Source: Pseudoxanthomonas sp. F37
Lineage (GTDB): Bacteria; Pseudomonadota; Gammaproteobacteria; Xanthomonadales; Xanthomonadaceae
Length of the DNA stretch: 64,000 bases
Assembly: GCF_022965755.1 (NCBI RefSeq)
Contig: NZ_CP095187.1
Coordinates: 992,001-1,056,000, forward strand
Reading direction: 5' to 3'
Shown here: piece after piece, positions 1-64,000 of the stretch
Position numbering within the stretch: the stretch's first letter is position 1
Layout: each line of letters begins with the position of its first letter
The notes under the pieces: model-generated
Database searches by the model: none
Told to the model about the DNA's origin: nothing
Seen by the model: the letters and a program-made list of their open reading frames with translations, nothing else
Made by a program: the position numbers and the translations under genes

Positions 1-505
1 CGCTCGCCGTCGGCCGCCAGCAGCAGGCGGGTCGGCAATTGCTCGGACTGGCGGAAGTAGTCCTCGAAGGCCTCGGCCAGCCGGCTGGCCTCCAGCCCCA
101 CCAGGCTCTGGTAGCGCTGCGGCTCGCGCGGGTCCAGGCCGGGGTTCTCGATGGTGATGGCCAGCAGGGCGTCGCGGCCGAGCTCGCGCAGGTCGCGCGG
201 GGCGTCCTGCCCCCCGCCAGCTGGACGATGCCGCGCACGGTGCCGGCGGCGGTGCATTCGGCAAAGAGCGTGCGCAATCCCTGCTCGCCCCGGATCTGGA
301 TGGACAGGCGCCCGTCCACCTTGGTGTGCCCGGTGAACAGCACGGCCGCCGCAGTGGCCTCTCCCAGCAGTTCGCGTGCCGCAGGGGGGTAGTCCCCGCG
401 ACCGGCGACGGTATTCCATGTGGCGTCCAGTCGCACGGCCACGCCGCGCACGCCGGCGGCGGGCAGCAGGAATCGGGTCAGGGTGTCGGGGGCATCACTG
501 CTCAC
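1..505 (-). pseudogene. hslO: Hsp33 redox-regulated chaperone, frameshifted and cut by the window edge
   Basis: Hsp33 is a cytosolic holdase chaperone switched on by oxidative stress through a C-terminal zinc centre. The N-terminal half is readable here. It begins at a GTG at 505 that overlaps the stop of the upstream hydroxylase gene (GTGA), and contains FTGHTKVDGRLSIQIRGEQG (residues about 57-76). After LAGG the frame breaks at a run of six C on the plus strand (210-215). One extra base restores the family sequence DLRELGRDALLAITIENPG, then EDYFRQSEQLPTRLLL near the window edge. The cysteine-rich C-terminus lies outside the window. The frameshift is seen directly; whether it is real decay or a homopolymer error cannot be told here. 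Family assignment is strong. Confidence 0.85.
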
Positions 506-1809
506 AGTTCTCCAAGGTCGGCGCCTTCGCCGTAATAGGCCATGATGCCCTCCACCGTATGGGCCACCAGGTCCTTTTCCAAGTCGGTCAGCATCGGGTG
601 CCAGATGTCGAAGATCAGGACCACGCGTAGCTGGTCGCTGAAATTCCACGCCTCATGCTGGATGGTGTCGTCGAACAGCACGAGTTCGCCCGGCTTCCAC
701 ACATGCGTCTCGCCGCCCACGCGCAGTCCGCAGTCCGGGGGGATGATCAGCGGCAGGTGGACCGTCAGCCGGGTATTGGTGGCGCCATTGTGCGGAGGAA
801 TGTGCGTGCCCGGCTTGAGTGCCGAGAAGAACGCCACCGGTGCGCGCTTGGGCACCCGGTTGAGGGGCGCATGCGCGAACAGGGCCGCCTCGGTGCGCGG
901 GCACAGGTCTGCCTGCCGATCGATACGCTGGCCATTCCGCCACAGGAAGTAGGCGCCCCAGTCCAGCTTCCGGTCCAGTGCGGCGAACTGTCCCATCGGC
1001 TCGCCGGCAGGCGTCTGCACGTAGGGCTCGAAGGCGCGCTGTTGCGCCAGCAGGGCATCCAGTTCGGCCAGGATGTCCGGGAAGGCGGCTTCCAGGCGCG
1101 GCACCCAGTCGTAGTCCTCGCGATGGAAGAACGGGATCGCCGGCAGGCGCGGGAACGGCAGCATCAACGGCCGCGCGGTGACGAAGTTGCGCCGCCCGGT
1201 GAGGATATCCAGGCAGTGATCGAACCGCTCCAGTTCGCGCCGTGAGCCGCCTTCCAGCGCGCCCTGCAGATGGTCCAGCATGAACTCCCGCAACTGCGCC
1301 TGGTTGGCGGCGATGGAAGCCTTCGCCTCGTTGACCAGCGCCTGCATGTGCGGCGCCTGGACGAAGGCGGGCGGCATGTAGGCCATCGCGGCAGACCACG
1401 CCGTCGCGGCTTCGCGCTCGCGCCCCAACTGCTGCAGCAGGCGCGCCTTCTCGGCGTGCGCTCCCCATGCCGCAGGCTCTGCCTGGATGGCCTGCTTGAT
1501 CGCCTCCAAGGCCTGGGGCAGGTCGCCACGCGCCGAATGCACGCGCGAGAGGTTGGCGTAGGCCATGGCGGGCTGGTCGGAGACCGCGGCGGCGCGAAGC
1601 AGGAGCCGCTGCGCCTCGGCCAGTTCTCCGCGGCTGAGGTAGTAGCTGCCCAGGCCATTGAGTGCCGGCGCGACGTCCGGGGAGTGCTCCAGCACGCGGC
1701 GCCAGCAATCGGCGGCGCGCTCGGGCTGGTTCTGTCGGGACCATGTACTCGCCTGTTCCAGCAGCGCTTTCAGGGCATCGGAGAGAGCCACGGGCTGCGG
1801 GGTCGTCAT
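502..1809 (-). CDS. Aspartyl/asparaginyl beta-hydroxylase family protein with N-terminal TPR repeats
   Basis: Predicted Fe(II)/2-oxoglutarate-dependent hydroxylase of the Asp/Asn beta-hydroxylase family, 435 residues. Residues about 10-190 are helical and TPR-like (alternating Ala/Leu-rich pairs such as AYANLSRVHSARGDLPQALE). The catalytic part occupies roughly 230-420 and has HIPPHNG near residue 338, NTRLTVHLPL just after it, and HEAWNFSDQLRVVLIFDIWHP near 384. These histidines and the arginine match the metal and 2-oxoglutarate ligands of the family. The ATG at 1809 starts the recognisable protein; the frame stays open further upstream only because it lies antisense to mtgA. The stop overlaps the hslO start, so the two are probably cotranscribed. 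The substrate is unknown; LPS-modifying and protein-modifying members both exist. Confidence 0.85.
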   Translation of the reverse strand: MTTPQPVALSDALKALLEQASTWSRQNQPERAADCWRRVLEHSPDVAPALNGLGSYYLSRGELAEAQRLLLRAAAVSDQPAMAYANLSRVHSARGDLPQALEAIKQAIQAEPAAWGAHAEKARLLQQLGREREAATAWSAAMAYMPPAFVQAPHMQALVNEAKASIAANQAQLREFMLDHLQGALEGGSRRELERFDHCLDILTGRRNFVTARPLMLPFPRLPAIPFFHREDYDWVPRLEAAFPDILAELDALLAQQRAFEPYVQTPAGEPMGQFAALDRKLDWGAYFLWRNGQRIDRQADLCPRTEAALFAHAPLNRVPKRAPVAFFSALKPGTHIPPHNGATNTRLTVHLPLIIPPDCGLRVGGETHVWKPGELVLFDDTIQHEAWNFSDQLRVVLIFDIWHPMLTDLEKDLVAHTVEGIMAYYGEGADLGEL

Positions 1810-1875
1810 GCTGGCGAGACAAGAAGGGGGAAGTGGTCCCAGAATAACGGGAACTGAACACTTGGTGTCGGTAAC

Positions 1876-2655
1876 TTGAATTACGAGAGCGAGCCGTCGA
1901 ACAAGCCCCGCCGTGCACGCCGCTGGTTCCGCTGGCTGCTCGCCCTGCCGTTCCTGTTCGCGGCCGCCAGCGTCCTGCAGGTCGCCGTGCTCCGCTTCGT
2001 GGACCCGCCGTTCAGTGCCTTCATGGCGGCCCGGGTGCTGGAGGCCTGGGGGAGCGGCGATTTCGGCTTCCGCGTGGCCTACGACTGGCGCGACCTGGAC
2101 AGGATGGCGCCCAGCCTGCCGCTGTCGATGGTGGCGGCGGAAGACCAGAACTTCGCCACCCATCACGGCTTCGACCTGGACGCGATCGAGAAGGCGCGCA
2201 TCCACAACCGGAAGATGGTCGAGCGGGCCGAAAAGCGGGGCAGGCCGGTCACGCGCCTGCGCGGCGCCAGCACCATCAGCCAGCAGGTCGCCAAGAATCT
2301 GTTCCTCTGGCAGGGCAGCCATCGCCTCTCGCGCTGGGCGCGCAAGGGCCTGGAGGCCTGGTACACCGTGCTGATCGAAGCGCTCTGGCCGAAGTCGCGC
2401 ATCCTGGAGGTGTACGCGAACATCGCCGAGTTCGGCGACGGCGTGTATGGCGGGCAGGCGGCCGCGCGCCGCTACTGGGGCAAGGACGCCGCGCGCCTGA
2501 CCCCGGCCGAAAGCGCACGCCTGGCGGCGGTGCTTCCGTCGCCGCGCCGCTACAGTGCCGCCAACCCCGGCCCCTACGTGCAGCGACGGGCCAAGCGCAT
2601 CCAGCGGCAGGTGGCGCAGATCGGCGGCACCGCCTACCTGGAGGCCCTGCGGTGA
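1876..2655 (+). CDS. mtgA: Monofunctional biosynthetic peptidoglycan transglycosylase
   Basis: Polymerises lipid II into glycan strands at the periplasmic face of the inner membrane (GT51 family). It is 259 residues, the usual MtgA length. A basic N-terminus precedes one membrane anchor (about residues 15-38, [19 protein letters not shown]). The GT51 motifs are clear: [14 protein letters not shown] (about 89-102) with the catalytic Glu, [16 protein letters not shown], and the second-Glu region [15 protein letters not shown]. The start appears to be TTG at 1876, because no ATG or GTG fits in frame nearby and the membrane segment needs this N-terminus. The next gene starts by GTGA overlap at its stop, so the pair is translationally coupled. 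Confidence 0.93.
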
Positions 2656-3692
2656 GCGGCGCCGGTCCATGGCAGGTCACCGTGGTGGTCGCCGCCTACA
2701 ACGAAGCACAGGCGTTGCCGGTGCTGCATCCGCGCATCATCGCCGCGCTGGACGCGATGGAGGATGTGCAGGGCCGCGTGCTGTACGTGGACGATGGCAG
2801 CCGCGACGCCACATGGAGCGTGTTGCGTACGCTGGCGGCGAACGACCCGCGCGTGTCGGTGCTGCGGTTGTCGCGCAACTTCGGCAAGGAGGCGGCCCTG
2901 ACCGCGGGCCTGGACCGCGTGGACGCCGGCGCGGCCATCATCCTGGACGCCGATGGGCAGGACCCGCCGGAGCTGATCGGCGAGTTCGTGCGCCAATGGC
3001 AGGCCGGCTACGACAACGTGCATGGCACGCGCATCGCCCGCGACGGCGAGGGCTGGCTGAAGCGGGCCACCGCACACGCGTTCTACCGGGTGATCGGGCG
3101 CCTGTCGAAGACGCCCATCCCCGCCGATACCGGCGACTTCCGCCTGTTGTCGCCCCGCGCGCTGGCGGCGCTGCGCGAGTTGCGCGAGCGGCATCGCTTC
3201 ATGAAGGGGCTGTTCGGCTGGGTGGGATTCAACCAGAAGGCGTTGCCCTACCATCGCCAGGCGCGGGTCGCGGGCAACAGCAGCTTCGGCTTCTGGAAGC
3301 TGTGGAACTTCGCGCTGGAAGGCATCACCAGTTTCACCACGGCGCCATTGCGCGTGGCGACCTATCTGGGCGTGATCACGGCGCTGCTGGCGTTCGCCTT
3401 CGCCCTTTACGTGGTCGGCAAGGCCTTGCTGTTCGGCGATCCGGTGGCGGGCTGGCCGACGATGATGACGGTCATCCTGTTCCTGGGGGGTGTGCAGCTG
3501 GTGGCGCTGGGCCTGATCGGCGAGTACCTGGGACGGCTGTACGAAGAGTCCAAGCAGCGGCCGCTGTACCTGGTGGATACCTGGCATCCCGCAACGGCAG
3601 GAGTATCCTTGTCCTCGCCAGACCGACCCGTTCCCCATCCCGGAGATCGCCATGCGCACGGTTCGTCAGTTGCTGGGGTCCAAGACTCCTGA
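2652..3692 (+). CDS. GT2 family glycosyltransferase (DPM1/GtrB/ArnC-like)
   Basis: Membrane-bound family 2 glycosyltransferase, probably moving a sugar from a nucleotide donor to undecaprenyl phosphate. The GT-A domain is at the N-terminus: [15 protein letters not shown] (residues 9-23), [10 protein letters not shown] (43-52), [16 protein letters not shown], then the metal-binding [12 protein letters not shown] (about 96-107). Two hydrophobic segments follow near 236-257 and 270-292, with the typical ending [18 protein letters not shown]. The GTG start overlaps the mtgA stop, suggesting coupled translation. The C-terminal tail runs 41 bases into the next gene in another frame. The sugar and acceptor cannot be read from sequence; a role in envelope glycan or lipid decoration is inferred from family and neighbour. 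Confidence 0.88.
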
Positions 3693-4080
3693 GATCTTCG
3701 CCGTCTCCCCCGATGCCTCCGTCCTGGACGCCATCAAGCTGATGGCCGAAAAGGGCGTGGGCGCCGTCCTGGCCATGCAGGGCGCGCGGCTGTGCGGCAT
3801 CGTGTCCGAGCGCGACTACGCCCGCAAGGTGGTGTTGCAGGGGCGTTCGTCGTCCAACACGCCGGTGCGCGACATCATGACCGCGAAAGTCGTCACGGTG
3901 GGGCCCGACGACAGCGTGGACCACTGCATGCAGGTCGTCACCGAACACCGCATCCGCCACCTGCCCGTGGCCGAGGGCGACACCATCATCGGCGTCATCT
4001 CCATCGGCGACCTGGTGAAGGCGGTCATCGAGGACCAGAAGGTCGAACTGGACCAGCTGCAGCGCTACATCGCCAGCTGA
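3652..4080 (+). CDS. CBS-domain pair protein
   Basis: A stand-alone pair of CBS domains, 142 residues, which as a family bind adenine nucleotides or NAD(H) and act as cytosolic energy sensors. The first repeat covers about 10-65 (VSPDASVLDAIKLMAEKGVG, then GIVSERDYARKVVLQG). The second covers about 75-135 (MTAKVVTVGPDDSVDHCMQV, RHLPVAEGDTIIGVISIGDL). The ATG at 3652 lies inside the end of the glycosyltransferase gene. It converges with the AsmA-like gene with only 9 bases between stops. No partner protein is evident, so the regulated target is unknown. Confidence 0.9.
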   Translation: MRTVRQLLGSKTPEIFAVSPDASVLDAIKLMAEKGVGAVLAMQGARLCGIVSERDYARKVVLQGRSSSNTPVRDIMTAKVVTVGPDDSVDHCMQVVTEHRIRHLPVAEGDTIIGVISIGDLVKAVIEDQKVELDQLQRYIAS

Positions 4081-4089
4081 CGCCATTCG

Positions 4090-6033
4090 TCATTTCGCGT
4101 ACTGGCCGCCACAGGCGCTGTCCTGGCCGGGTCCCGGCTCTATCGTGGCCAGCAGGGCGGCCGGCGGCGCGATGCTGCCCAGCGCCAGCGCCGTGGCGCC
4201 GCGCAGGCCGAGTCGCTTGAAGTCCGGGCGGAACGAAGGGTCCTTGAAGGTGCCATCCACGACCAGCGGCGAGCGCAGCGCCAGGATGCTGCGATCCTTC
4301 GGGCGCGGCCTCAGTTCCAGGTCCAGTATTTCCTCCTTCAGGCTGACCTCGCCCTTGCCCAGGATGATGGTGTCGGAGGTGTCGAAGGCCAGTGCGCGCG
4401 TGCGCATCACGCCGCCCTCCACCGCGAAGTCGCCGAACGCGCAGCGCACGGCCACGGTGCGGTCCTGGGTCAACAGGAACTTCAGCGCCTCGGCCACGTC
4501 CAGGCCGGCCAGTTCCATCAGCAGATTGCTGACCTGGCCGCGTCCCATTCCCAGCATCACCTCGCCGTCGGCGGTCCCCAGGATGCCGGCCACCGAATTG
4601 CCCGTGCCGGCCAGCGACGCGTTGCCGCCGATACGTCCGATGGCGCTCTGCGTCAGCTGCGCGCTGGGGAACAGCTCACCCAGGTCGAGGCCGCGCACCG
4701 CGACGTCGGCCTTCGTACGGATGACCTCGCTGCGCGCATCCATGCGGATCGTCGAGCGGATGTCGCCTTCGGCGACGCCGAAGTTTAGCGGTTCGAGCCG
4801 CAGCAGCCCGGCTTCCAGCAGCAGGTGCGCGTCCATGTCCTCGATGGGCAGCCGGGGCGCGTTGATGCGGTGCGCCTTCCAGCGCACGTCGGCATCCATC
4901 GCACGCAGCTTGGTCAGGTCGTACGGCGTGTCGGGCAGCACGCGTGCGTCCGCCGCAAGCGCGGCGGCTTCCGCACGCTGTTCCGCCGTGGCCGCTTCCT
5001 CACCGCCCGTCTGCGGCGGTGCGCCCACGAAACCGGCAAGATCGTCGAAATCCAGCCGCTTCGAAACGAGATCGGCCTTGAGCAGGGGGCGCTCGCGGCC
5101 CACGGTGACCGCGGCCGAGCCGCCAAGGTCGCTGTCGCCGACGATGCCGGTGAAATCGTCGTAGCGCCACGTATCGCCGTCGCGGGTGAAGCGCCCATCC
5201 AGGCGGTAGGGCGGCGTGGAAGGCGTCGCGATGCCGATCAGCGGGAACAGGTCTTCCAGGTCCTGGCCGGCCAGCCGCAGGCGCAGGTCGAAGTCGCGCA
5301 GGCGGAACGGATCGAGCAGGGTGCCGCGCGCATGCGCGCGGGTGGGGCCCGCGGTCGCGCGCAGGTCGATGCGGTACGGCTTGTCGGTCTGGCGCAGTGC
5401 CAGCGGCGATTCCACCCGGCCGGCGACGCTGAAGGCATTGCCGGCCCATCGGCCTTTGCCCTCCAGTTCGACGGGCGCGGCCGAGGCGTCGCTGCTGCCG
5501 ATGCTGTCCAGGGCGATGTCCAGGTGGGTGCGCCGGCGTGGATCGAGGAACACCAGGCGTCCGTCGTCGATCCACAGGCCGGCGTAACGGAACCGGCTTT
5601 CGCCTTTGCGCTCGCCGAAGATCCAGTTGCCGCCTCCGTCGGGCCCGAACTCCAGGCGCAGCCGCGGCCGCGTCAGGCGGATCGCGATCAGCCTGACCTC
5701 GCCGACGAGCAGCGGCCACAGGCGCACGTCCACCTCCGCGCGGTCGGCGGACGCCATCGTCGGTGACGGGGACCAGTCCGCGTTGCCGAAGCGCAGCGCA
5801 TCGGCACGGATCGTCGTCACGCGTCCAAGGTCGACATCCAGATCGCCGGCGATGTCGAAGCTGCGTCCGGTCTGCGACGCCACGATGCGCTCGACGGGGC
5901 CACGCAACCAGTTCCACTGGAACAGCACGACCAGCGCCACCACCAGTGCGGCCAGCGCGCCCAGGACGATGGCGCGCGTCCGCGTCAGCGGACGCAAGAC
6001 AGAGCGGCGGCGGGAGCGGTGCGCGTCGTCCAT
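4090..6033 (-). CDS. AsmA family protein
   Basis: Large envelope protein of the AsmA/TamB-like superfamily, 647 residues. It has one N-terminal membrane anchor (about residues 22-42) and a long periplasmic beta-rich body. The opening after the anchor (VERIVASQTGRSFDIAGDLD, then ADALRFGNADWS) is the AsmA N-terminal signature, and the closing third holds the AsmA C-terminal region (DTSDTIILGKGEVSLKEEIL followed by LELRPRPKDRSILALRSPL). Members are thought to act in phospholipid transport to, or homeostasis of, the outer membrane. That role is family knowledge and not shown by this sequence. The gene converges with the CBS gene and has no obvious operon partner. Confidence 0.87.
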   Translation of the reverse strand: MDDAHRSRRRSVLRPLTRTRAIVLGALAALVVALVVLFQWNWLRGPVERIVASQTGRSFDIAGDLDVDLGRVTTIRADALRFGNADWSPSPTMASADRAEVDVRLWPLLVGEVRLIAIRLTRPRLRLEFGPDGGGNWIFGERKGESRFRYAGLWIDDGRLVFLDPRRRTHLDIALDSIGSSDASAAPVELEGKGRWAGNAFSVAGRVESPLALRQTDKPYRIDLRATAGPTRAHARGTLLDPFRLRDFDLRLRLAGQDLEDLFPLIGIATPSTPPYRLDGRFTRDGDTWRYDDFTGIVGDSDLGGSAAVTVGRERPLLKADLVSKRLDFDDLAGFVGAPPQTGGEEAATAEQRAEAAALAADARVLPDTPYDLTKLRAMDADVRWKAHRINAPRLPIEDMDAHLLLEAGLLRLEPLNFGVAEGDIRSTIRMDARSEVIRTKADVAVRGLDLGELFPSAQLTQSAIGRIGGNASLAGTGNSVAGILGTADGEVMLGMGRGQVSNLLMELAGLDVAEALKFLLTQDRTVAVRCAFGDFAVEGGVMRTRALAFDTSDTIILGKGEVSLKEEILDLELRPRPKDRSILALRSPLVVDGTFKDPSFRPDFKRLGLRGATALALGSIAPPAALLATIEPGPGQDSACGGQYAK

Positions 6034-6120
6034 GCGTGCATGGTTGGACGCGCGGTGTTCAGGCCCCGCGAAGTGCGGCCTCAGTGGTTCACGTGCGGGA
6101 CACGAACGTGCAGGGGGCGT

Positions 6121-6816
6121 CTACGACGCCAGCCGCGGCGTCAGGATCTGCTGGGTCACCGCCACGAAATGGCAGACGCTGCCGGCGATCACAAACAGGT
6201 GCCAGATGGCGTGCGAATAGCGGATCGATTCGCGGTGATAGAAGAACGTGCCCAGCGTGTAGAACAGGCCGCCAGCCAGCATCCAGCCCAGCGTCACGAG
6301 GTCGACGGCGTTCAGCAGCGGCTTGACCGCCACGATCACCAGCCAGCCCATCGCGATGTAGATGGCGGTGGAAAGCACCTTGAAGCGGCCGGTGTAGAAC
6401 AGCTTGAAGACCACGCCGGCGATGGCCAGCGTCCAGATGGCCGTGAACAGGCCCCAGCCCCAGGGCCCGCGCAGCCCGATCAGGGTGAACGGCGTGTACG
6501 TGCCGGCGATGAGCAGGTAGATGGCGCAGTGGTCGAAGACCTTCAGCCGCCCTTTCGCGACCGGATGCTGGATGGCGTGGTAGAGCGTGGAGGCCGTGTA
6601 CAGCAGCAGCAGGGTCACGCCGAACACGATGGACGCGCCCAGCTGCCAGCCGTCGCCATAGATCGCCGCGAGGGTGATCAGGACGGCGCCGCCGGCCAGC
6701 GCGGCGACGGCGCCCAGGCCGTGCGTCAATGCGCTGGCGATCTCGTCGCGCAGGTCGATCAGGTGGTCGGCCCGCTTGCGGGCGCGCAGGGCTTCGAAAG
6801 AGGTCTGCTCACTCAT
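6121..6816 (-). CDS. trhA: Hemolysin III / TrhA (PAQR-like) integral membrane protein
   Basis: Polytopic inner-membrane protein of the HlyIII/PAQR family, 231 residues with about seven hydrophobic segments. Conserved polar positions of the family are present: STLYHAIQH (about residues 75-83), KVFDHCAIYLLIAGTYTPF (about 92-110), and a C-terminal HAIWHLFVIAG. These Ser, His and Asp residues match the proposed metal-binding set of PAQR hydrolases. Bacterial members have been linked to membrane-energy and fatty-acid homeostasis; the name hemolysin III is historical. The ATG at 6816 gives a soluble head of about 28 residues before the first membrane segment. Confidence 0.88.
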   Translation of the reverse strand: MSEQTSFEALRARKRADHLIDLRDEIASALTHGLGAVAALAGGAVLITLAAIYGDGWQLGASIVFGVTLLLLYTASTLYHAIQHPVAKGRLKVFDHCAIYLLIAGTYTPFTLIGLRGPWGWGLFTAIWTLAIAGVVFKLFYTGRFKVLSTAIYIAMGWLVIVAVKPLLNAVDLVTLGWMLAGGLFYTLGTFFYHRESIRYSHAIWHLFVIAGSVCHFVAVTQQILTPRLAS

Positions 6817-6879
6817 GCCACCACGTTACCGCAATGCAGCACGCCGTGCATCGGCCGTACGCCGGCCGGTCAGCCGACA

Positions 6880-6907
6880 GCGGGCTGCGGGGTACCCGGC
6901 AGCCCGC
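6880..6907. other. Strong hairpin between two minus-strand genes
   Basis: GCGGGCTGC (6880-6888) and GCAGCCCGC (6899-6907) form a perfect 9-bp stem, and the loop can pair further through GGG-TA-CCC. It follows the stop of the small membrane-protein gene at 6923. No T-run follows on the minus strand, so it is not a standard intrinsic terminator; it may protect the 3' end or pause transcription. Confidence 0.45.
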
Positions 6908-6922
6908 CACCGCTTGCCGCGA

Positions 6923-7165
6923 TCAGACCGTGACGCCGCCGCTCAGGGCCGCCATGTCGGGGCGGAACACCAGGCACAGCACCAGGCCCGCCACGAACAG
7001 GATCAGCGGGACCTTGTTCTCGGCGAAGTTCTTGATGCCGTAATAGAGGGTGTAGAAACCGCAGATGAAACAGAAGATGGCTGCCAGCGCGCCGTCCTTC
7101 CTCGCCGCGTTCACCGTCATCCAGATCGCGCCCGCCAGCAACAGTACCGCCCCCAGAAAATACAT
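6923..7165 (-). CDS. Small inner-membrane protein of unknown function
   Basis: An 80-residue, very hydrophobic protein with about three membrane spans: residues 2-20 (YFLGAVLLLAGAIWMTV), 28-46 (AAIFCFICGFYTLYYGI) and 53-68 (VPLILFVAGLVLCLVF). Little lies outside the membrane. No catalytic or binding motif is visible and no function is proposed. Synonymous-site GC and composition look like the neighbours, which favours a real gene. It is flanked by trhA downstream and prfC upstream, all on the minus strand but with gaps over 100 bases, so cotranscription is unclear. Confidence 0.7.
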   Translation of the reverse strand: MYFLGAVLLLAGAIWMTVNAARKDGALAAIFCFICGFYTLYYGIKNFAENKVPLILFVAGLVLCLVFRPDMAALSGGVTV

Positions 7166-7306
7166 GGACTTCTCCCCTAGAAGCCGCCGGATGGCGGCCC
7201 GGGAAGCCTATCGGATCACCCGGGCCGACGGAATGTCGCGCGAGGCCGGACGGGTGGAACGTAACCCGCAAGACACGGGCCGCCGGTCCGCCCCCCGGCG
7301 GCATGG

Positions 7307-8923
7307 TCAGCCCAGATCGACGCTGTGCGCATGCTCGCGGGTGGCCAGGAACTGCACGTCCGGGGCGCGCTCCTGCGCCAGTTGCAGGTTCACCCGCGTC
7401 GGCGCCAGGTAGACCAGCTGGCCGGCGGCGTCCAGCGCCAGGTTCATGGCGTTCTTGTCGCGGAACTCTTCCAGCTTCTTCGCGTTGTCGCAGCGGATCC
7501 AGCGTGCCGTGGCCACGCTGACGTTCTCGAACGAGGCGTCCACGCCGTACTCGTCCTTCAGGCGGTAGGCCACCACGTCGAACTGCAGCACGCCCACCGC
7601 GCCCAGGATCAGGTCGTTGCTCATCAAGGGACGGAAGAACTGGGTGGCGCCTTCCTCGGACAGCTGCGCCAGGCCCTTCTGCAACTGCTTGAGCTTGAGC
7701 GGGTCGCGCAGGCGCGCGCGGCGGAACAGTTCCGGCGCGAAGTTGGGAATGCCGGTGAACGACAGTGCCTCGCCTTCGGTGAAGGTATCGCCGATGGAGA
7801 TGGTGCCGTGGTTGTGGATGCCGATCACGTCGCCCGGATAGGCCTCGGCGGCGATCTCGCGGTCGCTGGCCATGAAGGTCAGCGCGTTGGCCAGCTTCAT
7901 CTCCTTGCCGCTACGCACGTGGAAGGTCTTCATGCCGGCCTCGAAGCGGCCCGAGCACACGCGCATGAACGCCACGCGGTCGCGGTGCTGCGGGTCCATG
8001 TTGGCCTGGATCTTGAAGACGAAACCGGTCAGCCTGCCCTCGTCGGGCTGCACCTTGCGGCCGGTGGTCTCGCGCGGCTGCGGCGACGGAGCGTGTTCGA
8101 CGAAGAAATCCAGCAGCGGCTGCACGCCGAAGTTGTTGACGCCCGAGCCGAAGAACACCGGCGTCTGCCTGCCTTCCAGGTAGGCCTGCTTGTCGAACGG
8201 ATGGCTGGCGCCCTGCACCAGTTCCAGTTCGTCGCGCAGCTGCGCCAGCATCTCGGCGCCGATCTTGTCGGCAAGGCCGGGCGCGTCGAGCGACGGGAAG
8301 ATCGTCGAGTCCTGGCGGGTGAAATTGCGGCCCGGCTCGTACAGGTGCACTTCGCCGCTGATCAGGTGCACCACGCCCTTCAGGCGCTGGCCCATGCCGA
8401 TCGGCCAGGTGACCGGCGCGCACTGGATGCCCAGCACGCTTTCCACTTCGTCCAGCAGCTCGATCGGGTCCTTGCCCTCGCGGTCCAGCTTGTTGATGAA
8501 GGTCATGATGGGCGTGGCGCGCAGGCGGCAGACCTCCATCAGCTTGATGGTGCGCTCTTCCACGCCCTTGGCCACGTCGATGACCATCAGCGCGCTGTCC
8601 ACCGCGGTCAGCACGCGGTAGGTGTCCTCGCCGAAGTCGGCGTGGCCCGGGGTGTCCAGCAGGTTGACGATCTTGCCCTCGTACGGGAACTGCATCACCG
8701 ACGAGGTGACCGAGATGCCGCGCTCCTTCTCCAGCGCCATCCAGTCGGACGTGGCATGGCGCGCGGCCTTGCGGCCCTTCACCGAGCCGGCCATCTGGAT
8801 GGCGCCGCCGAACAGCAGCAGCTTTTCCGTCAGCGTGGTCTTGCCGGCGTCGGGGTGGGAGATGATGGCGAAGGTGCGGCGGCGGCTGGCCTCGCGGGCC
8901 ACGGCGCTGTTCGGATCGGACAT
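7307..8923 (-). CDS. prfC: Peptide chain release factor 3 (RF3 GTPase)
   Basis: Translational GTPase that recycles RF1 and RF2 from the ribosome after peptide release. It is 538 residues, close to E. coli RF3 (529). G-domain motifs are in order: [20 protein letters not shown] (P-loop, about residues 20-39), [15 protein letters not shown] (switch I), [13 protein letters not shown] (G3, about 93-105) and [12 protein letters not shown] (G4). Domains II and III follow, with [20 protein letters not shown] near residue 400. The ATG at 8923 gives the expected N-terminus. It stands alone on the minus strand. Confidence 0.97.
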
Positions 8924-8996
8924 GGGGCGGGCGCCCGGGCGGGCGCGGCAGAAGCGGGAAGGGCGCGATTATACCGGCTGCCGCCGAGGGCGCCGG

Positions 8997-9923
8997 TCAC
9001 CGCGCCGACGGGAACTGCAGCTGGCCCAGCGGGCCGAACATCCGGAACGGCACCGATTCCAGCCGCATGCCGCGGTTGGCCTGCACCACGAAGTGCAGGT
9101 GGGGCGCGGTGGAGAAGCCGGTATTGCCCGACAGGCCGATGTACTGGCCCTTGCGCACGTACTGGCCCACGCGCACCTGCGCGCCCTCCGCCTTCAGGTG
9201 CGCGTACAGCGCCATGCTGCCGTCGCTGTGCAGGATGCGGATGAAATTGGCGCGCCCGCCGTACTTTTCGCGGTTCAGGCCGGCCTTGTCGAAGTCGGAT
9301 TCGACCTGCATCACCAGCCCCTCGCGCGCGGCCACGATGCGCGTGCCCTCCGGCACCGCGAAGTCCACCGCGTGCAGGTTCTGCGCATCGCTGTGGCTGA
9401 AGCGGCCACCCGGGCCCTGGTCCACGCGCACGCGCCCGTAATCGAACGGCAGCCGGTATTCGTAGTCCTGCGGCTTGCTGGCCGGGTCGCCCGGCATGCC
9501 GTCCAGGGTCAGCTCGAAGTCGCCCCCGCGCAGCGGGTCGGTGACGCTGATGTCGGCCACCAGCACGCTGCTGCGCGCCGGCACCACCGCGCGTGCCGGC
9601 AGCGTGGGGGCGCTGCGCACGTCGCGCTGGCGGCGGAAGCCCAGTTGAACCTCCACGGGCCCGTGCATCAGGTTGTCGGCCCAGGCCTGGTACCGCAGGC
9701 CCTGCTTCTCCAGGCGCAGGCGCACCTGCGCGCTGGGCGGATTGCGGAAGCGCATGACGTCCAGGCTGCTGCCGGCCAACTGCTCGGGCGGCGGCGGCTG
9801 GTCGCCGTACTGGGTGTAGCCCTGCTTGTCCTTCCAGCGATACAGCCGGGCCGCGGCCACCTCGCCCAGGCTGCCGAGCAGCACGGCGACGCCGCAGGCC
9901 AGGGCCAGCGCGCGCGCGTTCAC
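8997..9923 (-). CDS. Exported M23 (LytM) metallopeptidase with N-terminal DUF4124
   Basis: Predicted periplasmic peptidoglycan endopeptidase or LytM-type factor, 308 residues. A signal peptide (about residues 1-24) is followed by a DUF4124 module, RLYRWKDKQGYTQYGDQPPP. The M23 domain fills the last 120 residues: NLHAVDFAVPEGTRIVAA supplies the first His and the Asp, and TAPHLHFVVQA supplies the HxH ligand, so the zinc site looks intact. GTG at 9923 is chosen because it begins the signal peptide and overlaps the stop of the phytase-like gene (GTGA). The pair forms a two-gene unit. Whether it cleaves cell wall or activates an amidase is not decided by sequence. Confidence 0.88.
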   Translation of the reverse strand: MNARALALACGVAVLLGSLGEVAAARLYRWKDKQGYTQYGDQPPPPEQLAGSSLDVMRFRNPPSAQVRLRLEKQGLRYQAWADNLMHGPVEVQLGFRRQRDVRSAPTLPARAVVPARSSVLVADISVTDPLRGGDFELTLDGMPGDPASKPQDYEYRLPFDYGRVRVDQGPGGRFSHSDAQNLHAVDFAVPEGTRIVAAREGLVMQVESDFDKAGLNREKYGGRANFIRILHSDGSMALYAHLKAEGAQVRVGQYVRKGQYIGLSGNTGFSTAPHLHFVVQANRGMRLESVPFRMFGPLGQLQFPSAR

Positions 9924-11011
9924 CGCGGGCAATCGCCCTTCAGGTCGAGCGCGCGGGCGATGTCGCGCAGGTCGAACGCGGCCAGCGACACGTCGTTGTG
10001 CAGCGCGAACAGGGCGCCGGCCGGGAAGCGCGGCGTGGGCATCGCGTACACGGTTTCGCCATCGGTGTTGGAGGTGACCTTGCCGGAGAACACGCCGGCC
10101 GGGGCCAGGGTGGCGCGGTCGAACACGCGGAAGCGGGTGGGCGTCAGCTGGTCCACCGCCACCCAGTACCCGTCCTCGGCGCTGCAGGCCCACAGCGCGA
10201 TGCCTTCGGCGTCGGCATCGAACGTGGCCAGGCTGTGTTGGTTGTAGTGGCCGGCCAGCGTGTAGTCGCGCAGCGTGGAGCCCACGCGGCGGTCTTCCTC
10301 GGCGATCAGCAGGCGCCCATGCGCCGGGTCGCCGGCGATGGATTCGACCATGCGCAGCGCCCCGGCCGCGCCGGTGTCGCCGAACTGGCCCAGCAGCCTC
10401 GTTTCCAGCTTGCCGCCGTCTTCGATGCGGACCTGGAAGCGCTTCACCCGGCCCGCCAGTTCCGCCATCGGCGGCAGGGTCATGGTGCGGAAATCGGCCA
10501 TGAAGCTGTCGGTGACGAACAGTTCCAGTTCGCCGGGCGCGGGCTCGTGCACCCACAGCCCGTAGGGCGAGCGCAGCACGTCGGCGCCGAAGGCGCCCAG
10601 CGGCGCGAATTCCGGCAGGCGGAAGGCCTGCACACGGTGGTTGTCGCGCTCGGCCACGAACAGCAGGTCGCCGAACACCGCAATGCCGTTGGGGCGGTTG
10701 AACTGGCCCACGGCCGTGCCCGGGCCGCCGACCGTGCGCAGGCGCTGCCCGCTATCGGCGTCGTACAGGGCCAGATGGTGGGTGGCCTTGGCGGTGGCGA
10801 TCAGCCAGACGCGGCCGTCTTCGGTCGGCCACGCGACCAGCGAGTCCAGTTCGTCGCCGGGGACCGGCTGGGAGACCCAGGCCTCCTGCAGGATGGCGTC
10901 CGCGGCGGTTTTCGGGGCCGGGGCGGGCGGTGTGGAGGTGTGCAGGGGGGCGGTGGAGCAGGCGGCCAGCAGGGCCACGCAGAGACCGCCGAGGAGGCTG
11001 TTCCGGATCAT
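9920..11011 (-). CDS. Beta-propeller phytase-like lipoprotein
   Basis: A lipoprotein of 363 residues: a signal sequence ends in the lipobox LLAAC with Cys at about residue 18. The mature part reads as a six-bladed propeller related to 3-phytases and NHL repeats (GQFNRPNGIAVFGDLLFVAE, SIAGDPAHGRLLIAEEDRRV, ATFDADAEGIALW, GYWVAVDQ). In the phytase family the DIEGL-type and GEED-type segments bind calcium and phosphate; here they read DAEGI and AEED, so the fold is likely kept. Phytate hydrolysis is inferred from family resemblance only. It is translationally coupled to the M23 peptidase. Confidence 0.7.
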   Translation of the reverse strand: MIRNSLLGGLCVALLAACSTAPLHTSTPPAPAPKTAADAILQEAWVSQPVPGDELDSLVAWPTEDGRVWLIATAKATHHLALYDADSGQRLRTVGGPGTAVGQFNRPNGIAVFGDLLFVAERDNHRVQAFRLPEFAPLGAFGADVLRSPYGLWVHEPAPGELELFVTDSFMADFRTMTLPPMAELAGRVKRFQVRIEDGGKLETRLLGQFGDTGAAGALRMVESIAGDPAHGRLLIAEEDRRVGSTLRDYTLAGHYNQHSLATFDADAEGIALWACSAEDGYWVAVDQLTPTRFRVFDRATLAPAGVFSGKVTSNTDGETVYAMPTPRFPAGALFALHNDVSLAAFDLRDIARALDLKGDCPR

Positions 11012-11092
11012 GATGTGAATTATGCGTTATCGCTGCCCCGACCGGCAGCGAGATGGGCGTCAAAATTTCATCGCTTCATCCGAATAAAGCGA

Positions 11093-11121
11093 TTGACATC
11101 CGGAAAGGCACGCGGCACAGT
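11093..11121 (+). promoter_or_regulatory. Sigma-70-type promoter for the metX-metB-hom operon
   Basis: TTGACA at 11093-11098 is a perfect -35 box. After 17 bases, CACAGT (11116-11121) keeps the key A2 and T6 of a -10 box. Transcription would start near 11128, exactly where the riboswitch P1 stem begins, which supports the assignment. Confidence 0.65.
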
Positions 11122-11127
11122 AGCCTC

Positions 11128-11239
11128 ACCATCGAGACCGGCAGAGGGACAGGCCCGAAGAAGCCGGGGCAGCCAGCGACGCGCAAGCGCCGTGTAGGTG
11201 CCAAATCCTGCGGGGACCCAGCGTCCGCCGAAAGATGGT
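11128..11239 (+). promoter_or_regulatory. SAM-I (S-box) riboswitch aptamer
   Basis: S-adenosylmethionine-sensing leader ahead of the methionine operon. The conserved S-box core is visible: AGAGGGACAGGCCC, then GAAGAAGCCGGGGCAGCC, and the late element TAGGTGCCAAATCCTGC with GGGG after it. The closing stem P1 pairs ACCATC (11128-11133) with GATGGT (11234-11239), and a GCG/CGC-rich stem (GACGCGCAAGCGCC) forms the P3 region. The class is recognised by its consensus. Genes downstream (metX, metB, hom) make methionine from homoserine, so high SAM should reduce their expression. Confidence 0.9.
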
Positions 11240-11265
11240 TCGTACCGTGCCTTCGCACGGCGAAC
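11238..11265 (+). promoter_or_regulatory. Hairpin just after the SAM riboswitch, candidate expression platform
   Basis: GTTCG (11238-11242) plus CCGTGC (11245-11250) pair with GCACGG (11255-11260) plus CGAAC (11261-11265), with loop CTTC. It shares two bases with the 3' strand of riboswitch stem P1, so the two compete slightly. There is no T-run, so a classical terminator is not supported; control may be on translation or through Rho. Confidence 0.4.
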
Positions 11266-11331
11266 GCGAGCTCCGCGAAGCTCGGTGGTGCAGTCCCGTC
11301 CCGCCAGGGACCACGCCCACCGGATGCCGCC

Positions 11332-12374
11332 ATGAGTTACGCCAGTCCCGCGCTGAACCGCCTTGCCGAACCGTCGACCCTCGACGGCGTCGTGGCTCCC
11401 CCGTTCCAGGATGACGCGCCGCGTGCCGTGCGGGGCGAGGTGGTGGTCGAGCTGTCGATGCGCCATGCCGGCACGCGCGCACTGACGCTGCGCTACGAAC
11501 TGCACGGGCCGGCCGGTGCGCCGGTGGTGTTCGTGGCCGGCGGCATCTCCGCGCACCGCCATCTGGCCGCGTGCGGCGTCTTCCCCGAAAACGGCTGGCT
11601 GAACGACCTGGTCGGCGCCGGCCGCGCGCTGGATCCGGCGCACCGCCGATTGCTCGCGTTCGACTTCGTCGGCGCCGATGGCCGCCTCGATGCCCCCATC
11701 GACACCGCGGACCAGGCCGACGCCATCGCCCAGTTGCTGTCCGCATTGAAGATCGCCCGCCTGCAGGCCTTCGTGGGCTACTCGTACGGGGCGCTGGTGG
11801 GCCTGCAGTTCGCCATCCGCCACCCCGCGCGCGTGGAGCAGCTGGTCGCGGTCAGCGGCGCGCATCGCGCCCACCCCTATGCCGCCGCCTGGCGTGCGCT
11901 GCAGCGGCGTGCGGTGACCCTGGGCCAGCTGCAGTGCGCCGATGCGCAGGGCCTGTCGCTGGCGCGCCAGTTCGCCATGCTGAGCTACCGCACGCCGGAA
12001 GAATTCGGCGAGCGCTTCGACGCCGCGCCGGAAATCGTCAACGGCCGCGTGCGCGTGGCCGCCGAAGACTACCTGGATGCGGCCGGCGCGCAGTATGTCG
12101 CGCGCACGCCGGTCACCGCCTACGTGCGCCTGTCCGAATCCATCGACCTGCACCGCGTCGATCCCGCCGACATCCGCGTGCCCACGCTGGTGGTCGCGGT
12201 GGAAGGCGACCGCCTGGTGCCGCTGCCCGATTCGGTGGCCCTGGTCGAAGGCCTGGGCACGCTGGGCCAGTTGCGCGTGCTGCGCTCGCCCTACGGCCAC
12301 GACGCCTTCCTGAAAGAAACCGACCGCATCGATTCCATCCTCACCTCGGCCCTGCGCGCCGCCGGAGACCTCGC

Positions 12375-12378
<4 letters not shown>
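11332..12378 (+). CDS. metX: Homoserine O-acyltransferase, MetX-type alpha/beta hydrolase fold
   Basis: Acylates homoserine with acetyl-CoA or succinyl-CoA, the committed step to methionine; 348 residues. It has the alpha/beta hydrolase fold: VFVAGGISAHRHLAA (about 64-78), nucleophile elbow VGYSYGALVG with Ser near 150, an Asp in VEGDRLVP near 294, and the MetX-typical GHDAFLKE with His near 323. The ATG at 11332 is chosen as the first start past the riboswitch leader; the frame is open upstream through the leader but that part is not protein-like. The metB start overlaps the stop (ATGA). The acyl donor cannot be read safely from sequence. Confidence 0.85.
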
Positions 12379-13594
<1,216 letters not shown>

Positions 13595-13598
<4 letters not shown>

Positions 13599-14671
13599 GC
13601 ACGGTCGTTCCGCTGCGTACCGCCGCGCGTCGCGTGCCCCGGCTCGCGCTGTTGGGCACGGGCGTGGTGGGCAGCGCCCTGGTGGCGCGCTACCAGCGCC
13701 TGCAGTCGGCCGGACTGCCGTTGCCGCCGCTGGCGTGGCTGGCGAACTCGCGCGCGCTGCACGATTGCGCGGGCGCACCGCAACGCGCACTGGAGCAGGC
13801 CCACCGGGCCGCTGCGCGCCGCGACGATCTTCCGCCGTGGGCGGAGGCCGAGGCGCTGCATGCCGGCGATATCGTGATCGACGCCACCGCCAGCGACGCG
13901 GTCGCCGGCTGGCATGCCGAATGGCTGGCGCGCGGCGTGCACGTGGTGACGGCCAACAAGCTGGGTGCGGGCAGTGGATGGTCGCGCGCGCAGGCGATCG
14001 CGCTGGCCTGCGCGGGGTCCGGCGCGCGCTACGGCGAAGCGGCCACCGTCGGCGCCGGCCTGCCGCTGCTGAGCAGCCTGCGCGCGCTGGTGGCCGGCGG
14101 CGACCGCATCCACCGCGTGGAGGGCGTGCTGTCCGGCTCGCTGGCGTGGCTGTTCAACCACTACGACGGCATGCGTCCGTTTTCCGGTTTCGTCCGCCAG
14201 GCGCGCCAGGCCGGCTATACCGAGCCCGACCCGCGCATCGACCTGTCCGGCGAGGACGTGCGCCGCAAGCTGCTGATCCTGGCGCGCGCCGCGGGTTTCC
14301 CGTTGGAACAGGCCGATGTGCGCGTGGAGTCGCTGGTGCCGGTCGAACTGGCGGCACTGCCGCTGGACGGCGTCGACGGCGCACTCGCGCAGCTGGATGC
14401 GCCATTGGCGGCGCGCTTCAAGGATGCGTACCGCAATGGCGGCCGCTTGCGCTTCGTCGGCCGGTTCGACCGTGATCGCGCCAGCGTGGGCCTGCAGGTG
14501 TTGCCCGAAGACCATGCCTTGTGCAGCGGCAGCGGCACCGACAACCGCGTGGCCATCTACAGCGACCGTTACGACGAGCAGCCGCTGGTCGTGCAGGGGC
14601 CGGGTGCCGGCGCCGACGTCACCGCTGCGGCGTTGCTGGACGACGTGCTGGCGATCGCATCCGCGCGCTGA
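13595..14671 (+). CDS. hom: Homoserine dehydrogenase
   Basis: NAD(P)-dependent reduction of aspartate semialdehyde to homoserine, the substrate of the upstream metX product; 358 residues, so it is the stand-alone form without a fused aspartokinase. The Rossmann start is LALLGTGVVGSALVARYQ (about residues 17-34), followed by IDATASDAVAGWHAEWLARG and VTANKLGAGSG. The catalytic region includes GEAATVGAGLPLLSSLRAL and GVLSGSLAWLFNHYDGMRPF, with Lys/Asp-rich EPDPRIDLSGEDVRRKLLIL. No C-terminal ACT domain is present, so feedback control may be through the riboswitch. The start overlaps the metB stop (ATGA). Confidence 0.93.
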
Positions 14672-14683
14672 TCGCCGGCACGG

Positions 14684-15689
14684 CTACTCCAGCGCGGACA
14701 GCAGGGCTGCGTTGAAGCGTTCCGGCGCCTCCACCTGCGGCGAGTGGCCCAGGTCGGCGAATTCCACCAGCTTTGCGCCGGGAATCGCCGCGGCGGTGCG
14801 CCTGCCCAGCGCCGGATAGTCGCCCAGCCGCTGGGCGACCTCCGGCGGTGCCAGGTCCTTGCCGATCGCGGTGCGGTCCTTCTGGCCGATCAGCAGCGTG
14901 GTCGCTGCCGTGATGCGGGGCAGTTCGTGGACCACCGGCTGGTTGAACACCATGTCCGAGGTCAGCGCCTGGCTCCATGCCACGGCCTGGCCGCCCTCGC
15001 CGGCGTACATGCCGCCGAGCATCCGCACCCAGCGTTCGTAGGCCGGCTTCCAGTCGCCGCCGTAGTACACGGTGCGCTGGTAGTCGCGGATGTTGTCGAA
15101 GCTGGTCTTGCGTTCGCGCGCATGCCACGCGTCGACGCTCCGCCATGGCACGCCTTCGGCCCTCCAGTCTTCCAGTCCGATCGGATTGACCAGCACCAGG
15201 CGCTCCGTCGCCTGCGGGTACTGCAGCGCGAAGCGCGCCGCCAGCATGCCGCCCATCGAATGGCCGACGATCGCCGCGCGATCGATGCCGAGGTGCTTCA
15301 GCAGGTCCCGGGTGTTGCCGGCCAGCTGGGCGAACGAGTACTGGTAACGGGGCGGCTTGCTCGACTTGCAGAAGCCGATCTGGTCCGGTGCGATGACCCG
15401 ATAACCGGCGCCCGTCAGCGCCGTGATGGCGGACTCCCAGGTGGCGGCACAGAAGTTCTTGCCATGCAGCAGCACGACGGTACGCCCGTTGTGTGCGGCG
15501 GGGCGGCAACATCCAGATAGGCCATCTCCAGCCGCTGGTCCTGCGATTGGAACGCGAATGTCCGCACCGGGTGCGGATACGCGAAGCCTTCGAGCCGTGC
15601 GCCATAGCGAGGGTCGACACCGTCTGCGCAACGGTCGCGCTGGAGATGGACATCGCCACGAGGGCGAGCATCGGGGGCAGCAACTTCAT
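14684..15689 (-). pseudogene. Exported alpha/beta hydrolase with two frameshifts
   Basis: Alpha/beta hydrolase whose reading frame is split in three. An ATG at 15689 gives a signal peptide (KLLPPMLALVAMSISSATVA). The frame then shifts near 15619-15622 into DPRYGARLEGFAYPHPVRTF and QRLEMAYLDVA. It shifts again near 15496-15503 into the main body: RTVVLLHGKNFCAATWES, nucleophile elbow IVGHSMGGMLAARFALQYP, and the late GHSPQVEAPERFNAALL with the catalytic His. Each break is repaired by adding one base in a G/C run (GG to GGG; CCCC to CCCCC). The complete domain looks otherwise undamaged, so a sequencing error is plausible. Substrate unknown. It converges with hom. Confidence 0.8.
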
Positions 15690-15742
15690 GGGGGAATCCG
15701 CGGCGTGGCGTGCCGGCGTACCGCGGACGCGTCGCGAGGCCG

Positions 15743-18700
15743 TCAACCGGAACCCGGCGGGCTCGGCAAAGGCGCTGGCGGATGGTAGGGGCCGCGCAAT
15801 GCCAGGTGGCCGCGGCGGACCAGTTCGCCGGGGTCGCGGCGCACGTGCTCGTCATCGGGCAGCGGCGGGGCCGACGGTACGGCTTCGTACAGCGCCCAGC
15901 CGTTGCGGCCCTGCGCCTTGACCTCGTACAGGGCGCGGTCCGCCAGCGATACCAGTTGCTCCCAGCCCAGCAGGTCGGGCACCTCGGCGAACGGCGGATA
16001 GCCCACCAGGCCCAGCGAAGCCGTCACCTGCAGGCGCGCGCCGGCCACCTCCACCGGCTCGCTGGCGATGGCGGTGCAGATGCGGCGGCCCAGGGCGTGC
16101 AGTTCGTGCCGCGGCATGGGCCGGAACACCATCAGGAATTCCTCGCCGCCCCAGCGGACCACGTAGTCGCCCTCGCGCGAGAGCATGCGCAGGCGGTGCG
16201 CGACGGTCTGCAGCACGTGGTCGCCGGCCTGGTGGCCATGGCCGTCGTTGATCGACTTGAAGTGATCGATGTCCAGCAGCACGAAGGCCAGCACGTCCAC
16301 GCCGGCGGCGAACTTGGGCGTGCGCAGGTAGTAGGCGATGTCCGCCGGCAACTGGCGCGCGAGGTAGCGGCGGTTGTGCAGGCTGGTCAGCGGATCGGTC
16401 AGGCTGATCGCTTCCAGCTGGCGGTTGGCCTGCTGCAGGTCCCGCGTGCGCTGCTGCACCAGGCGCTCCAGCGCCAGCCGGCGGTTGTGGTGGCGGCGCA
16501 GCACCCAGCGGTTGGACAGCAGCACCAGCACCCCCAGCGCCATCGCCAGCAGCAGGTAGAACCAGGCGCTTTCGTAGAAGTAGGGCGCGATGGTGAACGC
16601 CTGGGTGGCCGGCGCGCGCCCGGAGACGCCGCTGTTGTTGGTGCCGAGCACTTCGAACACGTAACGGCCGGCCGGCAGGTTGGTGTAGGTGGCGCTGCGC
16701 TGGTGCGGGTCGTCCAGCAGCTTCCAGTCTTCGTCGTAGCCCTTCAGGCGGTAACGGATGTCGATATGGTCGGAGGCCTGGAAGCTGAGCGTGGTGAACT
16801 CGAAGCGCAGATCGCGCGTGTCGCGCGGCAGCGACCAGGCCGCGGCCGGATCGGCGGCCCGCCATTGGCCGCGTACCTGCACCCGTTCGATCACCGATTC
16901 GGGCACGTAGTCGTTGGCCAGGGGCTGGTCGGTCGCCATCACCACCAGGCCATCGCGCGTGGGCAGCCACAGTGCGTTGTCGGCCATGAAGCCGCGGCTG
17001 TTGCCGGCGCCGTTGCAGCAGTCGCCCTTCTGCCCGCCATGGCGGTCGCCCCGCTCGTTCAGCAGCGTGCGTGCGGGGACGCGCACGGCAGGGTCCCCGG
17101 TGGCGGCCAGCAGGTCGGTGATCCGCACCCGGTAGATGCCGCGCAGCCCGGCGACCCAGAGGAAGTCGTTGCCGTCCTCGGCGAAGAAGAACGGTGCGTT
17201 GGCCGGTATGCCGCGCGTCTTGTCCAGCCGCGTCCAGCGCTGCCCATCGAACACCAGCATCAGTTCCTCGGACAACGCACCCACCACCCATTGGCCGCCG
17301 GCCAGTTCGTGCAGGGCGACGATGTGGGGCGCATCCAGTCCGGTGCCGGTCAGCGGGATGGCGACCAGGCGCTCGTCGGTGAATTCGTAAAGGCCGCTCT
17401 GCGTGCCCACCAGCAAGCGGCCGTCGCGGGTCTCCAGCAGCACGCGCACGCGCACGTCGCGCAGGCCGGCTTCCGTGCCATAGCGGCGCAGCCGCTCGCC
17501 GCCGTCCCAGCGGTACAGTCCTGTGCTGGCGGCGAACCACAGCCGGCCGCTGCGGTCGCGCACGATGCCGTTCACCTGCGCGGCGTCCAGCGCATCCAGC
17601 ATGCGCGGGTGCTGCACGCGGCCACCGCGATAGAGCGCGGCGCCATCGCGCGTGCCGATCCATGTCTGCCCGTGCTCCGGCAGCAGGCTGTAGGCGGCCG
17701 GATGCGGCAACGCCGGGCCGGGCACGACCAGGCGGAAGCGGCCGTTCTCCAGCACGCTGACGCCGTCGTCGCTGCCCGCCCACACGCGGCCGTCGGAGCC
17801 CTGTGCGGTGGACCAGAGCAAGGGCTGCAGCAGTCCCTCCGCGCGGCTGTAGCGCCGCGTCCAGCCGTTCCAGGCACGGCTGACGCCTTCGTTGTTGCTG
17901 CCCAGCCACAGGTTGGATTCGCGGTCTTCGTAGAAGGCGCGGATCTCGGCCAACGGACCCTCGCCGCGGATCCGTTCGAGCAGCCGGCCGCTGCGGAAGC
18001 GGTAGAGCGCATCGCGGGTGCTGGCCCACAGGACGCCGTCGCGATCCTCGCGCAGGGCGAGGATGCCCCCGCTGGCCGCCGCCACTTCGCCATGGCGCTG
18101 CCACTGGCGCCCCGACAGCACGAACAGCCCCGCCTCGGTGCCCGCCCACACCCGTCCATCGTGCTGCGCCAGCGCCACCACGTGGGCGGTCGTCGCGCCC
18201 GCAGGCAACGCCAGCACGCGTTCGCCGCTGGCATCGAAGGCGTGCACGCGGCCCCGGCCGCCCACCCAGAGCGTGCCGCCCCGATCCACGTGCAGCGCCA
18301 GGGCGCCGCCCTCCGGGAGGGCGTGCAGCATCTCCAGCCGGTCGTTGGCGACCACCATCACGCCGCGGCGTGTCGCCACCAGCAGCCGGCCTGCGGCATC
18401 CGCGGTCAGGGCCAGCACCTCGACCACGTCGCGCTCGCCCGGTGCCACCGGTAGCGTCCGCACGCGGTGGCCCTCGCGCACCGCCAGGCCCTGGGGCGTG
18501 CCGATCCACAGGCGACCGGCACGGTCGGTGTGCAGGGCCTGGATCCAGGTGCTGGGCAGTCCGGGCGTGTTGTCCAGGTCGAAGTTGGTGAAGCGCACGC
18601 CGTCGAAGCGGCTCAGGCCGGCCTGTGTGCCGAACCAGAGGTAGCCGGGCCGGTCCTGTGCGATGGCCAGTACGCTGAGCTGGGGCAGGCCCTGCTCCAG

Positions 18701-18778
18701 GCTCCAGTGGTTGCGCACGTAGTGGTGGAACGACTTGGAGGGGTCCAGTGCCTGCGCCGGCGGGCAAAGCATCGCCAT
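15743..18778 (-). CDS. Beta-propeller sensor diguanylate cyclase (Reg_prop, Y_Y_Y, GGDEF)
   Basis: Membrane sensor predicted to make cyclic di-GMP, 1011 residues from the ATG used here. Two-component-regulator propeller repeats fill about 35-600 (GYLWFGTQAGLSRFDGVRF, GRLWIGTPQGLAV, DGVLWASTRDALYRF). A Y_Y_Y domain follows (IRYRLKGYDEDWKLLDD), then one membrane span near 735-755, a coiled coil, and a C-terminal GGDEF domain with ISLTDPLTSLHNRRYL and RWGGEEFLMVF. The active loop GGEEF is intact. The periplasmic propeller would sense a ligand and the cytoplasmic domain make the messenger. The ATG leaves only a stub of the signal peptide; an in-frame CTG at 18865 with GGAG upstream would complete it. 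Confidence 0.88.
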   Translation of the reverse strand: MAMLCPPAQALDPSKSFHHYVRNHWSLEQGLPQLSVLAIAQDRPGYLWFGTQAGLSRFDGVRFTNFDLDNTPGLPSTWIQALHTDRAGRLWIGTPQGLAVREGHRVRTLPVAPGERDVVEVLALTADAAGRLLVATRRGVMVVANDRLEMLHALPEGGALALHVDRGGTLWVGGRGRVHAFDASGERVLALPAGATTAHVVALAQHDGRVWAGTEAGLFVLSGRQWQRHGEVAAASGGILALREDRDGVLWASTRDALYRFRSGRLLERIRGEGPLAEIRAFYEDRESNLWLGSNNEGVSRAWNGWTRRYSRAEGLLQPLLWSTAQGSDGRVWAGSDDGVSVLENGRFRLVVPGPALPHPAAYSLLPEHGQTWIGTRDGAALYRGGRVQHPRMLDALDAAQVNGIVRDRSGRLWFAASTGLYRWDGGERLRRYGTEAGLRDVRVRVLLETRDGRLLVGTQSGLYEFTDERLVAIPLTGTGLDAPHIVALHELAGGQWVVGALSEELMLVFDGQRWTRLDKTRGIPANAPFFFAEDGNDFLWVAGLRGIYRVRITDLLAATGDPAVRVPARTLLNERGDRHGGQKGDCCNGAGNSRGFMADNALWLPTRDGLVVMATDQPLANDYVPESVIERVQVRGQWRAADPAAAWSLPRDTRDLRFEFTTLSFQASDHIDIRYRLKGYDEDWKLLDDPHQRSATYTNLPAGRYVFEVLGTNNSGVSGRAPATQAFTIAPYFYESAWFYLLLAMALGVLVLLSNRWVLRRHHNRRLALERLVQQRTRDLQQANRQLEAISLTDPLTSLHNRRYLARQLPADIAYYLRTPKFAAGVDVLAFVLLDIDHFKSINDGHGHQAGDHVLQTVAHRLRMLSREGDYVVRWGGEEFLMVFRPMPRHELHALGRRICTAIASEPVEVAGARLQVTASLGLVGYPPFAEVPDLLGWEQLVSLADRALYEVKAQGRNGWALYEAVPSAPPLPDDEHVRRDPGELVRRGHLALRGPYHPPAPLPSPPGSG

Positions 18779-19048
18779 TCCGCCCAGCAGGGGCAGGCAC
18801 CAGGCCGCCAGTCGGCGCCGCCAGGACGGGCGGGCGCGGCGGGTCGTGTCCCCGGGCTCGGACAGGGCGCGTCTCCGGTAAGTCTGTTTACCTATACCGT
18901 ATCGGCGCTCATGTCGGCGTCTAAAGGGCCAAAGCGCCGCATCGGCGCAGGGGATGTCGGCCCGGCGTCGGGTTCCTGTCGTGGCGCCGTCGCCCGTCCA
19001 TAGTGGAGGCTTCCGGCTAACCTAGACGGGCATGGGCCTGCAACGACG

Positions 19049-19465
19049 ATGGACATGAAACTGAATGCCGAACGGATCCGAACCCTGAGGGAACAGCGCG
19101 CGTGGTCGCAGGAACATCTGGCGACGGTCGCCGGGCTGAGTGCTCGCACCCTGCAACGTATCGAAGGCGGTTCGGCGGCATCTCCGGAAACGTGTCTGGC
19201 CTTGGCGACAGCTTTGGAGGTGCCGTTGAGTCTTATCGCCGGAGTTCAGCCGCCCGCCGACGTCTCTGCCGGGCCCGCGCTGGACAAGTCGCCGAGGGCC
19301 ATGTCTTCATGGCTCACGCCCGCAGCGCTGCTTCTGTGCATGGTGGTCTGGTTCGGGTACTCCATCGGCAAGGACATGGCCGAGCGTGACAACCGGGCGA
19401 CAGCTGACTGTAATCGGGACGGTTCGGTGTGCGAGCCGTCCCACCGCGATGCTGGCGCTCGATAA
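19049..19465 (+). CDS. XRE-family regulator with a C-terminal membrane segment
   Basis: A 138-residue protein with an N-terminal helix-turn-helix of the Cro/C1 type at about 5-60 (AERIRTLREQRAWSQEHLAT, then AGLSARTLQRIEGGSAASPE) and one hydrophobic span near 91-107 (WLTPAALLLCMVVWFGY). This suggests a membrane-tethered DNA-binding protein, a layout known for several small XRE regulators. No partner or ligand is evident. Starts at 19049 and at the next Met (19055) are both possible. It is divergent from the GGDEF sensor gene, which it might control, though nothing in the spacer proves this. Confidence 0.75.
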   Translation: MDMKLNAERIRTLREQRAWSQEHLATVAGLSARTLQRIEGGSAASPETCLALATALEVPLSLIAGVQPPADVSAGPALDKSPRAMSSWLTPAALLLCMVVWFGYSIGKDMAERDNRATADCNRDGSVCEPSHRDAGAR

Positions 19466-19731
19466 CGCCGATCTCGAGGAACGGAGTGATCGGATCGGTC
19501 GCTGTCACGTTAGCCGCGTAGCCCGATAGTGCCCCGGGTCACGCTCCCGTGGGTGTGTCGGCAGATCGGATGCTGGTTTCGCTGCGCTCTACCTGGGCTC
19601 GCCACGAACGGAATGTCGGGGTGCGCCTTAACAGGCTGTCGTTGCCGCGTGGCCCGCGTGTGGCCGGAGGCCGTATCCCGGGGACAGCATCAGGCCTGCC
19701 GGAAAATGAAGATCAGGTTTGGGTGAACCTG

Positions 19732-20073
19732 TCAGGTGGCACCTGCATCTGCACCCAGTTCGCGGGAGACGTGCTCGGACAGGTCGGTGAGATTCCTGAC
19801 GAACTCGGCCTGCAAGTCGATGCCGCACTTGTGCGCCAGAACGATGATCGACCACAGGCAGTCCGACAGCTCGTGGCCCAGCTTGCCTTTGCAGTCATCG
19901 ATATGCCGGACGCCGGCATTCGCCTGGATCAGCTTCGCCAGATCGCCTACATCTCCCACGAACCCGAGTGCGAGTTCCTCCGTACTCCAGACGCGACCAT
20001 AACGTTTGATCTCAAGCTGCTCATAGAGCTCGTTCAGGCGCAGGGCCAACTTCTCAAGGTCGTGAAGATTCAT
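19732..20073 (-). CDS. MazG-like nucleotide pyrophosphohydrolase family protein
   Basis: A 113-residue all-alpha protein resembling single-domain MazG/dUTPase-like NTP pyrophosphohydrolases. Visible features: a Trp/Glu-rich stretch YGRVWSTEELALGFVGDVGD (about 26-45) and the acidic ELSDCLWSIIVLAHKCGIDL (about 69-88), which corresponds to the ExxD metal-binding helix of the family (ELSDCLW). Such enzymes remove non-canonical or excess nucleotides. It lies 10 bases downstream of sdaA on the same strand and is probably cotranscribed with it, without an obvious functional tie. Family call is moderate because the region is short. Confidence 0.7.
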   Translation of the reverse strand: MNLHDLEKLALRLNELYEQLEIKRYGRVWSTEELALGFVGDVGDLAKLIQANAGVRHIDDCKGKLGHELSDCLWSIIVLAHKCGIDLQAEFVRNLTDLSEHVSRELGADAGAT

Positions 20074-20083
20074 GTCGTGCCGC

Positions 20084-21466
20084 CTAGCACTCGATCACAT
20101 TGACAGCCAACCCACCCCGGCTGGTTTCCTTGTACTTGTCCTGCATGTCGCGGCCGGTGTCGCGCATGGTCTTGATGACCTTGTCCAACGAGACCTTGTG
20201 CTTGCCGTCGCCGCGCATCGCCATGCGGCTGGCGTTGATGGCCTTCACCGCGCCCATCGCGTTGCGCTCGATGCACGGGATCTGCACCAGGCCGCCGATC
20301 GGGTCGCAGGTCAGGCCCAGGTTGTGTTCCATCCCGATCTCGGCCGCGTTCTCGATCTGGCTCGGCGTGCCGCCCAGCGCCGCGACCAGTCCGCCGGCGG
20401 CCATCGAACACGCCACACCCACCTCGCCCTGGCAGCCGACCTCGGCGCCGCTGATGCTGGCGTTCTCCTTGTAGAGGATCCCGATGGCCGCTGCGGTCAG
20501 CAGGAAGTCGAACACGCGCTGCTCGCTGTTGCCGGGGCAGAAGCGGTCGTAGTAGTGCAGCACCGCCGGAATGATGCCGGCCGCGCCGTTGGTGGGCGCG
20601 GTGACCACGCGGCCGCCGGCGGCGTTCTCCTCGTTCACCGCCAGCGCGTACAGGTTCACCCAGTCCAGCACCGTCAGCGGATCGCGCATGGCGGCCTCCG
20701 GCTTGCTGGACAGTTCGCGATGCAGCGCGGGCGCGCGGCGGGCGACGTGCAGGCCGCCGGGCAGGGTGCCTTCCTCGCGGATGCCGCGCGCCATGCACGA
20801 CTGCATGGCGTTCCAGATCGCGCGCAGGCCGTCGCGGATCCCGTCCTCGCTGCGCCAGGCCTTCTCGTTCTCGAACATCAGCGCCGCGATGCTCAATCCA
20901 CTGCGCTGGCACTGCGCCAGCAACTCGTCGCCGCTCTTGAACGGATACGGCAGCGGCGTCTCGTCGGCGACGATGCGGTCCACCGCCGCGTCGTCCTGGT
21001 TGACCACGAAGCCGCCGCCGACCGAGTAGTAATCGCGCGTGGCGATCACCTCGTCGTTGGCGTCGTACGCGGTGAAGCGCATGCCGTTGGTGTGGTACGG
21101 CAGCTTCTGCCGCTTGTTCATCAGCAGGTCGCGCTTCTCGTCGAACGCGACCGGGTGGGTGCCGCTCAGCAGGATGCGCTTGCCGGCGCGGATGCGCTCC
21201 AGCGCGGGCGGGATGATGTCGGGGTCGATCTCGTTGGGGTAGTGGCCTTCCAGGCCCATCAGCACCGCCTTGTCGGTGCCGTGCCCACGGCCGGTCAGGG
21301 CGAGCGAACCGAAGACTTCGGCGCGGATGCGCGCCACGTCCTGCAGGCGCCCGCCGTCGACCAGCCAGCGCGCGACGAAGCGCGCGGCCGCGCGCATCGG
21401 ACCCACCGTATGCGATGAACTGGGACCGATGCCGATCTTGAACAGGTCGAACGTACTGACTGCCAT
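20084..21466 (-). CDS. sdaA: L-serine ammonia-lyase (L-serine dehydratase), iron-sulfur type
   Basis: Deaminates L-serine to pyruvate and ammonia using a 4Fe-4S cluster; cytosolic, 460 residues, the usual single-chain length. The beta domain opens with [20 protein letters not shown] (about 5-24). The alpha domain carries [20 protein letters not shown] (about 293-312), the cysteine sites in [20 protein letters not shown] (about 353-372) and [20 protein letters not shown] (about 397-416). All cluster cysteines expected for the family appear present. The ATG at 21466 gives the canonical N-terminus. A MazG-like gene follows 10 bases downstream; the glutaredoxin-like gene is divergent. Confidence 0.96.
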
Positions 21467-21538
21467 GCTGCGAACCGCCGCGGAAAGGCCGCTATTCTAA
21501 GCACGTACGCGCCCGACGCCTTTCATCCCCCTGCCGCC

Positions 21539-21763
21539 ATGCCCCTGATCCTCTACCAACGCGACGACTGCCACCTGTGCGACCTGGCGCTCGACGTGCT
21601 CGCGCAGGCGCGGGTTCCCGAGTTCGAGAGCGTGTTCATCGACCAGGACGAAGCGATGGAAGTGCGTTACGGCACCCGCGTTCCCGTGCTGCAGCGCAGC
21701 GACACCGGCGAGGAACTGGACTGGCCGTTCAGCGCCGAACGCGTGACGGCCTGGCTGTCGTGA
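21539..21763 (+). CDS. Glutaredoxin-family thiol protein
   Basis: A 74-residue thioredoxin-fold protein of the short glutaredoxin type (DUF836-like). The redox site is CHLC in LILYQRDDCHLCDLALDVL (residues 3-21), and the cis-Pro segment TRVPVLQ follows at about 46-52. Proteins of this group act as cytosolic dithiol reductants; the substrate is not known. The stop overlaps the start of the next gene (GTGA at 21760), indicating translational coupling to a putative exported protein. Confidence 0.85.
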   Translation: MPLILYQRDDCHLCDLALDVLAQARVPEFESVFIDQDEAMEVRYGTRVPVLQRSDTGEELDWPFSAERVTAWLS

Positions 21764-22236
21764 CCGTGGGCAGCGCTTCCCGCTGGATGGCGCTGCTCGG
21801 CATGGTGTCGGGAAGCGCGGCGGCGGCTGACGTGGACCTGGCGAAGGGGGGCACCGGCCCGGCCGGCGGGTTCGCCTGGGAAGGGCAGACGCTGTCGCAG
21901 GTGCTGCCGGTGGACGACATCGAACGCATCGTGCTGCTGAAGGCGGTGACCAGTGCGCCCGCTTCGCTCGACCTGCGCAATCTGCGCCGCATGCTGGGCG
22001 ATGCCGCGCACGCGCCGCTACACCGCGCGGACGACGATGCCCGCGCCCTCCTGCAATGGGGCGGCCACGACACGATCTGGGAAGCCGTGCTGCTGACCAG
22101 GACCGGCGGGGTGTTCGGCCTGGTCGTCCGTGCCGATGACGAGACCGAACATATGGCCGGTGGCCATCGCGCCTGTCTTGCCGATGAAAGAGGACGGCGC
22201 GGATGTTTCGGCATTCCTCCGGCACCAGGCGGCTGA
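21760..22236 (+). CDS. Putative exported protein of unknown function
   Basis: A 158-residue protein whose GTG start at 21760 overlaps the glutaredoxin stop. The first 23 residues look like a signal peptide (SRWMALLGMVSGSAAAADVD, cleavage near AAA-D). The rest is soluble, with an amphipathic middle (VDDIERIVLLKAVTSAP) and a segment IWEAVLLTRTGGVFGLVVR that reads like beta strands. No known catalytic motif is seen. Codon use fits the neighbours. Coupling to a thiol-redox protein might point to the cell envelope, but that is inference. It converges with the YceI gene, 12 bases from its stop. Confidence 0.6.
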   Translation: MTVGSASRWMALLGMVSGSAAAADVDLAKGGTGPAGGFAWEGQTLSQVLPVDDIERIVLLKAVTSAPASLDLRNLRRMLGDAAHAPLHRADDDARALLQWGGHDTIWEAVLLTRTGGVFGLVVRADDETEHMAGGHRACLADERGRRGCFGIPPAPGG

Positions 22237-22248
22237 AGCCGCCGGGCC

Positions 22249-22812
22249 TCAGGGCTTGGGCTTCAATACCACCTTCGTGCTGATCGCCACCTCGTTGGGG
22301 ATGGTCGAGGTGTCGGCCCAGTCGCCGCCGCCCACGCCGAAGTCCAGCCGTTTCACCGTCGCCTTGCCGGCCAGCACGGGCTGCGCGCCGGGCGTCCAGG
22401 TGAAGGTCAGCGTCACCGGCTTGCTGGCGCCGCGCAGCGTGAGCGTGCCATCGGCCGCGTACTGGTTGCCGCCCAGCGCGCGGAACTTCGTCGCCGTGTA
22501 GCGCGCCTGCGCGAACTTGCCCACGTTGAAGAAGTCGGCCGACACCAGCGTGTCGTCGCGGTCCTTGTTGCCGGTCTGCGTGCCGGCCAGCTGGATGGCG
22601 ACGTCCAGCTTGCTGGCCGTCAGCTGCTTCGGGTCGAAGCTCATGGTGGTGGTGAAGCCGCCGAACCTGCCGGTGAAGGTTTCGCCCTGATAGTTGCTGG
22701 CGAACACGAGCGTCGAGCCGGAGGCCTGCACGTAGTCGGCGGCAGCGGCCTGGCCGGCGGTGGCCAGCAACAGGGTGGCGAGCGCCAGGCGCATGCGGTC
22801 AGGGGTTTTCAT
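22249..22812 (-). CDS. YceI family periplasmic lipid-binding protein
   Basis: A 187-residue YceI-type lipocalin-like beta barrel that binds isoprenoid or quinone-like lipids in the periplasm. The signal peptide is at 1-22 (RLALATLLLATAGQAAAADY). Typical strands follow: SNYQGETFTGRFGGFTTTMS, DRDDTLVSADFFNVGKFAQA, DGTLTLRGASKPVTLTFTW. The ATG at 22812 is chosen over upstream starts because it begins the signal peptide; it overlaps the end of the cytochrome b561 gene by 14 bases. Order on the minus strand is yceI, cytochrome b561, yceI, a common linked set, suggesting that the lipid carried may be a quinone partner of the cytochrome. Confidence 0.88.
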   Translation of the reverse strand: MKTPDRMRLALATLLLATAGQAAAADYVQASGSTLVFASNYQGETFTGRFGGFTTTMSFDPKQLTASKLDVAIQLAGTQTGNKDRDDTLVSADFFNVGKFAQARYTATKFRALGGNQYAADGTLTLRGASKPVTLTFTWTPGAQPVLAGKATVKRLDFGVGGGDWADTSTIPNEVAISTKVVLKPKP

Positions 22813-23413
22813 CGGGGGAATCCTGCGGGGTGGGGGAAGCGGGAGCGGGCGCCGACGCGAGCGCCTTGCGGCGTCCCGGCAGCATGCGGGCGAGCGTGGC
22901 GTCGCCCTGGAAGACGTGGTGGTACAGCGCTGCGCCGGCATGCGCCAGCACCAGCACCACCAGTACCCAGAACAGCAGTTCGTGCGCGCCTTCGGCGGCT
23001 TCGTGCACGCTGTCGCTGCGGCCGGTGATGGCCGGCAGGTTGAACAGCTTGAACCACTGCAGGGGATAGCCGGCGGAGGAGTTCAGCACCCAGCCCGACA
23101 GCGGGATGGCGAACAGCAGTGCGTACAGCAGGAAGTGGGTCGCCGATGCGATGCGCTGCTGCCAGGTGGGCGTCCCGGGCACCGGCGCCGGCGCACCGGC
23201 GTATACGCGCCACAGCACGCGCAGCACGACCAGCGCCAGGATGGTCAGGCCGATCGACTTGTGCAGCGCGTAGATGTTGATCTTGCGCGGTCCGTTGGGC
23301 AGGTCGCCCATGGTCAGGCCGATATACGCCATCACCAGGATCAGCACCACGATGACCCAGTGGAACAGCTGGCTGACCGCACCCCAGCGCGCGTCGGTGT
23401 TCTTCAGGGTCAT
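22799..23413 (-). CDS. Cytochrome b561 family membrane protein
   Basis: Di-haem inner-membrane cytochrome of 204 residues with four spans. Haem-ligand histidines are placed as in CybB: WGAVSQLFHWVIVVLIL (His near 18), YALHKSIGLTILALVVLRVL (His near 52), GAHELLFWVLVVLVLAHAGA with two His (near 145 and 158), and ALYHHVFQGDATLARMLPG closing the domain. It likely passes electrons between ubiquinol and a periplasmic acceptor, including superoxide in the case of E. coli CybB. It is flanked by two yceI genes and overlaps both ends by a few bases, so the three form an operon. Confidence 0.92.
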   Translation of the reverse strand: MTLKNTDARWGAVSQLFHWVIVVLILVMAYIGLTMGDLPNGPRKINIYALHKSIGLTILALVVLRVLWRVYAGAPAPVPGTPTWQQRIASATHFLLYALLFAIPLSGWVLNSSAGYPLQWFKLFNLPAITGRSDSVHEAAEGAHELLFWVLVVLVLAHAGAALYHHVFQGDATLARMLPGRRKALASAPAPASPTPQDSPDENP

Positions 23414-24081
23414 GGCGTCGGCTCCGGCGGTGGTGGTGGGGAAGGCGGGGTGTCGGCGGACGGCACGTCGTCATCGGCCTTGCCGTCGTAGGTGGCCTCG
23501 GCCTCGATGCGCAGCTCCACCGGGTCGCCGATCACCGACTTCCAGGCCGTGATGCCGAAGTCGGCCCGGCTCAGCGTGGCGGTGGCGGAAAACCCCACCG
23601 TGCGGCGGAACGGCGGCAGCGGGTGGCGCTTGGCGGCATTCAGGACGACATCGAGGACGACTTCGCGCGTCACGCCGCGCAGGGTGAGGTCGCCATGCAC
23701 GCGCGCATGCGTGGCATCGACCGGTTCGACCCGCGTGGAGACGAAGCGCGCTTCGGGGTGGCTTTCCGCATCGAGCAGGGACTTCGCCAGCGTGGCCTTG
23801 TTCCAGTCGGCATCGCCCAGGTCCACGCGCACGATCGGCACGCGCACGTCGACCTTCGCGCGGGTCCAGTCGCCGGGATCGAAGGCCAGCGTGCCGGTGC
23901 TGCCCGATACGGTGCCGATGGCGCGGGAGAACCCGGCATGCGAGATGGCGAACATCACGCGCGTGTGCACCGGGTCCAGGCCGTACTCCGCCAGCGTGTC
24001 GCGGGCGCCGGCCACGGCGGGCAGCAGCGCCAGCAGGCAGCCGGTGCGCAGCAGCAGGTGGCGGAGGAAGGATCCGGGCAT
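23410..24081 (-). CDS. YceI family periplasmic protein, second copy
   Basis: First gene of the yceI-cybB-yceI operon, 223 residues, with signal peptide at about 1-26 (LRTGCLLALLPAVAGA). The YceI fold is recognisable in YGLDPVHTRVMFAISHAGFS (about 33-52), SGSTGTLAFDPGDWTRAKVD, DADWNKATLAKSLLDAESHP, and HGDLTLRGVTREVVLDVVL. A proline-rich tail of about 20 residues ends the protein (PPSPPPPPEP), not usual in the family. Start at 24081 fits the signal peptide. The stop overlaps the cytochrome start. The two YceI proteins differ strongly in sequence, so they probably bind different lipids or serve different steps. Confidence 0.88.
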   Translation of the reverse strand: MPGSFLRHLLLRTGCLLALLPAVAGARDTLAEYGLDPVHTRVMFAISHAGFSRAIGTVSGSTGTLAFDPGDWTRAKVDVRVPIVRVDLGDADWNKATLAKSLLDAESHPEARFVSTRVEPVDATHARVHGDLTLRGVTREVVLDVVLNAAKRHPLPPFRRTVGFSATATLSRADFGITAWKSVIGDPVELRIEAEATYDGKADDDVPSADTPPSPPPPPEPTP

Positions 24082-24189
24082 GGGGTCGGATTCTAGGGGG
24101 GCGGCCGCTGAAGATACCCCGCTTGCGCGTGCAACGGTCCGTTGCGACGATGCCGGAAGGGGTCACCAGGGAACGAGGGGCGGGCGGGA

Positions 24190-27100
24190 ATGGCGAGGCG
24201 TGCGGGGTGGCTGTTGCTGGTGTGGCTGGTCTGCGCGTCCGTGCAGGCGACGGTGCCCGAGATCCCCCGCTTCCGCCTGCTGGGGGCCGGCGACGGCCTG
24301 CCCTCGACCACCATCCCGGCGCTCGCGCGCGACCGCTCCGGCTATCTGTGGATGGCCACCTGGGATGGCCTGGCACGCTACGACGGCGTGGGCTTCAAGG
24401 TATGGCGCCACGATCCGGCCGATCCGGCCTCGCTGCCCGGCAACGTGGTGCAGGCGCTGCACATCGACGCCGCCGACCGCGTGTGGGTCGGCACCGAGAA
24501 CGGCGGCCTCAGCGTGATGGAGGCCGACCGTGGCGGATTCCGCCATTTCCGCCAGGCGGAGCATCCGCAGATGGGCAGCGACGATGTGTTCGCCATCACC
24601 AGCCGCGGCGCCGACGTGTGGTTCGGCACGTTCGGCGGTGGATTGCACCGGCTGTCCGCCGACGGCCGCATCACGCGGTTCGCCGCAGCGGCCGACGGCG
24701 GGGACGGCCTGCCGTCGGACAACGTGCTGTCGCTGGCCTTCGATGCGCGTGGCGTGCTGTGGATCGGCACCATGGGCGGGCTTGCCCGCTACGACGGGCG
24801 CGAGGTGCGCCGCTTCGCATTGCCGGATGGCCAGGATGCGATCATCTATTCGGTGACCGCGGACGGCAATGCGGTATGGGTCGGCGCATCCGATGGCGTG
24901 TACCGGTGGTCGCCGGAGCAGCGGTGGGTGTCGCCTCCCTGGTCGCCGATGTTCGCCCGGCCCAACGCGCTGATCGCGATGGCCAGTGACGGCCAGGGGG
25001 AGTACTGGCTCGCCAGCCAGGGCGGGCTGTGGCGCACCGATGGCGACCTGGCGCCCGCACCGGTCAACTACGATGCGCAGAACGTGGGCATCGGCCGCGT
25101 CCTGCAGACCGTGCTGGCACTGCCGGACGGCGGGCTGTGGGTACCGGTGCCGACGCGCGGACTGGCCTACCTGCGTTCGGACTGGCGGCGCATCGCCGCG
25201 TTCTCGCCGGCACAGGGCCTGGGCGGCGGACTCTACCGCGGCATCTCGCAGGCCGGGGCGGACGGCATCTGGATCGCCAGCAGCACCGGCAAGGTGGAGC
25301 GGCTGGACACCCGCCGCGGCCACGTCACCCCGCTGTCCCACCACGCGGCCATGCTGGGCGAACTGCGGCTCACCTCGGTCCTGCAGGACCGCCATGGTCA
25401 GCTGTGGATCGGCCACCGCAACGGCCTGATCCGCACCGATCCCCGCACCGGCGCGATGGTGCAGTGGACGCAGCAGGGCAGTCACGCCGTGCCCGACAAC
25501 ACCTCGATCGACTGGCTGGTGGAAGCGGCGGACGACACCGTGTGGCTGGTCACGCAGATGGGCAGCGTGCAGCAGCGCGACGCCCGCAGCGGGCGCGTGC
25601 TGCGCACGATCGCCAAGGACGACGCCGGCCACGGCCTGCCCGACATCGAAGGCATCGCGGCCGCGCCCGACGGCCGCCTCTGGCTGGGCGGTGCCGAAGG
25701 CATGCGGGTGTGGGACGGGGCCGCCGCGCGCTTCGTTCCCGTGCCCGCCATGGGCAGCGACCGGGTATATGCGTTCGCCTTCGAACACGCCGACCGCCTC
25801 TGGCTGCACCGCATGTCCGGCGTGGAGGCGTGGCGCCGCGATGCGGCCGGCTGGGTGCGCGAACGCCGGGTCGGTGCCGACGAGGGCTTGCCGGCCGTCG
25901 AGTCGACCGGGCTGGCCGTGGATCCGCAGCGCCGGGTGTGGCTGGGTACCCGGCGCGGGCTTTTCCGCATCGATCCGAACCTGCGCGGCTCCCGCGCGCT
26001 GCTGCGCAACTTCGGTGTGCGCGAAGGCCTGTTGAGCCAGGAGCTGAACGACCGCGGCTTGCTGATGACGGCCGACGGCCTGCTGGCGACGACGGCGGCG
26101 GACGGCTCGGTGGCGCTGCTCGACACCCACCTGCCGGACCCCAGACCGGTGACGCCCAGCCTGGTGGTGGACAGCCTGCAGGTGAGCCGCGGCGACAGCC
26201 TGGTGCCCATGCGCGTGGACCAGCCGCTGCAGCTGCAGCCGGACGATCACGAGTTGCTGGTCAGCGCGCGCCTGCTCAGCTACGAGAATCCGCTGGGCAA
26301 TCGCTACCGGTCGCTGCTGGAAGGATTCGATGGCGGCTGGGTCGACCAGGGCGCGAGCGGCGAGCGGGTGTTCTCCGCCCTCGGCCCCGGCCGCTACCGC
26401 CTGCGGATGCAGGCCTTCGATGCGGCGGGCAATGCCTCGCGTGAACAGGTCCTGCGGGTACACGTGCTGCCGCCGTGGTGGCGCAGTCCAGGGGGGCTGC
26501 TGCTGTTCGCCGTGCTCGGCCTGCTGGCCCTGGCGATGGCCGGCGCCGCGTACCGCCGGCGCGTGCGCCGGCGCAGTGCCTGGCAATTGGCCGAACACAA
26601 GCGCGAAGTCGCCGAGCAGGCCTCGTTGGCCAAGACCCGTTTCCTGGCCACGCTGGGCCACGAGATCCGCACGCCCATGACCGGCGTGCTGGGCATGACC
26701 GAACTGCTGCAGGCCACGCCGCTGGACGAGCGGCAGAAGGGCTACACCGACGCCATCCAGCGTGCCGGCACGCATCTGCTGCGCCTTGTGAACGATGCGC
26801 TGGACCTGGCCAAGATCGAAGCCGGCAAACTGGAGTTGCAACAGGTCGAGTTCGACCTGCATGCGCTGCTGGGCGATGTCGCCGCCCTGATGGGGCCGGT
26901 GGCGGGCAAGCGCGGGCTGGCGTTCCACCACGGCATCGCCGCGGGCGTCCCGCGCAGGGTGCGCGGCGATCCGCTGCGGCTGCGGCAGATCCTGCTGAAC
27001 CTGCTGGGCAATGCGATCAAGTTCACCGAGGCCGGCCATGTGTCGCTGCATGCCGTGCCGCTGGCGCCGCAGGGCGTGCGGCTGACCGTGGGCGACAGCG

Positions 27101-27756
27101 GGCCGGGTATCAACGCCGAACAGCAGGCGCGGCTGTTCCGCCGCTTCGAACAGGCCGAAGGGGCGCAGACCACGGCGCGCTATGGCGGCAGTGGATTGGG
27201 TCTGGCGATCTGCCAGGAGCTGGCGATGGCGATGGACGGACGCATCGGGGTGGACAGCGCGCCAGGCAGGGGCACCCGCTTTTCCGTGGACCTGCCCGCA
27301 CTGCGCGCCACCGCCGACGCCCAGGCCGCAGCCGCGACGGATGCGACGCCCGTTGCACCGGCCCGGCCGGTCGGTGCGCTGGATATCCTGCTGGTCGAGG
27401 ACGATACGACCGTGGCGGACGTGGTGGCGGGCCTGCTGCGCGCGCGCGGTCACCGGGTGGTGCATGCGCCGCACGGACTGGCCGCCCTCACCGAGATCGC
27501 GGCGACCCCGTTCGACCTTGCCTTCCTCGACCTGGACCTGCCCGGCCTGGACGGCATGGCGCTGGCGCAGCAGATGCGCCAGCGCGGCGTGGATACCCCG
27601 CTGGTCGCGCTGACCGCACGCACCGATGCCGAAGCCGAGCCGCATGCGCGCGCGGCCGGCTTCGACGATTTCGTCCGCAAACCGGTCACCGGCGACATGC
27701 TGGCGGCGGTGATCGCATCGCTGCCCGCGCGCGGCGTGCGGGTGGCGGAGGACTGA
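24190..27756 (+). CDS. Hybrid histidine kinase with periplasmic beta-propeller sensor
   Basis: One-protein two-component system of 1188 residues, like the hybrid sensors of Bacteroides. A signal peptide (AGWLLLVWLVCASVQA) precedes Reg_prop propeller repeats over about 25-640 (GYLWMATWDGLARYDGVGF, RVWVGTENGGLSVM, QLWIGHRNGLIRTD). A Y_Y_Y domain follows, then one membrane span near 766-786. The kinase has its H-box LATLGHEIRTPMTGVLGMTE (His near 824), N-box NLLGNAIKFTEAG and G-box GGSGLGLAICQEL. A receiver (ILLVEDDTTVADV) with Asp near 1114 ends the chain; no output domain follows. The ATG at 24190 begins the signal peptide, although 16 more codons are open upstream. Confidence 0.92.
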   Translation: MARRAGWLLLVWLVCASVQATVPEIPRFRLLGAGDGLPSTTIPALARDRSGYLWMATWDGLARYDGVGFKVWRHDPADPASLPGNVVQALHIDAADRVWVGTENGGLSVMEADRGGFRHFRQAEHPQMGSDDVFAITSRGADVWFGTFGGGLHRLSADGRITRFAAAADGGDGLPSDNVLSLAFDARGVLWIGTMGGLARYDGREVRRFALPDGQDAIIYSVTADGNAVWVGASDGVYRWSPEQRWVSPPWSPMFARPNALIAMASDGQGEYWLASQGGLWRTDGDLAPAPVNYDAQNVGIGRVLQTVLALPDGGLWVPVPTRGLAYLRSDWRRIAAFSPAQGLGGGLYRGISQAGADGIWIASSTGKVERLDTRRGHVTPLSHHAAMLGELRLTSVLQDRHGQLWIGHRNGLIRTDPRTGAMVQWTQQGSHAVPDNTSIDWLVEAADDTVWLVTQMGSVQQRDARSGRVLRTIAKDDAGHGLPDIEGIAAAPDGRLWLGGAEGMRVWDGAAARFVPVPAMGSDRVYAFAFEHADRLWLHRMSGVEAWRRDAAGWVRERRVGADEGLPAVESTGLAVDPQRRVWLGTRRGLFRIDPNLRGSRALLRNFGVREGLLSQELNDRGLLMTADGLLATTAADGSVALLDTHLPDPRPVTPSLVVDSLQVSRGDSLVPMRVDQPLQLQPDDHELLVSARLLSYENPLGNRYRSLLEGFDGGWVDQGASGERVFSALGPGRYRLRMQAFDAAGNASREQVLRVHVLPPWWRSPGGLLLFAVLGLLALAMAGAAYRRRVRRRSAWQLAEHKREVAEQASLAKTRFLATLGHEIRTPMTGVLGMTELLQATPLDERQKGYTDAIQRAGTHLLRLVNDALDLAKIEAGKLELQQVEFDLHALLGDVAALMGPVAGKRGLAFHHGIAAGVPRRVRGDPLRLRQILLNLLGNAIKFTEAGHVSLHAVPLAPQGVRLTVGDSGPGINAEQQARLFRRFEQAEGAQTTARYGGSGLGLAICQELAMAMDGRIGVDSAPGRGTRFSVDLPALRATADAQAAAATDATPVAPARPVGALDILLVEDDTTVADVVAGLLRARGHRVVHAPHGLAALTEIAATPFDLAFLDLDLPGLDGMALAQQMRQRGVDTPLVALTARTDAEAEPHARAAGFDDFVRKPVTGDMLAAVIASLPARGVRVAED

Positions 27757-27759
27757 CCC

Positions 27760-28740
27760 GTGAAGGCTCTCATCCGTCGGACGGTCGCGATCTTCACCCT
27801 GGCGTGGGCCGCGACCGCGGTTGCCGGCGCGATGGCGGCCGAGGCGGATGCACCGCCCCCGTTGCTGGGGCACTACATCACCGGCTCCCGCGCGCTGTAT
27901 CCGCTGCGCGTGGGCGACTGGGAAGCCGCGGGCGAGAAGCGCTACGAGCAGCAGGAACTGGGCGTGTCCGTGCGCTACCAGGACAGCCGCCGCCCGGATC
28001 GCTGGATGGACCTGTACCTCTATCCGGCCGGGGTGATGTTCGACCCCGTGTTCGAGCAGGTCTTCCAGCAGAGCGTGGACGAGATCGTGCAGATCGCGCG
28101 GAGCCGGCGTGCCGGCGACGTGCAGGCAGGTCAGGCGCGCGTGTTCGCCACGGTGCCGGCCGCCGGTGCCGGCTTGCTGGGCGAGCTGGCCGTGAAGGCG
28201 CGCTCGTTCGCCCTGGACATGCCGCTGGGCGATGCGCGCTACCGCTCCGCGCTGGCCATGACCGTGCGCGATCTCTACTTCATCAAGGTCCGCTACAGCG
28301 TGCAGGCCGACAGTGCCGCGGACGCCGACGTGCAGGGCGAGGCGGAAACCCTGCTGGCCGGCTTCGTGGCCAGCGTGCGCCTGCTAAACACCGGGCATTG
28401 CCGGCAGGTCCTGCAGGTGCGCGCCATCCGGCAGGGGCAGGCGCGGCCCGGGGCCCTGCTGGCCAGCACCAACGACGGGCGCGAAGACGAAATGTGGATC
28501 ACCGACGAGGCGGTCTACCTGCGCGGCGAGGTCATCGAGCGCCAGGCGCAGGCGGCCAGGTTGCGGGACGAGGCGCAGGCGATCCGCGACGTACTGCGTG
28601 GCCATTGCGTGGCCCCCGAGGCGATGGACGTGGCCGTCCCCGACGGCATGCGCGAGATCCGCTTCGAGTACCGCCTGCCCCCGGAACGTTCCGACGGCAG
28701 CGCGCCCCGCCTGCGCGGGCAGCGCACCGGCGTGGGGTGA
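27760..28740 (+). CDS. Exported protein of unknown function downstream of the hybrid kinase
   Basis: A 326-residue protein starting at GTG 27760, three bases after the kinase stop, so probably cotranscribed. The signal peptide is residues 1-27 (AIFTLAWAATAVAGAMAAEA). The mature part is soluble, alpha/beta, with tracts GHYITGSRALYPLRVGDWEA, RWMDLYLYPAGVMFDPVFEQ and RDLYFIKVRYSVQADSA. Two cysteines are far apart (in NTGHCRQ and RGHCVAP). No enzyme motif was recognised. Context suggests a periplasmic partner or target of the sensor kinase; this is inference. Confidence 0.65.
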   Translation: MKALIRRTVAIFTLAWAATAVAGAMAAEADAPPPLLGHYITGSRALYPLRVGDWEAAGEKRYEQQELGVSVRYQDSRRPDRWMDLYLYPAGVMFDPVFEQVFQQSVDEIVQIARSRRAGDVQAGQARVFATVPAAGAGLLGELAVKARSFALDMPLGDARYRSALAMTVRDLYFIKVRYSVQADSAADADVQGEAETLLAGFVASVRLLNTGHCRQVLQVRAIRQGQARPGALLASTNDGREDEMWITDEAVYLRGEVIERQAQAARLRDEAQAIRDVLRGHCVAPEAMDVAVPDGMREIRFEYRLPPERSDGSAPRLRGQRTGVG

Positions 28741-28748
28741 GCTGCGCG

Positions 28749-29231
28749 TCAGTGGATGGCGTGGGCTTCGATCACCCCGAGCAGCGGGTCGTAGTAGAAC
28801 CAGTCGCTGGCGTTGTCGGCGATCCAGCCGATGCGCGCGCGCGCGGCGGGCGGAACGTGGCAGAGCACGGCATGGCCGTAGTCCTCGCCGGGTGCGGACG
28901 GCGCGGGCGGAGCGTCCGCCAGCAGGTCCTGCAGCGAGCCGGGCTTGTCGCCCCAGGTCAGGCACTCGGCCTGCGCGCTGCTGTCCAGGGGCCAGTCCAT
29001 CCGCGACCAGAATGCGTCGCGGCCGCGTGCCTGCAGGCGATGGGCCTCGTGCGCCTCGTCCGCCGCGACCAGGATGACGCGCCAGTGGCTGCCGGCTTGC
29101 TCCACCCGCCAGACCACGTCGTCCGCCGACGCGGTCGCCGTGTGGCCGTAGTCACCGGCGAAGGCAGCCGGTTCGCCGGTACGTGCGATGCACGGCAGCG
29201 CACACAGGAGCAGCAGAAGGTATCCACGCAT
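28749..29231 (-). CDS. Exported protein of unknown function
   Basis: A 160-residue protein with a clear signal peptide (RGYLLLLLCALPCIARTG) if translated from ATG 29231. The frame stays open further upstream, but that part is not signal-like. The mature protein has aromatic-rich segments SRMDWPLDSSAQAECLTWG and ADNASDWFYYDPLLGVIEAH, and three cysteines. No family was recognised. It converges with the gene at 27760 (8 bases apart) and follows the small ORF at 29236 on the same strand, at the end of the hemE transcript direction. Confidence 0.6.
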   Translation of the reverse strand: MRGYLLLLLCALPCIARTGEPAAFAGDYGHTATASADDVVWRVEQAGSHWRVILVAADEAHEAHRLQARGRDAFWSRMDWPLDSSAQAECLTWGDKPGSLQDLLADAPPAPSAPGEDYGHAVLCHVPPAARARIGWIADNASDWFYYDPLLGVIEAHAIH

Positions 29232-29235
29232 CGGT

Positions 29236-29438
29236 TCAGTCCGCCCAGGCTTCGATATACAGGGTTTGGCCGGCAGGGTCCGGATCGGCGTGGATCCATT
29301 GGCCGGAGGTGTCGCCGGGGAAGTCGCCGCCCGCCACCTGCAGGGGGGCTGGCGTGGCGGTTCCCCCGCATGCACGCGCGCGCCGGCCACCGGCAACAGG
29401 CCGGCGCCGGTGGGCACAGGCGGGTGGCGGCATTCCAT
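29236..29438 (-). CDS. Small hypothetical ORF, possibly frameshifted
   Basis: A short frame between hemE and the exported protein. The C-terminal part, GGDFPGDTSGQWIHADPDPA then YIEAWAD, looks protein-like. The N-terminal part is better in a second frame starting at ATG 29438 (HPPVPTGAGLLPVAGARVHA). The two join if one base is added to the run of five C at 29363-29367, giving about 67 residues. Without repair, a start at 29433 gives a full but odd Arg-rich N-terminus. Function unknown; it may be a surface or periplasmic peptide. Low confidence that it is expressed. Confidence 0.35.
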
Positions 29439-29465
29439 TGCGTCGCTCAGGCGGAAAAGGCGCGC

Positions 29466-30536
29466 TCAGCGTGCGCTGTAGGCGTGCACTTCGTCCACCA
29501 GCACGGCCACGTGGTCGGGGTTCATGTCCGGCGACATGCCGTGGCCCAGATTGAACACGTGGCCCTCGCGCGAACCGCCGTTGCCGTCGCGGTAGCTGTC
29601 CAGCGCGCGGCGCGCTTCGCGGCGGATCGCCTCGGGCGAGCCGTACAGGGTGGCCGGATCCAGGTTGCCCTGCAGCGCGACCTTGCCCTGCGTGCGGCGC
29701 GCGGCGTCGCCCAGCTCGACCAGCCAGTCCACGCCCACGCCTTCGGCACCGCTGGCCGCCAGGTCTTCCAGGTAGGCGGCGGTGCCCTTGCCGAACAGGA
29801 TCAGCGGCGTGCGTTCGGCGCCCTCCCCACGATCGAGTTCCTGCGCGATGCGCTGCAGGTAGGGCAGGGAGAACTCGCGGTACATCGCCGGGCTCAGCAC
29901 GCCGCCCCAGGTGTCGAACACCTGCAGCGCCTGCGCGCCGGCCGCGCGCTGGGCGGCCAGGTAGGCGATCACGGCATCGGTGTTGACCGACAGCAGGCGG
30001 TGCAGGGCGGCCGGTTCGTTCAGCGCCATCGCCTTGATGCGGGCGAAGTCCTTGCTGCCGCCGCCTTCCACCATGTAGCACGCCAGCGTCCACGGGCTGC
30101 CGGAAAAGCCGATCAGCGGCACCTTGCCTTCCAGTTCGCGCCGTATCACCCGCACCGCGTCCATGACGTAGCGCAGCTCGGTCTCCATGTCGGGCACGCC
30201 CAGCTTCGCCGCGTCGGCGGCGCTGCGCACGGTGCGCTCGAACTTGGGGCCTTCGCCTTCGACGAAGTACAGGCCCAGCCCCATCGCATCGGGGATGGTC
30301 AGGATGTCGGAGAACAGGATGGCGGCGTCCAGGTCGAAGCGGCGCAGCGGCTGCAGCGTCACCTCGCAGGCCACCTCCGGATTCTTCGCCATGCCCAGGA
30401 AGCTGCCGGCCTGCTTGCGCGTGGCCCGGTACTCCGGCAGGTAGCGGCCGGCCTGGCGCATCAGCCACACCGGCGTGCGGTCCACGGGTTCGCGGCGCAG
30501 GGCGCGCAGGAATCGATCGTTCTTCAGGGCAGTCAT
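29466..30536 (-). CDS. hemE: Uroporphyrinogen decarboxylase
   Basis: Decarboxylates the four acetate chains of uroporphyrinogen III to give coproporphyrinogen III in haem synthesis; cytosolic, 356 residues from ATG 30536. Signatures: [19 protein letters not shown] (about 22-40, with the substrate-binding Arg residues), [19 protein letters not shown] (catalytic Asp region), [20 protein letters not shown], and [16 protein letters not shown] near the end. Frame extension of 13 codons upstream is not family-like. It lies downstream of a WGR gene, aroB and aroK on the same strand with short gaps, making a mixed shikimate/haem transcription unit. Confidence 0.97.
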
Positions 30537-30555
30537 CGGATATCCGGGGGAGGGG

Positions 30556-30810
30556 TTACTTGGGCGCGTCGGCACCGCGGGCGAACATCAGCTGGAAGCC
30601 GCGCTTGAGGTGGCTGTCGCGGGCCTTCTCGAACGCGGCGTTCGCCTCGTCCTGCAGCAGGTACTGCTCGCGCTTGAGCGTCGCGCGGCCACCGATCTGG
30701 CCGGTTTCGCGCAACAGCTCCCAGCCCCCGAACAGGTCGGGCTGCAAGGTCAGCTGGACGTAGCGGGGCGCTTCGCCCGCGTCGGGGCGTTGCTGGAGGA
30801 AGACGCGCAT
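30556..30810 (-). CDS. WGR-domain-like small protein
   Basis: An 84-residue protein that is essentially one WGR-like module: [20 protein letters not shown] (about 17-36), [20 protein letters not shown], and [19 protein letters not shown]. The Gly-Gly-Trp and the Gly-Gly-Arg positions stand where WGR domains have their W-x-G-R pattern, in a slightly divergent form. WGR domains occur in PARPs and in bacterial stand-alone proteins, and often bind nucleic acid; the role here is unknown. It sits 9 bases after aroB and 19 bases before hemE, so it should be cotranscribed with both. Confidence 0.75.
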
Positions 30811-30819
30811 GGCGGCATT

Positions 30820-31923
30820 TTAGCCGGACAGCACGGCCAGCACGCGGCTTTCGTCCACCCCGGGCACCACCTCGGCCTGGCCCAGGCCGCGCCACAGCAC
30901 CAGCCGCAGGCGGCCGGCCAGGTTCTTCTTGTCCAGGCGCATCCGGGCCAGCAGGCTGTCGGGGGCCAGTCCGGCGGGAATGCCGGTAGGCAGGCCGTAG
31001 TCGCGCAGGGCCGTCTCCAGGCGCTCTGCGTCGCCGCGCGGCGCCATGCCCAGGTCGGCGGACAGGCGCGCGGCCAGCACCATGCCCACGGCCACGGCCT
31101 CGCCGTGGTTGAGGTTGTCGTTGCCCAGGCCGCCGTAGCCCTGTTCGGTCTCGATGGCGTGGCCGAAGGTGTGGCCGAAGTTCAGCAGCGCGCGCTCGCC
31201 CTTCTCCAGCGGGTCGCGGGCCACGATCTCGGCCTTGTGCTCGCAACTGGCGGCGATGGCCAGCGCCAACGCCTCGCCGTCCATCGCCAGCAGCGCCTGG
31301 CGTTCCTGTTCCAGCCACTGGAAGAAACGCGCATCGCGGATGGCGCCGTACTTGATCACTTCCGCCAGGCCGGCGCGCAGTTCCCGCGGGGGCAGCGTCG
31401 CCAGCGCATCGGTGTCGGCGAACACGGCGCGCGGCGGATGGAAGGCGCCCACCAGGTTCTTGCCCTGCGGGATGTCGACCGCGGTCTTGCCGCCCACCGA
31501 CGAATCCACCATCGACAGCAGCGTGGTGGGCACCTGCACGCAGTCCACGCCGCGCATCCAGCAGGCGGCCGCGAATCCGGCCAGGTCGCCGACCACCCCG
31601 CCACCCAGCGCCACCACGCAGGCGTCGCGGGTGGCGCCCAGGGTGGCGAGCGCCTCGATGGCATGGCCGAAGTGCGTCAGCGTCTTCGACTCCTCGCCCG
31701 CGGGCAGGATGAACGTGCCGATGGCCAGGTCCGGACGGGCGGCATGCAGCGCCTCGCGCACCGTGCCGGCGTACAGCGGCGCGACCACCGAATCGCTGAC
31801 CAGCAGCACGTGCCGGCCGCGGATGTGCTGCGCCAGCGCGCTGCCGTCGCCCAGCAGGCCCGGCCCGATGGCGATGGTGTAGGGGGTCTCGCCGCCGACA
31901 TCGACGGTACGTGTGTGGTTCAT
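30820..31923 (-). CDS. aroB: 3-dehydroquinate synthase
   Basis: Second step of the shikimate pathway, converting DAHP to 3-dehydroquinate with NAD and a divalent metal; 367 residues, the usual length. Motifs: [20 protein letters not shown] (about 79-98), [20 protein letters not shown] (NAD-binding, about 106-125), [19 protein letters not shown] (about 134-152), and metal-binding [20 protein letters not shown] plus [11 protein letters not shown]. The ATG at 31923 overlaps the aroK stop, so translation is coupled. Order aroK-aroB is conserved across proteobacteria. Confidence 0.97.
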
Positions 31924-32462
31924 GCGTTCTCTTCGATGGGCTGCCAGCGGTGCGCCAGCAGCTGGGTCAGGCGGGCGGTGGCTTCCGGTGGCGTCAGGCC
32001 GTCGGTGTCCACGGTCAGGTCCGCGATCTCGCGGTACAGCGGCTCGCGCGTCAGCGCCATCTCGTGCAGCACCTGCTCGCGGTCGGCGCGCTGCAGCAGC
32101 GGGCGGTTGCTGCAGCGGCCCAGGCGCTTGAGCTGCGCCTCGACGCCGACCTGCAGATAGACCACGTAGCCGCGTTGTTTCATCAGCAACCGGTTGTCGG
32201 CATCGAGCACCGCGCCGCCGCCGGTGGATATCAACTGGCCGCAGCCGGCCACGAGTTCGCGCAGGACGGCTTTCTCGCGTTCGCGGAAGCCGGCTTCGCC
32301 CACGTGCTCGAACAGCGTCGCGATGCTCGCCCCCGTGCGCTCCACGATGGCCTGGTCCGCATCGACGAACGCCAGCCCGAAGCGCTCGGCCACGCGCTTG
32401 CCGATGGAGGTCTTGCCCGCGCCCGTGGGGCCGACGAGGATCAGGTTGGGGGCCGGATTCAT
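31920..32462 (-). CDS. aroK: Shikimate kinase
   Basis: Phosphorylates shikimate at the 3-position using ATP; cytosolic, 180 residues. The P-loop is [19 protein letters not shown] (about 10-28). The shikimate-binding Asp is in [13 protein letters not shown], and [16 protein letters not shown] (about 78-93) holds the second conserved motif. The lid/adenine region follows with RCSNRPLLQ. First gene of the aroK-aroB-WGR-hemE unit; divergent from the dodecin gene with about 108 bases between, where a promoter is likely though no clear boxes were seen. Confidence 0.95.
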
Positions 32463-32570
32463 GATGCGCAGATGCTAGCACCGCACCGCGCATGGCGTGG
32501 CGCGGCCTTAACGCGGCGGGGACTACGGTGGCCACCCGGCACTGGGCCGGCCACCGTGGAGGAACGCACC

Positions 32571-32774
32571 ATGTCCGTCGCCAAGATCATCGAGGTCAAC
32601 GCCGCGTCCAAGACCAGCATGGAAGACGCCGTGAAGGTCGGCCTGAAGAAGACCTCCGAGACCGTGAAGAACATCAAGGGCGCCTGGGTGAACGAGATCA
32701 AGGTCGTCACCGACGACGGTGGCAACGTCACCGAATGGCGGGTCAATCTGCGGATCAGCTTCGTGGTGGCGTGA
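32571..32774 (+). CDS. Dodecin (flavin storage protein)
   Basis: A 67-residue dodecin that forms hollow dodecamers binding flavin and possibly CoA in the cytosol. Family pattern: [20 protein letters not shown] (about 4-23), then [20 protein letters not shown] (about 27-46), with the Trp that stacks on the flavin, and [12 protein letters not shown] as the final strand. An SD-like GGAGG lies about 10 bases ahead of the ATG at 32571. It is free-standing between aroK (divergent) and the kinase gene (convergent). Confidence 0.93.
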
Positions 32775-32788
32775 GCCGGGCGGCTGGA

Positions 32789-33607
32789 CTACTGCGCGGT
32801 GATGGGTCTGCGCTGCTCGTCCAGCCTGACCACGCGCTCGGCCACCGCCGGCAGCGTCGCCAGCAGGTGCCGGCTGGTGCGTTCGTAGTGCTGGATGAAG
32901 CGGTCCAGCTGCGCGCGGTCCATGCCGGTGCGTGAGGGGTGGCGTGCGGCCATCGCCTGCTCCTGCTGCCATCGCCACGTGCGCACCACCTCGAACCCCG
33001 GCGGCTGCAGGAACCACAACGCATCGATGCGCGACCACAGCGCGGGATAGTCGCGCCGCAGCGCATCGTTGCAGTACCGGCGCCAGCGGCCGTCCGCGTC
33101 GTCCTCGCGTTCGAGCGCATTGAGCGGCGTGGCCAGCGCGGCATCGTCCTCGGGTCGGGCCTTCAGGCACCAGCCTTCGAACAGCACCAGGTCCACGCGG
33201 CCTGCAACCTGCGTCCAGGCGTGTTCATGCGCGCGATCGTCTGCCAGCTTGTCGAAGCGCGGCAGCACCACGTCCTCGCCTTTCCGCAGCGCATCCAGCA
33301 ACTGGCAGCCGAGCGCCGCGTCGTGGGTGCCGGGCGGTCCGCGGGTGGCCAGCAGCGGGTGCACGTCCAACGCCAGCCGCTGTCGTTGCGCGCGCGTCAG
33401 GTACAGGTCGTCCAGCGACAGCACCGCCACGCGCAGCCCTTCGCTGCGTGCGCGGGCCGCCACCTGCGCCGCCAGGGTCGATTTGCCGCTCCCCTGCAGC
33501 CCGGCGATCGCCAGCACCGGCGTGGGCGCCGGCAGCGCGCGTGCGGCCGCCAGTGCGTCGGCGACCAGCCGGTCGGGGAAGCCGTCAAGGTGCGGGAATG
33601 CCGCCAT
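32789..33607 (-). CDS. P-loop kinase of the D-glycerate 3-kinase type
   Basis: A 272-residue P-loop kinase of the plant/yeast glycerate 3-kinase group. Walker A is AGLQGSGKSTLAAQVAARAR (about 37-56). The family's further marks are LSLDDLYLTRAQRQRLA, HPLLATRGPPGTHDAALGCQ, LPRFDKLADD and VLFEGWCLKARPED. These match a kinase acting on a small acid such as D-glycerate, but the substrate is inferred from family. The ATG at 33607 is preferred; an upstream ATG at 33625 would run into the divergent pdxH leader. It converges with the dodecin gene. Confidence 0.82.
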   Translation of the reverse strand: MAAFPHLDGFPDRLVADALAAARALPAPTPVLAIAGLQGSGKSTLAAQVAARARSEGLRVAVLSLDDLYLTRAQRQRLALDVHPLLATRGPPGTHDAALGCQLLDALRKGEDVVLPRFDKLADDRAHEHAWTQVAGRVDLVLFEGWCLKARPEDDAALATPLNALEREDDADGRWRRYCNDALRRDYPALWSRIDALWFLQPPGFEVVRTWRWQQEQAMAARHPSRTGMDRAQLDRFIQHYERTSRHLLATLPAVAERVVRLDEQRRPITAQ

Positions 33608-33656
33608 CGCGCGACAATAGCGCATGCCCGGCACGCGGGCGCCACCCCCCAACGCC

Positions 33657-34259
33657 ATGACCGACCTGTACGCCGAAGCCCTGTCCACCTTCACCACGCT
33701 GTTCGGCGAAGCCAAGGCCGCGGGCACCGAAGTCGAGCCCAATGCGATGATGCTGGCCACCGCGACCACGGATGGCCGGCCTTCCGCCCGCACTGTGCTG
33801 CTGAAGGCCTTCGACGCGTCGGGCTTCGTCTTCTACACCCACACGCACAGCCAGAAGGGGCGCGAACTGCACGACAACCCGCGCGCCGCCCTGTTGTTCC
33901 TGTGGCGCAGCCTGCGCGAGGCCGGCATCCAGGTACGGGTGGAGGGTGCGGTGACCCCGGTCAGCGACGCCGAAGCCGATGCCTACTTCGCATCCCGTCC
34001 GCGCCAGAGCCAGTTGGGCGCCTGGGCGTCCATGCAGTCCGAGACGCTGGATTCGCGCGAGGCATTCGACACCCGCATGGCCGAGGTGGAGGCGCGCTTC
34101 GCCGACCGCGAGGTGCCGCGGCCCGAGGGCTGGAGCGGCTACCGCGTGGCGCCCGACGCCATCGAGTTCTGGTATGGCGCACAGTTCCGCCTGCACGAGC
34201 GCTGGCGCTACGAATGCGATGCCGCCGGCGTATGGAGCAAGCGGATGCTGTTTCCTTGA
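33657..34259 (+). CDS. pdxH: Pyridoxine/pyridoxamine 5'-phosphate oxidase
   Basis: FMN-dependent oxidase that produces pyridoxal 5'-phosphate, the cofactor used by metB and yggS products among others. It is 200 residues from the ATG at 33657 (an ATG at 33624 adds 11 non-family residues). Motifs: [20 protein letters not shown] (about 24-43), [20 protein letters not shown] (FMN binding, about 43-62), [17 protein letters not shown], and the C-terminal [18 protein letters not shown]. All PdxH features are present. The next gene (acetyltransferase) starts within its last codons or at its stop. Confidence 0.96.
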
Positions 34260-34705
34260 CCGTGCCTATCCGGGCGGCGACCGCTGCCGACATCGATGCG
34301 TGGGTCGCGATGCGCCAGGCGCTGTGGCCCGATGCCGAGGCCGGCGAGCTCCGGGCCGAGGCGCTGGCCTGGGATACCGGCAACGGCATCGCGCTGATCG
34401 CCGTCGACGCCGGCGACCGGGCCATCGGCCTGGCCGAGGCCAGCCTGCGTCGCGACTATGTCAACGGCACCGAAAGCTCGCCCGTCGGCTTCCTCGAAGC
34501 CTGGTACGTGGATCCGGGCCATCGCGGTCGCGGCGTCGGCCGTGCGCTGATGGCCGCGGTCGAGGATTGGACGCGCGCGCAGGGGTGCAGCGAGCTGGCG
34601 TCCGATGCGCTGCTCGACAACACCGCCAGCCATGCCGCGCACGCGGCGTGCGGTTTCGAGGAAACCGAGCGCGTGGTCTACTTCCGCAAGCCATTGCAGG
34701 GCTGA
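34232..34705 (+). CDS. GNAT acetyltransferase resembling aminoglycoside 6'-N-acetyltransferase
   Basis: A GNAT acetyltransferase of 157 residues from ATG 34232. Other starts are TTG 34256, which overlaps the pdxH stop, and GTG 34262. The sequence follows the chromosomal AAC(6') pattern: [20 protein letters not shown] (about 20-39), [20 protein letters not shown] (about 70-89), acetyl-CoA loop [11 protein letters not shown], and [20 protein letters not shown] followed by [12 protein letters not shown]. These positions are hallmarks of the AAC(6') group. Aminoglycoside resistance is only a prediction; many such housekeeping enzymes have other natural substrates. Located between pdxH and a binding protein. 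Confidence 0.8.
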
Positions 34706-34708
34706 CCC

Positions 34709-35503
34709 ATGGGCCCGCGCCGCATCGTCTGCCTGACCGAAGAGCCGACCGAGACGCTGTACGCGCTGGGCGAGCAGGACCGCATCGTGGGCATCAGCGG
34801 TTTCACCGTGCGTCCACCGCAGGCACGCAGGGAGAAGCCCAAGGTCAGCGCGTTCACCAGCGCGAAGATCGACCAGATCCTGAAGCTGCGCCCCGATCTC
34901 GCCATCGGCTTCTCCGACATCCAGGCCGACATCGCGGCCGAACTGGTGCGGCAGGGCGTGGAGGTCTGGATCAGCAACCACCGCAGCGTGGACGGCATCG
35001 TCGACTACGTGCGGCGGCTGGGCGCGCTGGTGGGCGCGGCCGCCCGCGGCAACGACTATGCCGATGCGCTGCAGCGCGGCCTGGACGACGTTCGCGCGCA
35101 GGCGGCCAGGCTGCCGCGCCGGCCGACGGTCTATTTCGAGGAGTGGGACGAACCGCAGATCACCGGCATCGGCTGGGTGTCGGAGCTGATCGGCATCGCC
35201 GGCGGCGACGACGTGTTTCCCGAGATGGCGCGCGAGCCGCTGGCCAGGCACCGCATCCTCGCCGACGGCAGCGACGTGGTGCGGCGCGCGCCCGACATCA
35301 TCCTGGGCTCGTGGTGCGGCAAGAAGTTCCGCCCCGACCGGGTGGCCGCGCGCGCCGGATGGGAGACGATCCCCGCCGTGCGCGACGGCGAACTGCACGA
35401 GATCAAGTCCCCGCTGATCCTGCAGCCCGGACCGGCGGCGCTGACCGACGGCGTGCGGGCCATCGCGGCGATCATCCGGCGGTGGGCGGGGCGTCACGGG
35501 TGA
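34709..35503 (+). CDS. Helical-backbone periplasmic-binding-protein fold (BtuF-like), no signal peptide
   Basis: A 264-residue protein of the class III binding-protein fold, like BtuF or siderophore binding proteins: RIVCLTEEPTETLYALGEQD (about 4-23), DRIVGISGFTVRPPQAR, DQILKLRPDLAIGFSDIQAD, and VYFEEWDEPQITGIGWVSEL (about 147-166). The N-terminus goes straight into the first strand, and no signal peptide or lipobox is present. It is therefore likely cytosolic, or the annotated start is internal. No ABC permease or ATPase is nearby. Homologues of this kind occur in many proteobacteria with the cobalamin-binding label; the ligand is unknown. Confidence 0.72.
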   Translation: MGPRRIVCLTEEPTETLYALGEQDRIVGISGFTVRPPQARREKPKVSAFTSAKIDQILKLRPDLAIGFSDIQADIAAELVRQGVEVWISNHRSVDGIVDYVRRLGALVGAAARGNDYADALQRGLDDVRAQAARLPRRPTVYFEEWDEPQITGIGWVSELIGIAGGDDVFPEMAREPLARHRILADGSDVVRRAPDIILGSWCGKKFRPDRVAARAGWETIPAVRDGELHEIKSPLILQPGPAALTDGVRAIAAIIRRWAGRHG

Positions 35504-35511
35504 TGCTGGCT

Positions 35512-35648
35512 TCTCTGTGGGAGCGACGTCAGTCGCGACCGTGGAAATGATGTGACCCTATCCCTCCATCGGGCCAGCCTGCCGTGGTAGCCGTGTCCGC
35601 CATCGGACTCCATGGTCGGGAAGGCGTGCGGTCGCGACTGACGTCGCT
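35512..35648. repeat. REP-like palindromic repeat, right arm split by an IS110 element
   Basis: Left arm 35512-35540 reads inward through GAGCGACGTCAGTCGCGACC. Its inverted copy begins at 35630 (GGTCGCGACTGACGTCGCT, to 35648) and then stops where the IS begins. The missing end, CCTACAGAGG, is found at 36788-36797 beyond the IS. Joined, the right arm pairs with the left arm at 27 of 29 positions. Such paired repeats are common between genes in Xanthomonadaceae and Pseudomonas. Confidence 0.8.
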
Positions 35649-35665
35649 TGTGTCTATCGATTGGG

Positions 35666-35671
35666 TAGATT
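35666..35671 (+). promoter_or_regulatory. -10 box of a circle-junction promoter for the bridge RNA
   Basis: TAGATT at 35666-35671 lies 17 bases from the left end. The matching -35, TTGACT, is at the opposite end of the element (36782-36787). Only when the ends are joined in the excised circle do they give TTGACT-N17-TAGATT. In the integrated state the bases at the -35 position come from the repeat and fit poorly. Circle-junction promoters of this kind are known in IS110 elements. Confidence 0.72.
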
Positions 35672-35677
35672 GCGTTG

Positions 35678-35830
35678 TGAGAGCGGAGTGCGGCAGCCCG
35701 ATATGTCGCTGTGCGTTAGCACGTGTAGGAGTCCGGGGCGCCGCACTCCGTACTCCCATCTCAAGCCCGAACAGTTGCACGGATGGCAGTCCGCAGTACA
35801 AGCCAGGGATCGATGGGAGTGCTCTCGCCC
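35678..35830 (+). ncRNA. Bridge RNA of the IS110 element
   Basis: Non-coding guide RNA encoded between the left end and the transposase. Two stem-closed loops are visible. The target loop is closed by CGGAGTGCGGC (35684-35694) with GCCGCACTCCG (35740-35750). It contains GTCGCT (35705-35710), identical to the left target, an internal GTGC/GCAC hairpin, and TGTAGGAG (35724-35731), the complement of the right target CTCCTACA. The donor loop is closed by ACTCCCATC (35752-35760) with GATGGGAGT (35812-35820). It holds ACAGTTG (35771-35777), identical to the element's right end, and ACAAG (35798-35802), complementary to CT plus the left end TGT. Start and end of the transcript are estimates. Confidence 0.82.
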
Positions 35831-35851
35831 CTAGGCTACTACGGAGTGCGC

Positions 35852-36775
35852 ATGAATTCGTACGTCGGCATCGATGTCTCCAAGGACGAACTGGTCGTCC
35901 ATGTCCTGCCCGCCCAGCAGGACCGCGTGTTTCCCAACACCGCTCAGGGTCTAGTCGGACTGGTCGGCTGGCTGCTGGAACTGGAAGGCTGCCGGGTTGC
36001 CTTCGAGGCCAGCGGCGGCTATGAACGCGATCTGTTGGATGGACTGCACCAGGCCGGTGTGGCGGCCGTGCGTTTGCCGGCCCGGCGTCCACGCGATCTG
36101 GCCAGAGCGTTGGGCTTGAAGGCCAAGACCGATGCCCTGGATGCCCGCGTGCTGGCCCTGGCCGCGCAGATGCTGCCGGCCACTACCACGCCCCCTGCGA
36201 CCGCTCCGATGCAGAACCTGCGCGAGTGGTTGCAACTGCGCACGGCCCTGGTGCAGGAGCGCGACAATCATCGCCGACGGATCCAGCAGGTGCGCCAAGC
36301 CTCTGTGCAGACCTTCCTGCGCTCGGTCATCGACAGCCTGCAACAGCGAATTGCCCAGGTCGAGCAGCAACTACGCTGCGCCCTTGAACGCTGTCCCGTC
36401 CAGATCGGCGCCGCGCCGGGACTGGGCCCGATCCTGCGTGCCACCCTGGCCGCCCGCCTGCCGGAACTGGGCCAGCTGGACCGGCGGCAGATCGCCTCCC
36501 TGGTCGGTCTGGCGCCCTACAACCGCGACAGTGGACGCTGGCGTGGTCAGCGCTGCATCGGAGGCGGAAGGGCCGATGTGCGACGCGTGCTCTACATGGC
36601 GACCTGGGCCGCCATCCGGGCACGCTCACCCCTGGCGCAGACCTACCAGCGGCTGGTAGCCGCAGGTAAACCCAAGAAGCTCGCAGTGACCGCCTGCATG
36701 CGCAAGTACCTGACCATGCTCAACGCCATGGCGCGCGATCAAGCGCCATGGGCGCCTGCTACGTCGACGGCCTAG
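35852..36775 (+). CDS. IS110-family transposase (DEDD recombinase)
   Basis: A 307-residue recombinase with an N-terminal RuvC-like DEDD domain: YVGIDVSKDELVVHVL (first Asp near residue 6), VAFEASGGYERDLLDGLHQA (Glu), and KTDALDARVLALAAQML (DxxD). The C-terminal Tnp20 domain has APGLGPILRATLAARLPELG, IASLVGLAPYNRDSGRWRGQ, RCIGGGRADVRRVLYMATWA with the catalytic Ser region nearby. A coiled coil around 160-190 links them. The ATG at 35852 is preferred; the frame is open 23 codons upstream but this covers the bridge RNA. The stop codon lies in the right subterminal repeat. It would catalyse RNA-guided recombination of the IS circle with a target. Confidence 0.93.
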   Translation: MNSYVGIDVSKDELVVHVLPAQQDRVFPNTAQGLVGLVGWLLELEGCRVAFEASGGYERDLLDGLHQAGVAAVRLPARRPRDLARALGLKAKTDALDARVLALAAQMLPATTTPPATAPMQNLREWLQLRTALVQERDNHRRRIQQVRQASVQTFLRSVIDSLQQRIAQVEQQLRCALERCPVQIGAAPGLGPILRATLAARLPELGQLDRRQIASLVGLAPYNRDSGRWRGQRCIGGGRADVRRVLYMATWAAIRARSPLAQTYQRLVAAGKPKKLAVTACMRKYLTMLNAMARDQAPWAPATSTA

Positions 36776-36781
36776 ACACAG

Positions 36782-36787
36782 TTGACT
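36782..36787 (+). promoter_or_regulatory. -35 box at the right end of the IS110 element, used only in the circle
   Basis: TTGACT, ending in the core CT, differs from the consensus TTGACA at one base. In the circular form it sits 17 bases from TAGATT in the left end. In the chromosome it points out of the element into the neighbouring gene's 3' side, where no -10 box was seen. Confidence 0.68.
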
Positions 36788-36808
36788 CCTACAGAGGTCA
36801 TGGACGCC

Positions 36809-37270
36809 TCAGAAATTCCGCTGGAACGTCACCGTCTCCGTGCGACCGCCTGCGGTCACCACCACCTCGAAACGATAGGAGTTGCGCGGCGAGACGCGGG
36901 CGGTACCGATCAGGTCGGTGTAGCCACCGGCGTCGACTTTGCGCAGTTCGATGGTCTGGCGCGTGCCGGAGAGGTCGTGCGCGGTCACGCTGACCTCGCC
37001 GTCGGCATCGATCTCGTCGCTGCCCTTCACCTCGCGCAGGGCGACCAGGACCAGCGCGGTGCCCGCGTCGCGCTGCACGCCGTACTGCTTCGCAACGGCC
37101 TGGCTCAGCGACAGCGAGGGCAGGGCGTTGTAGCGCACGCGCAGTGTGCCGAAGTCGGTTTCGGCAGGTGCCGGCGGCACGAATTCCGCCGTGCGCGGCG
37201 CCTGGCCGCCGGAGCAGGCGGTGAGCAGGGCCGACAGGATGAGGGCGGAGGGGGCAAGGAGGCGCTTCAT
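36809..37270 (-). CDS. DUF4426 lipoprotein
   Basis: A 153-residue lipoprotein: signal sequence with lipobox LLTAC (Cys near residue 19). The mature part matches DUF4426 proteins found next to proC in gammaproteobacteria: ETDFGTLRVRYNALPSLSLS (about 37-56), AVAKQYGVQRDAGTALVLVA, then SVTAHDLSGTRQ, and final strands SYRFEVVVTAGGRTETVTFQ. Function is unknown; an envelope role is likely from its location. It lies 60 bases downstream of proC on the same strand and its stop is only 12 bases beyond the IS110-interrupted repeat, so the insertion did not harm it. Confidence 0.82.
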   Translation of the reverse strand: MKRLLAPSALILSALLTACSGGQAPRTAEFVPPAPAETDFGTLRVRYNALPSLSLSQAVAKQYGVQRDAGTALVLVALREVKGSDEIDADGEVSVTAHDLSGTRQTIELRKVDAGGYTDLIGTARVSPRNSYRFEVVVTAGGRTETVTFQRNF

Positions 37271-37330
37271 GGAAAAAGACTCGTCGTGGAGGCTGCGTTG
37301 TACGGGGTGCGGGGCGGAAGCGATGCGGGA

Positions 37331-38173
37331 TCAGTCGTTCGCCGCGGACAGTTCGCCACCGCGTACGGTGGCCGCATGCACGGCCCGGGCGACCAGCGCT
37401 TCGAAACCGCCGGCCTGGAAGGTTTCGATGGCGGCCTGGGTGGTGCCGTTGGGGGAGGTCACGCGGCGGCGCAGTTCCGCCGGCGTTTCCCCGCTTTCGG
37501 TCAGCATGCGTGCGGCGCCCAGCACGGTCTGCAGCACCAGTGTGCGGGCGGCGTCGGCCGACAGGCCTTCGGCGAGGGCGGCCGATTCCATGGCTTCTGC
37601 CAACAGGAACACATAGGCCGGGCCGCTGCCGGAGACGCCGGTGACGGCGTCCATGTTCGCTTCGGCCTCGATCCATACCGTCGGGCCGGCCGCGGAGAGC
37701 AGCTGTTCCGCGCGTTCACGGCCGGCGGCATCGACTTCTTCGCTGGCATGCAGGCCGGTGACGCCGGCACCCAGCAGCGCCGGTGTGTTCGGCATGCTGC
37801 GCACCACCGGCAGGCCGCCGCCCAGCCAGCGCTGCATCTGCGCCACCGTGATGCCGGCGGCGATGGAGACGGCCAGGGGGCGCTGCGCCTGTGCCATCGC
37901 TGCCAGCGATCCGCATACCGTGCGCATGACCTGCGGCTTCACCGCGAACAGCCAGGTGTCCGCGCCGTAGGCCGCTTCGCCCGCCTCGGCGAAGACCTGC
38001 ACGCCGAAGTCGGCCGCCAGCCCGGCACGCAGGGGCTCGTTGGGCTCCGCCACGCGGATGCGCGAGGGGTCGGCGCCGCGCTTGAGCAGGCCGCCGATCA
38101 GGCTGCGCGCCATGTTGCCGCCGCCGATGAAGGCCAGGGGATGCGTCAGCACGCGCGACGTGGAAGGGGTCAT
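37331..38173 (-). CDS. proC: Pyrroline-5-carboxylate reductase
   Basis: Last step of proline synthesis, reducing 1-pyrroline-5-carboxylate with NAD(P)H; cytosolic, 280 residues. The Rossmann motif is LAFIGGGNMARSLIGGLLKR (about 12-31). Further marks: DTWLFAVKPQVMRTV (about 71-85), AGITVAQMQRWLGGGLPVVR, SMPNTPALLGAGVTGL, and the C-terminal signature VTGVSGSGPAYVFLLAEAME (about 176-195) plus RRVTSPNGTTQAAIETFQAG. The ATG at 38173 gives a slightly extended N-terminus of about 11 residues before the first strand. It follows yggS by 30 bases, a widely conserved pair. Confidence 0.96.
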   Translation of the reverse strand: MTPSTSRVLTHPLAFIGGGNMARSLIGGLLKRGADPSRIRVAEPNEPLRAGLAADFGVQVFAEAGEAAYGADTWLFAVKPQVMRTVCGSLAAMAQAQRPLAVSIAAGITVAQMQRWLGGGLPVVRSMPNTPALLGAGVTGLHASEEVDAAGRERAEQLLSAAGPTVWIEAEANMDAVTGVSGSGPAYVFLLAEAMESAALAEGLSADAARTLVLQTVLGAARMLTESGETPAELRRRVTSPNGTTQAAIETFQAGGFEALVARAVHAATVRGGELSAAND

Positions 38174-38203
38174 GGCGTCAGGCCTCTTGAAAGTCGAAAG
38201 GAG

Positions 38204-38893
38204 TCAGGCGGTTCGGGCCGGACGCGCGCCGAACAGGGCGGTGCCGATGCGGACCATCGTGGCCCCGTGTGCGACGGCCAGCGGGTAGTCCTCGCTCATG
38301 CCCATCGACAGGGTGTCCACCCCGGGATGCTTCGCCGCCAGCGCTTCCTGCAGCGCCTGCATGCGGCGGAAGGCCTCGACGCGCCGGGCCGTGTCGGGGT
38401 GGGGCGCGGGAATGGCCATCAGCCCTCGCAGGCACAGGCGCGGTTCGGCCGCGATCGCCTCGGCCAGGCCGGCGACCTCGTCGGGCCGGCAGCCGTGCTT
38501 GCTGGCTTCGTCATCGATGTTCACCTGCACCAGCACGTTGAGCGGCGCGCGGTCCGCGCGCCGATAGCGTGACAGAGCGCCAATCAATTTGTGACGGTCT
38601 ACCGTCTGCACCCAGTCGAACAGCTGCGCCGCGAGTTCGGCCTTGTTCGACTGCAGGTGGCCGATGAGGTGCCATTCCAGGTCCATCCCGGCCAGTTCGC
38701 CGATCTTCGCCTGGGCCTCCTGCACGTAGTTTTCGCCGAAGGCGCGCTGTCCGGCGCGCGCCAGTTCGGCCACGGCCGAGGCCGGTTGCAGCTTGGACAC
38801 GGCCAGCAGCGCGGGCGTTGGCCGATGCGCCGCTTTGGCTGCGTTTTCAAGGTGTTGCAGGGTCTCGCTGAGGGTGTCGGCGAGCATGTTCAT
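38204..38893 (-). CDS. yggS: YggS family PLP homeostasis protein
   Basis: PLP-binding protein (PLPHP) that controls the free PLP pool and affects amino acid and keto-acid balance; cytosolic, 229 residues. The PLP lysine is in PALLAVSKLQPASAVAELAR (Lys near 33). Family segments follow: AGQRAFGENYVQEAQAKIGE, MDLEWHLIGHLQSNKAELAA (about 70-89), NVLVQVNIDDEASKHGCRPD, and VDTLSMGMSEDYPLAVAHGA with the phosphate-binding Ser/Met region. The gene is divergent from pilT, about 87 bases apart, and heads the yggS-proC-DUF4426 unit. That arrangement next to pilT is conserved in many gammaproteobacteria. Confidence 0.96.
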   Translation of the reverse strand: MNMLADTLSETLQHLENAAKAAHRPTPALLAVSKLQPASAVAELARAGQRAFGENYVQEAQAKIGELAGMDLEWHLIGHLQSNKAELAAQLFDWVQTVDRHKLIGALSRYRRADRAPLNVLVQVNIDDEASKHGCRPDEVAGLAEAIAAEPRLCLRGLMAIPAPHPDTARRVEAFRRMQALQEALAAKHPGVDTLSMGMSEDYPLAVAHGATMVRIGTALFGARPARTA

Positions 38894-38900
38894 CCAACCA

Positions 38901-38928
38901 TTGGCGGGGACGGCAAGGGCGCTATACT
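38901..38928 (+). promoter_or_regulatory. Predicted sigma-70 promoter for pilT
   Basis: TTGGCG (38901-38906) and TATACT (38923-38928) are 16 bases apart and 53 bases ahead of the pilT ATG. The -10 matches the consensus at five of six positions. It lies in the short divergent spacer between yggS and pilT. Confidence 0.6.
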
Positions 38929-38980
38929 GCCCTTCGGGGAATCAACGTTCCAGTTCGCAGCAACTTGGGGAAGCAGCGTC

Positions 38981-40018
38981 ATGGATATCGCCGAACTTCT
39001 GGCGTTCTCGGTAAAGAACAAGGCCTCCGACCTCCACCTCTCGGCCGGCCTGCCGCCGATGATCCGGGTGGACGGCGACGTGCGCCGCATCAACATCCCG
39101 GCGCTGGACCACAAGCAGGTGCATGCGCTGGTGTACGACATCATGTCGGACAAGCAGCGGCGCGACTTCGAGGAGTTCCTGGAAGTCGACTTCTCGTTCG
39201 AGATCCCGTCGCTGGCGCGCTTCCGCGTCAACGCGTTCAACCAGAACCGTGGCGCCGGCGCCGTCTTCCGCACGATTCCTTCGGAAGTGCTGACCCTGGA
39301 AGACCTGGGCTGCCCGCCGCTGTTCCGCGAGCTGATCCAGCAGCCGCAGGGCCTGATCCTGGTCACCGGCCCGACCGGTTCGGGCAAGTCGACCACGCTG
39401 GCGGCGATGATCGACCATATCAACAAGAACGAGTACGGGCACATCCTCAGCGTCGAGGACCCGATCGAGTTCGTGCACACCTCGCAGAAGTGCCTGATCA
39501 ACCAGCGCGAAGTGCACCGCGACACGCACGGCTTCAACGAGGCGCTGCGTTCGGCGCTGCGCGAAGACCCGGACTACATCCTGGTCGGCGAGTTGCGCGA
39601 CCTGGAAACCATCCGCCTGGCGCTGACCGCCGCGGAAACGGGCCACCTGGTGTTCGCCACCCTGCACACCAGCTCGGCGGCCAAGACCATCGACCGCGTG
39701 ATCGACGTGTTCCCCGCCGGCGAGAAGCCGATGGTGCGCTCCATGCTGTCCGAATCGCTGCGCGCGGTGATCTCGCAGGCGCTGCTGAAGAAGATCGGCG
39801 GTGGCCGTACCGCGGCGTGGGAAATCATGGTGGGCACCCCGGCCATCCGCAACCTGATCCGCGAGGACAAGGTGGCGCAGATGTACTCGGCCATCCAGAC
39901 CGGCCAGCAGAGCGGCATGATGACCCTGGACCAGCACCTGCAGGACCTGGTGAAGCGCGCGCTGATCACCCGCCAGCAGGCCAAGGAATACGCGAAGGAC
40001 AAGCGTCTGTTCGAATGA
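38981..40018 (+). CDS. pilT: Type IV pilus retraction ATPase PilT
   Basis: Hexameric ATPase that depolymerises type IV pili and drives twitching motility; inner face of the cytoplasmic membrane; 345 residues. Motifs in order: SVKNKASDLHLSAGLPPMIR (about 9-28), Walker A LVTGPTGSGKSTTLAAMIDH (about 127-146), Asp box with VEDPIEFVHTSQKCLINQRE, Walker B DYILVGELRDLETIRLALTA, and His box GHLVFATLHTSSAAKTIDRV. The AIRNLIREDKVAQMYSAIQT region typical of PilT is present near residue 290. The ATG at 38981 is chosen; the frame is open far upstream only as antisense to yggS. pilU follows 131 bases downstream. Confidence 0.97.
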   Translation: MDIAELLAFSVKNKASDLHLSAGLPPMIRVDGDVRRINIPALDHKQVHALVYDIMSDKQRRDFEEFLEVDFSFEIPSLARFRVNAFNQNRGAGAVFRTIPSEVLTLEDLGCPPLFRELIQQPQGLILVTGPTGSGKSTTLAAMIDHINKNEYGHILSVEDPIEFVHTSQKCLINQREVHRDTHGFNEALRSALREDPDYILVGELRDLETIRLALTAAETGHLVFATLHTSSAAKTIDRVIDVFPAGEKPMVRSMLSESLRAVISQALLKKIGGGRTAAWEIMVGTPAIRNLIREDKVAQMYSAIQTGQQSGMMTLDQHLQDLVKRALITRQQAKEYAKDKRLFE

Positions 40019-40028
40019 TCGAAGAGAC

Positions 40029-40131
40029 GCGGGATTCGGGAATAGAGAATCGGGAATAGTTCAACGCTGGGACTCGGAAAGGCTGGAACGGATCGGCGGC
40101 ACGATTCCCCATTCCCCATTTCCCATTCCCG
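40029..40131. repeat. GGGAAT/ATTCCC-rich intergenic repeat between pilT and pilU
   Basis: The left part carries GATTCGGGAATAGAGAATCG followed by GGGAATAG. The right part carries its loose complement, CGATTCCCCATTCCCCATTT then CCCATTCCCG, ending 18 bases before the pilU start. The two can fold into an imperfect long hairpin in the pilT-pilU transcript. Repeats of this GGGATTC type are frequent between genes in Xanthomonadaceae. Confidence 0.65.
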
Positions 40132-40149
40132 GCTCCACAGGAGCCACCC

Positions 40150-41280
40150 ATGAGCACCATCGACTTCACCTCCTTCCTCAAGCTGATGGCGCACCAGAAG
40201 GCGTCGGACCTGTTCATCACGTCCGGCATGCCGCCGTCCATCAAGGTGCACGGCAAGATTTCGCCGATCACCCAGACTCCGCTGACGGCGCAGCAGTCGC
40301 GCGACCTGGTGCTGAACGTGATGACGCCGGCGCAGCGCGAGGAATTCGAAAAGACCCACGAATGCAACTTCGCCATCGGCGTGGCCGGCGTGGGCCGCTT
40401 CCGCGTGAGCTGCTTCTACCAGCGCAACCAGGTGGGCATGGTGCTGCGCCGCATCGAGACGCGCATCCCGACCATCGAAGAGCTGAACCTGCCGCCGGTC
40501 ATCAAGACGCTGGCCATGACCAAGCGCGGCATCATCATCTTCGTGGGCGCCACCGGCACCGGCAAGTCCACGTCGCTGGCGGCGATGATCGGCTACCGCA
40601 ACCAGAACTCGACCGGCCACATCATCACCATCGAAGACCCCATCGAGTTCGTGCACAAGCACGAGGGCTGCATCATCACCCAGCGTGAAGTCGGCATCGA
40701 CACCGACAGCTGGGAAGCGGCGCTGAAGAACACCCTGCGCCAGGCGCCGGACGTGATCATGATCGGCGAGGTGCGTACCCGCGAGGGCATGGACCACGCC
40801 ATCGCCTTCGCCGAAACCGGCCACCTGGTGCTGTGCACGCTGCACGCCAACAACGCCAACCAGGCGATGGACCGCATCATCAACTTCTTCCCGGAAGACC
40901 GCCGCACCCAGCTGCTGATGGACCTGTCGCTCAACCTGAAGGGCGTGGTGGCGCAGCAGCTGATCCCCACGCCGGACGGCAAGGGGCGCCGCGTGGCGAT
41001 GGAGATCATGCTGGGCACGCCGCTGGTGCAGGACTACATCCGCGACGGCGAGATCCACAAGCTGAAGGAAGTGATGAAGGAGTCCACCAACCTGGGCATG
41101 AAGACCTTCGACCAGAGCCTGTTCGAGCTGTACCAGGCCGGCGAGATCAGCTACGAGGACGCGCTGCGCTATGCCGACTCGCAGAACGAGGTGCGCCTGC
41201 GCATCAAACTGGCCCAGGGTGGCGATGCCCGCACGCTGGCGCAGGGCCTGGATGGCGTGGAGATCGCGGAAGTCCGCTGA
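40150..41280 (+). CDS. pilU: Type IV pilus ATPase PilU (PilT-dependent retraction)
   Basis: PilT paralogue of 376 residues that assists PilT in pilus retraction. Motifs: FLKLMAHQKASDLFITSGMP (about 7-26), Walker A IIFVGATGTGKSTSLAAMIG (about 132-151), HIITIEDPIEFVHKHEGCII, Walker B DVIMIGEVRTREGMDHAIAF, and His box GHLVLCTLHANNANQAMDRI. The C-terminal tail of about 30 residues past the PilT-like core (SQNEVRLRIKLAQGGDARTL) is typical of PilU. It is cotranscribed with pilT across a repeat-rich spacer and followed by an intrinsic terminator. Confidence 0.96.
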   Translation: MSTIDFTSFLKLMAHQKASDLFITSGMPPSIKVHGKISPITQTPLTAQQSRDLVLNVMTPAQREEFEKTHECNFAIGVAGVGRFRVSCFYQRNQVGMVLRRIETRIPTIEELNLPPVIKTLAMTKRGIIIFVGATGTGKSTSLAAMIGYRNQNSTGHIITIEDPIEFVHKHEGCIITQREVGIDTDSWEAALKNTLRQAPDVIMIGEVRTREGMDHAIAFAETGHLVLCTLHANNANQAMDRIINFFPEDRRTQLLMDLSLNLKGVVAQQLIPTPDGKGRRVAMEIMLGTPLVQDYIRDGEIHKLKEVMKESTNLGMKTFDQSLFELYQAGEISYEDALRYADSQNEVRLRIKLAQGGDARTLAQGLDGVEIAEVR

Positions 41281-41303
41281 CTTGCGCGCGAGGAGTCACA
41301 CGG

Positions 41304-41329
41304 AAAGGGGCGGGCGACCGCCCCTTTTT
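41304..41329 (+). terminator. Intrinsic terminator after pilU
   Basis: AAAGGGGCGG (41304-41313) pairs with CCGCCCCTTT (41318-41327) around the loop GCGA, followed by further T (41325-41329). It begins 24 bases after the pilU stop. Confidence 0.88.
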
Positions 41330-41373
41330 CGTTGGGGGCAAGGCCTGGGCTCTTTTCTGGTTCTACACTGGCC

Positions 41374-41487
41374 ATGCGCTTTACCGGCAGGCTGGCGGAC
41401 AAGCGGCTGAACCGGGGATGCTTGCGCAGCCGCGCCGAAGCAAAGCCGTTGACGCGGGCTTGCCCGAAGCCCGCCGTGGAGATTTGA
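41374..41487 (+). CDS. Possible small ORF in the pilU-receptor spacer
   Basis: The stretch 41330-41569 lies between two terminators and has no long gene. The only candidate seen is a 37-codon frame from ATG 41374 to TGA 41487. It is rich in Arg and Ala (RFTGRLADKRLNRGCLRSRA), with two cysteines. No SD sequence is evident. It could be a small basic peptide or part of an unidentified repeat; I have no family match. Apart from it nothing is recognised in this spacer. Confidence 0.25.
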   Translation: MRFTGRLADKRLNRGCLRSRAEAKPLTRACPKPAVEI

Positions 41488-41569
41488 GGCTCACCGCTTT
41501 CCATCGCGAAGTTGGTAACGCTATGACTTGCGCGACGCGGTGTTTCCACCTTCCTCCTGGCCGATAAAG

Positions 41570-41595
41570 AACCGGCCTTCTTGCGAAGGCCGGTT
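41570..41595 (-). terminator. Intrinsic terminator after the TonB-dependent receptor
   Basis: Read on the minus strand, AACCGGCCTTC (41595-41585) pairs with GAAGGCCGGTT (41580-41570) around GCAA, followed by CTTTATC. The stem is 11 bp and perfect, about 28 bases after the receptor stop. Confidence 0.85.
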
Positions 41596-41623
41596 CGGAT
41601 GCCGGTCCAGCCAGACGTGCGGC

Positions 41624-44600
41624 TTACCAGTCGTATCTCGCGGACAGCTGCACGTACCGCGGAGAGGTATAGCTTTGCGGCAGCATGTAGGCGTTGTCCA
41701 CCACGTAAGGGTCGCTTTCGCTGTACGAGTAGTACGACGTCGGCACAACCTCGTTGAACAGATTGAACACCTGCATGCTGACAGCCAGCTTCTTGTCCAG
41801 GAAGGCCGGCCTGTAGGTCACCGCCACGTCGTAGCGATGGGTCCACGGCGTGCGCGCCTTGCCCGACCGGTACGCCTCGCCGAAGCAGGTGTGGTAGCTG
41901 CCGCCGTAACCGATCGGGTCGGCCTCTGACGAAGTCTCGTCGATGCTGCCGTCCGGATTGTAGTAACCGAAGCAGCTGAGCGGTGCGCCGGAAGCGATGC
42001 TCACGTTGGCGCTGAGCAGCCACTCCGGGGTGATGGCGTAGGAGAGACGCGCCTTGAACTGGTGCTTGCGGTCGTTGGCCAGGTAGCCGTCGGCATACTG
42101 CATGATCTGCCATGCATCGAAGTTCTGGCTGGTGGCCACGCCGTTGTCGTGCGCGTTGGAGCCTTGGCCGGTATCCGAGTTGGCCGGACCTTCCGAGTTG
42201 CCGTGCGACTTGCTCCAGGTGTAGTCGAAGCGGGCTTCCCACTTGCCATCCCACGGCCGCTCCAGGAACAGGTCCAGCGACGAGTAGTTGCGCTTCAGGC
42301 TGCCCATGCCCAGAGCGGCCGAGGAGATCGTGACCTTCTTGTACGCCCCATCGACGTTCGAGTAGGTGCCGTCGCCATTGTCCGTCACCTGCTGGAAGGC
42401 GTAGGTGTTGCTGCTACCGGGATTGAACATGTAGCAGTAGGAAGAGCTGTAGAGATTGCCACCGGAGTCCGAGCTGATGAAGGCGGCGCGGCTGTAGTCG
42501 TAGTCCTGGACTTCCATGCCAGCGGCCTCCAGCATGGTGTACGGATCGCAGACGTCGTCGATCGCCGACTTGAGTTCGCGCCGGGTCAGCTTGGCGCCCA
42601 TCGTCCAGCTTTCGCCTATCCTGGACTCGAAGCCCAGCGAGAATTCGTCCTGGTACTGGGACTCGATGTCTTCGGGAACGTAGGTCAGCGGATCCTTCGG
42701 CGTGCCGAGCTCGCCGTTGGACGACACCGGTCCGGCCGCTACGTCCGAACCGATGCCATTGATCGCGGTCAGGCCGGTCGGCGTGCCGTCCTCGGCAATG
42801 CCGGTATAGGTGTAGTACTCGCGCGTATAGGTCGAAGCGCCGACGCCCCGGATGGCTACGGCGTTCGGCATGTTGAGGAAGTAACGGCCGGCGTTGCCGA
42901 ACACCTTGAAGCTGGAGTCGCCGTTCACGTCCCAGGCGAAACCCAGGCGCGGTTGCCACTGGGTGCCGCTGTCCACGAACTTCTGCCCGGTATCGCTGAA
43001 GTTCTTGAACGTGTCGGCGCGCAGGCCCAGCGACACCAGGAAGTTGTCGGTGAGCTGCCACTTGTCTTCCAGGTACATGGCTTTCTGCTCGTTCCTCATG
43101 CTGGTGGTATCGAAGTACTTCATCTGATACACGTAGTAGCCGCAGTTGGTGGAGGAGCCATTCGCATTGGCCTGGTTGGGGGTGCCGTTGCAGGCCCTTT
43201 CCACGGTCCCGGTGGAGCCGACCCCCAGTGCGCTGCTGGCGTTGGCCACGTTGCTGCTCGCCTTGCCATAGACCCAACGGTCCGCGACCTGGCTGGTCCC
43301 CTCGTTCTTCCCTTCCAGCTCGGTGTTGTCGATGCCGGCGGTCAGCGTGTGGTCGCCCAGTACCCATTCCAGCTCCAGGCGCAGGCCGTCGGTGTAGTCG
43401 CTGGTTTCGTTGGTGGCGCGGTACGTCGATTGCGTGTTGGTGATCGGGCTGCCCCCGGTGATGGCGGGGTTCTGGCTGCCGGTGCCACCGAGGCTGGGGG
43501 AGCCGGTCAAGTAGGGGTCGGTGTCGTAGCGGTTGCGCGACCTGCCGTAGGTGCCGCTGAGGGTCAGGGTGTCGGTCAGGTAGCCGGTGTACTTGAGGAC
43601 CGAGAACTCGGTGTTGTTGCGGGTCGCCGTGCCCGGCTGCAGGTATTCGCCGAAGGCGTACGAGTCCCAGTCATAACGGTAGTCGTCCCTGCTCGACTCG
43701 TACTTCTCGGCCACATAGGTGTATTCCAGCAAGTGGTTGTCGGTGATGTTCCAGTTCAACTTGGCGTAGAGCTTGGGATCGCTCGATTCGCCCTTGCTGC
43801 CGGTGGTCGCAAAACCGACCTCCGGATTGCCGCCCGGGCTGGTGCTTTCTTCCTCGGTGGTCTCGGCCGACAGGAACAGGAACAGCCTGTCCTTGATGAT
43901 CGGGCCGCCCAGGTACCCGCTGTAGACGTTGCTCCACGACACGCGGTCCTTGCCGCTGTCGTACTTGGCCCCGGCCAGATCCGGGTTGGCGTACTGATAG
44001 CCATCCGGTAGGGCGCCCGAGATGTAGTAGCGGTCCGGGCGTTCTTCGGTGAGGCGCTTCGGCGTCCATATCACCTGGCCGCCGAAGTGCCACTCGTTGC
44101 TGCCGCTCTTGCCGATCTGGCTGATGACGCCACCGCTGGAGCGACCATACTTGGCGCCATAGCCGCCCGTGTAGGTTTCCTGCTGTTCGATGGACCCGTA
44201 CGGCAGGGAGAAACCGCCGATATTGGTCATCGGGTTGCCGGAGAAGAAACCATTCAGGTAGTAGGCATTCTCGGCGACGCTGGAGCCGCCGAAGGAGACC
44301 TGTTTGCCGAAGTAGCTGCCATTGCCGGTGACGGCGCCGGGCGCGAGCAGGGCGATGGCTTCGGCCGACCGGGCCATCGGCAGGCGCTGCAGTTGTTCGG
44401 CCGTCACCACGGTGCGCGTATCGGTCGCCTTCACGTCGATGACCTGCACGCCTGCCCCCATCACCGTGACCGTTTCCAGTTCGGTGGGATCGCTGCCGAA
44501 CGGAACGTAGGCGCCCGTGCCCACGGTGACGGTGATGTCGCGCTTGCCTACCCCCTGCGCTTCGACCGTGTAAACGCCCACCGGCAACGAACTGACGTTG

Positions 44601-44836
44601 TAGCGGCCGGACGCGTCCGCGGTAATCGTGCGGCTGAGGCCGCTCTTGTTCGAAACGACGACCGTGGTGCCGGCCGGAGCGGTGCCGTAGATGTTGCCCG
44701 TGGTGCTTTGCGCCTGGACCGTTCCGTGCAGGAGGCACGTCCCCATGACGGCCGCCAGCAACTTGCGCTTCAGGCCACGCTTCGATCGCGACGCCGGGAT
44801 GCCGGAGCCGCTGATATGGATTCGCAAAAATGACAT
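41624..44836 (-). CDS. TonB-dependent receptor, Oar-like, with carboxypeptidase-regulatory-like N-terminus
   Basis: Outer-membrane TonB-dependent transporter of 1070 residues. A basic lead (about 25 residues) and a hydrophobic core LLAAVMGTCLLHGTVQAQ form the signal peptide. A carboxypeptidase-regulatory-like domain follows at about 45-105 (GTTVVVSNKSGLSRTITADA, GRYNVSSLPVGVYTVEAQGV). The plug is near 125-240 (VVTAEQLQRLPMARSAEAIA, NAYYLNGFFSGNP) and the rest is the barrel, ending in the aromatic SARYDW as OM proteins do. This layout is the Oar type, abundant in Xanthomonadaceae and tied to uptake of peptides or complex glycans; the substrate is unknown. It is transcribed alone with its own terminator. 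Confidence 0.92.
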   Translation of the reverse strand: MSFLRIHISGSGIPASRSKRGLKRKLLAAVMGTCLLHGTVQAQSTTGNIYGTAPAGTTVVVSNKSGLSRTITADASGRYNVSSLPVGVYTVEAQGVGKRDITVTVGTGAYVPFGSDPTELETVTVMGAGVQVIDVKATDTRTVVTAEQLQRLPMARSAEAIALLAPGAVTGNGSYFGKQVSFGGSSVAENAYYLNGFFSGNPMTNIGGFSLPYGSIEQQETYTGGYGAKYGRSSGGVISQIGKSGSNEWHFGGQVIWTPKRLTEERPDRYYISGALPDGYQYANPDLAGAKYDSGKDRVSWSNVYSGYLGGPIIKDRLFLFLSAETTEEESTSPGGNPEVGFATTGSKGESSDPKLYAKLNWNITDNHLLEYTYVAEKYESSRDDYRYDWDSYAFGEYLQPGTATRNNTEFSVLKYTGYLTDTLTLSGTYGRSRNRYDTDPYLTGSPSLGGTGSQNPAITGGSPITNTQSTYRATNETSDYTDGLRLELEWVLGDHTLTAGIDNTELEGKNEGTSQVADRWVYGKASSNVANASSALGVGSTGTVERACNGTPNQANANGSSTNCGYYVYQMKYFDTTSMRNEQKAMYLEDKWQLTDNFLVSLGLRADTFKNFSDTGQKFVDSGTQWQPRLGFAWDVNGDSSFKVFGNAGRYFLNMPNAVAIRGVGASTYTREYYTYTGIAEDGTPTGLTAINGIGSDVAAGPVSSNGELGTPKDPLTYVPEDIESQYQDEFSLGFESRIGESWTMGAKLTRRELKSAIDDVCDPYTMLEAAGMEVQDYDYSRAAFISSDSGGNLYSSSYCYMFNPGSSNTYAFQQVTDNGDGTYSNVDGAYKKVTISSAALGMGSLKRNYSSLDLFLERPWDGKWEARFDYTWSKSHGNSEGPANSDTGQGSNAHDNGVATSQNFDAWQIMQYADGYLANDRKHQFKARLSYAITPEWLLSANVSIASGAPLSCFGYYNPDGSIDETSSEADPIGYGGSYHTCFGEAYRSGKARTPWTHRYDVAVTYRPAFLDKKLAVSMQVFNLFNEVVPTSYYSYSESDPYVVDNAYMLPQSYTSPRYVQLSARYDW

Positions 44837-45516
44837 TACGTCGTTACCCCCAAATGTTGACGATGGCTGGACCCGGCTGCTCGCATGAGTACGTGCTCAT
44901 GCGGCGAGCCTTATCCAATTCCTAACATGGGGTTTCGGGCGCAATATGGCGCTGACGAAGTGTTCCATGTCAGTCCATGTCAGCGCCGACATATGTGAGT
45001 CGAGGACGGAGCCTTGGAGTGGAAGTGCGACGTCCACGCATGGCTATCGCGTGCAGACCGCCGCTGATGCGATGCGGATGTTCCTCAACGACGATTCCGA
45101 CATCGTGGCGGGCACGCCGGCCTGGATATGGGGGTCGTTGGTCAGCGCGCGGCCATTGGCAGTCGAGTGTCCGCTGAAGTGCTGCATCTGCAGTTCGAGA
45201 ATTCAAGCAGGCTCGACGTTCCGCGGTTTTGAGTAACACGGCGACTTGGAGTCCAATTTCCAACGAGACGGAGATCGGGCGCGAAGAAATGCTTCCAAAG
45301 AGCGGATGATAGGCTTCCTGCGTGAGGTCGAAGCGGCCATGCCGGTGTCGACCTGTTGAAGGGCGCGATGATCTGTCGATAGTGAAGCGGCCCGTCGACA
45401 TGTCCGTTCTCGTGGTTAACGGACTTTGCAGTTTCAGTTGGTGCGGCTCAGCGGAGAAGATGAGACTCCCGCAAGTGCATCGTGCGATGGTTGCGATGTG
45501 ATGGTGGGGTCAATCC
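44837..45516. other. 680-base AT-richer intergenic region; start of a foreign island
   Basis: No convincing gene. Base composition falls well below the rest of the window. Frames such as 44946-45236 (+) and 44970-45401 (-) have no family features and no SD. A hairpin near the receptor start pairs CGCATGAG (44882-44889) with CTCATGCG (44896-44903), extended by GCT/AGC. It would lie in the receptor's 5' leader or promoter. The receptor promoter must be in the first 100 bases but no clear boxes were found. Confidence 0.6.
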
Positions 45517-45960
45517 ATGCGCCAGCTACTAGTTAGGGCGTGGGCGGAGCCGTTCGTTGGAGACGTCATCGGCATCGGCATTCTGGTCTATACGGCCGGT
45601 GAAATTGGCTACGAGATCTACCAGGCAAATCAGCAGTCGACACCCGAAGAGGCTGTCAAAGGGGCTGTCGACGGGATCAGAGAAGGAAAGTCGCCGGTAG
45701 CTGGGAAGGCCGGCGAAAGAGGTGAGCTGCAAGGAGACGCAGGGGCGGGGGATGCTGACTGGGAAACTCTAAACAACATCCCGGGCGCGGAGGCAAATGG
45801 TCCCAACAACATCAAGCTTCCGGACGGCAGTACCGCCAACAGGCATACGAGTACCAGGCCTTATAGTGATGGTCCTCCAGCCGGAACTGACACCATCAAG
45901 CACTATCCGAAAGACAGCAATGTCCCATCTACCACCATTCGCTATCCGGAAAGGAACTAG
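45517..45960 (+). CDS. Orphan polymorphic-toxin C-terminal-like protein
   Basis: A 147-residue protein that resembles the extreme C-terminus of Rhs or other polymorphic toxins detached from its delivery part. A hydrophobic helix at about 13-31 (FVGDVIGIGILVYTAGEIGY) is followed by a hinge rich in Glu, Gly and Lys (EEAVKGAVDGIREGKSPVAG). A small terminal domain with KLPDGSTANRHTSTRPYSDG and DTIKHYPKDSNVPSTTIRYP (about 98-145) follows. No N-terminal delivery or Rhs repeats are present upstream. The base composition is lower in GC than its surroundings, suggesting transfer. The next gene, 2 bases on, fits an immunity protein. Toxic activity is inferred. Confidence 0.55.
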   Translation: MRQLLVRAWAEPFVGDVIGIGILVYTAGEIGYEIYQANQQSTPEEAVKGAVDGIREGKSPVAGKAGERGELQGDAGAGDADWETLNNIPGAEANGPNNIKLPDGSTANRHTSTRPYSDGPPAGTDTIKHYPKDSNVPSTTIRYPERN

Positions 45961-45962
45961 TT

Positions 45963-46484
45963 GTGACGGCGCGCGTAGAAAACTTCATTCGCAGCAATCT
46001 CTCTCCATCCCTGCCTCCGGCCAATCCGCTTCTCAGAAGAGATTGGATTGGCATGGCATTCGATAGAAATCTTTATGAACTCTTCGCGCCTCAGGCTGTC
46101 TGGGAGGCATGGCTAAAGCGTCATATTGATCTTTTTCCAGGGAATGCTTCGATAGAGGTTGTTCTTGAACGCGAGATCGCACGTGATTCAGAGGTGCACA
46201 GCTTGAGTCCGAGTTTGGATTCTCTGCGTGAATTCTGGAGGTCCAATAACAACTTTCTGAATGATCACTATGTCTTCTCGGAATCTGGGGCTTGGATCGT
46301 TAGGCTTGATCAGGATGTGACGCTGTTCACCGGCGAGCAATCTTTCGTCAGCCATGTGTTGATCGACTTGGGGGGGGCTGAAAGGGTCCTTAGTCTGATG
46401 GAATCTGACTTCTCGCCTGATGAGTCCGACTCTGTGGGTCTCAAGGGGTACTTGAACAGCTTGTTACGCCGAACTTCTGGTTGA
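45963..46484 (+). CDS. Putative immunity protein of the adjacent toxin-like gene
   Basis: A 173-residue acidic, soluble protein starting at GTG 45963, two bases after the toxin-like gene. Its GC content is markedly low for this window, with many codons ending in A or T. No signal peptide or membrane segment is seen. Segments such as AFDRNLYELFAPQAVWEAWL (about 30-49), EFWRSNNNFLNDHYVFSES and DVTLFTGEQSFVSHVLIDLG look like a compact alpha/beta fold of the kind seen in immunity proteins. No named family was recognised. Role is inferred from position, size and base use. Confidence 0.5.
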   Translation: MTARVENFIRSNLSPSLPPANPLLRRDWIGMAFDRNLYELFAPQAVWEAWLKRHIDLFPGNASIEVVLEREIARDSEVHSLSPSLDSLREFWRSNNNFLNDHYVFSESGAWIVRLDQDVTLFTGEQSFVSHVLIDLGGAERVLSLMESDFSPDESDSVGLKGYLNSLLRRTSG

Positions 46485-46599
46485 TGGCCGAAAGTCGCCA
46501 GCGAAATGGGTTGAATCGCCCCGGGTTCACTAGCCATCCCCCACGCCGTACGTTATGGCGATCACGCCGAGTGTTGAATGGCCAGGGCAGGCGGGCGAC

Positions 46600-48114
46600 T
46601 CAGCCCTTCATGCTGCCTGTATCCAACCACCGCTGATGCCACGACAACGCTTTCGGCAGCAGGTGCGGGGTGTGCTTGCCGTAGCTGTGCTGCAGGGCGC
46701 GGTCGAAATAGTCCTGCAGCGCGTCGCGATAGTCGGGATGGACGCAGTTGGCGATCAGCGTGTGCGCGCGTTGCTTGGGCGTCAGGCCGCGCAGGTCGGC
46801 CAGGCCCTGTTCGGTGACGATCACCGACACGTCGTGCTCGGTGTGGTCCACATGGCTGACCATCGGCACCAGCGCCGAGATGCTGCCGCCCTTGGCGGTG
46901 CTGGGGCTGAGGAACACCGACATGAAGCCGTTGCGGGCGAAGTCGCCCGAGCCGCCGATACCGTTCTGGATGCGGCTGCCCATCACGTGGGTGGAATTGA
47001 CGTTGCCGTACAGATCGGCCTCGATCATGCCGTTCATGCCGATGCAGCCGAGCCGGCGCACCAGTTCCGGATGGTTCGACATTTCCTGCGTGCGCATGAT
47101 GATGCGCTCGCGGTAGAAGGCGATGTCGCGCTTGAACGCCTCGTTGGCGGCCGGGCTGAGTGCGAAGCCGGTGCAGGACGCGACGTCCAGCACGCCTTCG
47201 CGCAGCAGGTCGAGCATGCCGTCCTGGATGACCTCGGTGAATGCGGTCAGGCCGCGGAAACCGCTCTTGGCCAGTCCCGCCAGCACGGCATTGGGAATGT
47301 TGCCCACGCCGGACTGCAGCGGCAACAGGGTGGGCGGCAGGCGGCCGAGGGCGACTTCGTGCTTGAGGAATTCGATCAGATGGCCGGCGATGCGCTCGCT
47401 GGTGGCGTCGATGGGCGTGAACGGGCTGTTGCGGTCCGGCCCATGCGTGCGCACCACGGCGACGATCTTGTCCGGATCGCAGCGCAGGGTGGTGTCGCCG
47501 ATGCGGTCGTGCACGTGCTCCATCGGGATGGGGCGGCGGTGCGGCGGCAGCGCGGTGCCGTAGTAGATGTCGTGCATGCCCTCCATGCCGGCGGGCTGCC
47601 AGTCGTTGACCTCCACGATGACCTTGCTCGCCAGGTCCAGCCAGGTCTTGTTGTTGCCGATCGAAGTGGAGGGCACCAGCGTGCCGTCCTCGCGGATGGC
47701 GGAGACTTCCACCACCGCGGTGTCGATGGGGCCGTAGAAGCCGAACCACACGTGTTGTGCCACGTGGCTCAGGTGGATGTCGATGTAGTCCAGCGTGCCG
47801 TCGTTGATGCGCTTGCGTGCGTCCGGATCGCTCTGGAACGGCATGCGCAGGGCGATGGCGTCGGCCTTGGCCAGGGCGCCATCCAGCTCCGGCGCGGTGG
47901 AGGCGCCGGTCATCAGCTTGATCTGGAACGGCTGGCCCGCGCCATGCGCCTGCTCGATGCGCGCGGCCAGGGCCAGCGGCACCGCCTTGGGGTAACCGGA
48001 ACCGGTGAAGCCGCTCATGGCCACCGTCTCGCCGGGCTGGATCAGGGCGGCGGCGTGGTCGGCATCGACCACGCGGTCGCGCAGGCCGGCGTGGCGGATT
48101 CGGTCTTCTTGCAT
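46600..48114 (-). CDS. Succinyl-CoA:acetate CoA-transferase / acetyl-CoA hydrolase family
   Basis: Class I-fold CoA transferase of 504 residues, AarC/ScpC/ACH1-like, exchanging CoA between acetate and succinate or hydrolysing acetyl-CoA. Marks: TVAMSGFTGSGYPKAVPLAL (about 32-51), KLMTGASTAPELDGALAKAD, and the catalytic Glu in GFRGLTAFTEVIQDGMLDLL (Glu near 287). Glycine-rich SGVGNIPNAVLAGLAKSGF lies just before it, and RIQNGIGGSGDFARNGFMSV later. The ATG at 48114 matches family N-termini; an ATG 10 codons upstream (48144) is less likely. It stands alone, between the toxin-like island and tag. Confidence 0.9.
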   Translation of the reverse strand: MQEDRIRHAGLRDRVVDADHAAALIQPGETVAMSGFTGSGYPKAVPLALAARIEQAHGAGQPFQIKLMTGASTAPELDGALAKADAIALRMPFQSDPDARKRINDGTLDYIDIHLSHVAQHVWFGFYGPIDTAVVEVSAIREDGTLVPSTSIGNNKTWLDLASKVIVEVNDWQPAGMEGMHDIYYGTALPPHRRPIPMEHVHDRIGDTTLRCDPDKIVAVVRTHGPDRNSPFTPIDATSERIAGHLIEFLKHEVALGRLPPTLLPLQSGVGNIPNAVLAGLAKSGFRGLTAFTEVIQDGMLDLLREGVLDVASCTGFALSPAANEAFKRDIAFYRERIIMRTQEMSNHPELVRRLGCIGMNGMIEADLYGNVNSTHVMGSRIQNGIGGSGDFARNGFMSVFLSPSTAKGGSISALVPMVSHVDHTEHDVSVIVTEQGLADLRGLTPKQRAHTLIANCVHPDYRDALQDYFDRALQHSYGKHTPHLLPKALSWHQRWLDTGSMKG

Positions 48115-48207
48115 GGCAGGGGCTTCCGGCAAACGAAACGGCAATTATCGCGCGCGGCGACGGTGTCGCAGGATACGACCATCGTGGCACCCGGCGATTG
48201 CGCCGGA

Positions 48208-48753
48208 TCAATGCCCGGCGGCGGCCATCCACGGCGGACGCTGCCGCGCGGCGCGGCGGTAGGCCGGGCAGTCCTGGCGGTGCGCGCCGGGCAGATAGCC
48301 CAGGCTCATCAGGAACTCGCCGGTGATCTCGCCACCGGTGAAGCGGAAGGTCTTCTTGAACAGCTTCACCCACTCCGTCTTCGGCAAGGGGTGGTGCGCG
48401 TCCAGCCAGGCCGAGAAGCCGCCGTGGCTCGCGCGCAGCTGCCGGATGACCCCGGCGTTGTGGATGGCCGCCTCCACCTTCAGGCGGTTGCGGATGATGC
48501 CGGGGTCGGCCAGCAGGCGGGCGCGGTCCCGCTCGCCGTAGCGGGCCACGCGGTCCACGTCGAAGCCGCTGTAGGCGGCGCGGAACCCTTCGCGCTTGCG
48601 CAGCATGGTTTCCCAGCTCAGGCCGGCCTGGTTGATTTCCAGCAGCAGGCGCTCGAACAGGGCCGCCTCCTCGCGCTGGGGGAAGCCGTACTCGTGGTCG
48701 TGGTAGGGGCCATGCAGCGGATGGCCGGGGGCGATGTCGCAATAGCCAGACAT
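48208..48753 (-). CDS. tag: DNA-3-methyladenine glycosylase I
   Basis: Base-excision repair enzyme that removes 3-methyladenine; cytosolic, 181 residues. The zinc snap is visible: Cys5 (MSGYCDIAPG) and His in YHDHEYGFP near the start, and His/Cys in GAHRQDCPAYRRAARQ near the end. The helix with the catalytic Glu is LFERLLLEINQAGLSWETML (about 32-51), followed by KREGFRAAYSGFD. The FMSLGYLPGAH segment closes the fold. Start at ATG 48753 places the first Cys correctly. It is divergent from yqgE, about 100 bases apart. Confidence 0.93.
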   Translation of the reverse strand: MSGYCDIAPGHPLHGPYHDHEYGFPQREEAALFERLLLEINQAGLSWETMLRKREGFRAAYSGFDVDRVARYGERDRARLLADPGIIRNRLKVEAAIHNAGVIRQLRASHGGFSAWLDAHHPLPKTEWVKLFKKTFRFTGGEITGEFLMSLGYLPGAHRQDCPAYRRAARQRPPWMAAAGH

Positions 48754-48852
48754 GGGGCGTGCCGAGGGGAGGTCGCGCGATTCTAGGGCCGGTTGCGGAC
48801 AGCGTGTGCCCTCACCGGCGCGGGCCGCGCGGGCACGGGCTAGAATGGCGGC

Positions 48853-49419
48853 ATGCAAGACGCCGCCACCCCCCTGGCCAACCAGCTGCTGATCGCCTCG
48901 CCGGCGCTGTCCGATCCCAATTTCTCGCGCAGCGTCACCCTGATCTGCCAGCACGACGACGACGGCGCCATGGGCGTGGTCGTCAATCGCGCGTCGGAAT
49001 ACACGCTGGGCGAAGTGCTGCGGCAGATGAACCTGGCTTCGCACGACCCGCGCCTGCAGGAGCAGGTGGTGCTGGCCGGCGGTCCGGTGCATCCGGAGCG
49101 CGGTTTCGTGCTGCACGACAGCGCGCATGCGTGGGAGTCCACGCTGGAAGTCGCCGAGGGCCTGTTCCTGACCACCTCGCGCGACATCCTGGAGGCGATG
49201 GCCGCAGGCGAAGGCCCCGCGCATGCCGTGGTGGCCCTGGGTTGCGCCGGCTGGGGCGCCGGCCAGCTGGAATACGAACTGGGCGAAAACAGCTGGCTGA
49301 CCGCGCCGGCCGATGCCGAACTGCTGTTCGCGGTGCCGCTGGAACAGCGCTGGCAGGCCGCCGGCCAGCGGATCGGCGTGGACATGACCCGCCTGACGGA
49401 TTACAGCGGCCACGCATGA
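48853..49419 (+). CDS. YqgE/AlgH family protein
   Basis: Conserved protein of 188 residues from the UPF0301/AlgH family. Signature: [20 protein letters not shown] (about 8-27), [38 protein letters not shown] (about 76-93) and [20 protein letters not shown] (about 125-144). The crystal fold is known but the biochemical role is not. It is followed by ruvX and pyrB on the same strand, a gene order found in many gammaproteobacteria. An 82-base gap separates it from ruvX. Confidence 0.92.
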
Positions 49420-49501
49420 GCGCGCCCCGCCGCCCGCAGACGTGGTTTCCACGGCCGTCGGCGGAACATGGCGTGCACGGGATCGAACGGAGGCAGCAGG
49501 C

Positions 49502-49951
49502 ATGAAGCTGGACGGCACCGTACTGGGATTCGACGTGGGCGCCCGCCGCATCGGCGTGGCCGTGGGCAGCGCGTTCGGCACCGGCGCACGCGCGCTGGCC
49601 GTCGTCGACGTGCATGGCCATGGGCCGGACTGGCCCGCCATCGACAGGCTGCACGCCGAATGGAAGCCCGACGGCCTGGTGGTGGGCGACCCGATGACGC
49701 TCGAGGGCGGCGACCAGCCGATCCGCAAGCGCGCCCACGCCTTCGCCCGCGAACTGCGCGCGCGCTACCACCTGCCGGTGGTGCTGGTGGACGAACGCAC
49801 CAGCTCGGTCGAGGCGGCGCAACGCTTCGCCCTGGATCGCGCGGAAGGGCGCAAGCGCCGCCGCGATGCGGCCGCACTGGATGCCGTGGCGGCCGCCGTC
49901 ATCATCGAACGCTGGCTGGCCGCACCGCAGGACGCGACCCAGCTGACCTGA
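49502..49951 (+). CDS. ruvX: Putative pre-16S rRNA nuclease / Holliday junction resolvase-like (YqgF)
   Basis: RNase H-fold nuclease of 149 residues thought to process the 5' end of 16S rRNA. Catalytic Asp lies in VLGFDVGARRIGVAVG (about 7-22). The second acid is in DGLVVGDPMTLEGGD (about 60-74), and the third in VVLVDERTSSVEAAQRFAL with RRDAAALDAVAAAVII (final Asp). Start at ATG 49502 is favoured; the frame is open 20 codons upstream into the spacer. pyrB starts 20 bases downstream, so yqgE-ruvX-pyrB probably share a transcript. Confidence 0.93.
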   Translation: MKLDGTVLGFDVGARRIGVAVGSAFGTGARALAVVDVHGHGPDWPAIDRLHAEWKPDGLVVGDPMTLEGGDQPIRKRAHAFARELRARYHLPVVLVDERTSSVEAAQRFALDRAEGRKRRRDAAALDAVAAAVIIERWLAAPQDATQLT

Positions 49952-49971
49952 CTCCTCCCTGACCTCACTCC

Positions 49972-50916
49972 ATGACCCCACAACTCGATTCCGATGGACG
50001 CCTGCGCCACCTGCTGACCCTCGACGGGCTGCCGCGCGAGACCCTGTGCCGCCTGATCGACCGCGCCGGCCAGATCCGCGACGCCGCACTGGGCCGCACG
50101 CCACGGCGGCAGGCGCTGGACGGCACCACCGTGTGCACGCTGTTCTTCGAGCCGTCCACGCGCACCCGCAGCTCGTTCCACATCGCCGCGCAGCGGCTGG
50201 GGGCGGACGTGCTGAACTTCGACGCGTCCACCTCGTCCACGCGCAAGGGCGAGACGGCGCGCGACACGCTGCGCAACCTGGAGGCGATGGGCGTGCGCGG
50301 CTTCATCGTCCGCCACGCCGAGGACGGCGCCGTCGCCGCGCTGGCGGCCGAAGCGGGCGAGGGCACCGCGCTGGTCAATGCCGGCGATGGCCGCAGTGCG
50401 CACCCGACGCAGGGCCTGCTGGACATGATGACCATCCGCCAGGCCAAGGGCGCGGATTTCTCGCGGCTGAAGATCCTGATGGTCGGCGACGTGAAGCACT
50501 CGCGCGTGGCGCGCTCGGACCTGCATGCGCTGCGCACCCTGGGCGCGGGCGTGATCCGCGTGTGCGGGCCGCAGTCGCTGCTGCCCGACGACGGCACGCT
50601 GTCGGGGTGCGAGCTTGGACAGGACTTCGACGCGATGCTCGACGGTGTCGACGTGGTGATGATGCTGCGCCTGCAGCGCGAGCGCATGGAAGAAGGTCTG
50701 ATCGCGTCGCTGGAGGAATACCACCGCGGCTACGGGCTGACCACGGCGCGCCTGGCGCGCGCGGCGAAGGATGCGGTGGTGCTGCACCCGGGTCCGATCA
50801 ACCGCGGCGTGGAGATCACCGACGAGGTGGCCGACGGTCCGCAGTCGCTGGTGCTGCGCCAGGTCAGCAACGGCGTCGCCATCCGCATGGCGGTGCTGGA
50901 GATGCTGCTGGGCTGA
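49972..50916 (+). CDS. pyrB: Aspartate carbamoyltransferase catalytic subunit
   Basis: First committed step of pyrimidine synthesis, making carbamoyl-aspartate; cytosolic, 314 residues. The carbamoyl phosphate loop is FFEPSTRTRSSFHIAAQRLG (about 58-77). Further signatures: STSSTRKGETARDTLRNLEA, SAHPTQGLLDMMTIRQAKG (about 141-159), LMVGDVKHSRVARSDLHAL, and VVLHPGPINRGVEITDEVAD near the end. No pyrI regulatory subunit follows, and a pyrC-like gene is not fused or adjacent, so it is likely the class with a catalytic trimer or a distant pyrC partner. Confidence 0.96.
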   Translation: MTPQLDSDGRLRHLLTLDGLPRETLCRLIDRAGQIRDAALGRTPRRQALDGTTVCTLFFEPSTRTRSSFHIAAQRLGADVLNFDASTSSTRKGETARDTLRNLEAMGVRGFIVRHAEDGAVAALAAEAGEGTALVNAGDGRSAHPTQGLLDMMTIRQAKGADFSRLKILMVGDVKHSRVARSDLHALRTLGAGVIRVCGPQSLLPDDGTLSGCELGQDFDAMLDGVDVVMMLRLQRERMEEGLIASLEEYHRGYGLTTARLARAAKDAVVLHPGPINRGVEITDEVADGPQSLVLRQVSNGVAIRMAVLEMLLG

Positions 50917-51054
50917 GCCCGGGTGTTCGCGGCGGCTTTTCGCGATCCGGCCGCGCACTCCCGCACCCGTGCCAGGGAAACCCCGGAATGACGGTGCCGG
51001 GGCCGAGGGCGAAGCGGCAACCCACGCCTGCCTGTGCGCATCCCCGCCTGATGC

Positions 51055-52614
51055 TCACTCCGGCGCCGCCACCACCCGGTTCTTGCCGGCCTGCTTGGCC
51101 TGGTACATGGCCCGGTCGGCGCGCGCCAGCAGCTCGTCCTGCGATTCGCCCGGCAACCAGCGCGCCACGCCCGCACTGAAGGTCACCAGGATGCCCCGGC
51201 CCTCGTGCAGCAGCGGCGAATGGGCCAGGCGCGCGCGCAGGCGTTCCAGCGTGCCGGTCGCCTCCAGGAAGCTGGTGTCCGGCAGCAGCAGCACGAATTC
51301 CTCGCCGCCGAAGCGCGCGACGGCATCGCTGGCGCGCAGGGTGGCGCGCGCCATGGCCACCACGTGGCACAGCGCGGCATCGCCGCCCAGGTGGCCGTGC
51401 GCGGCGTTGATGTGGCGGAAGTCGTCCAGGTCCAGCAGCGCCAGGCTCAGGGTCTGGCCGCTGCGCAGCGCGCGGACCGATTCGCGCTTGAACAGATCGT
51501 CGAAGCCGCGCCGGTTCAGCGCTTCGGTCAGCTGGTCCACGCGCACCAGTGCCGAGACCGACTGCAGTTCTTCCTCGAGGTTGGCGACGCGCCGCTCGGC
51601 GGCTTCCACCTCGCGCCGGGCCTCCAGCAGGCTGTCGCGCGCGCGCAGGGCCTGCGCCTGCACCCGCGCGGTGTCGTCCAGGATGTCCTCCATCCGCTTG
51701 CCCAGCTCGGCGATGCTGCGGCTTTCACGCACGGCCTGGGCATGGAAGCTGATGCGGTCGTGGTATTGGCCGGTGCTGCTGGCCATGCCGTCCAGCCGCT
51801 CCACGAAGGTCACCATCATCTCCTTCATCGAGGCCTTGGATTCGGCCAGGCCCTGCTTCAGCAGGCCCTGCTTGTAGATCACCTCGCGCAGTCCGGCGCG
51901 GGTCTGTTCCAGCGCCGTGCGGTCCAAGGGGCCGGCCAGCAGCTGCCGCACCGCGCCGATCTGGTCCTGCAGCCAGCTGCCATCCTCGATCAGCTCACCC
52001 ACGTTCTCCAGCAGCAGGTCGAACAGGCTGCGCATCAGTTCCTGCGCATCGTTCACCTCGTGCGTGCGCAGGCCGACGAGGCGGCAGAGCTCCTTGAGGT
52101 CGCCACCCAGCCCGTCCAGCGGCTGCGCCGGCTGCCACTGGCGCACGCGGTCGGCCAGCGCATGGGCCTGCGGCAGCAGGATGGCGTCGTCGCGCAGCAG
52201 GTGTTCGATGCCGCCGGCCAGCACGTGGTGCAGCAGGTCGCGCAGCTGCTCGGCCTCGCCGGACAGCGGTTCGTCCTGGATCGTGCGGATGTACTTGTCG
52301 ATCAGTTGCCGCAGGGCACGGCCATAGCGCGGCCAGTCGCCGTCGGCATGGGCCGATTGCAGGCGCTCGCCCATGCCCTGCAGCTCGCCGGGCAGGCCTG
52401 CTATGCCGTCCGCGAACGCGGACAGCAGGGGGCCGGGTTCCTCCGCGTGCGCGAACAGGGCCTGCAGCTGCGCGCCGCTGATCGCCGGCCGCGAGCGGGC
52501 GCCGCTGGTCGTGGCCAGGTCGCGCGAGGTGGACGCGGCGGCCTCGCGCCGACGCGACCAGAACCGGCGCAGGCCGCCAGGAATACCGGAGTTGTCGTCG
52601 GCCACGTCAGCCAT
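51055..52614 (-). CDS. Cytosolic GGDEF diguanylate cyclase with long helical N-terminus
   Basis: Predicted cyclic di-GMP synthase of 519 residues from ATG 52614; ATG codons at 52635 and further upstream are also in frame. There is no signal or membrane span. Residues about 30-300 are helical and of unknown family. A coiled coil follows near 305-360 (LLEARREVEAAERRVANLEE). The GGDEF domain fills the C-terminal 160 residues: VDQLTEALNRRGFDDLFKRE and ARFGGEEFVLLLPDTSF with an intact GGEEF loop. No RxxD inhibitory site was found directly ahead of the loop. The helical part probably senses a signal or dimerises the enzyme. It stands alone. Confidence 0.87.
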   Translation of the reverse strand: MADVADDNSGIPGGLRRFWSRRREAAASTSRDLATTSGARSRPAISGAQLQALFAHAEEPGPLLSAFADGIAGLPGELQGMGERLQSAHADGDWPRYGRALRQLIDKYIRTIQDEPLSGEAEQLRDLLHHVLAGGIEHLLRDDAILLPQAHALADRVRQWQPAQPLDGLGGDLKELCRLVGLRTHEVNDAQELMRSLFDLLLENVGELIEDGSWLQDQIGAVRQLLAGPLDRTALEQTRAGLREVIYKQGLLKQGLAESKASMKEMMVTFVERLDGMASSTGQYHDRISFHAQAVRESRSIAELGKRMEDILDDTARVQAQALRARDSLLEARREVEAAERRVANLEEELQSVSALVRVDQLTEALNRRGFDDLFKRESVRALRSGQTLSLALLDLDDFRHINAAHGHLGGDAALCHVVAMARATLRASDAVARFGGEEFVLLLPDTSFLEATGTLERLRARLAHSPLLHEGRGILVTFSAGVARWLPGESQDELLARADRAMYQAKQAGKNRVVAAPE

Positions 52615-52761
52615 ACCAGTCGCTCGCACGGCCATGGGCGGGTGCCCACCGGCCACCAGGGGATGCCGGGTTATCGGCCGCAGGAGGCGCGGGTTGAGGG
52701 GCATTGGCGTGCGCAGGCCGGACAATGCCGGATGCGCAGCGCAGCACGTGCCGGCGCCGGA

Positions 52762-53040
52762 TCAGTCCGTCGCGGGAGGAAAGCGGACCCGGGCTTCCTC
52801 GAGGATGGCCAGGTGGGCTTGGGCCTCCTGGTGGCCGGCCCCGGCGGCGGCGCGGACCTGTTCCAGCGTCGGATGGGACACGATCAGCAGCAGGTTGCCG
52901 CACTGGCTGCAGGCGTAGTCGGTGACCGCGTCGTGCAGCTCCATGGCCATGGTGCGGCTGTCGCCCTGCCAGCCGCAGGGGCACGACAGCGTCCGCTCGC
53001 GCCAGTCCGCGGCGAAGTAGTCGGCGACCAGTTCCGCCAC
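52762..53040 (-). CDS. Small zinc-ribbon-like protein
   Basis: A 92-residue protein with two CxC/CxxC pairs, CPCGWQ (residues about 20-25) and YACSQCGNLLLIVS (about 42-55), spaced like a zinc ribbon. The acidic N-terminus AELVADYFAADWRE and helical tail AAGAGHQEAQAHLAILEEAR surround it. No DNA-binding or enzyme family was recognised. It starts one base after the stop of the lipoprotein hydrolase gene upstream (53042), so the pair is probably cotranscribed. Confidence 0.65.
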   Translation of the reverse strand: MAELVADYFAADWRERTLSCPCGWQGDSRTMAMELHDAVTDYACSQCGNLLLIVSHPTLEQVRAAAGAGHQEAQAHLAILEEARVRFPPATD

Positions 53041-53041
53041 G

Positions 53042-53860
53042 TCAGCGGTCCCGGCGCTGGGCGAACAGCCAGTCCCACATCGGGGCGTAGGCGTAGGTGG
53101 CGTCCCAGCTGTTGTGGTTGGCGTCGGGGAACTCGGTGTAGCGCGCGTCGCGTGCGCCGGCCGCCTTCAGCGCGGCGTCCATGCGGCGCGACTGGGATGG
53201 CGGCACCACATCGTCCTTGCCGCCATGGAAGATCCACACCGGCACGTCCTTCAGGCGCTGCGCGGCCGCGGCGAAGGGATCGGCGGCACCGGCGACGCTG
53301 TGCACGTTCATGCTGGAACGCTCGCGCCCCCAGTCCACGGTGATGCCCCCGCACACCGGCACCAGCGCGGCGAAGCGGCTGGGCTGCTGCAGCGCCAGTT
53401 CCCACGTGCCATAGCCGCCCATCGACATGCCGGTCAGCGACACGCGGTCCGGATCGCCATCGAATTCGCGCAGCGCGGCATCCAGCGTGGCGAAGGCGAT
53501 GGGGCCGGCGGTCTGCGTCCATTCGGTGTCTTCCGGCGCCTGTGGAAACACCACCAGCCCCGGGAATGTGTCGGCGTGCCGGCGCAGGTACGGGCCCAGG
53601 CCCGCCATCGTCTGCTTCACGCCATCGCTGCCGCGCTCGCCGGAACCGTTGAGGAACAGCACCACCGGCGGTCTGCCGCGGCGGAAGCGCGCGGCGGGAA
53701 CGAATACCTGGTAACGGTAGGTCTTGCCTTCCAGCACGACCTCGCGCGGGACGAATTCGCCGGTCGGGTTCATCGTGGGTGTCGTGGTGCAGGCGGTCAT
53801 CAGGATCAGCAGCAGGGACACGAAAGCGAGGCGAAGGGGAAAGCGCATGGCGACAGGCAT
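53042..53860 (-). CDS. Lipoprotein alpha/beta hydrolase (esterase/PHB-depolymerase-like)
   Basis: A 272-residue lipoprotein: hydrophobic lead RLAFVSLLLILMTACTTTP with lipobox LMTAC (Cys near 25). The mature part is an alpha/beta hydrolase of the phospholipase/carboxylesterase and esterase-D-like group: PPVVLFLNGSGERGSDGVKQ (oxyanion side), nucleophile elbow SLTGMSMGGYGTWELALQQ, and PVWIFHGGKDDVVPPSQSRR, with final His in FPDANHNSWDATYA. The catalytic triad is complete. It would act at the outer membrane on an ester substrate that is not known. ATG 53860 is used; 53848 is also possible and would remove four residues. Confidence 0.82.
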   Translation of the reverse strand: MPVAMRFPLRLAFVSLLLILMTACTTTPTMNPTGEFVPREVVLEGKTYRYQVFVPAARFRRGRPPVVLFLNGSGERGSDGVKQTMAGLGPYLRRHADTFPGLVVFPQAPEDTEWTQTAGPIAFATLDAALREFDGDPDRVSLTGMSMGGYGTWELALQQPSRFAALVPVCGGITVDWGRERSSMNVHSVAGAADPFAAAAQRLKDVPVWIFHGGKDDVVPPSQSRRMDAALKAAGARDARYTEFPDANHNSWDATYAYAPMWDWLFAQRRDR

Positions 53861-53897
53861 CCGGTGACGACGACGCGGGCAGGATACCGCCTTGCGC

Positions 53898-54218
53898 TCA
53901 CCCGCGTGTCCACCACCACGCCGCCAGCGCCGTGCAGTGCAGCATCGCCATCGCCCGGAACGCCCTGCGGTAGGCCGGCTTGCGCGACTTGTGACGGAGC
54001 CGCTGCTGCGCGATCCAGGCGCCGGGCCAGCCGCCCGCAAGTTCCAGCAGGTGCAGGGTGGATTCGCGCGTGCGCCGGCGACCGGTCTGCGCCGCATGCT
54101 TGTCCAGCGCATAGGCGACGAAGGTGATCACCGACAGGACCAGCGGCACGAATGCCGCTTGCAGCGGGAGCCGCTCGGTGCGGACGGCCCAGGAGAGGAG
54201 CAGCCCATAGGCGATCAT
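53898..54218 (-). CDS. DUF1294 membrane protein
   Basis: A 106-residue protein of the DUF1294 family, often fused to a cold-shock domain but not here. Two hydrophobic segments (IAYGLLLSWAV and FVPLVLSVITFVAYALDKHA) precede the family signature AQTGRRRTRESTLHLLELAG, then GWPGAWIAQQRLRHKSRKPA, with Tyr/Arg-rich YRRAFRAMAMLHC near the end. The start is uncertain: ATG 54218 is used, although the frame is open upstream without a start giving family-like sequence. Function unknown. Confidence 0.8.
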   Translation of the reverse strand: MIAYGLLLSWAVRTERLPLQAAFVPLVLSVITFVAYALDKHAAQTGRRRTRESTLHLLELAGGWPGAWIAQQRLRHKSRKPAYRRAFRAMAMLHCTALAAWWWTRG

Positions 54219-54268
54219 CGCCGCCGCGCCCGCCACTGGAGATGCGGAATTGTGCGCGCGCCCGTGTT

Positions 54269-54547
54269 TCAAGACGGAAGCGGGTAGGGCTCGGTCGGGA
54301 GGTTGACCGTGATCGGTCGCGCCAATCCGAACCCCAACACGATCATCCCGGCCACATAGGTCAGCAGGGCGGTCCTGCTTCCCCGCAGATGGAGCACTCC
54401 GAACAGGATCAGGGTGGGCGGCATGAAAAGTCCGGCGAAGCCCCACAACACATGGGTACGGAATGCGTTGCGCAGCAGCCAGACCCAGCCGGTGAGCAGC
54501 AGGAAGATGGCGCTGCAGATCAGGATCAGGTGCAGGTTCAGTTGCAT
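54269..54547 (-). CDS. Small polytopic membrane protein of unknown function
   Basis: A 92-residue, highly hydrophobic protein with three predicted spans (LHLILICSAIFLLLTGWVWL, LWGFAGLFMPPTLILFGVLH, ALLTYVAGMIVLGFGLA). A positively charged loop with LRNAFRTH follows the first span. No known motif. It lies between mgtE (upstream) and the DUF1294 gene (downstream) on the same strand, with gaps of about 50 bases. Real gene is likely because of the clean membrane pattern and good start at ATG 54547. Confidence 0.65.
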   Translation of the reverse strand: MQLNLHLILICSAIFLLLTGWVWLLRNAFRTHVLWGFAGLFMPPTLILFGVLHLRGSRTALLTYVAGMIVLGFGLARPITVNLPTEPYPLPS

Positions 54548-54595
54548 GGGCGAAGCCTTCCTTGAATCGTGGTGGGCAGAGGTGAAGCGCAGCGG

Positions 54596-55957
54596 TCAGT
54601 GCAGCAGGATCAGCGTGGCCAGACCCAGGAAGCAGAAGAAGCCCATCACGTCGGTCACCGCGGTGACCACGACGGTGCCGGCGACGGCGGGGTCGATGTT
54701 CATGCGCTTGAGCAGCAGCGGCAGCAGCACGCCGGCGGTGGCGGCGGCGCAGAAGTTCAGCACCAGCGCCATCGCGATGACCAGCGACAGCATGGGACTG
54801 CGGAACCAGACGAACGCGATCACGCCGACGATGCCGCCGATCAGCACGCCGTTGATCAGCGCCACGCGCAGTTCCTTCCACCACAGGATGCCGGCGTTAC
54901 TCGACCCCACCTGGCCCAGGGCCAGGCCGCGCACCATCAGCGTCAGCACCTGCACCGCCGCGTTGCCGCCGATGCCGGCCACGATGGGCATCAGCACGGC
55001 CAGGGCGACGATCTTCTCCAGCGTCACTTCGAACTGGCCGATCACGCTGGCCGCCATGAACGCGGTGAACAGGTTGATGCCCAGCCACACCACGCGGCCG
55101 CGCACGGCGCGCTTGACCGGCGAGAACAGGTCCTCGTCCTCGTCCAGGCCGGCGGCGCCCAGCGCCTGGTGCTCGGCCTGCTCGCGGATGATGTCCACCA
55201 CGTCGTCGATGGTGATGCGGCCTAGCAGGATGTTGTTGTCGTCCACCACGGGCGCGGAGACCCAGTCGTGGTCGGAGAACTGGCGCGCCACTTCCTGCGC
55301 GCTCTCGCCCACGTCGATGGCCGGCTGCTCGTCGTCGATCAGCCGGTTGATGGGCGTGGTGTCCTCGTGCGTGACCAGCGCGGCCAGCGGCACGCGGCCC
55401 AGGTACTGGTGGCGGCGGCTGACCACGTACAGGTGGTCGGTGTGGTCCGGCAGTTCGCCGCGCAGGCGCAGGTAGCGCAGCACCACGTCGACGTTGACGT
55501 CGGCGCGCACGGTGACCACGTCCGGATTCATCAGGCGGCCGGCGGTGTCCTCCGGGTACGAGAGCACCTGCTCCAGGCGCTCGCGGTTCTCGCGGTCCAT
55601 CGACTTGAGGACTTCGTCGATGACGGTGTCGGGCAGGTCCTCCACCAGGTCGGCCAGGTCGTCGATGTCCAGGTCTTCGACGGCGGCGACGATCTCGTCG
55701 GTGTCCATGTCCGCCAGCAGGCTTTCGCGCACCTCGTCGCCGACGTGCACCAGCACTTCGCCGTCGTCCTCGGGATCGACCAGGCCCCAGACGACTTCGC
55801 GCTTGCCCGGCGGCAGCGATTCCAGCAGGTTGCCGATCTCCGCGGGCGACAAGGTGTTGACCAGCCGGCGCACGGGCCCCAGCCGACCGCTGTCGAGCGC
55901 GTCGGAGAGCAGGCGCAGCTGGCGTGCGGTCTTGTCGTGGCGGATGGTCTCGACCAT
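54596..55957 (-). CDS. mgtE: Magnesium transporter MgtE
   Basis: Mg2+-gated channel/transporter of the inner membrane, 453 residues. The N-terminal superhelical domain is at about 15-130 (LRLLSDALDSGRLGPVRRLV, EVRESLLADMDTDEIVAAVE, DLADLVEDLPDTVIDEVLKS). The CBS pair follows at about 135-265 (PDVVTVRADVNVDVVLRYL; APVVDDNNILLGRITIDDVV). The five-span membrane domain starts near 285 and carries GIGGNAAVQVLTLMVRGLAL and the final VVVTAVTDVMGFFCFLGLAT with its Mg-binding Asp. The acidic N-domain acts as an Mg sensor in the family. It is separated from ptsI by a long palindromic repeat. Confidence 0.96.
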   Translation of the reverse strand: MVETIRHDKTARQLRLLSDALDSGRLGPVRRLVNTLSPAEIGNLLESLPPGKREVVWGLVDPEDDGEVLVHVGDEVRESLLADMDTDEIVAAVEDLDIDDLADLVEDLPDTVIDEVLKSMDRENRERLEQVLSYPEDTAGRLMNPDVVTVRADVNVDVVLRYLRLRGELPDHTDHLYVVSRRHQYLGRVPLAALVTHEDTTPINRLIDDEQPAIDVGESAQEVARQFSDHDWVSAPVVDDNNILLGRITIDDVVDIIREQAEHQALGAAGLDEDEDLFSPVKRAVRGRVVWLGINLFTAFMAASVIGQFEVTLEKIVALAVLMPIVAGIGGNAAVQVLTLMVRGLALGQVGSSNAGILWWKELRVALINGVLIGGIVGVIAFVWFRSPMLSLVIAMALVLNFCAAATAGVLLPLLLKRMNIDPAVAGTVVVTAVTDVMGFFCFLGLATLILLH

Positions 55958-56088
55958 TCGGTACTCCGGAATGGGGCCGATCCGTCAGGCGGATGCGACC
56001 GGGGCATCAGGCGTTCATGCCGCCATTATCGCCCGGGCTGCGATTTATGGACACCCCGTACCGCCGCCGTACGAGATCCCGCGCGTTT

Positions 56089-56165
56089 GTAGGAGCGCCC
56101 CATGGGCGCGATGCTTTTCGCAAAAAATCCGAAGCAACAGCATCGCGCCCATGGGGCGCTCCTGC
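56089..56165. repeat. Long palindromic intergenic repeat (REP-like) between ptsI and mgtE
   Basis: Left arm 56089-56115 reads GTAGGAGCGCCCCATGGGCG then CGATGCT. The right arm 56139-56165 is its inverted copy with one mismatch, separated by 23 bases. It belongs to the same broad GGAGCG...CGCGA type as the repeat at 35512 but with a different centre. In RNA it would make a 27-bp stem that may shield the ptsI mRNA end or stop transcription into mgtE. Confidence 0.82.
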
Positions 56166-56173
56166 AGAGAGGG

Positions 56174-57895
56174 TCAGATGGGTGTGGCGGCCTTGAGCCA
56201 GCGCTCGATGCCTGCACGGTCGCGCGCCTGCAGCAGTTTCGCCGCACGGGCCTGCAGGTCCGACAGGTCGCTGTCGCGGATCGCCCTGCGCAGTTCCAGC
56301 AGGGTCGCCGGGTGCAGGCTGAACTCGCGCAGGCCCAGCGCCAGCAGCATCGGCGCGAGGGTGGCATCGCCGGCCATCTCGCCGCACATCGCCACCGGCA
56401 CCTTGTGCTCGGCGCCGATGCCGATGACATGGCGGAGCAGGCGCAGCACGCCGGGGTGCAACGGCGAATAGAGTTCGCCCAGCGCCTCGTTGTTGCGGTC
56501 CGCCGCCAGCAGGTACTGCACCAGGTCGTTGGTGCCGATGGACACGAAGTCCACCACGTCCACGAAGCCGTGGAAGGCGATCGCGGCCGCGGGCACTTCG
56601 ATCATCGCGCCCAGTTGGACATGCCCGGCGATCTCGTGGCCCTGCTTGCGCAGCTGCAGCCCCGCACGGCGCAGGCGGCGGCGCACTTCCAGCAGTTCCT
56701 CGCGGCCGCTGACCATCGGCACCAGGATGCGCACGGGGCCGTAGGCCGAGGCCCGCAGGATGGCGCGCAGCTGGGTGTCGAAGACGTCGGCATGCGCCAG
56801 CGACAGGCGCACGCCGCGCACGCCCAGCGCAGGATTGTCCTCGTCACCGATGGCCAGGCCGGTGCGGTCGGCCTTGTCCGCGCCCAGGTCCAGCGTGCGG
56901 ATCGTCACCGGCCGCCCGCTCATGCCCAGCGCCAGGTCGCGGTAGACCTGGAACTGCTCGTCCTCGCCCGGCAGCTCGCGCCGCTGCAGGAACAGGAATT
57001 CCGTGCGGTACAGGCCCACGCCCGCCGCGCCCAGGGCATGGGCCTTGGCCACATCCTCCAGCGACTCGGCATTGGCCCACAGCGCCACGTCGACCCCGTC
57101 GCGGGTGCGGCTGGGTTTGGAGCGCAGGCGGCCCAGTTCGCGCGCCTCGCGCGCGGCATCGCGCAGGCGCTCGCGGTAGCGGCGAAGATCGGCCGGATCG
57201 GGGTTGACCACGACCTCGCCGGTGCTGCCGTCCACCAGCAACACGTCGCCGTCGTTGACGCGCTGCAGGGCCTGCGCGTTGCCCACCACCAGCGGCAGGT
57301 GCAGGCTGCGCGCCAGGATGGCGCTGTGCGAGAGGGCGCTGCCGGCGGCGGTGACCACGGCGACGACGCCCTGTTGCTGGAGTTCCGCCAGTTCGGAGGG
57401 CGCCACGTTGTCGCTGACCAGGATCTCGCCGGCCACGCCCGGGGTGCCTTCCGCACGCTGGTGCAGGTGCGCATGGATCCGCCCGATCACATGGTCCAGG
57501 TCGTCCATGCGGCTCTTGAGGTAGGCATCGTCCATGCCGTCGAACACCGCGGCCAGACGATCGCGCTGCAGCCTGAGGGCGTAGTCGGCGGTGTAGCGGC
57601 CGGCGCGGATCAGCTCATCCAGGCCGTGCAGCAGTTCGGGGTCGTCCAGCAGCAGGGCATGCAGGTCGAGGAATTCACCGACTTCCTTGGCCAACGCGCC
57701 ATGCAGGCGGGCGCGCAGGCTGTGCATCTCGCGGCGGGTGGCGTCGACGGCGTCGTGCAGCCGGGCCAGTTCGTCGTCGATCTGGTCCTGGCGGATGCGC
57801 TGTTCGGCAACATCCAGGACATGCGGCAGCCGCACCCGGGCACGTCCCAGCGCGCTGCCGCGCGATGCCCCGTGGCCCGGCAGCAGCGCCCGCAT
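56174..57895 (-). CDS. ptsI: PTS enzyme I (phosphoenolpyruvate-protein phosphotransferase)
   Basis: Starts the phosphotransfer chain from PEP to HPr; cytosolic, 573 residues, the normal length. The phospho-His is in VTAAGSALSHSAILARSLHL (about 182-201). The PEP-binding barrel has ALGAAGVGLYRTEFLFLQRR (about 286-305), RTLDLGADKADR, MIEVPAAAIAFHGFVDVVDF and the active Cys region VPVAMCGEMAGDA (about 495-507). No GAF domain is present, so it is EI and not EI-Ntr. The ATG overlaps the ptsH stop by one base. With EIIA and HPr it forms a complete soluble relay here. Confidence 0.95.
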   Translation of the reverse strand: MRALLPGHGASRGSALGRARVRLPHVLDVAEQRIRQDQIDDELARLHDAVDATRREMHSLRARLHGALAKEVGEFLDLHALLLDDPELLHGLDELIRAGRYTADYALRLQRDRLAAVFDGMDDAYLKSRMDDLDHVIGRIHAHLHQRAEGTPGVAGEILVSDNVAPSELAELQQQGVVAVVTAAGSALSHSAILARSLHLPLVVGNAQALQRVNDGDVLLVDGSTGEVVVNPDPADLRRYRERLRDAAREARELGRLRSKPSRTRDGVDVALWANAESLEDVAKAHALGAAGVGLYRTEFLFLQRRELPGEDEQFQVYRDLALGMSGRPVTIRTLDLGADKADRTGLAIGDEDNPALGVRGVRLSLAHADVFDTQLRAILRASAYGPVRILVPMVSGREELLEVRRRLRRAGLQLRKQGHEIAGHVQLGAMIEVPAAAIAFHGFVDVVDFVSIGTNDLVQYLLAADRNNEALGELYSPLHPGVLRLLRHVIGIGAEHKVPVAMCGEMAGDATLAPMLLALGLREFSLHPATLLELRRAIRDSDLSDLQARAAKLLQARDRAGIERWLKAATPI

Positions 57896-58164
57896 CAGGC
57901 GTCCTCGTCGAATCGTCGCTCGAACAGCGAGGCGACTTCCTGCATCGCCGCGGCTTCGTCCTCGCCCTCGATGCGGACGATCACCGGCGTGCCCTGTCCG
58001 GCCGCCAGCAGCATGACGCCCATGATGCTCTTGGCGTTCACCTCGCGGCCCTTGGCCGCCAGCGTGGCGTTGCAGCGGAAACCGGACAGCGTCTGCACCA
58101 GCTTGGCGGTGGCGCGCGCATGCAGGCCCAGGCGGTTGGAAATGGTGAGTTCGCGCTCAAGCAT
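57895..58164 (-). CDS. ptsH: HPr phosphocarrier protein
   Basis: Small phosphocarrier between EI and EIIA, 89 residues from ATG 58164, which aligns with HPr N-termini; six more codons are open upstream (58182). The phospho-His is in TISNRLGLHARATAKLVQTL (His near 15), and the regulatory serine region is GREVNAKSIMGVMLLAAGQG (Ser near 46), the site used by HPr kinase. Because hprK is in the same cluster, HPr can probably carry both His-P and Ser-P. The start overlaps the EIIA stop by 8 bases. Confidence 0.95.
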   Translation of the reverse strand: MLERELTISNRLGLHARATAKLVQTLSGFRCNATLAAKGREVNAKSIMGVMLLAAGQGTPVIVRIEGEDEAAAMQEVASLFERRFDEDA

Positions 58165-58549
58165 CGTCGTGAATGACTCCATTGCGTGCGCCGGCGGCGG
58201 CGGTCGCCGGCAGTTCGTCCAGTCCCTGTTCCGAATAGTTCATCACCCGCAGCAGCATCGGCAGGCTCAGCGCCGACACGCGCCGCACCGGCGTGCCCAG
58301 ACGGGCCAGCCTGCCCGCCAGATTGCTGGGGCTGGCGCCGTACAGGTCGGTCAGCACCAGCACGCCATCGCCGCCATCCACGCGCCGCAGCGCGGCCGAA
58401 GCCTGCGGCAGCAGCGCCTCCAGGTCGGCGTCGAACGGCACCTCGAAGGCCTCCGCCTTCAGGGGCAGTTGCCGCAGCAGTGCCGTGGCGACGGCGAGGA
58501 TCGCCGCACCCACGCCGGGATGAGTCACAAGAAGAATGCCACAGGCCAT
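58157..58549 (-). CDS. Mannose-type PTS EIIA domain protein
   Basis: Stand-alone EIIA of the mannose/sorbose superfamily, 130 residues. The phospho-His is in GILLVTHPGVGAAILAVATA (His near 9), and the fold's other marks are VLVLTDLYGASPSNLAGRLA (about 64-83) and VRRVSALSLPMLLRVMNYSE. No IIB, IIC or IID parts are near, so this looks like a regulatory PTS branch and not a sugar uptake system. In related alphaproteobacteria such EIIAs control hormone-like phosphorelays; the output here is unknown. It lies 167 bases downstream of rapZ. Confidence 0.9.
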   Translation of the reverse strand: MACGILLVTHPGVGAAILAVATALLRQLPLKAEAFEVPFDADLEALLPQASAALRRVDGGDGVLVLTDLYGASPSNLAGRLARLGTPVRRVSALSLPMLLRVMNYSEQGLDELPATAAAGARNGVIHDDA

Positions 58550-58716
58550 GCCGGAACGTTAACAGACCGGCATGACGCGCTGGAAGCGGCGTGAGTGGAA
58601 CGGTCAGGGTGGCCGGCGGCCCTGCCCGGCCCCGGGGAGCGGAGCGTGCTGCGCTGCTTGTCTGCCGGGGCTCCGGACAGCATCAGCCGGGCAGGCCCGG
58701 CTCGACGAAGCCGGGG

Positions 58717-59637
58717 TCAGTCCAATTCCCGATGGAAGGTGGCGACTTCTTCCCAGCCCTGTTCGCGCGCGTGCCGGGCCAGGGTTTCCGCCAGGTACAC
58801 GGAGCGGTGCTTGCCGCCGGTGCAGCCGAAGGCGATGGTCACGTAACTGCGGGTCTCGCCGCGCAGCCGCGGCAGCCAGGTGTCCAGGAAGCCGCTGACC
58901 TGGCCGACGTACTCGGCGACCTCCGGCTGGGCGTCGAGGAAGGCACGCACCTTCGGGTCGCGGCCGGCGTAGGGACGCAACTCCGGGTTCCAGTGCGGGT
59001 TGGGCAGCACCCGGGCGTCGAACACGAAGTCGGCATCCGCCGGCACACCGCGCTTGTAGGCGAAGGATTCGAACAGCAGCGACAGCTGGGTGCCCTTGTT
59101 GAAGGCGAACTCGGCGATGATCCGGCGCCGCAGCTGGTGCACGTTGAGCTGGCTGGTGTCGATGACGACGTCGGCTTCCGCGCGCAGCGGCGCGATGATG
59201 GCGCGTTCCTGCCGGATGGCCTCCTGCAGCGACAGTCCGCCATGGCCCAGCGGGTGGCGCCGGCGGGTGTCGGAATAGCGCCGCAGCAATACCTCGTCGC
59301 TGGCATCGAAGAAGATCAGCCGGCCTTCCAGCCCGAGCTGGGCCAGCGCCGCGCGCCACTGCGCCAGCTTGGACAGGTCGCTGTGGCGGCTGCGCACGTC
59401 GATGCCCACGGCGATCTTGGGCGGCAGTTCGTCCTCGCGCATCAGGCTGCGCACGAACGAGGGCAGCAGATCCACCGGCAGGTTGTCGACGCAGTAATAG
59501 TCCAGGTCCTCGAAGGTCTTCAGGGCCACCGACTTGCCCGAGCCGGACAGGCCGCTGACGATGACGACCGTGGGTGCGGGCGGGGCCGGCGTGCCGTTGT
59601 CCTCGTCTGTGACCTGCGGGGCGGTCGGACCGATCAT
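58717..59637 (-). CDS. rapZ: RNase adapter protein RapZ (YvcJ family)
   Basis: P-loop protein that in E. coli directs RNase E to the GlmZ small RNA and senses glucosamine-6-phosphate; 306 residues. Walker A is [20 protein letters not shown] (about 25-44), followed by [40 protein letters not shown], and the conserved C-terminal domain [20 protein letters not shown] (about 263-282). An N-terminal extension of about 20 residues ([19 protein letters not shown]) is not in the E. coli form. The ATG overlaps the hprK stop (ATGA), so the two are coupled. Confidence 0.95.
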
Positions 59638-60584
59638 GGCGCGCTGCGCTCGAGCAGGTTGCTGTGGCGTGCGATGAACATCGCGGCCGGATCGATGCCC
59701 TTGGTGCGCAGGATGTGCAGGCGGGTGGCGGCCTCGGTCAGCACGGCCAGGTTGCGGCCGGGCATCACCGGCAGGGTGATCAGCGGCACATCCAGGTCCA
59801 GCACGTGGCGGGTGCCCGAATCGCCGGTCAGCCGCTCGTAGCCGTGCGGATTGGGTTCGGTCATCGGCCGGGTCAGGTGCACGATCAGGCGCAGGTACTT
59901 GTTCTTCTTCACCGCGGTGTCGCCGAACATCTCGCGCACATTCAATACGCCCAGCCCGCGCACTTCCAGCAGGTCCTGCAGCAGTTCGGGACAGGTGCCG
60001 TCCAGCACGTCGGGCGCGATCTGGGTGAACTCGGGCGCGTCGTCGGCGACCAGGCGGTGGCCGCGGCTCAGCAGCTCCAGCGCCAGTTCGCTCTTGCCGG
60101 ACCCGGCCTCGCCGGTGATCAGCACGCCGATCGAGTAGATCTCCATGAAGACGCCGTGCAGCGTCACCCGCGGCGCCAGCGTGCGCGCGAGGTGGTAGGA
60201 GAGGTGGTTGAGCAGTTCGTGGCCGCGCTTGGGTGATGCCCACAGCGGGGTATCGTTCTCGTTGGCGGCTTCGCGCAGGTCTTCGGGGCACGACTGGTTC
60301 TTGCTGATCACCAGCGCCAGCGGCTTGGCCTGCACGATCTTCTCGATGGTTTCCCAGCGCTGGCGCGAGTCCAGCGAGTCCAGCCAGGTCAGTTCCTCGG
60401 TCCCGAGGATCTGCACCTTGTTGGGATAGACGGCATTGAGGTAGCCGGCCAGGGACGGACGCCGCGACACGGTATCGCCGGATTCCAGCACGCGCCTCTC
60501 GCCCTTCTGTCCCGCCAGCCAGCGCAGGGCCAGCTTGTCCTTCTGCTGGTCGAACAGTTCACGGGCGGTGATGCTGGTGTTCAT
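59634..60584 (-). CDS. hprK: HPr kinase/phosphorylase
   Basis: Phosphorylates and dephosphorylates Ser46 of HPr; 316 residues from ATG 60584 (ATG 60587 equally possible, and 31 codons are open upstream without family likeness). The P-loop is [20 protein letters not shown] (about 147-166). The HprK signature is [20 protein letters not shown] (about 206-225), with [18 protein letters not shown] between them and [20 protein letters not shown] later. It sits where proteobacteria with a regulatory PTS keep it, between hpf and rapZ. No ptsN is found between hpf and hprK. Confidence 0.95.
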
Positions 60585-60734
60585 CATGCGGAAGCGGCCG
60601 GCGGGAAGGGAGATGCCGGCCCGGAAGGCGGCACAGGCCAGTGTAATGGCCCGTTCGCGGCCGCGCGAGGCATGCATCCCGGCCGTGGGGCCGCCCCGCG
60701 GTGCGGAGCGGCCTGGCGGGTACGCCCGGCGGTA

Positions 60735-61055
60735 TCAGCCGATGAGTTCTCCGCGCGCGCCTGTGCGCTGCACGTCGGTGCGCTTTTCCTTGTGCTTGAC
60801 CAGCAGGCGGTCGAGCTTGTCGGCCAGGACGTCGATGGCGGCATACATGGTGGGCGCGCCAGCATCGGCATGAAGGGTGCGGCCGGCGACATTGATCGTG
60901 GCTTCGGCCAGGTAGTCGGGCTTGCGGGTACCCAGCTGCGTACGGACCTCGAAGGGTTGGTCGAAGTGGCGTTCCAGCCGCTTCAGCTTGGTTTCGACGT
61001 ATTCGCGCAGGGCGGGGGTGACTTCGATTTCGTGGCCGTAAGTCTCGATACGCAT
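60735..61055 (-). CDS. hpf: Ribosome hibernation promoting factor (short HPF/RaiA-like)
   Basis: Binds the 30S decoding site and inactivates ribosomes in starvation, 106 residues, so it is the short form. Marks: YGHEIEVTPALREYVETKLK (about 6-25), the basic strand RTQLGTRKPDYLAEATINVA, and LHADAGAPTMYAAIDVLADK then LDRLLVKHKEKRTDV with the basic helix. The ATG at 61055 gives the standard N-terminus. It follows rpoN after 273 bases with a possible promoter of its own. Placement directly after rpoN is conserved in proteobacteria. Confidence 0.95.
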   Translation of the reverse strand: MRIETYGHEIEVTPALREYVETKLKRLERHFDQPFEVRTQLGTRKPDYLAEATINVAGRTLHADAGAPTMYAAIDVLADKLDRLLVKHKEKRTDVQRTGARGELIG

Positions 61056-61186
61056 GTGTGCCTCCTTCGGGTCGGTAGAACCGCGCATTCGCGCGGAAAG
61101 CGTGCCAGTAATGACAACGCGGCAGGGGTCTGGGTTCCGGAGTGCTCCTTGTGCCGGTGGCGATGGCAGACGGGTGCTGCATGACA

Positions 61187-61215
61187 AAGATGGACCCGGG
61201 CGCGGCAACTATCAA
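61187..61215 (-). promoter_or_regulatory. Possible promoter for hpf
   Basis: On the minus strand TTGATA (61215-61210) and CATCTT (61192-61187) are 17 bases apart, about 130 bases ahead of the hpf start. The -35 is good, the -10 weak (3 of 6). It would allow hpf to be expressed apart from rpoN. Confidence 0.35.
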
Positions 61216-61328
61216 CCGGCGCACGCGTCTTTTTAACGCGGTGGCGCGGAGGTGTTAGGAAAGCGTTCTGCGCACATGGAACGTGGTCACGCTTCGCGTC
61301 CCGTCGCGTTGCTGTGCAGGCCGGGCGT

Positions 61329-62795
61329 TCAGGCGATCCGTACGCGTTCGTGCGAAGACAGGATGTTCAGCGCCTCGCGGTACTTGGCCACGGTGCGCCG
61401 TGCCACCGGGATGCCGGAGGCCTTCAGCAGGTCGGCCAGTTTCGCGTCGGACAACGGCTTGCGCGGGTTCTCGTTTTCCACCAGCCGCCGGATCATGGCC
61501 TGGATGGCGGTACTGGAGGCTTCGCCGCCGCCTTCGGTGTCGATGCCCGAGGCGAAGAAGGCGCGCATGGGCAGGGTGCCCCGCGGTGTCCTGACGTACT
61601 TGCGCGCGATGGCGCGCGAGACCGTCGATTCGTGCAGGCCGACCTCCTCGGCGACATCCCGCAGCGTGAGCGGACGCAGCGCCTGTTCGCCGAACTCGAG
61701 GAACCCGGCCTGCTGGTGCAGCAGGCAGCGCATCACCTTGAGCAGCGTCTCGCCGCGCGCCTCGACGCTCTTGAGCAGCCAGCGGGCTTCCTGCAACTGG
61801 GCCCTGAGGTAGCCGGCATCGCTGTCGCCGCACTGGCGGATCATCTGCTCGTAGCCGCGATGGATGGTGATGCGGGGCAGGGTGTTGCCGGCCAGCGCCG
61901 CGCGCCACACGCCGCGCTGGCGCCAGACCACGCAGTCGGGCACCACGTAGGTGTCGTGCGAGAGATCGCCGACCTGTGCGCCGGGCTTGGGGTCGAGCGT
62001 GCGCAGCAGGTGCACGGCTTCTTCCACTTCGGCGACGGGCCGTTTCAGTTCCTGGGCGATGCCGTCCACGCCGCTGCGGGGAAGACGCTCCAGCGCCGTC
62101 CCGGCGATCTTCAGCGCCAGCGACCTGCCCGGCGTGTCCTCGCCGAGTACGGACAATTGCAGCTGCAGGCATTCGCCCAGCGAACGTGCGGCCACGCCGA
62201 CCGGATCGAAGCGCTGTACCTGGTGCAGCACGACCAGGATGTCCTCTTCCGCGGCTTCGATCTCCGGCCGCAGGGCCTGGGCTATCCCGGACAGCGGTTC
62301 GCGCAGGTAGCCGTCGTCTTCCAGCGCGTCGATCAGCGCGGCGCCTATGCGGCGGTCGCGCGCCGACAGGTGCGACAGGTGCAGCTGCCACAGCAGGTGG
62401 CCGTGCAGCGTATCGGCTTCGGCGACGCGCTCGGCGGGGCTGCCGCCGTCTTCGTCGTCGAACGATCCTCCACTGCCGGAGGATGTCCACGGGCCGTCGT
62501 CCGGCGACCAGTCGTCGGGTTCGCCGGCGGCGACCCGTTCGTGGTCCCGTTCGTCCTGGGCCTGCGTCCGTTCCTCACGCGGTTCGTCTCCCGGAGGGCG
62601 CTCGTCGTCGGCACCGCGCTGCGGGCCCGCATCCTGGCCGGGTTCGCTCCAGTCCAGCAGGGGATTGGTTTCCACCGCCTCGGTCAGCTCGATCTCGAGT
62701 TCGGCGGTGGACATCTGCAGCAGCCGGATGGCCTGACGCAGCTGCGGCGTCATGACCAGATGCTGTCCCAGCGATGTCTGCAGGCGTGGCTTCAT
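61329..62795 (-). CDS. rpoN: RNA polymerase sigma-54 factor
   Basis: Alternative sigma factor that needs enhancer-binding activators, 488 residues. Region I is RLQTSLGQHLVMTPQLRQAI (about 4-23). Region II is an acidic linker, about 50-120 (DDERPPGDEPREERTQAQDE). The core-binding part follows. The HTH is RDVAEEVGLHESTVSRAIAR (about 376-395), and the diagnostic RpoN box ARRTVAKYRE is near residue 470, fully conserved. ATG 62795 starts Region I exactly; an upstream ATG adds ten residues. It sits after lptB with a 45-base gap, a conserved order. Confidence 0.97.
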   Translation of the reverse strand: MKPRLQTSLGQHLVMTPQLRQAIRLLQMSTAELEIELTEAVETNPLLDWSEPGQDAGPQRGADDERPPGDEPREERTQAQDERDHERVAAGEPDDWSPDDGPWTSSGSGGSFDDEDGGSPAERVAEADTLHGHLLWQLHLSHLSARDRRIGAALIDALEDDGYLREPLSGIAQALRPEIEAAEEDILVVLHQVQRFDPVGVAARSLGECLQLQLSVLGEDTPGRSLALKIAGTALERLPRSGVDGIAQELKRPVAEVEEAVHLLRTLDPKPGAQVGDLSHDTYVVPDCVVWRQRGVWRAALAGNTLPRITIHRGYEQMIRQCGDSDAGYLRAQLQEARWLLKSVEARGETLLKVMRCLLHQQAGFLEFGEQALRPLTLRDVAEEVGLHESTVSRAIARKYVRTPRGTLPMRAFFASGIDTEGGGEASSTAIQAMIRRLVENENPRKPLSDAKLADLLKASGIPVARRTVAKYREALNILSSHERVRIA

Positions 62796-62840
62796 TCCCG
62801 ACCTTGGAAACCCGTAGGCGGCCAATGCCGCCGACGGGGA

Positions 62841-63560
62841 TCACAGGCGGAAGGTTTCGCCCAGATACACCCGGCGTACGTCCGGATTGGCCAGCAACGC
62901 GTCCGGGGCCCCCTGCGCCAGAACGCTACCGGCATTGAGGATATACGCCCGGTCGCAGATTCCCAAGGTTTCGCGCACGTTGTGGTCGGTGATCAGCACG
63001 CCGATGCCGCGATCCTTGAGGTGTTTCACGATGCGCTGGATCTCGCCGACCGAGATCGGATCGACGCCGGCGAAGGGTTCGTCCAGCAGCATCAGGCGCG
63101 GGCGGGCGGCGAGGGCGCGGGCGATCTCCACGCGCCGGCGCTCGCCGCCGGACAGGCTGGCGCCCAGTTGGTCGGCCACGTGGGTGACCTGCAGTTCGTC
63201 CAGCAGCGAGGCCAGCTCGCGCTCGATGCCGGCGCTGTCCAGGTCCTCGCGCAGTTCCAGCACCAGGCGGATGTTGTCGGCCACGCTGAGCTTGCGGAAC
63301 ACCGAGGGCTCCTGCGGCAGGTAACCCACGCCGAGCTTGGCGCGCTGGTACATCGGCTGGGCGGTGATGTCCTGGCCGTCCAGCTCGATCGTGCCCGCGT
63401 CGGCGGCCACCAGGCCGACGATCATGTAGAAGCAGGTGGTCTTGCCGGCGCCGTTGGGGCCCAGCAGGCCGACCACTTCGCCCGGCTGCAGGCTCAGGCC
63501 GAAGTCGGCGACGACCTCGCGCTGCTTGTAGCGCTTGCGCAGTCCCTTCGCGGTCAGCAT
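62841..63560 (-). CDS. lptB: LPS export ABC transporter ATPase LptB
   Basis: Cytoplasmic ATPase of the LptB2FGC complex that extracts lipopolysaccharide from the inner membrane; 239 residues. Walker A is [20 protein letters not shown] (about 32-51), Q-loop [15 protein letters not shown] signature [20 protein letters not shown] (about 136-155), Walker [21 protein letters not shown] (about 157-176), and H-loop [20 protein letters not shown]. All catalytic residues are present. Its start touches the lptA stop (63560), so lptA-lptB are coupled. Confidence 0.97.
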
Positions 63561-64000
63561 CAGTTCTTGCCCTGTGCCGGCTGCGCGGACTTGGGCGGAA
63601 TGACGGTGCGCACGCGCGATCCGTCGCCGCCGCTTTCCACGTTGCCGGACTTCAGGTTGTAGGTCATGCGCTGACCGCTGTTGGAGCCGCGCGCTGTCTT
63701 GACGGTGTAGTTGCCGGTCATGGTCAGCGTTTCCTTGCGCAGGTCGTAGTCGACCGTATCGGCGGTGGCGTCCATCCAGGTGCCGTCATCCAGCTGCTGC
63801 CGCAACTTGACCTGCTTGCCCGTGAACACCGCCCGCGCGATCTCGCCGTCCGCCATGTAGACATCGGCGGCAGCGGACTGGATCTGCAGGCTGCCCTGGG
63901 TGATGACCACGCCTTGGGAGAGCACCGTCTTGCCATTGCCCTGCAGGTTGCCGTTGGAGTGGCCGGCATCGATGGTGGTGGCCTGGTTGCGGTCGCTGGA
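63560..64000 (-). CDS. lptA: LPS export periplasmic bridge protein LptA, cut at its N-terminus by the window end
   Basis: Periplasmic OstA-fold protein that passes LPS from LptC to LptD. The C-terminal 146 or so residues are inside the window, with no start codon before position 64000. Strand repeats are typical: [60 protein letters not shown] and [20 protein letters not shown]. It ends with a proline- and lysine-containing tail ([13 protein letters not shown]). Overlap with lptB by one base shows coupling. The signal peptide lies outside the window. Confidence 0.92.

What the first reader, a model, noticed from the sequence alone, without database searches (positions are those of the whole stretch)
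35678..35830. Readable bridge RNA whose target loop matches the site it actually occupies
In the non-coding left end, a loop closed by an 11-bp perfect stem holds GTCGCT, identical to the left flank including the core, and TGTAGGAG, the exact complement of the right flank CTCCTACA. This is the layout of the target-binding loop of IS110 bridge RNAs described for IS621. Six plus eight guide bases all agree with the flanking DNA, which is unlikely by chance. It lets one read the programmed target of this element directly.
Basis: partly seen in the sequence, partly recalled or inferred. Interest (0 to 1): 0.88.

Follow-up and report, generated by a model that had tools for sequence, protein, structure and literature searches.

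The report
Bridge RNA aimed at REP repeats
A mobile DNA element (IS110 family) carries an RNA whose loop matches the repeated hairpin sequence it sits in, and the match holds in its sister copies and in most relatives examined; this fits a recently discovered RNA-guided insertion mechanism rather than a new one.

Summary
Confirmed. The window holds a complete 1,137-bp IS110-family element (35649-36785) with a CT core at both ends. Its left end can fold into a bridge RNA: a target-binding loop (GTCGCT + TGTAGGAG) and a donor-binding loop. The target guides match the flanks of 4 of 4 copies in the genome, and a sister species has the exact uninterrupted site: a GTAG-tagged REP palindrome. Of three REP arm types counted (GTCGC 28, GCCGC 9, GGCGC 126), all 4 copies occupy the minority type that the guide spells. 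Guides and targets change together among relatives, with U-G wobble tolerated and two poor left-side fits; seven more distant elements keep right-guide/right-target pairing with mostly unrelated sequences. The handshake base, donor pairing and circle-junction promoter described for IS621 are present in sequence. Least familiar, and predicted only, is a helix of the RNA's own ends that would close both loops into a three-way junction where IS621 has a 5' stem-loop. No RNA or recombination was measured.

The parts
35629..35648 (+). Left part of the interrupted REP palindrome (left target) ending in the CT core (35647-35648)
   Evidence: Near-identical in all 4 copies and in 26 uninterrupted sites
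35516..35543 (-). Partner REP in inverted orientation about 86 bp away (REP doublet), with CTCCCACA instead of CTCCTACA
   Evidence: window scan; sequence; doublet also at the orthologous locus L116
35649..36785 (+). IS110-family element, 1,137 bp without core
   Evidence: Boundaries from four copies and the orthologous empty site L116
35649..35656 (+). Left arm TGTGTCTA of a perfect 8-bp subterminal inverted repeat
36773..36780 (+). Right arm TAGACACA of the subterminal inverted repeat
35666..35671 (+). -10-like box TAGATT; 17 bp from TTGACT across the circle junction
36782..36787 (+). TTGA + CT core: -35-like box TTGACT, which meets the -10 box only when right and left ends join in the circle
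   Evidence: 5/6 to TTGACA at the junction, 2/6 (GTCGCT) in the inserted state
35679..35826 (+). Predicted bridge RNA (148 nt); ends predicted, not measured
   Evidence: covariance model R1 finds only the four IS copies in the genome at E <= 1
35679..35684 (+). 5' strand of the predicted closing helix, GAGAGC
   Evidence: 5 of 6 pairs never vary in 19 sequences
35821..35826 (+). 3' strand of the predicted closing helix, GCTCTC
35684..35750 (+). Target-binding loop hairpin
   Evidence: stem 98.0% paired in 19 sequences, 8 of 13 pairs with changes on both sides
35702..35710 (+). [quoted passage not shown]
35724..35731 (+). Right target guide TGTAGGAG (pairs with CTCCTACA)
35732..35733 (+). Handshake guide TC, complementary to GA at the element's right end (36784-36785)
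35752..35820 (+). Donor-binding loop hairpin (outer stem ACTCCCATC / GATGGGAGT)
35771..35777 (+). Left donor guide ACAGTTG, identical to the element's right end (36778-36784)
35798..35802 (+). Right donor guide ACAAG, complementary to CTTGT at the left junction (35647-35651)
35852..36775 (+). IS110 recombinase, 307 aa, DEDD + Transposase_20 domains, D8 E52 D94 D97 S227
36786..36793 (+). Right core CT and right target CCTACA (holds the GTAG tag of the REP on the other strand)

Best explanation
This is an intact IS110-group insertion sequence with an IS621-type bridge RNA in its left end, programmed to insert into one arm of the host's GTAG-tagged REP palindromes. Shown from sequence: element boundaries, CT core, guide/flank complementarity in four copies, the empty site, guide-target co-change across relatives, catalytic residues and predicted fold. 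Inferred from IS621: the element excises as a circle; the circle joins TTGA to CT and so completes a promoter (TTGACT-17 bp-TAGATT); this makes a bridge RNA of about 148 nt; [quoted passage not shown] the DEDD/serine recombinase exchanges strands at CT, helped by the handshake bases. That REPs between genes are harmless landing sites is inference.
For: Pfam DEDD_Tnp_IS110 and Transposase_20 above cut-off. The two solved homologues found are IS621 and ISCro4 (1.5e-20, 2.2e-19), with the D, E, D, D and S aligned. Four copies (three identical, one with 2 differences) in four different contexts, all GTCGCT|IS|CTCCTACA. Empty orthologous site GTCGCGACTGACGTCG-CT-CCTACAGAGG, 93% identity over 600 bp. 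26 uninterrupted GTCGCTCCTACA versus 1 for the reversed control, in REP palindromes. Arm census 28/9/126 with 4 of 4 copies at the 28-site type (8.7e-4 if copies are independent). Right guide matches its own right target at 42 of 54 non-core positions in 9 elements against about 15 when mispaired; 0 of 200,000 permutations reach it. Handshake base pairs with donor position 7 in 9 of 9 there. Fold and covariation. Junction promoter.
Against: No RNA, circle or insertion was observed. Left-guide fit is imperfect in relatives: L041 mismatches at positions 4 and 5, L045/L056 at 3 and 4, L048 at 3 and 8, L044 matches at only 4 of 9, and position 9 is mismatched in the other lineages except L044. G281 shows no preference for the arm type its guide spells (1 of 5, p about 0.24). 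The left donor guide has C against A at donor position 7. The whole-left-end fold does not show the donor hairpin.
Confidence: 0.95

Rival explanations
1. The loop resembles the flanks because REP fragments were captured into the element, and the protein alone recognises the REP hairpin.
For: The target is a palindromic repeat; a RAYT enzyme recognises REP DNA and cleaves at the same GTAG tag (passages of PMC3733652).
Against: The matching bases sit in the two guide positions of an IS621-type loop, one as identity and one as reverse complement. Unrelated right targets (CTTTGC, CTTTTGCA, CTTGTTA, CTCCCCC) in distant elements are matched by their own RNAs in the same place. In this genome GTCGC rather than GGCGC REPs are used, in line with the guide.
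Confidence: 0.03
2. The inverted stem is a terminator or attenuator for the transposase gene and the flank match is coincidence.
For: Strong GC-rich stem upstream of the ORF.
Against: 0 of 6,212 mock sites give such a match. No T-run follows the stem. Stem sequence changes with compensation while the loop follows the target.
Confidence: 0.01
3. The element belongs to the IS1111 group (long subterminal inverted repeats) rather than the IS110 group.
For: Perfect 8-bp subterminal inverted repeat TGTGTCTA/TAGACACA flanking the donor, within the 7-17 bp quoted for IS1111.
Against: The RNA region lies upstream of the gene and the right end is 10 bp; the 17 other lineages tested have only 4-5 bp. The order of the guides (bottom-strand match first) is the one stated for IS110 in PMC11187229 (passages).
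Confidence: 0.04

Closest known systems
IS621 of Escherichia coli and its bridge RNA (PMC11208160: sections 6 and 12 plus passages; PMC11208158: passages)
   Same: IS110-group recombinase with the same catalytic residues, CT core, LTG/RTG/LDG/RDG order, handshake bases, circle-junction promoter, insertion into REP sequences
   Different: Distant protein (E 1.5e-20). Predicted RNA 148 nt instead of 177. If the predicted start is right there is no room for the 33-nt 5' stem-loop, and the RNA's own ends may pair instead; 1-2 nt between target and donor hairpins instead of about 14. Right target guide 8 nt including core instead of 4. 8-bp subterminal inverted repeat.
ISPpu9 / ISPpu10 / ISPa11 of Pseudomonas (PMC1525189, passages; ISPpu9 paper PMC8450116 seen in listing only)
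   Same: IS110-family elements with all listed copies in REP sequences
   Different: Different host and REP family; no guide comparison made here
seekRNA of IS110-type elements such as ISEc21 (PMC11187229, passages)
   Same: RNA from the upstream non-coding region with matches to both target strands in the IS110 order
   Different: Different element; the paper uses another name for the RNA
ISCro4 (PDB 9t56, search result only)
   Same: Second solved homologue by sequence
   Different: Not compared beyond the recombinase alignment

Membership tests
IS110 family (IS110 group) | DEDD RuvC-like domain plus Transposase_20 domain | tested here: met
   PF01548 70.7 bits (cut-off 29), PF02371 56.1 bits (cut-off 21.3)
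IS110 family (IS110 group) | Catalytic D, E, D, D and serine | tested here: met
   D8, E52, D94, D97, S227 line up with D11, E60, D102, D105, S241 of IS621 (alignment, residue names, positions; residue matching done by eye)
IS110 family (IS110 group) | Long non-coding left end, short right end | tested here: met
   203 bp before the ATG, 10 bp after the stop codon
IS110 family (IS110 group) | Site-specific insertion around a short core | tested here: met
   CT core, empty site in L116, four copies
Bridge RNA of the IS621 type | Two internal loops, first complementary to target, second to donor | tested here: met
   donor guides read; predicted fold only, and not seen for the donor loop
Bridge RNA of the IS621 type | Guide and target covary among orthologues | tested here: met
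   strong for the right guide, weaker for the left
Bridge RNA of the IS621 type | Promoter completed at the circle junction | tested here: met
   Sequence only: TTGACT-17-TAGATT; weaker (3 of 6 in the first box) in the seven TTGCT lineages tested
Bridge RNA of the IS621 type | 5' stem-loop before the target-binding loop | tested here: inconclusive
   No room for it if transcription starts about 7 nt after the -10 box; the start was not measured
Bridge RNA of the IS621 type | RNA expressed, bound by the recombinase, reprogrammable | not testable with these tools
   Needs bench work
IS1111 group | Long subterminal inverted repeats with the RNA region downstream of the gene | tested here: not met
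   8-bp repeat present but the RNA region is upstream
GTAG-tagged REP (target site) | 20-40 bp palindrome with GTAG at one end, many copies, often in inverted pairs | tested here: met
   TGTAGGAGCGACGT.. palindrome, 26 exact target copies, nine inverted pairs 49-140 bp apart; definition

The most novel reading that the evidence does not exclude
A clade of REP-targeting IS110 elements in the Xanthomonas family uses a bridge RNA of different overall architecture: no 5' stem-loop; the RNA's two ends pair and lock the target and donor loops into a compact three-way junction with a 1-2 nt linker. Its target guide has followed REP types during evolution (GTCGC, GCCGC, GGCGC and a SMAG-like arm), so that within one genome the element discriminates between REP subfamilies that lie near different RAYT genes.
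Probability: 0.35. Interest if true: 0.6.

Novelty: new member of a known kind. Interest (0 to 1): 0.45.

Why it matters
It is a clean natural test of RNA-guided insertion. One genome offers three counted REP arm types, and the element's four copies use only the minority type its RNA spells. Relatives show guides and REP types changing together, including with wobble. This makes the question 'does an IS110 element follow a host REP family?' directly testable, and offers a possibly more compact RNA layout to compare with IS621.

Tried and rejected
Rfam at gathering thresholds listed only a SAM riboswitch in the window, so it could not decide. The first alignment of left ends (A1) mixed strands because some loci are stored on the other strand; it was discarded and redone. 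RNAalifold on A2 found the target loop, inner donor stems and closing helix but missed the outer donor stem, because MAFFT misaligned its left arm: that stem is 58.9% and 50.0% paired in A3 (helices 5 and 6), yet a stem there folds in 19 of 19 single sequences. Reading the 8-bp subterminal repeat as IS1111 membership was rejected. The idea that the guide tracks the host's commonest REP was not supported: here the commonest counted arm (GGCGC, 126) is not the one targeted, and in G134 5 of 6 copies use the rare arm.

Limits on the closing helix: the 19 sequences were cut at GAGAG and CTCTC before folding, which favours pairing of their ends; 13 of 19 close in register and 6 shifted by two bases; the pairs do not vary; the fold of the whole left end lacks it.

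Rows dropped before counts. In the guide table: L011, L039 and L013-L029 (fragments, or too distant and cut ends), L042 (deleted left end), L047 and L111-L114 (flanks masked N), L038 (same as L010). L040 has no readable right end. L046 needs a one-base shift, made by eye, for its left guide. The G291 row was scored with the guide of L030; one search shows its three copies carry the same guide letters. In one search, of 13 distant loci, L138, L142, L145, L146, L148 and L151 were left out (no right end or no recombinase match found), leaving 7 plus this element and one G277 copy; I set the right-guide register by eye on the AG before the handshake base, so the two core positions were excluded from the count; L139 and L144 have the same right guide and target. 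The arm census counted only G-N-CGCTCCTAC with N = T, C or G; ACGC- and CCCGC-type arms and occupied sites were not counted.

Full report
The observation. The element around it is complete. Its boundaries are fixed by four copies in the genome, all reading GTCG-CT | element | CT-CCTACA in four different contexts (three identical, one with 2 differences), and by an orthologous locus without it. In genome G253 (L116), 600 bases of the joined flanks align at 93% identity straight through GTCGCGACTGACGTCG-CT-CCTACAGAGG. Of the 19 related loci examined (out of 37 other genomes of the genus searched), 8 align across the whole join at 75-93%. The element is therefore 35649-36785 with a CT core at each end. 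The flanking open reading frames (34709-35503 on + and 36809-37270 on -) converge on it.

Host. Named relatives of the recombinase are Xanthomonas, Stenotrophomonas and other Lysobacteraceae, so I take the host to be of that family; the genus was not determined.

Chance. Taking every CT in the window as a mock target (6,212 on both strands), the left end contained the mock 6-base guide in 222 cases and the mock 8-base guide in 53, but never both in the right order and spacing. The true pair is present.

The protein. The 307-aa product matches both Pfam domains of IS110 recombinases. Its only solved relatives at E <= 0.001 are IS621 and ISCro4. The catalytic residues named for IS621 (passages) line up with D8, E52, D94, D97 and S227.

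The target. GTCGCTCCTACA occurs 26 times uninterrupted against 1 for the reversed word, including nine inverted pairs 49-140 bp apart. The 26 contexts share CGGTCGCGACT-N-(A/G)-(C/T)-GTCGCTCCTACA with few exceptions, a palindrome tagged GTAG at one end. This fits the GTAG REP superfamily of PMC3733652 (abstract and passages). The window's site was one half of an inverted REP doublet. The genome also has two Y1 transposase (RAYT-like) genes; L135 has one GTCGC-type REP (with CCCAC) nearby, and L136 lies among GGCGC- and CCCGC-type REPs.

Use of REP types within the genome. Three arm types followed by CTCCTAC were counted: GTCGC 28, GCCGC 9, GGCGC 126. If insertion ignored the arm and copies were independent, 4 of 4 at GTCGC would have probability 8.7e-4. 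In G134, whose guide also has U at position 5, 5 of 6 copies sit at GTCGC although 10 of 262 counted free sites are of that type. Against this, G281 with the same left guide shows no preference (1 of 5), and L010 and L032 sit at GCCGC, consistent with a U-G wobble.

Guide and target change together. The table has 20 groups of copies; all copies of a group carry the same guide letters (checked for the nine multi-copy groups; one L050-group row there is a false anchor, its letters are). Guides with C at position 5 sit at GCCGC: 28 of 28 copies in the L030, L050, L034, L036, L037 and G291 groups, and the single copies L040, L043 and L048. In the Xanthomonas-type genomes GCCGC is by far the commonest counted arm, so this part is weak evidence. 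Guides with G (L045, L056) sit at GGCGC. L041 and L044 fit badly on the left side. G277 uses a different palindrome (..GTGGAT-CT-ACTG): three non-core right-guide bases next to the core pair in the copy scored, and seven left-guide bases match after a one-base shift made by eye. A covariance model built from 19 left ends found the four copies and nothing else in the own genome at E <= 1, and matches in 12 of 368 other genomes of the class (13 loci). Seven of these 13 loci had a readable right end. Over nine elements, right guides matched their own right targets at 42 of 54 non-core positions (about 15 when mispaired); 0 of 200,000 permutations reached this. The base after the guide paired with donor position 7 in 9 of 9, as described for the handshake guide of IS621 (passages).

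The RNA. At the joined ends a promoter TTGACT-17-TAGATT appears; in the inserted state the first box is GTCGCT. The Xanthomonas-type relatives keep TTGACT; the seven TTGCT lineages have 3 of 6 matches in that box. Transcription would start near 35678, just before GAGAGC. From there to GCTCTC (148 nt) the strand folds into two hairpins with internal loops, enclosed by a helix of its own ends. The same overall shape appears in the minimum-energy fold of 19 of 19 lineages, 13 with the closing helix in register and 6 shifted by two bases. The sequences were cut at those ends, which favours this, and the fold of the whole left end shows neither the closing helix nor the donor hairpin. The target-loop stem is 98.0% paired with changes on both sides at 8 of 13 pairs; over the whole structure 46 cells have two-sided changes against 18.3 in shuffles (0 of 500 reach it), while the count of further pair types is reached by 20 of 500 shuffles. 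The closing helix is all but invariant, so covariation in the family neither supports nor opposes it. Outside the family the picture is open. The letters GAGAGC/GCTCTC are not at the ends of the 12 outside matches. In an alignment fitted to the model the end helix is 84.5% paired with two-sided changes at 6 of 6 pairs, but such an alignment leans towards the model. Unconstrained folds of nine of these loci with 40 nt of upstream DNA gave, by a crude count, a local 5' hairpin in 7 and end-to-end pairs in 4, some with both; L143 has a strong 5' hairpin like the 5' stem-loop of IS621. In IS621 the two loops are joined by a flexible linker and a synaptic complex uses loops from two RNAs (passages); here the predicted hairpins are 1-2 nt apart.

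What is known. IS110 elements insert into REPs (PMC1525189, passages; PMC11208160, passages), and bridge RNAs with these guides are described (PMC11208160 sections 6 and 12, and passages; PMC11208158 passages; PMC11187229 passages). A search for 'bridge RNA' with 'three-way junction' and 'IS110' found no paper in the held library, and the listings showed no title or abstract start describing this element. Figures are not held, so the six bridge RNA drawings in PMC11208160 could not be compared, and most subscription papers are missing. The element is a new member of a known kind; only the closed three-way layout might be a variant.

Noticed in passing
11126-11241 (+): SAM riboswitch (RF00162), 69.2 bits.
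   Followed up: no
56097 (-): A REP of the GGCGC arm type (ATGGGGCGCTCCTACA), the commonest of the three counted in this genome; it carries no IS.
   Followed up: partly
L135 (G000:C1:436395) and L136 (G000:C1:960897): Two Y1_Tnp (RAYT-like) genes; one near a single GTCGC-type REP, the other among arrays of GGCGC- and CCCGC-type REPs about 92 bp apart.
   Followed up: partly
L046, L057, L109, L110 (G277): A related IS110 element sits in 4 of 4 examined copies next to a palindrome ATCCACGCATGGCGTGGATCT that looks like the SMAG repeats of Stenotrophomonas (resemblance recalled), with correspondingly different guides.
   Followed up: partly
L050, L087-L091 (G006): Six copies whose left guide reads GCCGT-G at the core still sit at GCCGCT; loss of exact core pairing on the left seems tolerated.
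   Followed up: no
L047, L111-L114 (G231): IS110 copies with masked or duplicated flanks (tandem copies or an assembly matter).
   Followed up: no
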